DNA from: Owenia fusiformis
Lineage: Eukaryota; Annelida; Polychaeta; Sabellida; Oweniidae
Length of the DNA: 64,000 nt
Direction of reading: 5' to 3'
NCBI GenBank assembly: GCA_903813345.2
Contig: CAIIXF020000010.1
Coordinates: forward strand, 18,365,181-18,429,180
The position numbers were made by a program, and so were the translations under genes. Under the pieces are notes generated by a model. It was not told the DNA's origin. It worked only from the letters and a program-made list of their open reading frames with translations, and made no database searches. Below are positions 1-64,000 of the stretch, one piece after another (within the stretch, counting starts at the first letter, position 1; every line of letters begins with the position of its first letter).

Positions 1-500
1 GGATATATTGTATATGTCCCGCTCCAGGCAAAATGCGGGCAGATATAATATATCCATCCCGCTCCCGGGAATTTTTCAAAAGTTTAAAAAAGTTTAAATA
101 TCAAAAGTTTTAATTTTAAAATTTAATTTTTTTAAGTTTAAATGTTACAATTTCATTGTATTGAACAAAAAGAATATTACGAAAACGTTAAATATAAATA
201 TCTTGTCATTTGAAAAAGGTGGAAAGGGTTATATCTACCCTAAACCCACTCAAGTATGAGATACACCGGTTATGCACGGTCGGTTTGGATACATGGAATA
301 TCCCTTGGGATATACAATACATCTTCCCTCGGTCCCTTCGGTCCCTCGGGAAGATATATTGTATATCCCTCGGGATATTCCCTGTATCCAAAACCTCCCA
401 GTGCATAACCCCTATATATGCGAGCGGCGATTATGACGTAGCGGGCAGATATACTATATCTGCCCGCTCGGAGCGGGACGTAAAGCTATATCTGCCCGCT
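1..500. repeat. Cluster of hairpins and short inverted repeats
   Basis: A long imperfect hairpin has arms from about 268 to 338 and 340 to 410; both arms contain a GGATATACAAT core, and the outer ends are ggttatgcac and gtgcataacc. A second perfect hairpin (11-bp arms gcgggcagata, 5-base loop) lies at 441-467. The same gcgggcagata word recurs near 35 and, reversed, near 489. I see no gene. The open frames here are by-products of the palindrome. Confidence 0.75.
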
Positions 501-630
501 GATGAAAATATAAGATTTTACAAACCGGCTTTATGTACCTGTAACACGTCCAAGTATGGGATAAATAATATCATGCACCGAATAATAAATAATTAAATAT
601 ATTTTTAAGAAATTAATACCATAATAACTC

Positions 631-981
631 AGATGCGAGTAGGTAGTTACCAGTTTCACCACCAGGTGACTCATTTTTGTCAGATAGCATGGCGGGTATA
701 GTAGAACCCCGGGAGTAGAAAGTTCCCTTGAACTTAAATATTCATCAGTTTTAGTGGTTCGATTTTCATATCACCTTTATATTGTCAATAAAATATATAT
801 GAATATCCAGTGACAGAAAATATCATCTGTCCAATACAAGAAAATATATTTCACTTTTTGTGTTTTTATAACATTGGGTCTAGAAGTCACATTTTGAAAA
901 AAATTAAATTTTCGAAACCATATTGATTTTCAATATTTTTAAAATGACGTATATCAAGATTATTTCTACTCGCACGCATCT
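631..981. mobile_element. MITE-like element with agatgcgagtag ends
   Basis: The left end agatgcgagtag (631-642) is mirrored by ctactcgcacgcatct at 966-981, giving terminal inverted repeats on a ~350-bp segment with no ORF. Its right half (about 801-981) is clearly related to 51988-52237, which ends in ctactcgcatct. This is a dispersed non-autonomous DNA transposon family. The superfamily is not identified. Confidence 0.6.
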
Positions 982-3900
982 TAAGATTTTATCGGTTGGT
1001 CAATTGTACATGTTGCTCCCCCCATCCCCATATAAGTTAAATAACCATGATTCTGCCTTTAGGTGATAAACAACGTTTTATAGCCCATTGTACCGTTGCG
1101 TCTAAGTGGCACATAAGAATACAATGAGGTGAATGATTCAACGTAAAAAGAGTTGAATCAAAGATATCAGGATTTTTTGGGTTACACCATTTCATGTTGT
1201 GTCGTCATGCATGTCATTCCTCGTCGGGCTATTCCCTTTTACCACAGAACTTTAACAGTATAATTAGATGTTTTGTTATGTAATGTATGTACCTTGTGAG
1301 TTTGATCACTATTTGAGATGTCGGTGTTTGCTTTCTTGCACCCTATGGTGTTCCGTTTTCTTCTGTGCTTCTTTACTTTTCGGATTTTAGCATTGTTAGT
1401 TGACTATCGATCTTGAAAGTGAAACTTCCATTAGACTACCAAACAAACATGCGAAAGGTGACACCATTTTGTTTTATACAGTTAATTAAAATGAATGGGA
1501 CACCAGTAGTGCTCATATGGATTGATTCTATGAAATGTAAGCATACATTGTTGATAGAACTATAGAACAATGACAACTGACGCGTATTTGCTCTTTGTTG
1601 TATAAATACATGTAAGATATTCTTATACAGGATGGGCCATAAAATATCGGACACTATTATTTTAATGCTTTTAGCGGTAATATCGGGGTTGTCTTGTGTC
1701 ATGCAGAAATGATGAAAAAGATTCATCATTTGACATCAAATTTTAAACGTTTTTTTCAAATAGACATATAGTATATATCTGTATACGATTGTACATTCGT
1801 TACCCAAGGCATTGAAGTAAACTCCAAGGAAAAATAGGCGAATTTTCAAATTGAAATTAGGGTCCGTCTCAAACATGTCGATTTCACATCTTGACCCCCT
1901 GATTAATATGTCAAGCTATTCAAATTAGAATGCAACATTTTCAAAAAACCAAGAACGTTCCTCATGGTACTTAACTGTCCTTTAAAATCGCAAATGGATT
2001 TGGACTGTAAGCTTTTCCTTTTTTGATGTGCATCACTTGTCAACATGAACCAATAGAATCTATCATTTTTCTCGATTTTTTTACTTACCTTTTGTTTTTC
2101 GTTTGAATAAAATTGAAAGGGTCGACTTTATTGAAACATGAATCGATGCGATCATGAAAAATGATCCTAAAGACGATAAAAAATGATAACAGTTTTATTT
2201 GGGAAGAATTGATCATTACGCCATTTCACTATTCAACCGCATGTCGATTTTCACAAAACAATTAGAAACAAATGACAATGATTTAGAAAGTTCATTTTAG
2301 GGAACGCTTACTTCACGAATCGACATTTTTGATATGGAGGATATAACTAGCTAAATTGAGAAACACCCAGTTTGTATTTGTATTCAAATATGACCACGTT
2401 CATGTAAAATTTCCCGTCAAAACCCGACATACGTAAAACATGATTTGGAGAATCCTGTCGTGTTTCACATTTTATTCTAAAATATCGTCAAAGAAAATAA
2501 ACTTAGGACATGTACGTATTACGTCCGCAAAGTTTATATGCACTGAACACATCTTTTCTACATCCTTTTCACACCAACTTTACCAAAACATTGCACTGAT
2601 TCATGAAACAAGGGTTTACATTTTTAGATTGAATGGCAATTGGGTGACAGATGCCATGTCGTTAAAATATTTGTTGACACCCTTGGTGTATGTTTCCCTT
2701 TTATCTCATATACCAGGTATGGTACCTTGCCTTGTTTTTACAATTTGAGTCATTTTTCCTTTGGGTTTTGCTTTTAATGCATGCTTAGACCAGTTGCAGG
2801 TTGACGTAGTGACGTTTTACTTGCATGTATCACACCAACAGGGCAGCCATTTACGTAATATTGAAGTACAAACAGCATCTATCTAGATATCTAGATCTGA
2901 AATGTCCCTTTAACATATTTCAAATCAAGAACCCGATTCTTATTCTACTCGAGTGTACGTTATCAATTGAAACATATGATATTGATGTCGAGTCGAGTCC
3001 AGTAAGGCTGACGTATACGTATAGTTCAATCATAAAAATCATCTGCACCGGTGTAGAGACGTTTCTCTTGACACTATTATCTGCGGCGCGCTACGCCGAC
3101 AACCCCCCCTCTCCAAGTTCCTATCAAAAGACTTTTTTCCATGACCACCAAGTGTTTTTATTACTATGCTTTGCTTCATTCTGAGATTTTTGTTTTAGTC
3201 GCTATAATTTCCGCTTTAGAGAAACAAATTTCTCTCTTGTCAGACTCGATCCCTTTTCCGGATTTGTTTCTTCTGATGTTTTGTTTGAAGCTCTTGAAGT
3301 CTATATTTTAGTGGTCTACCCCCCGTTTTATTTTTCGAAGAGGGGAAAAATCATCTCGCTTTTGTTGCCTCTATCGTCGCATGCGCATCTTGTGCTTTAT
3401 GTTTCTAGAATGCTAGTTAATTCGATTGGCGATATTTTTCAATGAGGAGCGTAATCTTATGCACCTCATCTCTTGATTTTTTGATTTATTTTATTCTCGG
3501 ACATTGATTTGCAACGAATTACGTTTGACGAGGGCATTCCGAATCTTGTACATCAGATCGTAATGTATCTAGTAGATCAGATCGTAATAATGAAATTAGA
3601 AAGTAATGATAAGCAGATAAACATCGTTGAAAAGCTATAAAATCTTTCATATTACAAATAAGAGATGGCTGTTTATGTTGTTCACCATTGAGAGTGTTGC
3701 ATTCATTGAAAAGGAAACTGAACCAAAACGTTCATAGACTTTATAATTGAAGTCAGCAATCCCCGGGAATGCACTGAACGAAACGTTATTTACAGAGGTT
3801 GACACATTTTGGGCTATAATGGTCTTCATAATGATTTTTGTAGTGAAAATCTTTCGGTAAATTATGCTTATGGAAGTTCCAAATAACTTATCATCTGCTT

Positions 3901-5760
3901 GCATGTAACGTATTTTTGTAAAGACGTATAAAATGGAAAAAGGTACGCTGTACAAAGAGAAAATTCTTTAGCTGTTATCTTTTCATAGTCTATTAATTGA
4001 TCTTTATGCGTAATTATCGGAAAACTGCTATGTATGTGTTATCAGTGTATTGGTAATCATATAAAATCAAATCAATCCATTTGTGATTTATAGAAATTAC
4101 TAATTCACTGCTTTGAGTTCAATGGTATAACCATGTCGATTTTCACGCATGTCGATTGTCACAGTTTCACAACATATTCGCTCATAGATGGGGTCGTACT
4201 GGTTATTTCGTAAAATGTTTTCGTTAAAACAGAGTGGATATATTGTTTTCTTGAATGAATAGTGTCCGTCTTTACACTAGAATGCTGCCCATGTGTGAAT
4301 TACATCTTGGTCGTTTTTCACAAGAAAAATGGTGAATTTTCAGAAATGTTCAGATAATGCTCATTATAATTCAATCACAATTATTATCACGATTTGGAAC
4401 ATGCTGGTCTGATAAACTGAATCAAGGACTTGCTAACAACATATAACTTATTTTTCTCAGATATTCCTAATGCCGTGTGGGTGTGTTTAAACGACCATGT
4501 CGATTTTCACAGAATAAATTTTACATTTACTTTATTTGGTCTACATAATCGGTAATAGGGTGAGATCAAATACAGTGCTCTCATCACACTCTGAATGAAT
4601 GTTCTCTATTCCAGCATAACCAAAATTAAAAGATGCGACCATTTATTATTGAGATATGACATGTTTTCAAAAGCGTGTTGTCCTGTTACCATTGACAATT
4701 TCACGAAATTCACAATTTTGAAGCCAGATATCAACGCTACTTACAATCGGAACGATCAAAAAAGTATGCTGACGTAATTCATATAAAGGCATTATATTTT
4801 AGAATACATAAAATGATGAGCAAACACAGGTTTAGTTTCAGCTATGTTCAATTACATCAAAAATGTCAATTTTTAACACTTATTTGTTTTCACTGATACA
4901 CATTATGGAAGCGATTTTTCAAAAAACTGCCTGGCGCCTGAATTAGGATAAACTCTCAAATAGGATTTGGAAATATTCTCAGAGAGGGTGATATTATTGC
5001 TTTCAATTTGTCGGTTTTATCTGTTAATTTTCTCTCAGCCTTGAGTGAAAGTAACAATTACTTATATTCGCAAGAATCACCAGATTATATCACTAATATT
5101 AGTATTTGCACTGTTATCAAAATCATCACTAATATAATGATAATCTACTTATTACTTTAAAATTAGCGTTTAATATTATCATTTAATAAAAAACAATGTC
5201 AAGATAAGATATACTATACTAGTGAACATTTAATGGATCTAGGCTGATCTAGGGCATCTCCTTCTTTGTACTTCTGATGTGAAATTATTGATTAACGGGC
5301 ATTTTGTTTATTGTTTATGACAATAGTTATTGTTTAGTCCAGTTTGAACATGACGAAGTATCTCATATCACAAATTTGCTTATTATTCCACCTGAGGCAC
5401 GAGGCATGACAAGGTTCGGTTCATCGACCAAATGTTTGCATTAATTGCGGCTAAAGCGCATCTCAGATAGAAGATGTCAATGACATTACTATAACACTGT
5501 GCCTTCGGAATACAGATTGTAGCCCATAGTTTTAATTCAATGTTTAGATGTTTCTTAACGTTATTTCTGCGTATAAGGCCCGTATCAGCAAATACTAAAC
5601 AAGGATAAAGCCCCGATAAAGCTGAACAATATGGCCCAGTCAGATCCAGTGTGTGATATTTTTGTTATACAAGTATGTATATTCATATAAATTTAGCATT
5701 AAGGGTAAGGGCAAACTTAAGAATAATCATTTCTAGAAACAATCAGATGAAACCTCCATA
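982..5760. other. No recognisable gene; recurring 16-bp motif
   Basis: AT-rich sequence with only short ORFs that I do not recognise, including + frames at 2440-2748 and 2825-3184 and a - frame at 1436-1729. The word CATGTCGATTTTCACA or a close variant recurs at about 1874, 2240, 4132, 4147 and 4496. No collagen, membrane-anchor or RNA gene signal was seen. Confidence 0.5.
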
Positions 5761-5923
5761 GGCGTAGCCAGGGGGGGGGGGGGGGTGCGATGGGTGCGAT
5801 CAATTTTTGTAAAATTCAAAATAAATCTTATTTTTAGATTGTTTACGCCACAATCCCTCTGACTGAAAACCGAATTTTTTTAATGTCTATCGCACCTCCC
5901 CCCGACTGAAAGCTGGCTACGCC
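5761..5923. mobile_element. Short MITE with ggcgtagccag ends
   Basis: A perfect 11-bp terminal inverted repeat, ggcgtagccag (5761-5771) and ctggctacgcc (5913-5923), brackets 163 bp. A poly-G run lies just inside the left end and a C-rich run inside the right end. There is no coding capacity. The ends resemble hAT-type non-autonomous elements, but the superfamily is an inference. Confidence 0.7.
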
Positions 5924-8900
5924 CCTGACCTCGATAAATTTTGGAAAACAGAATAATCAAAGGAAATGTTGTGTATTTGTTCAAGACCTTTGATAAAAAT
6001 CACTGATTTTCGTCATGAATCGATTATGCAGCTGTTATTGGAAACATTGAACCAGTCATCCAGGTATACCATAAACAGTCAGCTGGAAGTGATTTCCATA
6101 TATTCATAATGGTAGTTAGATCTAACCTTTTCTAGCTTTCCATTAATCAAATCTCCCTAATCCTCTATATTAGGAGGCTAATACCCCAACTGCCACATCT
6201 CACATCAAAGTGCCAGAACTGACTGATTTTATTCATAGCCAGTGATTGATTATATTAAGGAGACTGTCTTCCATAAAGATTGGCGCGTCCTTATGCCGTT
6301 TATGGTGATGTATCTCCATCTTTGACTGAAGTTCCTAGATCAGTGGTGCCTGATATCACCTTTATTAATTTAGATACATGAGACATAGACGCCAAGAGGC
6401 CGGTCAGAAGGGGCATCGCATTCGCTCATGTGGATATCCCATCTACAACTTACTATAATATCCTATCTTGAATCAAAAGAGCATATGCTTGGGAGACAAT
6501 GGGAAATTAGAAAAGTATTGAGCTGGAGTCATTATAAACTTATCACACTCACAGTCTTAATTAAAAATAAGTACTTTTTCCAGTGGACCTTCAATGGTTG
6601 ACTGAGGCAATATTAAAAATGTAGGCCTACTCCAGCCGATGCCTACTCAGACAGAATGAAAATGTTCACCTTATCAACCAAGGTTTCACCATGGGCTTTC
6701 ACTAAAAGGACACAGTGACCAAATAACAATAGGCCAAATTAGAAAGATCTGAAGAGGGCATTTGAGTTCGGTAGTCAGACAAAAACACACTTTTCACTAA
6801 GTCTCCACCATAGTGTTCATTTAAGAAAATTGTCCAAACGACAATATTGAGCAACCTGATACTTGTTTATATTGCCCCTGGACTATTCATTAAATCTTAG
6901 CCTATATTCATTTACAGTTGGAATCTAATACAATTATCAATTTAAAGGGATGTCATATACACGATGAATGAAACTGACAATTAATATGGATCAAAACTAC
7001 AAGCAATATTGATCATCTGGTGTAAAGAGTAAGCAAGTCCAGTTGCAGCTTTTGGCCTGTTTCTTTATAGATCTTTCAATTAGTCTAAGCTTTCAATATC
7101 CACTCTGTCAATCATACTTCACTTGTCGCTATTGCATTATCGCCTATAGCTGTTACCTAATTGTCTCCAAAGTGTTATTTGCTTAGCCTTGTATCTTATC
7201 TCTTGAGTCCCTCTATATGTCTATTTCCTTTTTTGAAATGGTTGAAGGTCACAAGGGTTTGATAGACAACTGTTATTTACTCACTTCAAACAAATAAGCA
7301 CAACTGGGAACACCAAGAAACATGAAGAAAGCAAAGAAACATATTTTGAAAGAATCATAGCGATAAAAGCATGTGTTGGGGTTTCCAGCCAACAGGTGTC
7401 TAATTATTCTAACTACTTGCTGAGGTACAAAGTAAGTTAACCGAAAGTGTCGATTTTATCAAAATGGCAGGTACTCGATGGCACCTCTACAACAATCTAC
7501 GTGAAATACATGTATCAGCCCACAGAACCAATCCATAATCATGATAAAATGCGGTTGATAGCATTATAAAATAATATACAGTAGATCATATATATATTGT
7601 ACAATATATATTATGTATTCATTTTTTATATTATCTATTGCACATTATTTTCATTACAATAGCTGTGTTCATAATTCATCCACAAAATGTACATTAACAG
7701 ACCAGATACTGGTCTATAAAAAATATATGTTTTGTATTATAAATGTATTTTGAAAGTAAAATAATGCAAATCAAACGTCTAAATGAGTAGCTCTACTTTT
7801 TAGAATTGCAATTTTCATTTCAGAATGATATCGCATCTCCCATTAATCTGTCCGACTCCCTGTATCATAATAATCAGTGTCAGCAATGATATGTTATTCA
7901 TTGGTGCCGTATTACTAGGCATTGTGTTCTGTCGTTTTGTTAAATTAAAATGAAGAGATCCAAATACAAATACAATGTGAGATAATCCAAAATAATGAAG
8001 TAGATGTAAAACATAAGTTGTATATGATGAGGCTCAAAAAATGAGTGTGGCACAGATTAAGGAATATGACTGGTAATACAAATCGATTATTTTACCTGGT
8101 AAATTCTGATATTTGTATCGGGTCTACAGCAGGTAAATATGTAATGACAAATGTGACAGTTCACATGTACCCAATACCAAGATGCTGTTAGATTAATATA
8201 AAACAATACGAGGAAGTCATTTTCAACAGTATCATCTTTAAATAATTTCTTACTAATATCAAAAAAATATAATTATATCTGATAAAATATAAAAGCACGA
8301 CCAGATAAAAGTGCATGTGCTATGTTCGTATGTAAATGAAAAACCAACAGGCCGATAACTTTTTCTGTAATGGATAAACTATGAGTCTTGGATATTAGGT
8401 CAAATAATAACCAAGGGCCGATAGGCAAGACGAGTGGTTTATCTAACTTAAACCCCACAGTGACTCTTATGTAAATGGCATATGCTCCAATTTTAGGAAA
8501 GTTTGATTTTTGTATTGGCTATGAGGTAAGTGCGTTGAGAAAAAGTGGGTGTGATAAGTTCAGTTTTAGTGCATTGCGTGTGACAGTCCAGGTGTGGACA
8601 TTGAGCATGGGAACACAATTTGTAAGCTTAGGTCCATACTCTGGTAGCAATGTATTCGAGTAAATTGTTTTATTTTAAAGAATGCACTGTAACAATACAA
8701 GAGCACATGTTCATTTGCATATTGTTTTTTAAATGATGGAAACTATCAAAAAGCGTCAATCGTCTTTTGTTCTCACTGGTTTTGGATGGCTTGGCAAGTG
8801 CTCATTCTTTAAACATAGAAAAAGAATGCACTCTTCTTTGTTACAAATGTATCCAAACCCAGTTCGCATTCACTATTGTACTAAAGGAAATATTCAGATC

Positions 8901-10621
8901 TAAGTGCCTCATGGGATCTCCATCATGTGATAAACATCTTCTTTTATGGCACCATAAAACTGGTGGGACATGGATCTAACATACTTAATAATAACCAATT
9001 TTGTATTACTACTGCATTACTAATTTATAACGCAGATAATCCGATAGAACATGGTAAAAACATAAACTACATATGATGGTATCCAAACATCAAACTATTC
9101 AAGCAGCTCAATAACATCACTCTTACTGACATTATTTTGATAAATGCAAATTAAAGAAACTACAAAATGATCGGTGGAGGGGTTCAAACTAGAGAGAAAT
9201 CAATTCAGTGTCATATCCAAAGCAATAGAGTAACTGGATGCTTCACTCTGGTGATGCATTGAAATATGCTGGCCAAAAATGGGTAATATTTTGATTTTGC
9301 ACACACATTTGCAAAAAATCCTGGAGAGAACACTGTATCCTGAAGAAGTACATACTGAGGACGCTTTCCAGTTTTGCGGATCATTCTTTCTGTTGGGGAT
9401 ATGTGGTGAACCAATAATCCATTCACTGAGATTATGATTATCTAAAAGTATACAAAACAATGACGAGCCTTCAGCAATTGAATCGAAATCAGCGTAAATA
9501 ATTTTTAGCTAGGTTTCCTAACAGGAATTGGTTCTCTCCCTTTGGCACTTGTGCTAAGATATTTATTGCCCCTTTATGTTTTTTCATGGATATTTCTAGT
9601 TTTATTTCTCCATGCATTCGTGAAAAGGACAAGACACTATTATGTAAAATCACATATCAATCTTAAGGCCCCTGGAGTTGTATATTGAGAACAAATTCCT
9701 GATTGAAATTATTGACCACTCTTAATACATCTCATGAGATTATTTCCCCAATTTTAAAAGAGTCAAAACCTCAAGAGTATTTTTCCACTTACTTTGCCCA
9801 TCATTACATAGCCTGGCTTGATTATTTGACGTCTTTAAGCTGATAATGGGTTACATCTGCAATGTTATCATCGGATTGGATGTATCCACTATCTTCAATG
9901 GTATCTTATTGATCCGGATAAGGAGATATAACAAATCTACTGAGAAATAAAGTGTTACTGTTAATAAGTGTAAGGTAACATTGTTTACTTTGAGTTATCT
10001 TTAGCATTGTTGATTTTGTCACATGGGATAGAAAACTTTGTTTGAGAGATTGTTATATCATGCTACCCCTCAATTTTGTATAATCATAGAATGAGATGAT
10101 AAAAATAAAAGCATTTGCTATAAGTATGTTTCCATCTTGCAATGGCCTGATACTCTGCTAATGTTTTAACAACTTCCCTTCCCAATTAATGATAATCAAA
10201 TTGAATTGAATCTAACACCAGTTAATGTAATCTAATCAAGAGAGGATATATATCAGAAACAACTTTAGAATACCTTAAGGGACCTCCTAATAAAATTTAT
10301 TTAAAAATACAACGAGGCCTTGGTTGAAAGATCAGAAAATGCAAATGCATAATTTGACATTCTGATTAAAATGAAGATAATTTAGTCTAGTCGGGGGAAA
10401 GAACACTGTCTATGGATGGATCAGCATTACAAATTTGGCTGAATGTTTAAACAACTCGGTCTTAGAGAATGAATAATTATTTGGATGAGAGGGGATGTTA
10501 TTGGTCTATGGTGTTTTAGGGTTGGAGAATTTGTGAGTTCCTTTTCAAGTGTTGCCTTTCATGCCATCACCACTCTTACAAACTTGTCATGAAATAAATA
10601 CATCAACATTGTATGTTTCAG
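5924..10621. other. No confident gene; upstream region of the collagen gene
   Basis: AT-rich sequence upstream of the first recognised collagen exon. The missing 5' exons of that gene (cytoplasmic tail, membrane anchor) would be expected here or further left. One hydrophobic candidate at 9525-9643 is described under the findings. Other short ORFs, such as + 8475-8663, + 8767-8979 and - 9200-9460, match nothing I know. Confidence 0.4.
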
Positions 10622-10739
10622 ATACATGTGCTACATGATTTCTGCAATGCTACAAAGACGTATTGTGCAGCAGAGGGCCCAATGGGACCACCTGGATTAC
10701 CTGGGATAGATGGGTCACCAGGGATGCATGGATCACCAG
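10622..10739 (+). CDS. GLDN-like: Exon: cysteine stalk and start of the collagen domain
   Basis: It follows an acceptor at ...tgtttcag and ends in a phase-1 donor (ccag|gtattt). It encodes a short non-collagenous stalk with two Cys ([11 protein letters not shown]) and an N-glycosylation sequon (NAT), then Gly-X-Y repeats from [11 protein letters not shown]. Stalk cysteines next to a collagen domain usually link the three chains. The start is phase 0, unlike all later exons. Confidence 0.8.
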
Positions 10740-13700
10740 GTATTTCTGTAACCCTGCTTAAGATATAGTGTGCATGGTTGTTTCAACAGAGTCGTTTCAA
10801 AAAGCATTCCTGATTTCCTTTGATAAGATCCTTTTAACATTTGAGAATAACAATAACAATCATACTATAGAAATTGTCATAAGCCATTTTGTTTCTCTGG
10901 TCTTAAATCAGTATTATTACACTTCTGAGATTCACCATATTTGCATGTAAATGCAGGCTAATGACAGTTCAACATCAAAGTATCTGCTATAAAAGTATGA
11001 AAACTGTAAACAATATCTGTTATCCATTTCTAGATTTGTGTTTCATGAGACTTTACATTTATCAAAGCACTGATAAATTCCTTAGGATCAAAACCTTAAG
11101 ACCAATTTAGAGAAATATACCCCTGAGATTCGAGACAATACTAGAGAAAAATAACGTTGATGGATTGCTTTTAAAGTATTAGTACCATCTTAGGTATTGG
11201 AATTGATTAAATAATCATGATGCAAAGATTGGGAAAACCCTCCAATGATTTGAAAGTATTGAATGAATCCACAAAAGTTCTCTTTGCCGTATATTCTGTC
11301 ATATCACATTTATTTTCTTTATCCCTCCTTAGACAATCGAAAGTGTACTATAACAATCTGTCCATGTCACCTTGGTTAAAATACATGGAATATTAATTCC
11401 ACGAGTATTTTCCCAAATTGATTCCTACAGTGCATGCTTACGTTATGTCATTCAGACAGACATCATAAAAAACTACAAGACAATCCAAACCCTTCCAGGC
11501 AAATACAAACAAATACAGCAAGTAGGAAAACAAATATTGACAATAGATACAAAGTATAAGAAACCAAAAACTTGATTTGATTTTGAATGTTTTTTTCCCT
11601 GTTGACAGCCAAAATCAAAGCATCATTTGAAAGACTCTAGCTAAATTTGATTATACCTATTTCTATTGATATTTTCACTTAGGCAGTTAATGTAATCAGG
11701 TGAGGCTAACGCAATTCCTAAAAAGTGGGAAAATTGCATAAAAGGGAAATTGATTGATAGACAAATAAGAACTCTTATCAGCCCAGGCCATATACATCAT
11801 TCCAGCCTCGTTATTCATCACTGTAGGGAACAGTCCCTGAATCAGAATATAATAAGTCAGACTATGCTCATTTAGAACAGAAAGTATAGTTGTCCTGAAC
11901 AGAAAATCCAACCATCCAGTCTCTCCGTGTCTTGGTACACAGAGAGTGGGAGGTGCTGGATTTTCTTTTCGTGACAACTACAATATTTTTTCGATGCCTA
12001 TGACATTATGTTTTCATCTTAAACTATCCAAAAGGGCCAGGAATGGCCATGTTTCTTTAATGTTTCATCATTATATGCTACATACTTGCCACTATATGTC
12101 AAGATTACTGCCAGTTAAAAAGACGAGATTAATATTGATGTTAACAGTGAAATCTGGGCCATGAAATGTATCACCTTCTAAATATTACTGTAAATATAAT
12201 AAGCGTGGACATGTCCAAGGGTTGTTACATTATCAATGCTAATTGGTTCTATACATTGATACTCATTCACTGATGGATATTGTTTTTTTCTTGTTTCCTA
12301 TTTTGCCACTCGTGAGTTTGATTATAATTGTAATGCCCTGTTTATATAAATAATATTTTCGTTGTAATTGTACAAGGTGTGCCAGGGAAACAAGGGGAAC
12401 CTGGTGCACAAGGTCCTCCTGGATTGGATGGTACCCTGGGAGAGAAGGGTGCAAAAGGAGATATGGGCGAGTTGGGGCTGCCAGGTTTGAATGGTGAGTA
12501 AGCAATAGAATAGCCTACTGAGAGACCTAAACATAAAATCAACTAGTGTTTTAGTGAGAGGTCAACACATTGGTCCTGTGTACTTTGTTGATCAATCAAA
12601 AACTGTCACAATTCAAAGGAACTATGCTATATCATTATATCCCCTGGGGGATGAGTCCATTTTACAGTTAATACAGCTATAGACCCTACAAATCCTGAAT
12701 GAAATAACATAAGCGAAAAATTATTCCTCATGCGGTGTAGGTGTCACTTTCTGTGAGTCAATCCAGTATAAAGAGAGGATTAGAATACTAACACAGAGGG
12801 TGAGATTAAATTGGTTTATCTATAGTTCATTTGCAATGCGCTGGTGTAGGACATTACAACTAACCTCATCTGAGTTGAAAATGATATTGTATTTTATTGG
12901 GTCCCAGAAGCAACCAAAGGATAAAATTGTGATAATTTTCTTCATTTAGATTCAAGCAAGAATAAGGCTTGAATATTGCCTTGAATCAATCCTGACATTT
13001 TTGTCTTGGAAACCAAGGTATTATTTGATTTGTCATTGTTTATCTATTATTGATGTGATAAAATGATTATACTCATCATGGATAAAAAGCAAGTGCTGAA
13101 AAAGTACCATAATGTATTAAATAAGGATGCCCATGCGAAGTAGTAATCCATTAAATATACTGTCACTCTAAAAAATAACCACTTTTTGCAATACCCCATG
13201 TTGTGCCCACAAGAATGTGTTAAAATAATTAATCAATTTGTCGGGCTCTGAATAAGGGTAACAAGATTGGTGGTTAGAGACAGAAAATCAACAGAAATAA
13301 TTCTTAATTGGTCCAAAGTGACAATCTGAGATTTCTTGAGGCATTCTGAAGAGAAAATCAGTGAAAATGTCATTTTACTGAAAATTAACAAAGTTGCTCT
13401 TGAATGCTGAGAATAACTGGTAATTGAAAGTGACACTGAGATCACTTGCTATTTACAAGGTAAATATTCAAGTGTCATTCATTTTGAAATATTAGGTATG
13501 GAGTTTCTTAATTAAGCAAAATTCTCCCTTCTAATACTTGTATATTTCATTACTGCTTTGGCAGGATATAATCTGAAGATGACATGGAGTTGTTGCAAGA
13601 ATCACCCATATTATATACACACGCCCGGTGATCGTGAAAATGGGACGGAGGGGGGGAACAGGCAATTTCCGCTAGAAAATTCAACAAATCTGGCAAAATT

Positions 13701-16700
13701 ATTTTTTCAAGACAGAGTTTACTATTGGATTGCAAATTGAATAAGCGCACGGTATGATAAAATATGTTAGGTATTCTAGGATTATTTTTCAACCGATACT
13801 CTTTTAAGATATAAGATCTATTAAAAAAGGCGCAACGCAACCAACGTGCAAAAGTCAAAGTTTTTGCTATAAATCAAGCAACAATGGACTACACGACCTG
13901 TAATAAATACTTGTAAGTGATGTTATCATAACTAAACTAATGTCATTGCTGAATTTATAAAATAAGTTTCCATACGTAAAATAAAAAATAATCGAAAATA
14001 ATTAAAATGGAGCGGAGGGGGGAGGGGACGGAGGGGGGGAGTAATAATTCTATAAAGTGAAACAACTTCACACGATTCTTGTATTTGAAAAATGAACTCA
14101 TTAACTTAGTAAGAAACTGGATGATATACCCCTGGAGACTGAAAAATGGGGACATTTGGAGTAAAATGACTTAAAGTCGCGAAACATCTCTAATCATGTC
14201 TTATATACATATTGCTCCCCCCCTCCGTCCCCTCCCCCCTCCGTCCCAAATTCATTATTTTCGATTATTTTTTATTTCACATATGGAAACTTATTTTATA
14301 AATTCAGCAATGACATTAATTTAGTTATGATAACATCACTTACAAGTATTTATTACAGGTCGTCCAGATCATTGTTGCTTGATTTATAGCAAAAACGTTG
14401 ATTTGTGCCTGTTGATGGCCTTGCACCTTTTTTAATAGATCTCATACCTTAGATGCGTATAATTTCAGAAAAAATCCCAGAAAACCTAACATATTCTACC
14501 ATACCATGCGCCTATCCATTAAGTAATTCAATAGTAAACTTTTTCTTGAAAAAATAAATCTTCCAGATTTGTTGAATTTCCTAGCAGAAATTGCCTGCTC
14601 CCCCCTCCGTCCCATATTCACGATCACCGGGCGTGATACAGATTTATACCATGGTCAGAGCAATATCAGGTATATAATAGCAAGTGATAAACATGATAAA
14701 TCACATATTTGGGATGGGGATGATATCAGGATTAGAGGAATAATATTGATATCATCCCGGGTAAATAAAAATAATATACATTTTTTCCCCCAAAAAATTC
14801 ATTCGGATGATTTTGATATTTCCATTGGTCACTGGATTCCCTTGGGTTATTGATATCACCCTTGTGATATTCCCCATATCAAATCCCTCCTGGTGAATAC
14901 CTACTTTGTATTCATTGAAAAATGACAAAAAGCCAGATTGAGTTTATTTGCAAAAACAAACAAGTAATTCTATATTGCATCTGTTATCTTAGGAACAAGG
15001 GGTAGAAGGGGTAGGAAAGGACAAGAGGGTCAACTGGGCCACCCTGGAAATGATGGTAAGAGTAGAAGGTTGCATACATGCCCACTTCCCCATACTGTAC
15101 ATACAGCATGCATAATACCTTTCAGACTAATATGATTACTGGTTCTGGTTTTAATTACTAGATTCAGATTTGAGTGACTTATCTGATAATAGATTTCCAC
15201 TTGTTGATTCTAATGTTCTGAGGCTTATAAATCCTAAAAACTAATTCATTTATTTCAGCACCCAGGCCTGCCATTCATTTATAGTTTAACACATCCCGTG
15301 GGAAAGGAATTTCGCCAATAATTGATTGGCACTGCAAATAACGAAAATGACCGCCTTTTCAATATGCTAAGGTAGTCGAATGCTGGAAAGAAAAAGAATC
15401 ACATGATTACTTATATGTAGAGATCATGTTTTCAGCGATATACTAAATTGTACATATTTGCCTAGTTTGGCAATTATCCTTAATTGTCTTTCTCAACAAA
15501 ACATATAGTTAAAGCTCTACAAATGTGATATTTCTTCTTCATTGTAAACTAGTTTAGCTCCCAGAACAGCATGATAAAATGCTCTGATTGAAACACTAAC
15601 ATTTCTCTACTTCTAGAACTAATTTACTTTGCACTTGGAAGAGGTAATAACATAAATTAGAGTAGAGCATCCTATAACAATCCTATGCATTCAACTACTT
15701 TCTAGGTGTGGGTTTTCAGCGTCTAAAAAGGCACATTGAAACCAGATTTACGAGGGAAGATCAACACTGTAAGCGAAGGAAATGTGAGCATTTTGGCTTT
15801 TTACTAATAAGTACTAATCTACCAAAACACCTGTTTCCAATAGGCAAACTAATAGCACGTAATACTATAACTATAATGCTTGATCATCTAAATGATACCA
15901 CATGTTTAAAGGCGGATATATGAATATTATAGCCTTAGTACATTTCAATTCATTAGACTAATTGATAAAATTTGTTTGATAACATATTTATTGGATACAT
16001 TTGTACCGAAAAGAATCAAAATTATGGTGATAACCATATTGCATATCCTCAATAAAAGTTTCATTCGCTATAAATGGTAGCCTGCAATAGATCCTCTAAT
16101 GAAGTTTGAATTCCTGTTGATTTGCACAATATATTGTCATTGGGGTAAGATAAACCACGGGTTGTAATCAATGATGCTTCAGACCATATGCTCATGGATT
16201 TTTTTTATATATTACTTAGAACAGATCCACAATGTAACGTAAATGAAAACTGTAATATAAGACACACACTTTTTGTGTATTGCCATTTAGGTGAGGAATA
16301 TCATGTTTATCAATTAGCAAGTAGAAGTGACATTCCCAAGTCAGGTCTTTACTCTGTATTGCATTGTCTTAAACCTCTTAGATGTTTCACCCACAGGTCA
16401 AAAAGGTGAGAAAGGAGATTCGGGTATTCCAGGAATACCAGGAGTCCAGGGTCCCAAAGGAGACAGGGGTGATTGGGGACCACCAGGAATACAAGGACAA
16501 CATGGGGAACCTGGACCTAAAGGTAATCACTAAATCCAAGTGATGTGAACAATACAAAATAGATATTCACAAGACATAATTTGGTCATAGAGACATCAAA
16601 CATGCTATGTTTTTTCACTTACCTGGTCATGTATTTAGAAGGAAGTCTGTAATAATGCATTTTTGGCAGGAAATGCATAATTAAGAATTCTGATATTCAT

Positions 16701-19700
16701 CAATTGAATAAAAGCTTAGACAAAAATGTCCATGTTGTCAAATACTTCATAACATAATGTCGTCCTAACCAGAATAGATCATAATATTACCATACAACAA
16801 GAATATAAACCTAATTATATAAGAGATGTATGATGACAAATACCTCATGGGGAATTCTAGAAAGGAAACACAGTGATAAAGTAGCTTATTGAAAAAGCTT
16901 CCAGTTCAAGAAGGTGTAGACCCAGATGTTGAATAGGAGCTCCAGAATTAGAAGTTGTATGTAAGTCTTTTCCCTCAGAACGAGGACCATGGCATAATGA
17001 ACTGATGTAAGTAATTCAAGGACAATCACAATCATTTGGGTACCCGATAGTATGATATGAATGTCATAGTTGAGGCTTGTAATTGAAATGCTTGCGGTTA
17101 GACTGTTAGAAATTAGATCAATGAGTGAACTTGGGAAAACAGAAAAGTAAATATCTAAGCTTTAATTGATTTACTACCTGAACAATATATGAGGATGGCA
17201 CTTGATGTTGACTTTGTCAGGTTTACCTAATTATTTCTTTTAAATGTACTTTTAATTCACGCTTATGCTTAAGGATGGGCTGGATTGCAAATAAAGAAAT
17301 AATGAGAAAAACGAACTCTAAATCTCTTTATAAAATAACTGCTGCTATTATATTAAATATAATCTAATTGACTTATGAAATTAAAAACAAAATAAGAGAA
17401 TTAAGCAATGTAATTAGTATTATAATATAAGATATTCAAATTTATATGAGTTGCCATGATATTCTGACTGAACCTCACCATGACTTAAGAGGTGAAAATG
17501 ATCTTAGAAATGTAATTATTATGAGCACATAAAACATTTATATTAAATGAGTTGCCATGATATTCTCATTGTAGGTCACCGTGGCCCGAGAGGTGTAGAT
17601 GGAGTGATGGGAACTAGAGGTTTTAATGGAACAGATGGCCTACCAGGTAAGGCTACTTCACCCAACACTTGTATACAGCTTCATAGACTAGACATCATAT
17701 CATATCCCATTCAATAGAATCCAGTATATTCATTAGAATGTCATAGCTCATATAGATAAGAAACTGATTTGTCTTTGTTTCAATTCTCATAACATGTTAT
17801 CTAATTAACATAACAAAGATTTTATTGTAAATAAATTGATGATACTCATTTATATGAATGGACATTATGAGAATAGTAACATATTGGTGGAAAAAGCCAT
17901 GCCAGGACATTTAAAATTGGAGCTGTGTGTTTGTTACAATTCGACAAATTATAACACTTCGAAATATAACAAATGTAACCAACAAATCATAATTATGGTA
18001 AAGCAACAATTGCATGTAGACAAATCTAAGTGATAAAACAAATTAATAGAACAAGCTTTTACTAGAGAAATCTAAATCAACATTCCAACGGGAAGTATTA
18101 ATTCCTAATCTACATCATATCCTACTCAATTTGTTTTTACTACGCTATAATAAAGAGTTTCAACGCATTATTTACTTATGTGAATATCTATGGCAACACA
18201 CATTGCAAAATTTTGCCTTAGCTGTTCTATTTAATGACTGCCATAAAATTTGGTGTAATAGGAATGTTTTAATACTTAACTCCTTTGAGAGTCCTTCTTT
18301 GACAAATGACCTTTCTTTTCTATCAATTTTAATATTCCAGCGTATATTTATGGTTTCAAAAGAGGAGTAAATTTGACATTTGAGATGCCCGTATATCATA
18401 TTATACCAGGGAACCTGTCTTGGCTGATTTATTACAATCCCACGAATTCATGATCAGGATTGTATATTCATATTATCTATTCTAACATTGTTCATCAATT
18501 CTCCTTCCTTAATAGTCACAAAATTCCAGGAAACACATTTGGAGAACAGTAAAGCCAACCAATACTCAATAAACCCTATCAAGCAAATGACTATAATACA
18601 ATGCTGTTTCGCAATTTTAATTTTTAAATATTTAGTTTCTGCGTGATGATGCAAATATATTTGTGCCTTTTCATTAAAATTAGATGTTGATTGTTCTCAC
18701 ATTTTCTATCACTATTCATTCTTATTCAATTTGAGTAAAACATAATATATCAGGATAAATTATTTCCAAGACCAATTTAGAGGTGCCATACATTATCAGT
18801 GGATCAATAAGGTAAAACGTTATTGAAACTAGATATATGAACAATGCATCATCCATATTCCTGCAAACACAATCATATAAAAAGAATGGAATTAGTTACA
18901 CACTCAATATAATTAGCTTTTCTGTCAAACATTGGCTTTATTGGTTCAGTAACTGATACAAGAGATATTGGTGTTTTAGTGCTTGGAAATTCCCATTTCC
19001 CGTGAAAAATTACCTAAATTGTGGTATGAGTCTTTATGATAGATGCAGCAGTCCTGCAAGTCTACCAACCATGTAATAATCTTATTTGCAGGCAGTCAAA
19101 ATACTAATAAACTTGGCAGGAAATACATCTTACTGAAATTTACAATTGGCAAATTCTTAATCGTATTCATATTTGAAGATATTTTTTCCATAAGGTTTGG
19201 CATTATCGCTGTTATTAATAAAAAGGTGTTGTATTATATAAAAAATGTGTATCATGTCATAGTGGCACAAATTATAAATTTAATGGTACTAATTTTCAGA
19301 AATTCGAGTAAAATTTAGAAGATTTAGGTCACAGTATAGACCTTGCAAATGCATTGGTATGTAAAAGCCTAAATAAAAGCTTATGAGAAGATAATATTTT
19401 TTCTAGATGTTTGAGGTTTTGTCTTTTGGATGGTAATTTGTACCAATTGATTTTGTGAGGGTAATTGAAGTACACCTGGAATTTGGAGAGAACTTTAAAG
19501 CAAATGCATGGCAATAGTGATATTTATTTTAAAAGGTATGACAACGAGACCATGTACTAATAAGGGGCAGATTAAACTGAACAATTGCAATTGCTTAGGG
19601 TCTTCCACAATAAACCTTTGCTGCAATAACGACTTTACTAAATGAAACACATGCTTTTGCAATTTTGTTAGATTTAGTTTGCATTAATACCATCATTTTG

Positions 19701-22700
19701 ATCACTGGTTGAGGTGAGGTACAACATGTGTACAACATCCAAATCATAGCTTTATCATTTAATTACTTATATAAAAATATTATTAAATACATAATGGATA
19801 ATGGTCCCAGCTTGTATCTAGGGGCCAGAGAACATGCAATAAATGAATTCATAAATACATGTATGATACATGTTAGATAATAGTTGTTACTGATCGTTCA
19901 TGTATATCAACGAATTTAGATCATATAAAACAATGATGAATTTGTGTGAAGCACTTTTGCTTACATATACAACATATATGCACATGTTAATGTGATGGCA
20001 ATAAGCAATGTAGCCAAGAAGAGACAAACTGAACAACCAGATCAGATAAAGACATAGTAATATATAGACTGACATCTATGACTGTATAATAACATTGATT
20101 CTAGAAAACATTCAAATGTCCCTGGAAATATTGGAACTTACACATGACTGTACTATTCATTTCTAATTTGCTACAACAGGACCTGAAGGTCCCAAGGGTG
20201 AAAAGGGAGCAAGGGGTCTCATTGGATTCCCTGGATATGATGGTACCATATACTATATATGTCAAGCAGTGCACTTGTCTATCCATGTTGTCAAATCATG
20301 TTGTTATAATACAAAATGAGTGTCATTAATATTGTTTGTATGTGAAATACATGAAATTGCTGTGCCTTTATCAACAATGTGTGTGATAAATAAGATTGGC
20401 TTGTGAATATATTTATATTTTATATATTATATTTGTGATATAATTATAAATGGGGCATTCTGTGATATCTTAATTTATGTGTGGAAATGTATAAGTTCTG
20501 ATATCAATACTAACCCTTTGTGTTTCTTTTTTAACTGATTTTACGTGGTGTAATTTGTGCTCCTGCATATAAATATGATATATTTCCAATAATTGCATAT
20601 CATGATTAAAATAGATTTATTACTAGCTGATTGTTCAATGTATTCAAACTGCATTGCTTCTCTCACTTTAATGTAATAAAACATTTCAAATTGTCACATC
20701 ACATCAGAAATATGGCTTCATATTACTACTCTCTAAGGCAGTTTAACACGTTCTTTAATAAAAATAATAATAACATTATCTAACTCAATTGCGTTCGATA
20801 AATTGATTGACCCATTAATTAAAATAGGCTGTATGTAATTTGTTTATGGTATAAATACAATTACATAATTCTCTTATGATTACAGGTAAACCAGGCCCAC
20901 AAGGCCCTCCAGGGCCACCGGGTGCACCAGGTAAAAATGGTACTATTGGTCCACCAGGGCCAAAAGGTGGGTTAAGCTAGGTAAAAGATTCCCCAGCATG
21001 ATGAAGTGAGTCATGTCGGACAATAACAGAAAGGTCCATAGTAGACTTTGTCTCTAGAAAATGAGCACAATGAATGCACTAACATTTATCACATATAAAG
21101 ATTGAATTAACATTTTTTTGCTGTTATGTAATAATCATAATAAAAAGGAGGTACCTTATATTAACATCATGCTTCAGGTTTCTCTAGCTTTATCCATTTC
21201 TTTTATCAATTTACTTATTTGCTCTAATAATATTCATAAAGTTACTAACAAAATAAATGATCCACTTGCTATCACATTAGTAGATATTAACAAAATATTG
21301 TAAATTAACTGAAATTCAATATATAGTGTGTCCATTTGAAAAGAAAACCAAAAACTCACGTAAATCATAGGGACAGGATTATCCTAATATGAATCGACAA
21401 CTAGTTCTGCCATAATAATCTTTAGCCCCTACTAGTATAATTGGTCTATTGTGAATACTAATAAATTAATATTAAAGTTATATCTTTATTGCAACCCAGG
21501 AGGAATGCAAGGTTTGGACATTTCAATATAGTTTTAAATAATGTTTTATATGCACTAATTGTTTTTTACTATTTTCTTATCAAACAATATGATATAATAT
21601 TTAGTTTTTAATCACTGCTACATATGAGTTGTATACTGCATTAATAAAAAGCATTCCAGAGATTCAAATGTTAAAGATAAAATTGTAACTATAACTAAAA
21701 TGCAACTTTATGTTTTAATATTTTGTTGGGTCATATTGTTGTTTTCTTTTAAGCCTAATTACATCCACTGTTATTGTTTTGTTTTAATGTATGTGTTTAG
21801 AGTCACATGCCCTCAAGTCTTGTCTCGAGTATATGTTAAGTGTATTTCTTGTAGGAGCCGAGGGTCTAAAAGGGAGACGTGGAAGACGTGGGCCTGAGAA
21901 ACAAGGCACAAAGGGAGAGCTCGGGCCTAGGGGACCCCCGGGACCCCCTGGCTCTGTTATCAACTGTTCATGTACGCTGTTTGTTTTTCATGTTGTTGTC
22001 CACACCTTTGTTGAGTTTTCAAACTAACAATTTTACTAACATGTTAAATAATAATTTAAATATAAAATAATACTAATAAAATAAATAATCAACAATGAAA
22101 AGCATGAGACAACCATTTTGTTAGTGACTCCCCAGTCAAGACATACTAATGTTATAACATCATCTCTCAGTGTTAAATCACTTACCTTAAAAACATTTAA
22201 ACATCTTGTTATACATTTAACAGAAAAACTGATATATGATATGTACCCTATTTGGATATATATCCCAAATGAACTTCATTACATGTTAAAGTTATACATT
22301 CAGCTATCTATGAAATGTGACATTCTCTGTCTATTTGACAAAGAATGACACAACTGATCTTATATATCTATACTGTCTAAAATATGTGCCTGTTACAGCC
22401 ATAAATTCATGTTTCTCAAATGGTCAACTGTATATCTAAAATCATAAAGCTACAAAATGTAAATATAAAACTACATGCAGCTGTTCCTCAATATATATTT
22501 CTCCACTGTTTATGTTCCTGCTTGCACTACCAGGCAGGAAAGGAGAGAAAGGGGACAGGGGAGACAAGGGACATAGAGGCATGGTTGGATTCCTTGGATA
22601 CAAGGGAGAGAGAGGTCAACATTAATGTTAACTATTATACCATGTAGTTTATTGTTTCGGTCATTCTCCTCAACAGACTATTCAGTTCTTTTCTCTAAAT

Positions 22701-25700
22701 GTGAAGAAAACCTCTCAATGTGAAGGAGTTTTAAATAGTTCCTTTGATGTTGTAGTCTGGATAGAGTATTTCATTAACTAAAACAGAATACTGTATGTGT
22801 ATTTAAACTGATATCCCTTAGAATAGTCATATGATAGTTTTATTTTGTTTGACTAGTTTTTGTTTCTACAATGTTGTCAGTACAACGAACACATGTATCA
22901 TTCTTGAGAATGATCCCAAGAAAACAGCAAGCAAAGGCTGGCATGTAGAAATTATAGAGTCTTGTAGATTTTAAATTACAATATTATTAGTGTATATGAT
23001 TTTTTCTTCTTTATCCAAATTTGCATGCAATAAGGCTATGTTCATTTCACCAGTCGTGACCTATTGCACTTGACAGTAATTAAATCATCAATGTTGATTT
23101 CCCCCAAAATCAACCATGCAATTTTCTTAGGCTTGCTTACAAAACAATTTTGTTTGCAAATGTGTATAATCATGCAGATGGCCATGACTTTTGAACTTGA
23201 TATACGAGGGGTGATCAATAAGTAATGGACGCTTTTTTACACAGATGCTTTTTATAGACCAATCCCTTCGATTTTTTTACCAGAGATACATCATTCAATT
23301 ATCTATCAACTCTGAAGATTTGAAGACAATATATATATATTACATGTTGATATATCTTTATTTCCGTGAAGGAGGTACAGGTACCCCGGGACCGACATTT
23401 ACATCACATATTCTGAAGCTATTTTAGATTGTTTAACATGCAATGCAGTTGAATGCAGGCTGAACAAAACAAACCATTATGGTCATGAATTACCCCATTT
23501 TGTTATGCCATAGTAATAATATAATAATTTTGAATATTTTATCATCACTATCTGGTATTCATGCCACATTCATTCCTCTAAATAGTTTCCATCAAGTGCT
23601 ACATGTACACAATTTCTCATCCTCTTCACTCAGGATTGTGAGACAAGGCTGAATCCATTCTCTGACATGGTAGCAAGATGCAGTTGCACGGGTTGTTTTA
23701 TTTCATCAATGTCAATAAACCTGCGTCCTTTCTCTATAGAAATAAGTAGTATAGAAATAAACAAGTCACATGTGAGCAGATCTGGACAATATGGTGCCTT
23801 GGCCAAGGGCTCAACTTTGAGGTCCAGGAATATTGTTTTCTGAACATTTTGAGATCAGTGGGCAGGTGCATTGTCCATATGGAGTAGGGTGTTCCCTTCT
23901 CTCACCACCCCTTTCTTCCACTGAATGCTTTCTCGAATTGACCTGCAAACCCCTTCCATACAACACTCTGACATTACAATACTTTCTGTTTATGTGTTAC
24001 CAGTCAGCAAAAAAATTTAAACAACACAACACTTGTTGCATTTAAAACGTTCAAATCTAACTGAAATTTACCAAACTGGCTAAAATCTAAATATGTGACG
24101 TAAATGTCGGTCCCGGGGTACCTGTACCTCCTTCACGGAAATAAGGATATATCAATATGCATTATATATCTTGTCTTCAAATCTTCAGAATTGATAGATA
24201 ATTGAATGATGTATCACTGGTAGGAAAATCAAAGGGATTGGTCTATAAAAAGTATCTGTGTAAAAAAGCGTCCATTACTTATTGATCACCCCTCGTACTA
24301 CACTGACAGAGAATTGGGATTGTCTGTTTAGTCTTCATTCAATGTTTCTAGCTACACCTGACCATTTAATTGCTAAAATCGACATTACATTAGGTAACAA
24401 ACAAAGAAATCATATTTCATGGGGCCCTGACTGGCGAAAAGAATGTAGGCCAAATAGAATAACAGAAACCAAAGCTCTGCTGGTACATGGCAATTGACAT
24501 GCATACCTTGATTAACTCTGGATCCTTAACTAACAATGCAACATCTTAAGTAATAAAGTCTACTGAAAAATAAGTAAAACAAACCTCTTTGAAAAATAAC
24601 CTTTGTTATGCTTCATTAAAATTATTAGAAATAATAAAGCCATATTATATACAAACAATTATAATTTTTATTTCAATGATTGGTAATTGTTGTTTGTCAT
24701 TGTAGGTGAAGTGGGGCCACCAGGACCTCCTGGGAAACAAGGTGATTGAACATTAAGTCAATTATAGTTATTTATTATAATTAAACATCATATGTCTATA
24801 TAATTCCAAAATAGTACATAAAATAGCATTGTACCAGAAGACTTATCTGGATAATTACTTACATAATGATGATTATATATATGTATATGTGACCCTTCAA
24901 TTTACTGATACAATATGTCTCTTAAGTAAGAATGTATTTTTATTTAAAAGCTATCAGTTATGTGACGATAGATGGTATGTTTATATGTTGTATAGCTGTT
25001 ATTGTGTTGTGGTAACTTGACATATTTTTAGTATTGATTGTATTTTAAATGCCATAATTGAATAGTTATGACATGTACTATTAAGTGTCCAAATACACAA
25101 CATAATTTCTGATATGTAATATTTGATCTTATGCACTTCCAGGGATATCTGTTTGGATTAATCACTTTTTAAAATGCTTATTGAAAAATCTCTATGTAAA
25201 TCTAAGCTAGTCCTGATCTATAGCCTATGCAACCATTACAAAGTGAAAGATGTAACATCTGTATGTGTGTGTTGTAGGTGAGACTATACCAGGGCCTGTA
25301 GGAATAGCAGGACCACCTGGGCCAGCTGGACCAAGAGGATACAAGGGAGAAAAAGGCAATATAGGGGTACCTGGTGGTAAGACACACTGTTAAGCTTGAT
25401 ATTATATGTTGGAACAACTTGGTCCCTGAATTAGTAAATGACACTTTAACTTCAAATGTTTTAATTCCAAAATTTCTTCTTGAACTTACAACATATCAAT
25501 TCCTTTTCAAATGGTTCAACATTTAGGTGTGGAACTGAATGACTCTTCAATATCCACATTATACCATTTAGCAATGACTTCAACACCTACATTCATACAT
25601 TAAACTAATGACTTTCATGACTTCAACATCCACATTACACCATTCAGCCATGACTTCAACACCTACATTTATACATTACAGCATTAAGCCATGACTTCAA

Positions 25701-28700
25701 CATCCACATAACAGCATTAAGCCATGACTTCAACACCTACATTCATACATTACAGCATTAAGCCATGACTTCAACATCCACATAACAGCATTAAGCCATG
25801 ACTTTCTTGACTTCAACATCCACATTACAGCATTCTTTATACATTTGTTTAATTTCAGTATGTGAGAGTACCACACTGACAACCATACCTACTACTACTA
25901 CCACAACAACAAGTAAGTCAATGGCTTAATGACTCATTAAAGGAACAGTGTGTGAATGATACATCTGAGAATTATAGGTTGCATGCATGTCTCCGATGCT
26001 GTTAAACTTACCATGTGCATATCATTATCATTATGGTTTATTCATGCTTCATTAGCTGGTTGGTCTAAGCATCAGCTGAAGTCAAAATATCAAAGCAATT
26101 AACATAAGCCTCCTCTGCTTGTGAAGTTTATGGTACTCAAAATATGTAAAGATTGAATCAGTATTTTATGGTTCTTTGATCAATTATCAGTGATATTTAC
26201 AAACCAGTTTGTTACTTGCATGCTCAGGAAAAATAACCCATTTGCATACTTCAATTCTGACTCGTGATCCATGTGCACTGTCATACTTACTTACTTGCAT
26301 GGTTTATATTTTATGCTGCGTTGAAGGAAAATTACGGCCTGTAGTTAAGCCAGGAGAAATCAGACAACCGAGGCCGGGTCGTAAAAACACTGCTGATTTA
26401 ACCCATGTATCCTATTTACTAACAACTTTAGCCCTAGCATTGCATCTAATGGTAAATATGATTTTAAAAAATGTGGTGTATCTGTAATTTAACGTTTTTG
26501 GGTTTTCATTGTTTATTAATTTGAAAAGAATTATATATGTATGTTGTATTAATTATTTTATCATTTCTTCCCATAAGATTTACCCCTACATTACCCTACA
26601 TGTTTAAACTTTTGTTTGTTTCATTTGCTTTAGTAAATTGCTTACTTTTTGCTTCCAATTCTTGTTAAGTGTAGGTAATATGAGAATTAGAAATTAGAAA
26701 CAATAGCACTATGTGGTTATACTGTGGTGTTTAATTCTTTATGTGCATGTATATGATTGTATTTAGTCTGTTTAGTATGGTTCCATTTCAGTGGTGTTTG
26801 GAAATGTAAGAAACACAGCGCTTTTATTTCATTAAGACGTACCCATTCATATAATATACTGTACAATCAGGTTCACTGTACCTTGACAGAATGCTGTAAA
26901 ATTGTCTGAGAAATGGATGTATTCATGTCAGCTATTGACATGCATGTTTTGTTGTTTGACATAAATTACCGACCTGCCAACATTTAAATGATACATTATA
27001 TTCGTTCTTAAAGATGTGCTTTTTCACCATAATTATAGATGTACAACACTATGGGTTCCAGAAATCCAGTGTTATTTAAATGTTCTGACTCTTAATTGAG
27101 TAGTTAAATTTTTTTTTTATTATATTGTGGTTCATGTACTATATGTATGTTGATAAATAAAAGATGCTTTGATAAAACAAAAACAATGTATGCTAACATT
27201 GTCTTCTTTAACATTTTCAGTGGCAACAACTACTGTAGAACCAACCTTTGAGCCAAGAGAAAATAGTAAGTATGAATGGGTTTCATCATCACATTATCTA
27301 AAAAATGGAAACTCCACAGAGTAGCAAATACCAACAAGAAATATACTGAGCACATCATCGAGGCAGGCAATGCATAAAGATTCAACCTTAATTGTTATTC
27401 CAATATAAGAGGGTTGGATTTTTGTTTCTCCCTGTTGAACTTCAAAATTGATGGAAATCCATATTTTCAAGACCCCTTGTGCGGAACACAGCCGCTAAGA
27501 GTCAGGCCAAAAACTTGAAATATGTGTTAAATAGATATATTTTATGTGTATTCGGCCAAAATTTCATAACATAAAAATCCATGCATTGATGAAATTAAAA
27601 CGAAAAGGTTCATTTCATAAGATTCCTGACATGTTTGAAGTGGTGGCCATTTTGAATTCTTTTGCATAAAATCATTAACCATTCATTGCCAAATTGCCCA
27701 TACTCTCAATGCCTCAGTCACATTTGATCTACAGCAACTATACAGTGGTTGTTACAAGCTTCCCAAAATTAAGAGAAATATGCAGCATATAATATAGGGA
27801 TAAGCAGTATGATGTAGATTTTCTATATCAATTTTGTGAAGCTATCAAAATTCATTCATTGGGATGATAACAAGATATTATTTTAAAGTTGGTTAAACAA
27901 AGGGGATGGTACCTAATTATCAACAGTTTTGGAAAATGAAGTTAATTGTGTTATTGTCTGAACCCCCTCCCCGCATCTCAAGAAATTTAAAAATATTGAT
28001 TTTTCTTTCATTTGAACATTAAAAAATCAACAGTATTTGCAAACTAAACTATCATTTACTCCCTCCCCCTAACAAAACTAATTTTGCTATTCCACATCTG
28101 TTGATAACTGGACACCATTCCTAATAGTGGGACTCAGAATGGTCTAATTTGTGAATTGAGCAGGACATGTGTTGAAGAATTCCACAATTAACCATGTCAG
28201 TTGTCACAGAGCTAAACTTGGAAGGGCATCAAAGATTTATAGTGAAATTCCTTGACACACTTACTGCTCAATTCACAAAATAGACCATTCTGAGTGCTGC
28301 TTATAGACTTAATCAGCTTTAAAATGATTTTCAGTGGCATCAACTACTGTTGAACCTGGGATAAACATACTAGATATAGTATATTCAACTCAGGTAGAAC
28401 CAAGTTTTGAGCCAAGAGAACATAGTAAGTTGGAATGGGTTAAATCATTTTAACTCATAGTACCCCGGACAGGTTGGATGATGCAGTCGTGTTTTTACTA
28501 TATATTTACAAAAGAACAACCATTCTTATTGAAATTTTCACATTTTATTCTGGAGACAATTTCCAAGATGGAAAAAAATTATTTTAATAAAATTCCCAAT
28601 TTTATGATTTTAATAGGCTATTTTTCAAAAAGACGCCACTGGCAATAAAATACAGGTTTTTGCTTGAACGATCAAACTTTTAACGTCATTTTAAAGATTG

Positions 28701-30676
28701 TCAAGCCAATGTTTGGCTGCCTAAAGTCTTTCCAGATGTATTTGATGCCATATTAATTATATGATGCCATATGATTATTGTTATTCATTTTTGTCATATT
28801 CAATGTATTACAGTGCATTAGGCCAATGCAAAACTTGTCACTCTGGGTCACTTTTCCTCTGGTTACACATCTTTTTCGCCACTGGGTTTTCCCAACACCG
28901 TCACTCAACATGCAACCCTGTGGCATGTAAATTGCACCATGCTTTGAATATGTCAGGTGTCCCTGACAATTTCATGATAGAATTTAACACAGCTATATTA
29001 ACATCTCTGATGGATCTAATGCCGAACATACTTGAAGTTGGAGATTCATAATGGTTTTCCTAATTTTGCACAGTATTGAACAGTTCGATCTGGTTGAACT
29101 CGTGTCCGTTGACAAGAAGATTGACCTTCTCTATCTGGACTTAATCTAGGGAACGTTTCATAAAATGAGACCCAGAGCAACAAAGTTTTTATTGGTCAAA
29201 TGCACTTTAATAATATTGAATATGACGAAAGTGAATGACAATAATCAGCCACAATTATTAATATGACAACAAATACATCTGAAAAGACTTTAGGCAGCCG
29301 AAAATTCAATTGCGAGGCAATATTTGAAATGACGTTATAAATTCAATTGTTCAAGCAAAAACCTGTATTTTATTGACAGTGAAGCGTTTTTGAAAAAAGC
29401 CTGTCAAAATCATAAAATTGGACATTTTGAAAAAATATTTATTTTCCATGTTGGAAATTGTCTCTTTAATAAATTTTGAAAATTTCAATAAGAATTATTG
29501 TTCCATTGCAAATATAGAGTAAAAACACGACTGCATCATTCAACCTGTCCGGGATACTAATTTAATGATATTTTAATCATAATGGCCTTTACTTTTAGAA
29601 AAGTACACAAAACTCGAATACATCCTAAAATTCTGCCACTTACAAATTCTCAATTGGCCATTAGACCAATTGTATATCAGAATGTTGATATTATTTATAG
29701 AGAAATTGAGAAAGTTCATACAATCTTGATGAGAATAATGTTAGGGGTACTCTGTACATATATACATACGTAAAAACAATCATAATTCATTTCCATTACT
29801 AGTCTGTACACTTTAGTTAGTAAGTTTCATATTTGAGGCTTATAAAGATGTTTTTAACAGCACTGCATGTACAGGCTACCGACCCTCGCTTTTATAATTT
29901 TCCTCCAACTTTCAGATTGTCAGCTAGCTGTGATTGGAAAGCCGATCTTCATGAGGTCAACAAACACATTCTGGGGAGCATGGATGCAAGACCCTGATCC
30001 CCCAAGTTCCGCATTTGAGAGAAAATATTGGTTCACACGACATTTTGATGGCAAACTTCTCTACGAATATAACTCCAAGGACTCATTTGTTAAGGATAAA
30101 TTGGATAACACCCATGAGTTGGATGATTTATATTTCGGAACCGGGAATGTCGTTTATCAGGGTGCTTTTTACTACCATCAATCAGGGTACAATGTTATTG
30201 CAAGATATGATTTAACCCTGGAGAAAAAAACAGCAAAAGTGAAGCTACCACGGGCTGCTTACACTGGGAAAGACTTTGTCTACTCTACAGAATATAATTA
30301 TTTTGATATGGCCGTTGATCAAAATGGACTCTGGGTTATATACGGAACCCAGGGTTCTAAAAACAAACTCAGAGTAAGCAGGCTGGATCCCAATACATTA
30401 GAAATTCAAAAAACAATAATTATAAAGATCCGTCACAGTGAATATGGCAATGGGTTTATCATGTGTGGACTTCTATATCTTGTACGGGATACCCATGCTC
30501 AGGTGACGCAAATTGATTTTGTGTATGACCTTTGGACCAAAGAGAAATTAAACATGTCACCGTTGAGGTTCACAAATCCTTATAAAATGAACAATATGAT
30601 TTCTTATAACTACAGAAAACAAGAAATATATGGATGGGACAAGGGAAATCAAATTAGATACCCAATTAGGTTATAG
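10622..30676 (+). CDS. GLDN-like: Colmedin/gliomedin-type collagen-olfactomedin protein (5' partial)
   Basis: Fifteen exons join in one frame to give 640 residues: 10622-10739, 12377-12493, 14993-15055, 16397-16522, 17575-17646, 20180-20242, 20886-20966, 21855-21971, 22534-22614, 24706-24741, 25278-25376, 25859-25912, 27221-27265, 28335-28424 and 29916-30676. All internal introns are phase 1 with GT/AG ends. The order is a Cys-containing stalk, about 290 residues of Gly-X-Y, a Thr/Pro-rich linker and a C-terminal olfactomedin domain of about 250 residues. Known colmedins (gliomedin, C. elegans UNC-122) are type II membrane proteins with this order that act in cell adhesion and matrix assembly, often in the nervous system. 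The first exon starts in phase 0, so at least one upstream exon with the initiator Met and anchor is missing. The family assignment is firm; orthology to vertebrate gliomedin is inferred. Confidence 0.9.
12377..12493 (+). CDS. GLDN-like: Collagen exon (39 codons)
   Basis: Acceptor tacaag|gt, donor aatg|gtgagt, phase 1 at both ends. It reads as uninterrupted Gly-X-Y, starting [16 protein letters not shown]. ORFs predicted on the opposite strand here are shadows of the proline-rich code. Confidence 0.9.
12494..14992. other. Intron containing a ~1-kb foldback element
   Basis: Intron between collagen exons 2 and 3. It holds the large inverted repeat at 13621-14634 (listed separately) and otherwise shows no gene. 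Confidence 0.7.
13621..14634. mobile_element. Foldback element with ~425-bp inverted arms
   Basis: The left arm (13621 to about 14047) and right arm (about 14209-14634) are near-complementary along their length. Both share acgcccggtgatcgtgaa at the outer ends and ggacggaggggg at two places, with a ~160-bp unrelated loop. Neither arm codes for a recognisable protein. This is a long foldback-type element in a collagen-gene intron. I could not define a target-site duplication. Confidence 0.8.
14993..15055 (+). CDS. GLDN-like: Collagen exon (21 codons)
   Basis: Acceptor atcttag|ga, donor gatg|gtaaga, phase 1-1, 63 bp. It encodes a basic Gly-X-Y run ([14 protein letters not shown]...). Confidence 0.85.
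16397..16522 (+). CDS. GLDN-like: Collagen exon (42 codons)
   Basis: Acceptor cccacag|gt, donor aaag|gtaatc, phase 1-1, 126 bp. It is uninterrupted Gly-X-Y ([16 protein letters not shown]...). Confidence 0.9.
17575..17646 (+). CDS. GLDN-like: Collagen exon (24 codons)
   Basis: Acceptor attgtag|gt, donor ccag|gtaagg, phase 1-1, 72 bp. Gly-X-Y ([13 protein letters not shown]...) with an N-glycosylation sequon (NGT). Confidence 0.88.
17647..20179. other. Intron with no recognisable internal feature
   Basis: AT-rich intron. Short frames such as + 18131-18370 and + 19043-19318 resemble no known protein and have no collagen pattern. Confidence 0.5.
20180..20242 (+). CDS. GLDN-like: Collagen exon (21 codons)
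   Basis: Acceptor caacag|ga, donor gatg|gtacca, phase 1-1, 63 bp. Gly-X-Y ([13 protein letters not shown]...). Confidence 0.87.
20886..20966 (+). CDS. GLDN-like: Collagen exon (27 codons)
   Basis: Acceptor attacag|gt, donor aaag|gtgggt, phase 1-1, 81 bp. Proline-rich Gly-X-Y ([16 protein letters not shown]...), the most stable helix stretch of the chain. Confidence 0.9.
21855..21971 (+). CDS. GLDN-like: Collagen exon ending in a Cys-containing interruption
   Basis: Acceptor cttgtag|ga, donor tcat|gtacgc, phase 1-1, 117 bp. Gly-X-Y is broken once by GPEKQG and ends with the non-collagenous run SVINCS. The final T joins GC of the next exon to make Cys, giving NCSC across the splice, with an NCS sequon. 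This divides the collagen domain in two and could carry an interchain disulfide knot. Confidence 0.87.
22534..22614 (+). CDS. GLDN-like: Collagen exon (27 codons)
   Basis: Acceptor ctaccag|gc, donor agag|gtcaac, phase 1-1, 81 bp. After the junction Cys it resumes as charged Gly-X-Y ([15 protein letters not shown]...). Without splicing the frame stops within two codons, which supports the donor. Confidence 0.88.
23203..24297 (-). mobile_element. Mariner-like element with ~200-bp inverted ends
   Basis: The segment is bounded by TA and TACGAGGGGTGATCAATAAG-type ends, mirrored at 24267-24297, typical of Tc1/mariner. Inverted similarity extends about 200 bp inward to ggtacaggtaccccgggacc at each side, far longer than usual for mariner. 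The middle holds a decayed transposase on the minus strand. The element sits in the collagen-gene intron before exon 24706. Confidence 0.85.
23470..24050 (-). pseudogene. Decayed mariner transposase fragment
   Basis: On the minus strand, short stretches in shifting frames read like the C-terminal half of a mariner transposase: a block resembling [18 protein letters not shown], then [12 protein letters not shown], then LDGNYLEE near the end, in the usual family order. Stops and frame changes separate them and the N-terminal DNA-binding part is missing, so no active enzyme can be made. Recognition is by motif only. Confidence 0.6.
24706..24741 (+). CDS. GLDN-like: Short collagen exon (12 codons)
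   Basis: Acceptor attgtag|gt, donor caag|gtgatt, phase 1-1, 36 bp. Gly-X-Y ([12 protein letters not shown]). Confidence 0.82.
25278..25376 (+). CDS. GLDN-like: Last collagen exon (33 codons)
   Basis: Acceptor gttgtag|gt, donor ggtg|gtaaga, phase 1-1, 99 bp. One short imperfection (GETIPG), then regular Gly-X-Y to GNIGVPG, where the collagen domain ends. Confidence 0.88.
25570..25835. repeat. Minisatellite of ccatgacttcaacacctaca units
   Basis: Units built on catgacttcaacatccacat and acagcattaagccatgactt alternate at roughly 35-73 bp. They lie in the intron just before the Thr-rich linker exon and do not cover its splice site. Confidence 0.75.
25859..25912 (+). CDS. GLDN-like: Thr-rich linker exon
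   Basis: Acceptor atttcag|ta, donor acaa|gtaagt, phase 1-1, 54 bp. It encodes one Cys (VCES) followed by a Thr-rich, mucin-like run that is probably O-glycosylated and separates the collagen rod from the olfactomedin head. Confidence 0.85.
25913..27220. other. Intron with a possible alternative terminal exon
   Basis: This intron holds an in-frame candidate 3' exon at 26327-26487, described under the findings, and an aataaa word near 27155 that could serve as its polyadenylation signal. No other feature was recognised. Confidence 0.4.
27221..27265 (+). CDS. GLDN-like: Linker exon, copy 1
   Basis: Acceptor tttcag|tg, donor aata|gtaagt, phase 1-1, 45 bp. It encodes [15 protein letters not shown] and is clearly related to the next exon (28335-28424), so a linker exon was duplicated. 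Being symmetric, either copy could be skipped without a frameshift. Confidence 0.8.
27902..28124. repeat. Small inverted-repeat element
   Basis: The left end, around gatggtacctaattatcaacag (27904-27925), is mirrored imperfectly by ctgttgataactggacacca (28098-28117). C-rich tracts lie between. This is probably a degraded MITE. Confidence 0.4.
28132..28295. mobile_element. MITE with ~40-bp inverted ends
   Basis: actcagaatggtctaatttg at the left is mirrored by the complement at 28255-28295, with ~40-bp arms differing at only a few bases. It ends about 40 bp before linker exon 28335 and has no coding capacity. Confidence 0.7.
28335..28424 (+). CDS. GLDN-like: Linker exon, copy 2
   Basis: Acceptor tttcag|tg, donor cata|gtaagt, phase 1-1, 90 bp. 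It starts MASTTVEP and ends [10 protein letters not shown], matching both ends of exon 27221-27265 but with about 15 extra codons in the middle. Confidence 0.8.
28461..29556. mobile_element. Foldback element with ~290-bp inverted arms
   Basis: The arms run from about 28461 to 28755 and 29263 to 29556, sharing ccggacaggttg(g/a)atgatg at the ends and tagtcttt/ctgcctaaagtc at the inner edge. TA flanks both ends, as in Tc1/mariner insertions. The central ~500 bp has one unrecognised + frame (28761-29051). The length matches the 23203-24297 element almost exactly, but the sequence is unrelated. Confidence 0.75.
29916..30676 (+). CDS. GLDN-like: Terminal exon: complete olfactomedin domain
   Basis: Acceptor actttcag|at, stop TAG at 30674-30676; 252 residues. 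Family landmarks are in order: first Cys near the exon start ([10 protein letters not shown]), [29 protein letters not shown] with the Asp that binds calcium in olfactomedin propellers, the second Cys in GFIMCGLLY (usual disulfide partner), and [14 protein letters not shown] at the C-terminus. An NMS sequon is present. A whole olfactomedin domain in one exon is common in this family. No AATAAA signal is obvious in the few hundred bases after the stop. Confidence 0.95.
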
Positions 30677-30780
30677 GTATAAAAATACTCAGATACATGC
30701 GTATCTCAGAGAGCACCTCAATAATAATATACTTTCTAATATTTTAGTATTTTCTGAAAGAGATTGTGATTGTCAATAGG

Positions 30781-30850
30781 CAGGCCCGTAGCCAGGATTT
30801 GCCAAGGGGGGGGGGTTCACTTGTGACAATTTTGGTCCAAAAAGGCATAT
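30781..30850 (+). repeat. Fragment of a G-tract repeat
   Basis: It begins caggcccgtagccaggattt, followed by a poly-G run and ttcacttgtgacaattttgg. The same order is found at 44451-44543, so this is a dispersed element family. Only one end is recognisable here. Confidence 0.6.
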
Positions 30851-31440
30851 AGCATTATACAGTTATATTAATAGCAATCATAATCTCACAGAGATCTCCA
30901 AAGGAAAACAGAGCATTCGCCAAAATTCCAAAAAGTTATGCATTCAATCCCCACAAAGATGGACTGACTTCACATCACTTTCATGTTACCCATTCTTTGC
31001 TTGCAAGGAGGAAACCTAAGATGCTATCAGTGTAGTATATATACTTCATAAGATATGTTTCTATTGAAATAATCTTTCCAAATATAATGCACAGTGTACA
31101 TAAGCATCTTTTTCATTCACAGAAAGCGCACAGATTGTCTTCTAAACAAACAAATGAGGAATAAGGAAATAGGGCAGGAGTAGATATTAATGGTCATGTT
31201 AAACATGTTAAAGTATTTGTTCAAATTTTGGAATAACTTGAATAACTGAGAACATATCAATCCCATCTTATCAAGTCAAGCATTGTAGTATATAGCATTG
31301 AGGTAGCTCCACACTTTCAGAATTTTAGAAAAAAAATTCAGATTTTTTTTATTTGGGTAAATGTCAATTAATTTTGATTTATAACCATTGTAGTCCGCCA
31401 TAAATATTCAATTATGCTTTTAGACGAGTAGGGATTTGCC

Positions 31441-33290
31441 AAAAAGTGCTTATTTAAAGAAATAAAAGGATCGACTGACCCTGTTGGGTTTCATGGTATT
31501 TTTGGAAAGTTTAACATATCTACTACATATTCCAAATAATGAGAAGTTCTGAAAATGGTCCCGTTGCCATGGAAACGGACGCTGATTAAAATACCTACTA
31601 TTAACAGTATTTAAATCACCAATAACATGTTTTATTTTATAACTTTTCCATTTCTTATCCGTTTTAAATAATGTTGGTACCAAATGAAAGCATGTTGAGT
31701 GCCCTTTCAGATAAAGTATAATTTATGTAAATTAGCTCATTTGCATATCTTTTGTGACGTCATAATTGCAATTTTTCCTAATATTTTGAGCAAATTTTAA
31801 AATACATGTTATATATACCCCCCTTGAATTAAATAAACGCAGTAAAAGTGTAATATCTTCAGAGAATATAAATTTAGGACAAACAGACTTTATTTTGATA
31901 TATAGAACATAGCTAAATCAGTTTAGATGATATAGCCTACATCCTTTTTAATTAGTACATAGCTGGAAAATATACAGCTAAACGTAGACCTATTTTATGG
32001 TATTTTACAAAATATGAGCCAGCCTTATATAAATTATCTGGGCTTGAGATGGAAAACACTGATATTAGCAGGTTACCCCCAGACCCTACTGGGTCTCTAG
32101 GTATCTTTAGAAAGCTAAGCATCTCTACTACATATTCCACATAGTGCTAAAATCTGAAAATGGTCCCGTTGCCATGGAAACGGACGCTGATTAAAATACC
32201 TGCTATTAACAGTACTTAAATCACCAATAACATGTTTTATTTTATAACTTTTCCATTTCTTATCCATTTTAAATAATCTTGGTACCAAATGAAAGCATGT
32301 TGAATGCCCTTTCAGATAAAGTTTAATTTATGCAAATAAGCTCATTTGCATATCTTTGTGACGTCATAATTGCCATTTTACCTTATATTTTGAGCAAGTT
32401 ATTAAAATATAATATTATAAATATCGACTTGAGATAAATAAGCGCAGTAAACGTGTAATATTTTCATAGAAGATGCATATGAGACAGACGGGCTTTATTT
32501 TGATATTTAGAATATAGTTCAAACAGTCTAGATGATATGGCCTACATCTTTTTTAATTAGAACATAGCTGGAAAATAAACAGCAAAATGTAGACCTATTT
32601 TATGGTATTTTACCAAATATGAGCCAGCCTTAAATAAAATATGTGGGCCTGATATGGAAAACACTGATATTAGCAGGTAGACCCCAGACCCTGATGATAT
32701 CTTTTGACAGCTAAGCATCTCGACTACATCTTCTACATAATGAGAAGTTCTGAAAATGGTCCTGTTGCCAGGGAAACATACACTAATTAAAATACCTGCT
32801 AATAACACTATTTAAATCACAAATAACCTGCTTTGTACGAGGGTATATCATAAAGTTCTCATAATATCTCTATATTTTTTGATAGATTAATACAGCATTC
32901 TATACTACACATTATGTGAAAAATTCATCAGAATATATTGAAAAATAAAAAAAATTAGAGAGATATTATGAGAACTTTATGATATACCCTCGTATTACTC
33001 TTTCATTTCTTATCCGTTTTAAATAATCTTGGTACCAAATGAAAGCATATTGTAGGCCCTATCACATGTATCAGGTAAATTACAATTTATGCAAATTAGC
33101 TATAATTAGACGTCATATTTGATATTTTTATACCATTTTTATCAACTTATTATATATGTTATAAATCCTCTTCAATCTATTAAACAAGTGTAGTAAACCT
33201 GTCATAGCTCCATATACCGATATGATGAATGTAACACAACACATCATCATTTTGATAAATAGAGTAGACCTCCACCAGGATAGGAAATAC
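31441..33290 (+). repeat. Left array of ~600-bp tandem units (about three)
   Basis: The marker gttgccatggaaacgg and its variants recur at about 31563, 32168 and 32764, giving unit lengths near 605 and 596. Units share ttatccgttttaaataat, ggtaccaaatgaaagcat and gtgacgtcataattgc in fixed order. The third unit is more diverged and carries the nested MITE at 32836-32994. Similar short frames appear in the units but no known protein. Confidence 0.85.
32836..32994. mobile_element. Mariner-type MITE nested in the third 600-bp unit
   Basis: Perfect inverted ends of at least 36 bp start tacgagggtatatcataaag; the total is 159 bp with TA at each end. It interrupts the repeat unit just where the other units read catgttttattttataact, so it inserted after the array formed. 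Confidence 0.88.
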
Positions 33291-34176
33291 AGAATGTGCC
33301 CTCTTTAAATAGTTCAATTATTTATTCCTTATAGTGGGGGGAATTTACCCCTATATTTGGCAGAATATTTCAGATGGTGATACAAGTATAGACTTTTGCT
33401 TTTCTACTACTTCAAACCTTTTTAAAAAAATCTGTCCCTGTGATCAATGGATTTTTTTACTTTTTCCCCCCAAAATCCAAGATGGCCGACACACTATAGC
33501 TCGGAAAATATATTTAGCTCTAATTTGGCAAATACAGCTGTAATATAAAGTTTAAATTGTGTTTTCAGGACTAAATACACTAATAGGGACACCACATAAT
33601 ACATGTCATAAGCTTAAGTCAAAAATAATAATTATATGGGAGTTAAGCAAGGTTCATTTCTGGCCCCTCTCTTATTTTGTTCATTTATAAGTTTGTATAA
33701 CCCTACTCCTATGAATTAAACATAATTAGTAAGACTGTTCTTAAATTTTAGATTTTTATGCTCTGCTACATATCAAATTAGTTTGTATAAATGACCGTAG
33801 CCTAAAGAATTGAAGGATTTTCACAAATAAATGGTTTATCGAGTACAGACATTTACCATGCATTCACAATTACAGACTATTACAGCGACATCAGGACCAC
33901 TAAAAGCAAATTCAATTATTCATTAAATTTTAGTTGAGGTTAAAAACATTAATACAGTCCATCAATGTATTCTATGCATTATTGAGTATGAATATGAAAT
34001 ATGTGGTTTTCCATGACTCTTCAGTAAGGAGGAGTGAAATACCAAGCAGGAAGGTGATGTGAAATTTGAGTAAGAATTTGCAAAATTTAATCTAACAAAA
34101 ATCTACCATTATTTGTAGAATTTTGATTAAATGTAAAATATTAATTCATCTCATAAATATATCTTATGCATTCTTT

Positions 34177-35025
34177 CACGGTGTCCAACCCAAACGCTTT
34201 TACATGCACAACGGAATGTTTCATCCACGCGGAAACGGGGCTAATGAAGATCCCACTATGACTGTAAGTATTGTTTCACTAGTTTCTCATACATATCACG
34301 TGTTATGGTGACATTATGTACCATTCGATGAACAATATCCTGATCAAAGCTCCGTAGTGTAGATCAAACAAATCTGAAGTTGACGAATTGACCACAAATT
34401 ACGAATTAAATTAGTATTTATATGAAATTTGCTCTAAAACATAAAACCTTTGACAAAAAGTTTATATGTGGATTAATCTTTCTTCTTTTGATGCCAAGTG
34501 ATACAATAGATCTTTTCTTTCTCTCCTTGAAAAGGAAAGTTGAGCCTAGTACCGCAGTGTTTCCAGTTCACTGTGTTAACCAGATCGCAGCATTTCTTGA
34601 ATATGAGAATGTCATCATTTTTAAGACTTTTTGTTATCAAATCATGATTACGATAATGTATGGTGTGATCAAGGTTTGGAATTTGACCAAAATATACTCT
34701 GATGCTTAACTCAACTAGTCGCATGTCTCGACAAACAGGGTTTTGACTGGAAGAATAACAAATACGTTTATGAATTTTGATAACTATACTGCTTAAGACA
34801 GCTCTTCCTAATTGCTTCAAACGTCAACAGCCATCCAAGTACAATATATCACACCCATTAAATGGTATACTTGAAATAAGTAACACATACTTCTTATTCC
34901 CATCATTGGGGAAATTGTCAGTGTATCATCATTTCCATTCGCCATACTCCAGAGCGTTTCTTTGTTTAGGTTCAGTAATGAAACGCTCAATCTTGCATGT
35001 AAGAGCGTTTGGGTTGGACACCGTG
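34177..35025. mobile_element. Nested element with cacggtgtccaacccaaacg ends
   Basis: A perfect 22-bp inverted repeat (34177-34198 and 35004-35025), continuing imperfectly through ttacatgca, bounds 849 bp. ORFs on both strands (for example - 34473-34820, 115 codons) resemble nothing known. About 100 bp on each outer side (33994-34094, 35046-35151) are direct repeats of one another. Confidence 0.75.
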
Positions 35026-35689
35026 TCCTTTAATTGTGAAAATCAAATATGTGGGATGTCATGACTCCTCAGTAAAGAGGAAGGAAACGATTGGAGGGAA
35101 GATGATTCAAAATTTTGGTAGGAGTTTGCTAATTAGAAATTAAATCTTCCAATATTCTACAATTATTTTGAATTATTAAATTATCACAATTTCTAAATAA
35201 TATTTAATGAACAATTAATTTTGTAATGTCTGGGGCTAAGGCCATGGATGTTTTTTTAAGAATAAACAAAAATGAATATAAAATATGGTAAAAAATCTAT
35301 TCTAACATTTTGCAAACATGACATATCTGCAACAACTACATGTACTAGGGCAACAGCCCAACTCATATGTCGGTGTTTTCCATATACAGAACAAGTGAAA
35401 CAATTGATATAAATACACCCAGAAAGTGCTTATTTTGCAAAAAAAGAAAGACCAATCGAGAGAATTCCACCTACTCACATGCCTTGGAATAGCACATTAA
35501 AGGGACAGCTTACCAGGCTGGTTTAGTTTGGGGACAAATGCTAAATGCTTCACCACCTGGCCTTTACAACTACATCAACTGGGGATGGGACAATAATGAA
35601 ACTGTTACCCCACTGTGGACAACCCAGACACAGTCCTCCAAAGCCTGCCAAGCAATGTTCATATAAAAAGCTTTGTTCTGTATGCACTT

Positions 35690-36955
35690 GTAAAAAGCCA
35701 GGACTTACATTTTGTGACAGTATTTATGAGATTGAAATTATAACAGAGTAAAAAAGGATTCATGTGGAACTCCTTCAAAGGCTATTTTGTATTTGGAAGA
35801 CAATGATTTAATTTGAACCTGAAATATAAGATAAAATGATGTTTGAAATATTATCTTTATTCAAGAAAACAGGTTCATTCACTTAATGAGAGCCCTCCCA
35901 AAATACTAGATGTAAACAACATGCTTTACTACTGAAACAGTATTATTTTTAAACCACATTTATCTCTATATATGAATCTACAGTGTTATTTGTACCAAAT
36001 TATGCGTATATGGTGGCCATTTTGAATTTTTCTTGAAATACTGTTCGGTTTTATCGATCACAGGGATGGAATTTTTCCTAATAGCATAATAACAGATGTA
36101 GTAAAAAGTCAGGACTTACATGTACAGACTTGTGCAATTGCACATGCAATTCTGTCTAAGTCATTAACATTTTATGACTATATATGAGATTGTGATTATA
36201 ACAGAGTAAAAAGGAACCATGTGGAACTCCTTTAAAGGCTATTTTATACTTGTAAGACAATAATTGAACTTGAACTTGAAATATTAGATTGAAAGGATGT
36301 GTGAAATATTATCTTATTCAAGAAAACAGGTTCATTCACTTCAATTGTTGCAAAATAAGAGCCCTCCCAAAATAGAACTTTGTAGAATCCCTATATAAAG
36401 TCATTTTGTCCAAATTCAAATCATTAATGAATGTGACTGTATTTCTAGATGTAAACAACATGCTTTACTACTGAAACAGTATTATTTTTAAACCACATTT
36501 ATCTCTATATACGAATCTATAGTGTTATTTGTACCAAATTATGCATATATGGCGGCCATTTTGGATTTTTCTTGAAATAGTGTTCGGTTTTATCGATCGC
36601 AGGGATGGACTTTTTCCTAATAGCATAATAAGAGATGTAAAAAGTCAGGACTTACAAATACAGACTTCAGTTGTTGCAAAAAAGAGCCCTCCCAAAATAG
36701 GACCTTGTAGAATCCCTATATAAAATCATTTTGTCCAAATTCAAATCATTAATGAATGTGACTGTATTTCTAGATGTAAACAACATGCTTTACTCCTGTT
36801 CCAATATTATTTTTAAACCATATTTATCTCTATATATGAATCTAGAGTGTTATTTGTACCAAATTATGCCCATATGGTGGCCATCTTGAATTTTTCTTGA
36901 AATAGTGTTCGGTTTTATTGATCACAGGGATGGAATTTTTCCTAATAACATAAAT
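35690..36955 (+). repeat. Tandem block, two to three copies
   Basis: tagatgtaaacaacatgctt recurs at 35908, 36446 and 36771, each time followed by the stretch from ttatttgtaccaaattatg to cagggatgga. The first period is about 538 bp; the third copy is shortened to 325 bp. Confidence 0.8.
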
Positions 36956-37197
36956 AACAGATTGAGCCATTAAATTTGCTTGTATCACCAACTGAAATAT
37001 TTTCCAGCAAATTCCCCCCACTATTAGTGATATAGACCAAACTATACATATATTTTGTGGAATTTTAGGAAAAGTATTAGTTTGCCTCAATCGAAGGCAT
37101 ATCCAAACATCTTTTTCTGAACTCATTTTTTCCTCCCATTGACTTCCATGCTAAAAAAACTTGAAATCTGACCACCTCCAAATTCGAATAGTGAACA

Positions 37198-38675
37198 AAG
37201 GCCCCCAAGAAGCTATAAAGTGGTCCCCAGAAGCTATACAGGGGCCTCTAGTAGCCCCCAGAAGCTATATGTTGGCCTCCAGAAGCTATACAGGGGCTCC
37301 AAATGGCCCCTAGAAGCTATATGGTGACCCTCAGAAGCTATGACAGGGGCCCCCAGAAGCTATATAGGGGCTCCAAATGGACCCTAGAAGCTATATGGTG
37401 GCCCCCCAGAAGCTATACAGGGGCCCCAAGAAGCTATACAGGGGCCCCCAGAAACTATACAGGGCCCCCAGAAACTATACAGGGCCCCCAGAAGCTATAC
37501 GATGGCCCCCAGTGGCCAGAAGCTATATGACAGCCCCCGGAAACTGTACGGTGTTCCCCAATATGGCCTCCAGAAGCTATACAGGGGCCCCTGAGTAGCC
37601 CCCAGAATCTATACAGTGGCCCCTAGTGCCCCCCTAAAGCTATACAGTGGCCCCAGAAAGCTATATGGTGGCCCCCAGAAGCTATACAAAGGGCCCCTAG
37701 TAGCCCCCAGAAGCTATATGGTGGCCCCCAGTGGCTCCAAGAAGCTTTACAATGGCCCCAGAAGTTATACAGGGGCCCCTAGTGGCCCCAAGAAGCTATA
37801 TGATGGGCCCAAGAAGCTATATGATGGCCCCCAGAAGCTATAGGGTGGCCCCCAGAAGCTATAGGATGGCCTCCAGTAGCCCCCAGAAGCTATACAGGGG
37901 CCCCTAATGGCCCCAAGAAGCTATATGGTGGGCCAAAGAAGCTATACGATGGCCCCGAGAAGCTATACGGTGGCCCCTAGAAGCTATACGGTGGCCCCCA
38001 GAAGCTATAGGATGGCATTCAGTAGCCCCTAGAAGCTATATGGTAGCCCCCAGAAGCTGTACGGTGTTCCCCAATATGGCCTCCAGAAGCTATACAGGGG
38101 CCCCCTGAGTAGCCCCCAGAATCTATACAGTGGCCCCTAGTGCCCCCCTAAAGCTATACAGTGGCCCCAGAAAGCTATATGGTGGCCCCCAGAAGCTATA
38201 CAAAGGGCCCCTAGTAGCCCCCAGAAGCTATATGGTGGCCCCCAGTGGCTCCAAGAAGCTTTACAATGGCCCCAGAAGTTATACAGGGGCCCCTAGTGGC
38301 CCCAAGAAGCTATATGATGGGCCCAAGAAGCTATACGATGGCCCCCAGAATCTATGCGGTGGCCCCCAGAAGCTATACGGTGGCCCCCAGAAGCTATAGG
38401 ATGGCCTTCAGTAGCCCCCAGAAGCTATATGGTAGTCCCCAGAAGCTGTACGGTGGCCCCCAATTGCCCCAAGAAACTATACAGGGGCCCCCAGAAGCTA
38501 TACGGTGGCCCCCAAAAGCTATATATTGGCCCCCGAAAACTATATGGTGCCCCCCCCAGTGTCCCCAAGAAGCTATACAGGAGCCCCCAGAAGCTATACA
38601 GGGGCCCCTAGTGGCCAAAAAAGCTATATTGTGGCCCCAGAAGCTATAAGAGGGTCCCCAGTGGTCCCCAGAAGT
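37198..38675 (+). repeat. Minisatellite array, 21-bp unit agaagctatacggtggcccc
   Basis: About 70 degenerate units of ccccagaagctatacggtgg type. A ~290-bp block at 37546-37835 is repeated almost exactly at 38059-38350 (offset 513), showing recent block duplication. The unit is a multiple of three and lacks frequent stops, so several overlapping ORFs of up to 134 codons are open. They are products of the repeat, not evidence of a protein. Confidence 0.9.
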
Positions 38676-38794
38676 TAGTTACATTAAATTTCACTGTTAG
38701 AGAAAATATCCAATTGAATTCAATGTTAAATCAAATATTCACAAGCCTTTAAAAGCTATACGATGGCCCCCAGAAGTTAATAAGGGCCCCCAGT

Positions 38795-39220
38795 AGTCTG
38801 ATTGCGCAGATGAGGAAAGCCAATGCTTATAAAATGTAGACATTATGCCAAAATCTAAACGATGCCAACCCCTCTATTGTATGATAACATTAGATTTCAT
38901 TATGATGGATGTTCCAAATATTAAACTTACATATACAATTGTACTTCTTTCTGCAAGATGACCACCAAAGAAGTCTGATTGCTCAGATGAAGAAAGCCAA
39001 TGCTAATAAAATTTAGACACTTTGCCAAAATCTAGACTATGTCAACCTCTCCATTGTATGATTACATTAGATTTCATGCTGATACATGTACTGAATATAA
39101 AATTGTACTTACACATGATAACCACCATAGTCTAATTGCCCAGATGAGTGAAACGAATACTTAAAATATTTAGGCATTATTCCAATGTCTAGAATATTCC
39201 AACTTATCTATTGTATGATT
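38795..39220 (+). repeat. Tandem repeat, three units of ~157-177 bp
   Basis: Units start agtctgattgc(g/t)cagatga at 38795 and 38972 and agtctaattgcccagatgag at 39129, each followed by a variant of aaagccaatgct and ctattgtatgat. The last runs directly into the hairpin at 39221. Confidence 0.75.
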
Positions 39221-39307
39221 CAGATATGAGCCCCCTCTAAATATTGGGTGCGGAGGTACGTTTATGGAGCTCCTCCGCACCCAATATTTAGAGGGGGCTC
39301 ATATCTG
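39221..39307. repeat. Perfect 36-bp hairpin, 15-base loop
   Basis: Arms 39221-39256 and 39272-39307 are exactly complementary, running from cagatatgagccccctctaa to gtgcggagg. A degenerate version of part of it (ccgcacctaatatttccca) appears near 39651. Perfect pairing implies a recent origin or active maintenance. Confidence 0.92.
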
Positions 39308-39689
39308 AAAAACATTTCCGAATTTTTATAAAATCACACAGATACTGCCTGGCTTCAAAGATGCAAAAATAATTTGCATGGGTAGTGTATCTTGAACACC
39401 ATTTTTTATGAATGCTGGGGACGCAGTATTCAAAGGATAGTCTCAAAATATATAGGTCTGGGAAATGTTTAAGGCAAACTGCGTCGCTATAAAATGAATT
39501 GCACTACTATTTTCACAATTTTATTGATATTTGGTGTCAAATACACATATCTTGGAATATTTGAAGTCCCAAAACGGCTTAGTTTCAGAAATATCCCAAT
39601 TTTGAATTCAAAAATGACCGTTAGCTCCGCACCCTCCGCTCATTTGCGCCGCACCTAATATTTCCCACAGGCTCTGTCTGCAAAGGGTG

Positions 39690-40755
39690 TATATCTCAAT
39701 AAAGCCTGTCTAGGCTACATTTGTGTTCAATGAAGATATTCAATTTTACTACAATTATATAATTTAAAGGGGTTATTTATCCCATGTATTTTAATAACTT
39801 GCTAAAAAATATGAGAAAAATTGCAATTATGACGTCACAAAATATATTCAAATGAGCTAATTTGCATAAATTATAATATTTCTAAATGGGCATTCGACAT
39901 GGTTTCATTTGGTACCAAGATTATTTAAAATGGATAAGAAATGGAGAAGTTATAAAATAAAACATGTTATTGGTTATATTTATACTATTAATAGCAGGTA
40001 TTTTAATCGGCGTCCGTTTCCATGGCAACGGCGCCATTTTCAGAACTTCTCATTATGTGGAAAATATGGTAGAGGCTTAGCTTTCTAAAGATACCCAGTA
40101 GGGTCTGAGATTTACCTGCTAATATTAGCGTTTACCGTCTCAACACCCCATAATTTACATAAGGCTAGTTCACATTTTGTAAAATACAAGTTGTACCATA
40201 AAATAGGTCTAATTTTGCTGTTATTTTTCCAGTTATGTACTAATTAAAAGGACGTAGGCTATGTCGCTTAAACTGATTGAGATATGTTATATATATCAAA
40301 ATAAAGCCTGTTTCTCCTACATTTGTATTTTATGAATATATACAACTTTACTACACTTATTTAATTCAAAGGGGTATTTATAACATGTATTTTAATAACT
40401 TGCTCAAAATATTAGGAAAAATGGCAATTATGACGTCACAGAAGATATGCAAATGAGCTGATTTGCATAAATTATAATAAATTATACTTTATCTGAAAGG
40501 GCACTCAACATGCTTTCATTTGGTACCAAGATTATTTAAAACGGATAAGAAATGGAATAGTTATATAACAAAACATGTTATTGGTGATTCAAATACTGTT
40601 AATAGCAGGTATTTTATTCAGCGTCCGTTTCCATGGCAACGGGACCATTTTCAGAACTTCTTATTAAGTAGAAGATGTTGTGGTGATGCACAGCTTTCCA
40701 AAAATACCAAGAAACCCAACAGGGTCAGTCGATCCTTTTTTATTTTATTTTTTGC
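39690..40755 (-). repeat. Right array of ~600-bp units (inverted)
   Basis: Two units in reverse orientation to the left array: ggcaacgg markers at 40024 and about 40634, with ggtaccaagattatttaaaa at both. The outer unit ends with gggtcagtcgatcctttt, mirroring the left edge (aaaggatcgactgaccctgt near 31466). Confidence 0.85.
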
Positions 40756-41029
40756 AAATCCCTACTCGTCTAAAATAAAATTCTCAACTTATGAATTCAC
40801 GTTAATTAGAAATCTTGTCTGTTTAACAAGTGTACAATACATGTAACCAATTGTGAAAATTTACTGTAAGCTTGTTACTTTTATACAGTGTCATATGACA
40901 ATGGGATTTGTAAATAGAAAAATGTAATTTGAATTTAATTGTCCAGATATAACATGCACTTAATTATCATTTATCACTGGTATAGAATATTATAACCATC
41001 AGCACAATAAGAATGTATTTAATGATAAT

Positions 41030-41060
41030 GTATTAGTAGTATTAGTAGTATTAGTAGTAT
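41030..41060 (+). repeat. Short ttagtagta microsatellite
   Basis: Three to four direct copies of tattagtag. Between 40777 and 41486 I see nothing else. Confidence 0.6.
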
Positions 41061-41486
41061 TCAGGAAAGGTTTTCCACACTCATGTAACAGTAGGTTTTT
41101 GTATAAAAAATGTCTGTTAAATACACAAATGTATTTAATGCCCAATTGCTTTAATAAAGCGTAATTCAGCGTCCCATATCTTTATCTAATAGAGTAATGA
41201 ATTCTGATCCTTAAATTGCAAATATAATATGCGTTTTAGTAGATATTTGCAGCAAAAAATGCATGGTGGTATAAATAAATATATATAAAGGCATGTCTTT
41301 GATATGGGACTTCAATGTGTAATTCATACATGTACAGAGTAATCGAGTATTAAATCGTATGTCTTAATGTTGTACCATTGTATTTTTATACAAAATGTAA
41401 ACATGAATAAACATTGTTAAGTTATAAAAATAGTTGTTGATTTTATTTTACTTTTCCTTGTATAATTTAACTTGTAATATCATATA

Positions 41487-42100
41487 CAGGGTGTCTCAAA
41501 AAATGTACCTAAAAGTATATCAACAGCAAAGATAAACCAATCAATATTTTTTGCATGGTCATGTGGCCAAAACATGAAAGTTTTCTCCCCAATACACTAT
41601 TTTTATTTCAGTCTTGCCTTTTTGATGCTTTAACCCTTTATCTTTTAAATCACATAATCAATGTAACCTCATATTTCAATGACAGACTGGATCCTTACTG
41701 CTACATTGTGCTACACATTGTTCATCACATTTGATAATTCATGTGGAATGTTTTGGATTTCTCTTTGGATGTTGCCCTTACGTTGTGCTAGGTCTTTCTG
41801 CTTGGAATGAGCATTAAAACACTCCTTCAAATAGCCAAAGAGAAAGATGTTTGAGGATGACGATGGCAGAACAAGCACAGAGAATCAGGTCAATTATCGG
41901 CAGATGATTCAGGAATATCTTCCAGAGTTACGCAGGCTAGCCTGGAGATCAGTATCCAAAAAGGATAAATTGAATTAAAAACTGTGTATAGGGGAAAAAC
42001 TTAGATGTTTTGCTGACAAGACCATGCAAAACATGTCTGAAACATCGATTGGTTTGTCTATGCTGTTGATATACTTTTGGGTACATTTTTTGAGACACCC
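41487..42100. mobile_element. Tc1/mariner-type element, ~130-bp inverted ends, deleted core
   Basis: The ends cagggtgtctcaaaaaatgt and their complement (acattttttgagacaccct) are flanked by TA. Similarity extends inward through agtatatcaacagca and aaaccaatc for ~130 bp. The core is only ~350 bp, with no intact ORF. It sits 3' of POLR2M. Confidence 0.8.
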
Positions 42101-42430
42101 TATACATTGCAAACATGCTATGTCCAAACAATTCTTATAACAAGTCATTATTTCGTCAAAAATGTTGAACTTTTAGAAAATAAGCATAACACAGAATGTT
42201 GCATAAATTGCAACATTAATTAACAATGCTTATACTATGCATGCAAGTAAGTGTTAATATTCATGTAAGGCAAATATTATATAGAACAGTCCTTACACTA
42301 TTATACCTGTACTTTCAAACAGCCAGACACAATATCCGAGACAAAATTTAAATGTATTGACTCTTGAGTTACTTTACTAATCTCCCATTAGATCTGAGTT
42401 CTTGATTACGAGAATGTCCCCATTTATCTG

Positions 42431-44769
42431 TCACTCTGGATAATCAACCTGTTCATTCTCATCATCGTCACTGTCTGTGTCATCTGACATTCCAGACTTG
42501 TTGTCACGGTAACTGAAATAATACATGTGAGATCATGATTTTTAGTGATGTTGGCAAGTTGATGTCAACATCAGCATTGATGAATGAAATGAATAGGTGC
42601 TGTGCTTAGTTCCAATGACTTGTTTAAATGATATCAAGAGGAGTCAGCTCATGTATTTTCTTGAATTGATGTATGGGTGTGCTTTTTCTGATATCACATG
42701 AGGAAAACTGATTCCTATGAAATATTATATGGCTCATAAAATATCCACATGCATATTGATATAAAAATAACTTGTTAAATGTAACCACCTGCCATTTGCT
42801 ATGGATGCCGAAAACCGATTTCCAAATGCCGAAAACTGTTCATAAAAAGTTGGAGACTATAACAATATGTCACCACTTCTGGTGGTGACATAAAAAAGTC
42901 ACAAATAACAGAGTGTTTGAGTTCTCTCAAGGGTAAGTTACCTTTGTGTAATGGTATTCCCCTCTGGATTGTATGGCTGCATCTTCACCCCCACTGTTTG
43001 AGCAAGTCTCTCACTGGCCTGGATCGCTTGAAGTGTCTTTACAAATAGAAACAAATGAAATTAAACATAGAGAATTTTTAAGAAAAAACTGCACATGGAT
43101 CTCTAATTATTAGCCAAAAGACAAATAAATGTGTTGTTTTAAAGAAGACAGGTGATTTTCAACGGGTCAATCATTTGAAAATCTTTACATGGATATTAAC
43201 CTTTATATTCAACATGTTCACTAATAAGCCAGATTTTACTGTAGATCAATACCTGTTGCTTTTTGGCTTGCTCCTTTTGTAGGTTGAGAGATTCCTCCAT
43301 TGACAGAGTTATACTAGACTCATGTGTCCCTTTAGGTCTATATGCAAGTACACCCTCATATTGAATTGTTTTCTTGCTGGCACCTTTAGACTTATCAGTT
43401 TTAACATCATCAGGGATATCTTTTGATAATACAGTTCTATTATCTATTGTCTCAACTGGCTGGCCAATAGGACTGTCTGATTCGAGTATTGTTGTTAATT
43501 TGCCTTTGTTTTTTAGTTTTCTAGATATTGTATTTGTCTCCATGATTACACAATTGTCTTTAACACTAGGTGACTGTGAGGGTAATTTATCCTTTGGGAT
43601 TTCACTGATGTTCTTGGCTTTTATAGTCCTGAAATAAAAATGTTGATAATAAGGATAATCAAAATCATAATCATACCATACCCTTGAATATAGAATAGAC
43701 AGTTCTCCATAGGGAACATTCAAAATGGCCATCTTAACATTATAAGAAATACCTTAAAACTAATCAAATGATTTGGGTCCAAATGTATAGATGAGACTTC
43801 ACAAACAAGATTTTAGGATGGAACATCAAAATGACTGCTTTAATATTTACCGGGAATGTCCAAAAAGGAGTCGGCTTTCTTTGTTTAACTTTCAACCTAC
43901 ATAGCTGATGCGATGGAAGAATAATTCAAATTGGAGTTTTAAGAAACACGACTTAGGACATACAAAATACCATGGGCTTTCTAGTTGAAAGCCCATGAAA
44001 ATACACATATAATATTGACTTAAATCATCTCATACTTACTGGTAGGCCCGGTAGTGCGTTTTGGGTTCAACTGAATCAATCTTCTGTATGACTTTAGCAT
44101 AGCTATTGGATTCATCAGATTCATAGTTGATCTGTTTCTCCTTAATCCTGGGATTAAGCATCTGTTTTAATGGATCATCATCCTCAATGTTTGTTTCTGG
44201 CCTTATTTTCATTTGTGTGAATAAAGATGCAGTCTGATCCACAACTTCTAATTCTTTTATCTTTTGTTGTAATTGTTCTGCAAATGTTCGTATTTTCTTC
44301 CCCCTGTCTGGAAGTTTGTTGATGAATGATCTGTAACACAAGAGGATTCATGTAAAACATATTAAACAGTTAAACATAAAATGATAATATACTTATATTA
44401 CAATTTGTAGTGAGTATCTACTACCTAAAGAAGGTATCTCAAACATGTTACAGGCCCGTAGCGAGGATTTGCCATGGGGGGGGGTCCATTTTTTGAAAAA
44501 TTCCAGGGGGGGTCACTTGTGACAATTTTGGTCCAAAAATGGCCAAAATCACTTAACAAGTGCTCAGAGTGGTAAAAAAATGCATGATATTATTAGATAT
44601 GCAAAAGGTTCTGAATCTTGAAATGCAACTTTATCATTTGTACTCACTTATTGTTCAGCAGCTTCTGCTGTCTTTTTAATAGTTCTTCAAGCTGAGTTTT
44701 TGTGTGATTTTCAAGGTTACCAAGGTAACCCTGCTTCTCAGTATCTGTCCTTATAAATGTATCAGCCAT
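42431..44769 (-). CDS. POLR2M: RNA polymerase II subunit M (Gdown1/GRINL1A)
   Basis: Five minus-strand exons, 44648-44769, 44040-44330, 43253-43628, 42942-43036 and 42431-42512, join in frame to 321 residues; human GRINL1A is about 368. Gdown1 binds RNA polymerase II, competes with TFIIF and makes initiation Mediator-dependent. Conserved blocks in order: TQLEELLKRQQKLLNNK followed by SFINKLPDRGKKI, split by intron 1; SITLSMEESLNLQKEQAKKQ in exon 3; ERLAQTVGVKMQPYNPEG in exon 4, the hallmark C-terminal motif; and an acidic Ser/Asp/Glu tail. The middle is poorly conserved, as in other species. The start MADTFIRT is the first Met of exon 1, and all splice sites are GT/AG. Upstream, 45190-45240 has ETS-like and NRF-1-like words. 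Confidence 0.93.
44451..44543 (+). repeat. G-tract repeat in POLR2M intron 1
   Basis: caggcccgtagcgaggattt, G runs, then gtcacttgtgacaattttgg: a second, longer copy of the fragment at 30781-30850. Confidence 0.65.
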
Positions 44770-47390
44770 TGTTCAGATAGGATTCTTGCTAAAAAATGAT
44801 TGACACTTTGATATACAGATTGTCACAATTTAAGAGAGAACTACTGGACTCAGTTGTCAACAACATGGACTTGTAAACACATATTACATTAGATGCTCAT
44901 GTGGACTCAGGTGGCATAACGTAAAAATCCATTTTCTGTGAAATGCATGATTAGTCTACCAGCCAAGAGATATCACTTTCACCTTCAATGACCAATTTTA
45001 TAAACTGGACTCATTTGCCATTAAACTCATCTCAGAATGTTCACTGTTATTTCGCTTTTTTGTTTGTGCATGTGCAAAAAACTAACCATGTGCAGATTGT
45101 CTCTAAAAGTGGAATATTAAATATGATTGACGTTCATTTCTCTAAGATACTGTGCTTATGCCAAGGGAAAGATCAATATCCGGTGATTTCAGCGGGAAGT
45201 GGCGTTTCGTTCAGTGGATGAGCTGCTTGCGCACGCATAAATGTGATTATCCAATATTATTAGGGGAGGGTTATTTGAAATAGTTTTTGGTCACAGGCGC
45301 GACCCAGGGCTGTTGTCTTAAGGACATTTCGTTGAAAATGAGCCATTCGGCTGATAATTGGTAAGAGTTTGCGATCTTATTATGTATAATTGTTACTCAG
45401 ACACATATTTTGACACGATTCTGTTAAAAATAAGCTTTGAACCGAGAGATATTCACGATTGATATGCACATTTTTGATTGTGCCATTGCTTTTCCATTGC
45501 ACAATCCATGTATTGATAGAAGTAACATTAATAATGTAGATTATTTTACCTTCAATACATGGCAGACACTACATATCGGTCTATTAAATACCAGTTTGAA
45601 CCTTAAATAGTTTTATATTTCCATCCACGGCCTGGAGAGCCTGGGTGTGTTTGTCTCTTATGTGTATGCTTGTGAATTGGTGGGGCTGGTAGGGCACCAA
45701 TCCCCTGGCCCCGTCCACTCTTTATTCTTCTTCCCACTTACTCGAGTCTCTATAGCCAATTACCGGAATTTCCAGAGGGCTTGGAAGAAGATAACTGTCC
45801 CACCAGGTACCTCTGGGGGTCAAGATTGGATTAGACATTTGAAGTAAGACTGGTCTATGACTGTGGCACGAGTCCCCAACCCCCGGGCCCCAACCTAGCA
45901 TACCTCCGGGGTCCGGGCATACCTCACTTACGAATCAGCAAGGGGGTAAAGGCGGGGGTAAAGGTCGGGGGTAAAGTAAGTATCCGACGAGGGGGGGACG
46001 TTGTAGAATTTAACATGATGCAAACTCGACATTATAACTCATGCTGTAACATTTTGACTTCGCTGGAAAACAATAGGAATTATTTTTCTTGCCAATCAAT
46101 CATGAATCACAATCAAAATTTCAGAATGATCAATCAGGCAATGGTCTGATCATGGGCTCTACCACATTCAAACATTTTATGATATTCAGCAAGAAGTCCG
46201 GTAGAAATATAGAATATTTAAACATCAAAGCTGAAAGTTAAAAGCTAATCTGTCAATTTTCTGTCTGCAAAAGAGCGTTTACATTTGACACAATAACAGA
46301 CTGAGGCTTTGAAATCTAGGATTCCCCAGGAAAATATGACGTCATACTAATGAGCATAAGGATTTCCCTATTGGTCTGGGTCGAGCCTTGCTCGAAAACA
46401 CAATCCATAAATACATGCTAATTTCTAAGGAGATAGGAAGTGTATAACGTGTTTATCGATTTTGTTTAAAGATTTAATCAATTATCAAATTGTTTAAGTG
46501 GATAAAGTGGTCACACTTGCTTCAATTCATAGCGTAATCGACGGATAGAAACTGACCGAATTCCCGATATCCTACCCCGTATTACTGTAGGCTATTAGCT
46601 CAGTGACCTACAGAGGGCGCTATTACAAACAAGTACTGCACGAACCGATAAATTCCCGGGTATTGTAACGCCCTTGCTTATGCTTCAAGATTGACAAAAT
46701 AAATCAGAGGGGGTTACATACAGATGTCGACGTAAGGAGTTATTCTTGATTGAATTTTGTATTCATAACAAGGCAACTTGATACTCATATATGGAACAGA
46801 ATATCGATTTGCGTCCCTGGGAGACACAGAATGGAATTTTGGGCGATAATAGATGAAACAAAACTGGTGTCATCTGCAACTTGATTTCTTGAAGTAAACT
46901 CTCTTAAAAATGAACAATCAGTAGCTTTAATGCGAAATTATATATTCATATTAACATACATTGTAATCATAGATAATATACACGCCGTTTGATCCTGAAA
47001 TATACGAAATATATATGAATGAAATTTCTACCTGTTTTTACTTCTGGATTTTCTATTGTTTGTAATCACGAAATGTCAAATGACTATCAATAGGTGTTAG
47101 TGACATCTATCAATAACCTCAATTTCAGAATGGTGTTCAGCCTAACCTTGCTTTAAAAAACTACCATTCCACCCTGGAGGGATCTAGATAAGGTGTGGTG
47201 GTGGTGGGGGTCAATTGATTGGAAACCACAATTGTGACCCTTTAACTGGTTTTGTACTTAGAGGTCCATGTCTAAGCATGATGACAAATTTTGAGAAATC
47301 ATGACCTTTTATCATTATCTTTCTAAGCAAGCCATTTAGATTGTCTTTGTATCAGAATGAATGGACCTGTCAGGGCCAGGGATACATATT
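44770..47390. other. Upstream of POLR2M; no further gene seen
   Basis: The first few hundred bases hold probable POLR2M promoter DNA: gcgggaagtggcg at 45192 and tgcgcacgca at 45228. The rest, including a G-rich stretch at 45870-46000 (repeated gggggtaaag), shows no coding pattern. Confidence 0.45.
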
Positions 47391-47605
47391 CAGTGATCTC
47401 CCCAGGATTTTTTCTCAGGTGGGTGCAAAATTCTCATTTTCAATGTTTTCACAATTCAGACCAAAATTGTTCAAAATATGCCAATGTTTCATGATTTTCC
47501 TCATTTTCAAGTGGGTGCAAATGGATTTTCAGGTGGGTGCAAGCCTATTTTCAAAATCTCAGTTGGGTGCTGCGCCCACTTGCTTTAATGCTGGCGAGAT
47601 CACTG
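47391..47605 (+). mobile_element. ~210-bp MITE, copy 1
   Basis: Ends cagtgatctccccaggat and atgctggcgagatcactg form terminal inverted repeats. The body holds repeated caggtgggtgcaa and ends with gtgctgcgcccacttgcttt. Two further copies follow at 49424-49627 and 51439-51643, all in the same orientation. Confidence 0.78.
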
Positions 47606-48555
47606 ATATGCATTGTAGCTATATTGTAATTTATTTTCTAAACTTTTATATCAATTGTTTTTGAAACAATTTTTGAGCCCATTTATTCTTCAAGGTTCGG
47701 AGGGTCACAGTTTAGAACATTTTTCATCCAATGACTTTCAAGAGACTCCATCTCTAAGCTGGAGGTGAAGAATATCTTTTACTCAAGACACACTTGATAC
47801 TTGAAATTCAAAATTTTTATCTTGTTACTTAGCATACCTAAGTCTTATTTTGGACCTAGTCTCCTCTTGTCAGGAATAAAGTTTTCTTGGCGTCTCAATG
47901 ACAAATAATATAATATTTTGTTATGTGCTTCCTATTCACTTGAATGCCCAAAAGCATAAGACAATGACAACATGACATTTCAAGTGCAATAAAATGGGTC
48001 ATATTCGATGAGGTAAACATGACACACATTTAGCAGATTATAAAAGCATCATTTATTTGTATTTTATTTCTCATTTATTTTACTATATTTCTATATAGAT
48101 TTATCATTACAATGTATAGTAATACATCAAAGAAAAACATCAATAACTGTACAGTAAAAATTGAGATGATCAAGATTCAAGAATCAAATTATCCATGCAT
48201 TAGAGAAATGGGTCATATGAAACAGTGACTTGGTCTTTTAGAGGCAACAGAAAACAGGTATTTTCTTTAGTCTTATACTGTTACATGATCCTGAAAGTGA
48301 TGGAATAACTCTAGTATGTCTCCTTCTGTTTTGGTGTAGCTAATATCTGATTATGAGGCATAAAAGTATGACTTTCTTTATATAAAATTGTAAAAACTCT
48401 GTCCCATATAAGTATGATATCCTCTTTGGCTTCAGTTTTGCATTGGGCCACTTATTTAATTTCCCTGTCTCTCATTGTATTACGCCAGCTACATCACTAT
48501 GTCCATTTTCTAACATTGTTCAACTTTTGTCATATGGTGAGGTTTTCAACAGAAT

Positions 48556-51073
48556 TTAATTTTCAGTACCATCTTTCATGTATTTCTCCTGGATGTCTTG
48601 TATTTTCTCATATTCAAATTCAGCACCAACTGCACAACTAAGTAATGAGTGAATGTTGCGTTCTTCAAGATCGCCAAATACATAACCATTAGCTTTATCT
48701 ACGCACTGCATCACCCGAAGAAGTGTTTCTTTATCCTGGAAAGAGGAGCGTCAATTTTTTATAAGATTTAGTTGTGCCTTTTTTAAAGATTATACATACT
48801 ACTTAATATATGGCAAGTACTGAGAGAATGCATATTATTGTTTCAATACAATATTGTTTATGCATTAACAGATTAAGTAAAATAGATGTTTTTCATTAAA
48901 AATATCATCTCAGGTTTTGACTTGTACCTGATGTACTACATTTATGAAGATCTATGGGAGCCTGGAGTAATTTTGAGATGATAAAATGGATAGAATGGCA
49001 ATACTGATACACAAAACAATGGGTCAGGTTTGAAGAACAACCCACAAAGAGAAGATTAATAAACTGCCATCCATATGGACCCTGGCTGCCGTCAAAAGGG
49101 ATGAATATTTTTGCCTGATAACCTTGAAAATAGATTTTGTAGAATTGGGATTTTTTTCTCTTTTATTCAATTTAACATGACAAATGTAAATGGTTACAAC
49201 TTACAAAAAGTGTCATAATTTGGTACTTTCACAAAATATGGTAGCCATGACAACATTATGTCACCAACATCTTAGTGTTGAATATAAAATCAAATAAGAC
49301 AGTTACAAATAAACACTATTTTGATGAAAAATAAATCAAATATATGAGTTGATATATCTATATATTAATAGAGACGTTCACATAAAATAAGAGAGGAAAT
49401 TATAGTATAATCATTACACATTTCAGTTATCAGGATTTTTTCTCAGGTGGGTGCAAAAGTCCACTCAAAATATGCCAATTTTTCATGATATTTCTCATTT
49501 ACAAGTGGGTGCAAATGGATTTTCAGGTGGGTGCAAGTCTATTTTCAAATTCTCAGGTGGGTGCTGTGCCCACTTTTCTTTTATCAAAATCAATGTATAA
49601 ATGTACTTAATGCTGGGGAGATCGCTGCATTATATACCGTACCTGTATATTCATAGCTACAAACGTAACAAGACTATAATCCTGTACCAATCCAACTATG
49701 GCTTCATTCAATTTGGCATATTTGGCAAAGAATGGGTCTTTCTGAAAACATAAAAAATATATGGCATTCACAAACTGTAAGGTAAAAACTAACAATATAG
49801 TATTGAAATATTGATACATAACTCCTTCTAACCTCAACTGTGAAGTCCAGTAAGACTTCAATATATTACCCTTTAATTTCAGGGTTCTCCACTCAGGTTT
49901 TTCAACTGAAGTTGTTTCAATCACCATGGTAGACTACTGAACTAGTATATAACTTGGTCATAAGCCATGGTGTTCCGAAATAGGTTAGGACCATGATCCA
50001 ACTACATGTATCTCCAAATGTAAAAGATTATGCAAGAGCAAAAATATTCAAGATATGGCTCCCACCTACCTGTAAATGTTCAAGGAGAAAATCTAAATCT
50101 AGGACTTCGGTATAGAAATCAAGGTTGAATGCCAGCTTGCCATAGTTTTCAATGAGATCTGCTTTGGAGAGTACATTAACATGAGGAAGCTCAATTTGGA
50201 GCATGGTATTCAAAGATGTCAGCAGTACTGAGATAAACTTTCCTGGCTCACTGCAGTAGTGGGAATCTACAAGATGCACTGAGCACAACCTGAAGAAAAT
50301 GTAGGCATATTTTATTGAGAAAATACAATAGAGGACATTACTTGTATTATTGGTATTATTACTGAAAAGAGCTAAATGAGTGTTCTAAGTGACACTCATC
50401 AACACAGAAAAGGCTGAACAAAATGAAAAAAGGCAATTCATCATTTTCAAAATTCAGAAAAAACATTTTTTAACATCCAATGATTAGCCAATAACATAAG
50501 TATATTTCATCGGGATTAATACAACATAATATATTAATACAACATATTCTGTATATACAGATGCTTGGTATTGTCTCTATAGTGATACTAATCAACACAA
50601 AAGAAAAAACAAAATGGAAAATAGAAGTTTTACATTTTTCAAAAACTTCCAAGTATTCAAGAATATTTAAGTTTACCAGCAACCTACCTAAAATCCCACT
50701 TAGTCAGCTGTTGAAAGATATTCTTCACAGAGTTATGATGTGTATACAGCTCTACCTGTCCAGGACAATCAAAGAGCAGGTAACAGTCTTTAAATTGATC
50801 CAGCTGGAGTTTAAGCCAGTCCATGTTCTTCTCTAAGTACTCAATACAATAGATAAGTCCTCCATTTGGGCCTAGGTGTAAACTATCCATGACATCAGTG
50901 AGTGTCACAAGGTCAGAAATATCTATGGAACATTTATATGGAAGGCTATCATTGGCTGGGTCGAGGTTAATAATCGCAACTTTACGTCCAAGTTTACTCA
51001 AGAAATCATACATCCCTGTGCAGTATGTAGTCTTGCCACTTCCAGGTGGACCAATGACTACTTGTCCAAACAT
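48556..51073 (-). CDS. GPN2: GPN-loop GTPase 2
   Basis: Four minus-strand exons, 50688-51073, 50070-50289, 49643-49741 and 48556-48735, join to 294 residues (human about 310). GPN GTPases help assemble and import RNA polymerase II/III. The P-loop is [11 protein letters not shown] near residue 8. Then come NLDPAND (switch region), GPNGGLIYC with the diagnostic Gly-Pro-Asn, [11 protein letters not shown] (G3), [17 protein letters not shown] (G4 position, where SK replaces NK as is usual for the family), and [12 protein letters not shown] near the G5 position. The C-terminus [12 protein letters not shown] matches the family tail. The start MFGQVVIG lacks the few extra N-terminal residues of the human protein. 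It begins 53 bp after the ANAPC13 stop on the same strand. Confidence 0.96.
49424..49627 (+). mobile_element. ~210-bp MITE, copy 2, in GPN2 intron 3
   Basis: cagttatcaggattttttct to ctggggagatcgctg. It contains the caggtgggtgcaa body of copy 1 and ends only ~15 bp from the GPN2 exon 3 donor at 49643. Its minus-strand reading lies just inside the intron. Confidence 0.7.
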
Positions 51074-51126
51074 AGTGATAATTTTGTGATAATATTAACA
51101 TATGAAATATTCAGTGATTTTATGTG
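51074..51126 (-). other. 53-bp gap between ANAPC13 stop and GPN2 start
   Basis: AT-rich, no AATAAA on the minus strand (only a weak ataaaa word), and no pyrimidine-rich stretch followed by AG close to the GPN2 ATG. The space is too small for an ordinary 3' UTR, terminator and promoter, which suggests a shared transcript. Confidence 0.6.
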
Positions 51127-51351
51127 CTATGAAGAGGCTGGCTGTTGAGCTTCGTTCAGTTGGTTCAGTGCAAGATCTGACCACTTTTGTTCCTGTTCTT
51201 TCAGTGTTTCTGTTGTTGGTCCGTTATCTGGCTCCAATTCTGGAAGTTCGTGTTGGGGAACAGCAATGTCCTCTTTGGGTAGTTTATCTTCCCGCCACTT
51301 CTGATCAATAATATCAATCATGCGTCCTTCTCGTTGTGCCTCACTGTCCAT
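51127..51351 (-). CDS. ANAPC13: Anaphase-promoting complex subunit 13
   Basis: A single coding exon of 74 residues, the same length as human ANAPC13/SWM1. It starts MDSEAQREGRMIDIIDQKWR and contains REDKLPKEDIAVP and the family core KEQEQKWSDLALN near the C-terminus. The protein is a small scaffold subunit of the APC/C ubiquitin ligase that helps fix the TPR subunits. An acceptor (attgtattcag|atgt) lies at 51364-51366, 13 bases before the ATG, so a 5' UTR intron is present. An upstream in-frame ATG in that stretch is used only if the exon is extended; MDSE matches the family start. GPN2 follows 53 bp downstream with no clear polyadenylation signal between. Confidence 0.95.
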   Translation of the reverse strand: MDSEAQREGRMIDIIDQKWREDKLPKEDIAVPQHELPELEPDNGPTTETLKEQEQKWSDLALNQLNEAQQPASS

Positions 51352-51438
51352 TATTACATCTGAATACAATAAAGATGAAAATCATAATATGATCAATGTT
51401 TGAAAATATAGCAAAACAATGTTTTATATAGCCCCAGC

Positions 51439-51643
51439 CAGTTATCTCCACAGGATTTTTTCTCAAGTGGGTGCAAAATTCTCATTATCACAATTCAGAC
51501 CAAAATTGGTCAAAATATGCCCATTTTCATGATTTTTCTCATTTTCAACTGGGGGTAAATGAATTTTCAGGTGGGAGCAAGCCTTTTTTCAAAATCTCAG
51601 GTGGGCACTGCGCCCACTTGCTTTAATGCAGGGGAGATCACTG
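51439..51643 (+). mobile_element. ~210-bp MITE, copy 3
   Basis: cagttatctccacaggattt to aggggagatcactg, with the same body as copies 1 and 2. It lies in the inferred 5' UTR intron of ANAPC13. Confidence 0.72.
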
Positions 51644-51987
51644 GCAGCAATTGCATTAGGGTCAGAAAGATGTGAGTTCCAATGAGGGGAAAAAACTTAG
51701 AAAGTGAGTCCCGACCGAAAAAGAAAGTCCTCCAATATAAGCTTAATATTGGCTATTTTCGAAATTCAACTCTAAAACTAGCTATTCTATAGTACTTAAC
51801 CACTGTAACGTAATAATAATTATCATGCTTTCAGCATTGTCAGTCTTGTTCATTGTTACAACAAAATGTATCCTAATGACGAATATGTGAATGTTCTGAA
51901 ATACAGTGGGAAGTGTGATAAGACATAATCAGAGAATCGAGTATGTACTGCGTAAATTGGTGTTTTCAAAAAGTTATGCAAATTAAA

Positions 51988-52237
51988 ATATGTCCAGTAA
52001 AAGAAAATGTTATCTGTCCAATACAAGAAAAGATATATCACTTTTTGTGATTTTATAGCATGGGGTCTATGGGGAATCTCCCCGAACTAGAAGTGACATT
52101 TTCAAAGTTGATAAACAATTTTCCAAACATTTATCAAGATGTACTTTTACATGTAGATTAAAAATATGATACCACCTTGACTGAATTTTGAATATTAAAT
52201 GACGCGACGTAAATTAAGATTTTTTCTACTCGCATCT
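51988..52237 (+). mobile_element. Second copy of the agatgcgagtag element (partial)
   Basis: tgtccagtaaaagaaaatgt, then tatctgtccaatacaag, then cactttttgtg, match 801-981 in order, ending ctactcgcatct (52226-52237). The left end is not recognisable. Confidence 0.65.
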
Positions 52238-53689
52238 AGTCTATTGAACTCATTTTGAAGGTATATATTATCAGTTTTTCAGTGAGAAAAAATTGTCACA
52301 TTGCAAACTGATAACCTATTATCGCCCATTAAGATAATTTGTTTTTCTGTTTTCTTTTCCTTTTTTACTCAAAATAAAGATGTAAGTCTCACATATTTTA
52401 ATCTTAACATTCAACTCAAATAAGTCGAACATGATTAATTACTGATATCATCAATTTTTTATGTTCAAAATTTTGACTTCAATGGTTGTTTACATAAAAC
52501 AAACGGAAATATTTTTATTTTTCCATCCTCAAATATATTTTTGCATCCTTTACATGTACGGATTGGCGTTAATGCAAGCCCTAAGCCCCATTACTTTTTG
52601 ATCAGGTGAGCTCTAAGAATTCAATTTCAAATACTTTGATGATTTCAATGACAGCTGAAAAGAATCTTTAGCTTTTTCTCTACAGTATGAAGCAGGGCTC
52701 ATAATTCGATTTCAAATACCATAAAAGTGATGACAGGATCCAGAGTCAGGACTATACGATTACAACATGGGAGAATTTTCTATGCCTCTTACACTTAAGA
52801 TACCTACTTCAATAGATTCCTGGGTATTTTAGCAATTTTTTTCGTGCAGCTGAATCCACAATTATCTGGGTTTGTCGGCAGAACAGGAACATTTTCCTTT
52901 TTCATAGAGAGAGATTCGTTCACTTTTCAAGATGGCGGTTCGATTTAAAAGGGGATTCCCCATTTGACTGGAACGGAAGTACCAATAAATGGAGGAATTT
53001 GACAGTTGAAATAAGTTAAATATTACACGCAAATATTGCGATCAAAAATAAAAAATGTCTTCGTTCTGCAGATAAACCCAGATAATTGAAGATACTACAC
53101 AAAAAGAATGCTAAAATACCATTTATTGAAGTAAGCATCTTAAGTGTAAGAGGCTTAGACAAATTTTTGTCCTATGTTGTAATCGTACAGGCAAAAGATT
53201 GAGACCTTCTCAGGACCATTGTCCTGGATAACTAAATTCTAACCAAAGAATAATTATACTCGGAGGAATTGAAAATAGTCACTTGTTGTTTTTGCAACTG
53301 AAATTCCATTCAAAATTTCCCAGCTCATCACCCTATTTCCTGATTTTGAAAGAATAATATGTTTTGAGAAACAATAGATAAAAAAGGTAGGCAAAATAGA
53401 AGGTGGTCTCAAATTACTACAGAAGTTGATTTTGAACTGTGGGCTACAGACATGACTTCAAAATCACCAAAAGTCGAGTGACATCCTACTTTTCCTCCAA
53501 GCTTAGATCTATCATAAAAATAAATTCAAAAATTGGTCAATTATCACCCACGGATATCAAAAAAACTTTTGTCAAATTGAATTTACGTGATGAGGACGGC
53601 TCAATGTGAACTGAAACATTGTTCCGTGTAAAGTCCCATGTTCCATACGTGCCTGGTAAAGTAACCTAGGAAAATACTTTCGCAATTAC
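52238..53689. other. Presumed ANAPC13 5' UTR intron; no other feature
   Basis: AT-rich, no recognised coding sequence. On the minus strand a good donor (aaagag|gtaatt) lies at 53690/53689 and would pair with the acceptor at 51364-51366 to give a ~2.3-kb UTR intron. Confidence 0.4.
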
Positions 53690-53875
53690 CTCTTTATTAC
53701 TGCATCTTCAGCTGCGAGTACGACGTGACCGAGTGTGGCAGTTTATCTTCTACTGCGCATGCGCCCCTGAAGTAAATAAACACGTTTGATTTTCGAGAAG
53801 TATATTCGAAGGACAGAGCTTTATGTGGTATTTCGGCATATCTTTGCATTAGATTTAGTTCACTTGTGAGCAACA
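53690..53875. promoter_or_regulatory. Bidirectional ETHE1/ANAPC13 promoter with NRF-1-type site
   Basis: tgcgcatgcgcc at 53754-53765 fits the NRF-1 consensus and is palindromic (gcgcatgcgc). It lies ~110 bp before the ETHE1 ATG and within ~70 bp of the putative ANAPC13 UTR donor. NRF-1 drives many mitochondrial and housekeeping genes, which suits ETHE1. The ANAPC13 start site is inferred. Confidence 0.55.
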
Positions 53876-56800
53876 ATGGCATCGTTTATACGTTCTTCAA
53901 AACCGTTATGTTCGACGGTGCTGTCAAACCTTTGGAAGGCTCAAAACTTGAACGAGAAAATTGGTCGTAAATTTTCAACTTCAGCAACCTGCAACATGGT
54001 TTTTAGACAGGTAAGCTGAGTACTTTTTATTTAGTTCTATATTTCTCTTGCAGCTTTCAAAAACATATCGAGTAAAACGTCATTTAGTATAAACATTAAT
54101 TGTAAACTACTACATGATTCTTAAAGGACCACTTTGCGTAATTTCAACATTTTCTGGCAAAATAAGTCTTATTTGAATTTCATGGTTCATGTATTTCATC
54201 AATGGATTGATAAGTACTTAACCAATTCATTTGACACCAAAACAGCTCAAATGGGCCATATAAAAGCTTGCAACAATATGTTATCAAAAAATATTTCTGA
54301 TCTGTCAAGCTTTATATATCAAGTTTTCATCAATGTCAATGAAAGATGGTGAAGTTGTTGAATTACATGATACATTCATTTTCATAGAAGTGTCGCCATC
54401 TTGTCAAAAATGTGCATGCACTACTAATGATCTCTGAACTTCAAATGCTGTTTTCTACATGAGTTATTTTTCCTTGGTCTAATATTACTGCAAATCAAAC
54501 TTTGTATCATATTTAATTGAGCAGAGGCGGATCCAGGATTTTGTGTTAGGGGGGGGGGGGGGGGGCGTGTTAGTATGTATCCAACAGACCGAATATAATA
54601 TTCGGTCTGTTATGATTGATGTATTTCCTGTGGAAATCGCGGTGATATTTTTTGCACATAAATTTCTCGTTTATTACAAGAATGTTCACCTTGAAAATTG
54701 GTGAATATGTTGAAGAGATGTTCATCTTAAACTAGAAGCAAAAATATTTGTATAAGGCGGGTACAAGTTGATATAAAATAATGAAATGTTCAGACTCACC
54801 AAAACTTCCGGATGTGTTCATAAGTAGATCGCGAAATCAATGTCAAGGACGTTTGAGTTCACGAGATCCAAACGAGATATGCAAATGTTTGAACTTTGAC
54901 AACACATGACCACTTGATTACCTCGGCCTTCTTCATGAATATTTCCGCTCTATTTACTATAAATGACGAAAATTAATCGGGATAATGATAATAAATGACT
55001 AGATCTAATAAATTCCCGCACAAATGGAATTTATCAATACGCTTCCGTAATGTTGCTTCGTCCGCTCCACGTGTTATTTGTTTACAAATAGACTGACGTC
55101 ACTGGCTAAATCTCGTTTATCGTGAGAATTGGCATTGCCAAAATGGCTTGACCTAATCAATGGCTTCGCTACAAGAAGCGTCTGTACACAGAATATCTTC
55201 AGCAAGAGGACAATATACGAAAAAATAATATTGTAAGTTCTTTATAAGGTAATCATTTTATCATTAAACTAACTTATTTGTAACATTTATACAACACCAC
55301 ATTTTACAATAGGTGACTTACAGTCTGAATTTATTCAGACGAAGGATACAGTCTAGGGGGCGTGTGATGATAACTGTGAGCGAATTAAAAAAAAGATTCA
55401 AATTTTGTCAAAAGCAATGAGGCAAAACACACATTTTCTGACTTTTTAGTGGGGGGGGGGCGTGCGCCCCCCACGGCCCCCGTCTAGATCCGCTGGTGTT
55501 GAGTGTGTGAGTAACATATTTCAATGATTTCTTTTACCTTGTTTCTTCATCATTAAGCACAAGTGGGCTTTAACATATTTATCATTAATTCATCAGTTTC
55601 TTTCTAAGACCTACAATAGATTCCAAGAATTGATTGGCTATTGATATACCCTTAACTTAGATTACTGAACTGTAAATGATGAATGTCAATAGGTGGATGT
55701 GCGCAACATATTTTTATGGTCAAAAGTACACATCTCTTGTGATGTGAAGGTACATTGACAGTTGCATAGAGTGGAGGTCTAGGTCTTATCCACAAGACAT
55801 TGTACAATACCCTGCATGTACCAAATACCAATACTCATTTGCAATTTTAAAGGCCTTGTGTAAATTTTGAAAGTATTATAGTTTCAATATTGACATGTTA
55901 CTTTTCATGACTTGAAAAACTATTTGAAATCTAAAATTTTAGTTGAAATTAATTCATAATTTTTCAAACAAAAGTCCTTCAAAATTAAATTTTTGAAATC
56001 AAATTGAAAAGTTTCACATACTTCATTTTGTTAATATTAGGTAAGGCTATAATATAAGCCAAAGTGGTTTAAATTTTATATGGGGCCTTTAATGCTTACA
56101 ACCCTTTACTACACTATATCATGAAATGTTGATGACCATGCACTGTAGACATGTAGTTATCAGTCCTTAGTTATCGAGTTCCAACTTCCAAGCCTACATT
56201 GTCAAGATTTGTATTGCAAATAGTTATGTATCAAAGATAACCATAAAGGACACAAATAGCATAATCTGACAATGCCAAACACTAAACACTAAAATCTAAG
56301 TTGTCTCTGACTTCTTTCTGTTGCATTGTCTGATACCCTTCATGTACTGACCAGCTGAATTCTATAGAGTCTATACACTTTGTGTGTAATTCTGTATTTG
56401 TACAAAGGACCAGGTATAGTATGGCAAGTGATTTTGGACAGTCATATCTTTTACCATTCATATTTTCTCTCTCTAAAGTATTCTTGTGTACAAGAAACAT
56501 TATTTTGCAGTATATTATGCTTTCATAATGAACTGAGAGTGCCATTATCGGTAAAAGAGTCAGAATTGCATTAAAGAAGTAAAGAACCCTATATCATTCT
56601 TAACATCCATTCTCTAATTCACTGAAAAGGTTTTCAAAATATCTTTTAAAAAATCAGAATCCAAGAAAATTTTGTATAATGACATTTTAAAATGTTCAAC
56701 TCCAAGTGAATGATTAAACAGGGACATTATATTATTTTTATTTTTTATATGTCCATATAAAAGTAGTTTAAAGCAAAAAGTATTACTTTCAAATTGCCGT

Positions 56801-59800
56801 TATTCTTTATCCCTATTTCTTGACACTGATGTCAGTTACAGGTTAAAAAATAGTGGCTTTCATTTATCTATAACTGCCAGTGAACATGTTTAAATAGTCA
56901 TAGTACAGATTTGATAAAAATAATCTGTTAGGTGATAGTAAACTGTTTGTTATAATATGTTGTGTTATGGCAATGCTACATATTAAATTGACATACCTTT
57001 TGCTCTTCAAAATACTTGACAAAGTAGATCAAGGACAAGATAAAGTGATACAGAGTCATAACATAGAGTACATGTCTCTGAGAGACAGCATTCAGATGCT
57101 CTACCTGACTTACTAAACTCTTTTTGACATTCAAATACATTAAAACCCATGTAGGAGGAACAGTTTTGGTACCTCTAAAAGTGTTCCACTTATGAGATGC
57201 TCCTCTTATAGAGAGGATAATTTATTTAAAAACAAGTCAATAGGTTGCGGAACTTGCAGTTAAACCTTTAAGTAGAACACCTTTGGTACCTCTTAAATGT
57301 GTTCCACCTATAGAGGTGTTCCACTGACAGAGGTGTTTACAGGTTATAAGGTTATACTGTAGATAATGTTTTGATTGGTCTGAATGATCCCACCTTAAGT
57401 ATTCCCTCCCTCTCATTAAAATGTTTCAATGTCAAATCCAGTGATGTCAAGGATGAACATGGTTTGTTCATTTGAAAGGTTAGAAGATGGTAGAATGTGC
57501 AGAGTATCACATTTCAATTAAAATGAATTTATTTCAAGTTGTAATCTCAGTTTATAGATTGTATAAAGGAACCTTTGGCAACTTCATGTTTAATCAGTAT
57601 TTTTGATATCTTTACATGCTCTTAACTCTCAATGATAAAATGTAATATATAGGTAGCAGTTAGGTAGTAATGCATAATCTCCCCTGCCAGTTATTCAATT
57701 ATTTAGAATGGTTTTAGTATTGAATTAAAAAAATGTGACACGTGCAGGGGTTTCATTAGCAGCAGGCAACAGGCGATTTTCACCAGTTGTTTTCACAAAA
57801 TCGTCTGTTGTTTTTTAGGGATTTTTCATGTTTAATTGATGATTTCCATTAATTTTGCCTGTTGTTTTCATTGAAACACTGTTGTGGGAAATTCTAGTGT
57901 AACCCTTGCTGGTGTGATTTTCTGACAACAGACATAAATGAAAACAACAGGCAATTCAAAATGTATGGAAACAGTTGCCATATACATATGTTTGGTAGAG
58001 ACAGGATTCTTATATCAAAATAACATTTTATATGTCACTTGAAGAAAATAATCCTATATTTATTGCTATGCTTTACTGTTATTGAAAATTGTATATCGGA
58101 TGTACGTTTGGCCCTAAAAGGGCATCAGTACTAATAAAATCCTATTCTACATTATGTATTAAAGGCATTATAAGTGTCAAGGCCTTGCGATATCAATGTT
58201 TATATTAATGACTATCAGGGTCAGCAACAATGTGAAATAGAGGTTCCAAAGATCGATATTATCAGCAGTTGCAAAATTCAAAGAAACTTTAAAGGGACAC
58301 AACCTGAAAGAACATACAATATCCCATAATAAAATGACTTGACTTATAATGCAACCATTTATGAAAATAATTATTAACTTGAAAAATGCATACCAAGAAA
58401 CAGCTGCATGAGAACTGTTCCAAAAATGAGAATAAGAGCTTGGGCTACTTTCTCATTAACTTACTAGTTCTTGCTTATAATGAATCATCCAGGTTATATT
58501 AAACAATAGCATACCTGTCTGACTTGCATTGTTTTAGGCTCTAATAATATGAATGGTTTCGTTCATTGTTTTTCATTTTTTCATTTTTTCAGTGTTTTAA
58601 TTTTTCATTTGTTGCAGTTATTTGACAGTAAATCATGGACATACACATACCTGTTGGCGGATGATGAGAGCAAAGAGGCCGTCGTGATTGACCCAGTGTT
58701 AGATCTGGTCGACAGAGATATTAACATTGTCAAAGAATTAGGCCTCACCTTGAAGTATGGAAGTATGTAATTTTAATTAATTGACATTATATTATATAGG
58801 TATTGATTATATAATTATCAAACAATTTTTTCAAAATTCATCACTTTGAGCATTTTTTGAGTGATTTTGGGTCAAATTTGTCAAATATTAACCCCATAGA
58901 ATTTTTCAAATTCAGATTGGCAAAATCTGGTTACATTATGAGAAAAAATAGCACCTCCACTAACACAATGTTTAACCACGTCATCTTTGATCTTTATAAT
59001 TTTGAGACAGTATGATAACATATTAGAGGTCTTTGACATTTTATTTTTACATCTTCACATTTATTTATTTGATTTTTGGTCATTAAACAAAGTCTGTGGA
59101 GATGTTATCACCTGCATCTGTGTTTACCACTGAACCCCTCATAGTTTTCTGCAAGTTGAAATGCTGAATTCTGCAAGCGAAAAATGCCAATTCAGCAGGA
59201 TTTTTCAGCCCTTTAATGAAAATGATTAGCCAATCCCATTTGCGCTCAGTGAAAACAAAATTCGAGGAGCTTAAGTAGCAGCAAACTAATAGAATATGAT
59301 GTCTATTGGATATTTGTATAGCCCAGATGTAGATTGTGAAATCAAGTCTTGTTTACATATATATACTTGACAATAGAAATATGTTGGTCAATATTATATA
59401 ATTTGTTCATGCATAGTTCATATGTATTGCATATGTGTACCTGTATACATAGCTGTATGTACAAAAGACTATTTCTAGCTGAATATTGTTATACTTTGAC
59501 TGAATATTTCAGTAAATAGCTGTGGCCCAGTCTTAGTTAGCATCATGACCCAAATTGCTCGAAAATAGCTCTTACATTGACATTTTAAAATACAATATGC
59601 ACTTTAACATATATGCCTCACCTATCCTCTTGCAAGTTATGAACATATTTTTTTTAAATTTCAGTTTTTGTAGATCTTACTAGCATAATATGGAAACATA
59701 AGTATCTTGTATTCATGTAAACTAGCTAACAGTAGATAGACTCATCTAAAAACACATTGGTCAACTTTGCTTCTTTTCTGATACAATTAATTACTAGTAA

Positions 59801-62800
59801 ACACTGATTTCAACATATTAATTGATTTTTCATGTTGATCTACATTTGAACCCTCTCACATTTATCAAGTTGTTGTTTGCTTAATTATCCCATCGAACGA
59901 AGTTCAGAGGGATATAGGGAACGCCTCCGTCCGTCCGTCCGTACGTACGTCCGTCCGTCCGTCTGTCCGTCTGTCCGTCCGTCCGTCCGGGCAATAACTC
60001 AAATACCGTTGGCCCGATTTTGTTCATATTTTGTAAACATATACCCTATGGGGGTAGAAGTTCTGCTCGAAAGCCGATTTTCAAAATGGCCGCTCATTTA
60101 AAAATGGCGGCCATTTTTGTGCCGATTTTACAGTAATTTAGGTGCAATATGTAAAACTGTAATAGCAATATGTTTTAAATGTAAAAAATTATATAGGACA
60201 TTGATAAAGCTAGAAATAGAGATATTAAAGAAGCACATGGCAGCCATCTTGAAAAATGGCGGCCTTTACTCTTTATTTTACGATTTTTGCTGTAACTCAA
60301 AAAGTAGTGGAGCGATTTTGTTCATATTTGGTTTGTGAATACTATAAGCATGGCACACTGTCTAATGACACTTTTGGTAGAAGGCGGCCATTTTTCAAAA
60401 TGGCCGCCATTTTAACGTATTTTACTATAACTCGAAAAGTAGTGGAGCGATTTTGTTCATATTTGGTATGTGAATGACATAAGCATGGTACACTGTCCAA
60501 TAACACTTTTGGTAGAAGGCAGCCATTTTGAAAAATTTCAACCAATTTAAAGTATTTTACTATAACTCGAAAAGTAGTGGAGCGATTTTGTTCATATTTG
60601 GTATGTCAATACTATAAAGAAAAAGCATATTACTTCTTCTGATGACAACTTGGCTAGTGAGCAACCATTTTGAAAATGGTGGCCTTTCTTATGTGTTTTT
60701 TATGATATTTGCTGTATATTTCGTTTGTTAAAATGCCAGCCATTTCTGTTCGATGGGATTCGCTACGCTTTGGCGTTGCCGTTGTTCTTGTTGGGGTATT
60801 CTTAATCTTACACCTATTTATTGCTGCAGAAATCTTCACGTTATCATTGATTTACATTTTTGTTTTCCAGTTAATACTCACGTTCACGCAGATCATATAA
60901 CAGGTACGGGGGTCATGAAAAAGCGCATTGATGGATTCAAAAGTGTACTGTCTGAAAAAAGTGGAGCAAAAGCAGATCTATTCCTTGCAGATGGAGAAAA
61001 ACTCAACTTTGGAAAATATGAAATCGAAGGCAGGTGTACTCCCGGACACACAAATGGTGAGATTACTCTACGCATTATATAAGGGTTAATCCAAAAATTC
61101 TGCACTGTTTGCTCTAAAAATCTCAATTCTTTGAAGATTGTTAATACTAGTATTTGCCCTCAACCACCCCATATATAGTCGTTTCATTTTGTGTAAAAGT
61201 AATAACTTTGACCATTAATATTAGGTGTCTGATTACCAAAGCAACATGACAACAGGTATGTTGGGCAACAGTACAACATATTTTAGAGTTATGTGTGATG
61301 TGATCGTATACACAATGTATGTGCATATTTTCTTTTGATGAAATCTCTAAAACTAGAGCACTTGTACTTTTATTTCCCAGGGACTGTAATGATCAATATT
61401 CACCTAATGCAGAGGGTGCTTGCAGAAACCCTTCAAATATAATTTGCCTATGATGTGGAACCAAAAGTCATTTTTGAATTTGAATTTGTGTCAACTGCTA
61501 TTTACTTCATTGTAATTATTTAATTTTTTGTTTCTTTTTGCAGGTTGTATGTCATTTGTTATACACAGTGAGAAGTTAGTGTTCACTGGAGATGCTGTTC
61601 TCATCAGAGGCTGTGGAAGAACAGACTTCCAACAAGGTACAAGACAATACATGTATTATGAAAACATTGTTTTCAGCAAGATTATCCATTTCACTGTGGT
61701 TGAACTCTTTAAACTGTTTATGAAAATAATAACGAAATGTCGCTAACGTTTTCATAATCAGTTTGAAGTTTGACCACTTTTTAATGCAATTCTCTTCATA
61801 GAAGGTCTTATATTACAAGATTTTTGTCAAAATAAGGAGATACATGTACATATCAACAAAATATTTTAAAGTAGAAAGCACTTGATTTTACTTGCTGTTG
61901 AGATAACATTTGCCCACCAGTATTCAAAATCTAGTGCAATGATTGAATATAACTATCATTTATATTTGTTTTACATTTATTTGGTTACTTGCAGGAGATC
62001 CAAGGTTATTGTACAATTCAGTGAAGTCAAAGATCTTTAGTCTACCAGATGATTTCTTGTTATATCCTGCTCATGATTACCTAGGTAAAGTATGCTGGAA
62101 TGGGGAGTTAAAACTGCAAAATCTGTCCTGAGGGTATACAGTAAAACCTGTCTCATATGAATGCCACTTGGGCCCACCAAAAGTGTTTTGTTCACTCAAA
62201 TCAGTAACTCAATGAGAGATAACAACGATAGAGAAAGTGTTCACACTGAAAAGTGTTCACTTAAGAGAGGGTATTCGGGTGTACAGGTTTCACTGTAACT
62301 AGGTTGTTAAGAGAACTGCCTCAACAGATTTTCACAGAATTATATTTGTTTAAACTGAAAATGAGGTCCAATGCTTTTAATTTATCACATTTGAACTGAA
62401 AATGCCTCATCCATTTTCTGAAGTTTTTCTCTGAAACTCATTGAGGTATCTAAAACATGGAGCCTAAAAATGTTCTAACATTTAGGAAGCTATGCCAACC
62501 ATGTTAATTGTACTTTATGCCATCATGTTAATTGTACTTTATGCCATCATGTTAATTGTACTTTAAGCCAACCATGTTAATTGTACTTTATGCCATCATA
62601 TTAATTGTACTTTAAGCCAACCATGTTAATTGTACTTCATACGAACCATGTTAATTGTACTTTATGCCATCATGTTAATTGTACTTCATACCATCCATGT
62701 TAATTGTACTTTATGCCATCATGTTAATTGTCCTTCATGCCAATTGTACTTTATGCCAAACATGTTAATACTCTTTTGCCAACTGTACTTTGTATTTACA

Positions 62801-63325
62801 GGTATGACATCATCTAGTGTTGGGGAAGAGAAGAAACACAATAAAAGACTCACAAAATCAATTGATCAATTTGAAGAAATCATGAATAACCTGAAGTTAC
62901 CCTACCCTAAACAAATAGGTATAGTTCTGTTTTTATTATGTTGATTGGCATCCAGGGTGGGTCAGCCAAAATTTAGGGCTTATATCAAATAATTGAATTA
63001 CAGAATGGGTTACAGGTGGGCCATTGTTTAGATACTGCACTCTGTCCATATGTGAATATGAAACCTCATTGGACTCGTACATTCTACAATAAGAGAAAAT
63101 AAAGGATCTGACTTTTACCAGGAAAATACCACAAAGCAAGTTGCAGCCATTTTATGTTCATGTAGATAATGATTAAACTGTAGATAGCTACCACTAAAAG
63201 CCGAACATGTCAAGTCAAAAAGGTTTTCAGATATATTATTGTATTAGCACTTGCTATGTATTGTGTTTTCAGACACAGCACTGCCAGCCAATTTAGTGTG
63301 CGGAATACAAGATGATGTAGCATAA
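53876..63325 (+). CDS. ETHE1: Mitochondrial persulfide dioxygenase
   Basis: Seven exons, 53876-54010, 58618-58762, 60871-61056, 61544-61636, 61995-62084, 62802-62918 and 63273-63325, join in frame to 272 residues (human 254). ETHE1 oxidises glutathione persulfide to sulfite in the mitochondrial sulfide pathway, using one Fe(II). Exon 1 encodes a basic, Ser/Thr-rich N-terminus ([16 protein letters not shown]...) without acids near the start, a typical mitochondrial import signal. The metallo-beta-lactamase fold shows [19 protein letters not shown], the THVHADH metal motif (Val replaces Cys of the human HCHADH), [25 protein letters not shown] and YPAHDY; the iron ligands His, Asp and His are all present. 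The C-terminus ends with [11 protein letters not shown]. Introns 2-6 are phase 1; intron 1 is phase 0. Confidence 0.97.
54522..55498. mobile_element. hAT-like element in ETHE1 intron 1
   Basis: The ends cagaggcggatccag and gatccgctggtg are inverted, and TTGAG flanks both sides (54517-54521, 55499-55503). Poly-G and C-rich tracts lie inside the ends. A perfect internal hairpin, 12-bp arms acagaccgaata at 54584-54610, sits near the left end. No transposase was seen. CAG-starting ends suggest hAT, though hAT normally leaves 8-bp duplications. Confidence 0.72.
57138..57361. repeat. Degraded pogo-type MITE
   Basis: Repeated gttttggtacctct, gtgttccac and cctatagaggtgttccac words lie between taaaacccatgta at the left and ggttatactgta at the right. 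The ends are loosely complementary. Confidence 0.4.
57855..57954. repeat. 18-bp inverted repeat
   Basis: ttgcctgttgttttcatt (57855-57872) is perfectly mirrored at 57937-57954. Related gttgttttcac words lie just upstream, near 57785. Confidence 0.65.
59928..59992 (+). repeat. (ccgt)n microsatellite
   Basis: About 15 copies of the tetranucleotide, with a few cgta and ctgt variants, in ETHE1 intron 2. It is followed by the ~135-bp repeats. Confidence 0.9.
60000..60700 (+). repeat. ~135-bp tandem repeat with gttcatatttgg core
   Basis: actc(a/g)aaaagtagtggagc, then gattttgttcatatttggt, recurs near 60294, 60431 and 60560, with an older version near 60000. Between copies lie aaaatggc(g/c)gcc words that pair with each other. 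The (ccgt)n tract followed by these units is probably one dispersed element family. Confidence 0.78.
62137..62297. mobile_element. Pogo/Tigger-type MITE in ETHE1 intron 5
   Basis: tacagtaaaacctgt and its near-complement acaggtttcactgta bound 161 bp with TA at both ends. CAGTAAAACC is a common pogo/Tigger terminus. It starts just 52 bp after exon 5. Confidence 0.7.
62485..62795 (+). repeat. Tandem repeat of catgttaattgtactttatg
   Basis: About ten units of 23-30 bp (atgttaattgtactttatgccatc with tgccaacc variants) run to within ~10 bp of the acceptor of ETHE1 exon 6. The final units supply its T-rich stretch (cttttgccaactgtactttg). Confidence 0.85.
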
Positions 63326-64000
63326 TGGACTGAAATTTAGGTGACTACAGACATTAACCATTCGACATCAATAAGGGAATGTGGCAGCTGCCATTTAGAA
63401 GCAACCAAGATGCTTATGTTAAAGGTGGGCCTTGTTGGAAGTATTGGACAGTGTTTGCACATGGCATTAATATGCAAACCTACATGTGATTTGTCTAAGT
63501 TTATAAGCCAGGGGTACATTACCAGGGAGTCACTACCTGAAGCTTCTGTTTATTTATGATGCTTGAATTAGTTGAATCTTGATGTCATAGTCAGAGAACA
63601 ACTTTAATAAGGTTTTTGGTAAGGTCTCTTAGCATTTCTGGAGTTGAGAATTTATTTTTTCTCATACTATGACATCATATTTTCAAAAGTCAACAACAAT
63701 GAAATCATCAACTTTTGTTAGATGCACTGGTAATGTACCCCAGATTACTCATATTATTCATTCTATTCAGCCTACCTTATTTTAAATGTAAGACTGAATA
63801 TAGGATTCACAATAATTCACGCGCAACTGGTGTACATTAACATGTTTACTGCAACATTGAAACTGTGGCCTGTGGAGTAAATGTATATACAGGTATTACA
63901 GGAATATATTGGCACTGGCAGTAGACATAACTTATTGTTTAAGATCGATGTATTGTCTGAATTATTGCATGCAAAATCATTCATGTTTTTGCAATATTTG
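63326..64000. other. ETHE1 3' flank; no further gene seen
   Basis: The region after the ETHE1 stop presumably starts with its 3' UTR. No clear AATAAA was noted close by, and no next gene is recognisable. Confidence 0.4.

Follow-up and report, generated by a model that had tools for sequence, protein, structure and literature searches.

Dicistronic arrangements are uncommon in animals but known. FlyBase release 6.04 lists 159 dicistronic pairs, and in 45 of these both products apparently come from dicistronic mRNAs only (PMC4528330). Sloth1 and Sloth2 are bicistronic in flies; a similar layout is reported in a choanoflagellate, a sea squirt, and a lamprey, and the two are split in jawed vertebrates (PMC9681215). 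The human MOCS2 locus is likewise bicistronic and is read by leaky scanning, its frames overlapping and its products being subunits of one enzyme (PMC9607355). Known human bicistronic mRNAs are described as having an NMD-immune layout, in which the second coding sequence (CDS) spans the downstream exon junctions (PMC3951408).

The window analysed here is a 64-kb stretch of DNA from the annelid Owenia fusiformis. Its minus strand carries ANAPC13, which encodes APC/C subunit 13, and immediately downstream GPN2. The two genes probably constitute one transcription unit with a dicistronic mRNA. In human, ANAPC13 and GPN2 are located on different chromosomes. The coding features and the gap between them are as follows.

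51127..51351, minus strand: ANAPC13 CDS, single exon, 74 aa, ATG to TAG, with Pfam and structure-chain matches
51074..51126, minus strand: intercistronic gap of 53 nt, AT-rich and without AG, with a weak CATAAA at 51124 and an out-of-frame ATG at 51101
50688..51073, minus strand: GPN2 exon 1 with the start codon (ATG at 51073), from alignment and PF03029
50070..50289, minus strand: GPN2 exon 2, from spliced alignment
49643..49741, minus strand: GPN2 exon 3, from spliced alignment
48556..48735, minus strand: GPN2 exon 4 with the stop codon, from spliced alignment

The ANAPC13 product matches Apc13p (PF05839, E 3e-14) in a Pfam profile search and the human APC13 chain 4ui9_M (E 3.1e-27), and it is 62% identical to the human protein. 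GPN2 exon 1 matches PF03029 with an E value of 2.1e-49 in the same type of search. The four GPN2 exons have 63%, 69%, 52.5%, and 44% identity to human GPN2, and their spliced alignment covers residues 8-302 of that protein. When joined, they give an open frame of 294 aa with a stop at its end. The preliminary description of this DNA had placed the ANAPC13 stop codon 53 bp from the GPN2 start codon on the same strand and had called both CDSs complete and conserved. A recount of 51126-51074 returns exactly 53 nt on the minus strand, and the frames and matches above agree with the remainder of that statement. The locus thus has two complete, conserved, and non-overlapping CDSs on one strand, as in dicistronic genes.

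A profile search of the genome contigs gives a single Apc13p match in the whole genome, at the ANAPC13 locus. PF03029 has nine genome matches, of which two are at the GPN2 locus and seven at two places on contig C12, where the best alignments are to GPN3 and GPN1. Since Apc13p has one match and the other GPN-family matches belong to GPN3 and GPN1, this locus appears to be the only source of both the ANAPC13 and the GPN2 protein. Comparison of ANAPC13 with viral contigs and of GPN2 exon 1 with bacterial and archaeal contigs yielded no relative, as expected for animal genes. A search with the COX1 family was negative. The same genome contains three phosphagen kinase matches that are single open frames of 432, 440, and 394 codons (C10:18.52 Mb, L001; C1:48.61 Mb, L002; C6:8.7 Mb, L003). 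These coexist with multi-exon relatives, and creatine-kinase-type genes are present.

The surroundings of the pair contain another gene and several repeats. POLR2M (Gdown1), with a Pfam GCOM2 match, lies at about 42430-44770 on the minus strand, some 4 kb downstream of GPN2. POLR2M is Pol II-associated and GPN2 is a Pol II assembly factor; their proximity is probably a coincidence. A dispersed repeat, GGTGGGTGC...GCGCCCACTTGC, has copies at 47487-47605, 49481-49599, and 51525-51643, beside and inside GPN2, and a further copy in a MOCS2B intron (L014, about 1100-1290). A first look at the genome gave 2853 candidates for it, 40 of which were scored. Most of the window has a G+C content of about 34%. 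At 38109-38646 on the plus strand, overlapping open frames of short repeats rich in GPQKLYGGP-like units lie within a stretch with raised G+C and are probably a minisatellite.

Short spacing says little in itself. If 26,966 genes share 505.8 Mb (PMC9977687) and the gaps between them are assumed to average about 10 kb, roughly 70 same-strand pairs this close would arise from random spacing, so the 53-nt distance alone is not extraordinary. It is the absence of processing signals, rather than the short distance, that carries the weight for a shared mRNA. These signals are of two kinds, splice sites and poly(A) signals.

Splice sites were scored with matrices trained on 35 introns of this genome, comprising 30 of 44 called introns and five placed by hand. 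Of the 14 dropped introns, six were duplicates or near-duplicates that came from aligning a GPN1 query to the GPN3 gene, and eight were misalignments judged by eye; dropping introns by eye may favour strong sites in the splice model. All 23 minus-strand AGs in 51420-51060 were scored. Only one scores like a typical real acceptor, and the other 22 score 1.23 or less. This acceptor is located 5' of both start codons.

51360..51361, minus strand: splice acceptor TTTATTGTATTCAG, last intron base 51360, score 8.32

It scores higher than 12 of the 35 left-out real acceptors, and its score is equalled or exceeded by 1.2% of the window's minus-strand AGs. Between the two start codons, only two AGs, both inside the ANAPC13 CDS, reach the lowest tail of real acceptors: 51228 with a score of 1.23 (above 2 of 35) and 51301 with 0.21 (above 1 of 35). 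The gap contains no AG in its 53 nt and hence no splice acceptor, which bears out what the preliminary description had said of it. Nine GTs from the ANAPC13 exon through the gap to the first bases of GPN2 were scored as donors; the highest, 4.37 at 51345, exceeds 3 of the 35 left-out donors. Judged by these acceptor and donor scores, a single exon appears to contain the ANAPC13 CDS, the gap, and GPN2 exon 1.

The lack of a good acceptor between the two starts argues against two other ways of making a GPN2 mRNA. The first is the use of alternative 3' splice sites in one pre-mRNA, with a leader joined either to 51360, giving ANAPC13, or to a site inside ANAPC13, giving GPN2 only. A pyrimidine run, CCTCTTCATAG, terminates at the ANAPC13 stop codon and suggests such a site, and 51228 and 51301 overlap the range of real acceptors at its lower end. 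In contrast, the AG at the stop codon, with a score of -5.8, is lower than every one of the 35 real acceptors and is rejected as an alternative acceptor, and the remaining AGs between the starts are below the typical range. Splicing of this type is very unlikely. The second is an operon resolved by spliced-leader (SL) trans-splicing, as in nematodes and tunicates. The tight spacing on one strand would suit it, whereas the 3' splice acceptor that should lie just 5' of the second gene is missing at GPN2. A lack of operons and trans-splicing is also reported for the annelid Dimorphilus and described as "similar to other annelids" (PMC7854359). On both grounds a trans-spliced leader is disfavoured, and this explanation is extremely improbable. 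RNA elements were also looked for. An Rfam scan of the 64-kb window gave no match at gathering scores, and the 141 nt surrounding the gap have no stable fold (z +1.39), so a structured RNA element around it is rejected; the lack of one counts against the shared mRNA.

The poly(A) signals of the locus are found further downstream.

50311..50316, minus strand: AATAAA within intron 1 of GPN2, the nearest canonical poly(A) hexamer 3' of ANAPC13
48052..48079, minus strand: three AATAAA hexamers (from 48079, 48068, and 48057), likely the GPN2 3' end

From 51126 to 50317, AATAAA and ATTAAA are both absent. The earlier claim that the gap has no strong poly(A) signal also holds, its only candidate being the weak variant CATAAA. 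Weak hexamer variants are found in GPN2 exon 1, for example AGTAAA (50998) and TATAAA (50938), and in intron 1 too. A good acceptor and a strong poly(A) signal are therefore both absent between the two CDSs, as in dicistronic genes.

The main rival to a shared mRNA is a pair of separate, overlapping transcripts. GPN2 would then have a start site inside the ANAPC13 exon or the gap, and the ANAPC13 mRNA would end inside GPN2. GPN2 would need no acceptor in that case, and the AATAAA at 50316 could be the 3' end of an ANAPC13-only mRNA. Furthermore, the strong context of the ANAPC13 start would make translation of GPN2 from a shared mRNA inefficient, and many fly dicistronic loci also yield monocistronic mRNAs (PMC4528330). 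Against separate transcripts, the ANAPC13 exon and gap have an unremarkable CpG observed/expected ratio of 0.51, a value that 36% of windows attain; promoter-like features are situated elsewhere, at 53.7 kb. Separate transcripts are the less likely reading of the two.

The features at 53.7 kb lie between the pair and ETHE1, its divergent neighbour.

53690..53753, minus strand: putative 5' untranslated exon, donor AAAGAG/GTAATT, last exon base 53690; the upper bound is the author's choice
53697..53705, minus strand: two-codon uORF ATGCAGTAA in the putative leader exon, its inclusion depending on the start site
53754..53764, no strand: NRF1-like palindrome TGCGCATGCGC, between the starts of ETHE1 and ANAPC13/GPN2
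53876..63325, plus strand: ETHE1 gene, seven coding exons

The donor at 53690 scores 8.53, the best of 16 donors above 4 in 53860-51400; it exceeds 25 of the 35 left-out donors and belongs to the top 0.6% of minus-strand GTs. At a distance of 64 nt from it is the palindrome, which is taken to be an NRF1-like motif. It occurs once in the window, and base composition predicts 0.0016 occurrences per strand. The CpG observed/expected ratio is 1.25 in 53650-53900, a value that 3.1% of 300-bp windows reach. Several other parts of the window exceed it, so the CpG evidence for a promoter at 53.7 kb can be only suggestive. The divergent genes, the CpG-rich stretch, and the NRF1-like element would fit a bidirectional promoter with putative start sites, and 53690-53876 is a candidate divergent promoter common to ETHE1 on the plus strand and ANAPC13/GPN2 on the minus strand. 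The location of the promoter-like CpG and motif features at 53.7 kb, not in the ANAPC13 exon, would favour a shared mRNA. ETHE1 itself contains tandem repeats, with a 24-25 nt unit CATGTTAATTGTACTTTATGCCAT in intron 5 (62500-62790) and 135-bp units in intron 2 (60275-60617), the latter downstream of a CCGT-rich stretch near 59920-59990.

The preliminary description had left three options, namely a single mRNA with both proteins, a GPN2 mRNA starting inside ANAPC13, or a trans-spliced leader. The single mRNA is best supported by the sequence, because one good acceptor precedes ANAPC13, none comparable precedes GPN2, and a strong poly(A) signal is missing from the gap; of the other two, the internal start is the less likely alternative weighed above and the trans-spliced leader is disfavoured. 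The shared mRNA would arise as follows. A promoter near 53750, pointing away from ETHE1, would start a short untranslated exon. This leader would be spliced at 51360 to an exon that comprises the ANAPC13 CDS in full, the 53-nt gap, and coding exon 1 of GPN2. Removal of three further GPN2 introns would give the mature dicistronic mRNA. ANAPC13 would be translated first, and GPN2 by ribosomes that skip the ANAPC13 start, either through leaky scanning or through continued scanning after tiny uORFs, should the mRNA include them.

The start codons bear on how GPN2 could be reached. In the predicted mRNA, the ATGs before GPN2 are at 53705, 51359, 51351 (ANAPC13), 51321, and 51101. The second of these opens a very short uORF.

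51354..51359, minus strand: ATGTAA, a start-stop uORF at the exon junction, separated by 2 nt from the ANAPC13 ATG downstream

The context of the ANAPC13 start codon is strong, with A at -3 and G at +4, so leaky scanning past it would be limited. Inside ANAPC13 there is a single in-frame ATG (51321), and the gap has the out-of-frame ATG at 51101. Out-of-frame ATGs are absent from ANAPC13, while 2.81 are expected when synonymous codons are redrawn (P 0.017); with codons permuted within the gene, the depletion has a P of 0.10. Among 1451 overlapping windows of 225 nt taken from six control CDSs, 103 likewise lack out-of-frame ATGs, and each of the six controls has more of them than expected. This leans, not strongly, towards a first cistron maintained so that scanning ribosomes can pass it. 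Wall et al. 2005 reportedly tied translation of the second cistron in fly to a first cistron free of in-frame AUGs, a property said to concern two fly transcripts and not dicistronic genes at large. ANAPC13 differs from these fly mRNAs in its in-frame ATG at 51321. According to a fly survey, scanning requirements are unmet by most dicistronic pairs (PMC4528330). The evidence on GPN2 translation from a shared mRNA, which would need leaky scanning or reinitiation, is therefore mixed. The three exon junctions 3' of the ANAPC13 stop are all covered by the GPN2 CDS, which speaks for a shared message.

The start-stop uORF could also act as a translational switch, a reading that is unlikely. A share of the ribosomes, terminating immediately at ATGTAA, would scan on without initiator tRNA, pass the ANAPC13 start, and regain competence before GPN2, about 280 nt further on, where they would reinitiate. 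Because ribosomes need distance to reacquire initiator tRNA, reinitiation after such a uORF would favour GPN2 over ANAPC13. Translation of ATF4 and GCN4 is known to respond to initiator-tRNA (eIF2) supply. If the switch were true, the balance between a subunit of a mitotic ligase and an assembly factor of a polymerase would follow that supply. Reinitiation is described as possible after start-stop uORFs (PMC5972666). The same source states that DENR-MCT-1 might abolish the distance requirement for reinitiation, which weakens the switch (PMC5972666).

A dicistronic ANAPC13/GPN2 mRNA, if true, would tie two conserved and functionally distant proteins to one promoter. The message would carry a CDS of 74 codons with a strong start ahead of one of 294 codons, and so offer a natural and stringent test of the ways in which a second frame becomes accessible to eukaryotic ribosomes. 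A conserved housekeeping pair would also join the known dicistronic animal genes, which in the literature cited here are mostly from flies and vertebrates. A search of the open-licence literature, with older gene names covered in part, found no paper naming both ANAPC13 and GPN2. With wider terms, none of the matches listed concerned the pair by its title or the start of its abstract.

The tandem of MOCS2A and MOCS2B in O. fusiformis provides a comparison within the same genome. MOCS2A is followed by MOCS2B on one strand with a gap of 259 nt (L014:75-1710, C10 near 6.31 Mb), the MOCS2B start being the author's reading. In this genome the tandem persists, and its frames lack the overlap that is described in higher eukaryotes (PMC9607355). 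Five ATGs and a donor-like site of 7.59 are found in the gap, so the MOCS2 mRNAs may differ from a plain dicistronic one. The tandem may be counted for the dicistronic reading of ANAPC13/GPN2, as a control that speaks to position only.

The locus resembles the known systems in some respects and departs from them in others. Nematode and tunicate SL operons have a similarly tight tandem spacing, and ANAPC13/GPN2 differs from them in lacking a good acceptor before the second gene. As in the dicistronic genes of Drosophila, two complete CDSs with distinct conserved products lie close together on the same strand; those genes rest on cDNA and RNA-Seq, whereas the ANAPC13/GPN2 mRNA is predicted from genomic sequence. 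The placement of the exon junctions is the same NMD-immune layout as in human bicistronic mRNAs (PMC3951408). Sloth1/Sloth2 has a comparably short first CDS (79 aa versus 74 aa for ANAPC13), and its human orthologues are on different chromosomes (PMC9681215), a likeness to the human arrangement of the pair given above. In contrast, the Sloth gap is 5 nt instead of 53 nt, the sloth1 start context is non-optimal where that of ANAPC13 is strong, and the Sloth peptides are related and act together (PMC9681215), while ANAPC13 and GPN2 have no known joint function. MOCS2 likewise yields two proteins from one unit, as proposed for ANAPC13/GPN2, but its human frames overlap and serve one enzyme (PMC9607355), whereas ANAPC13 and GPN2 have separate frames and are parts of different complexes. 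Among these systems, ANAPC13/GPN2 is probably another case of the dicistronic arrangement in animals.
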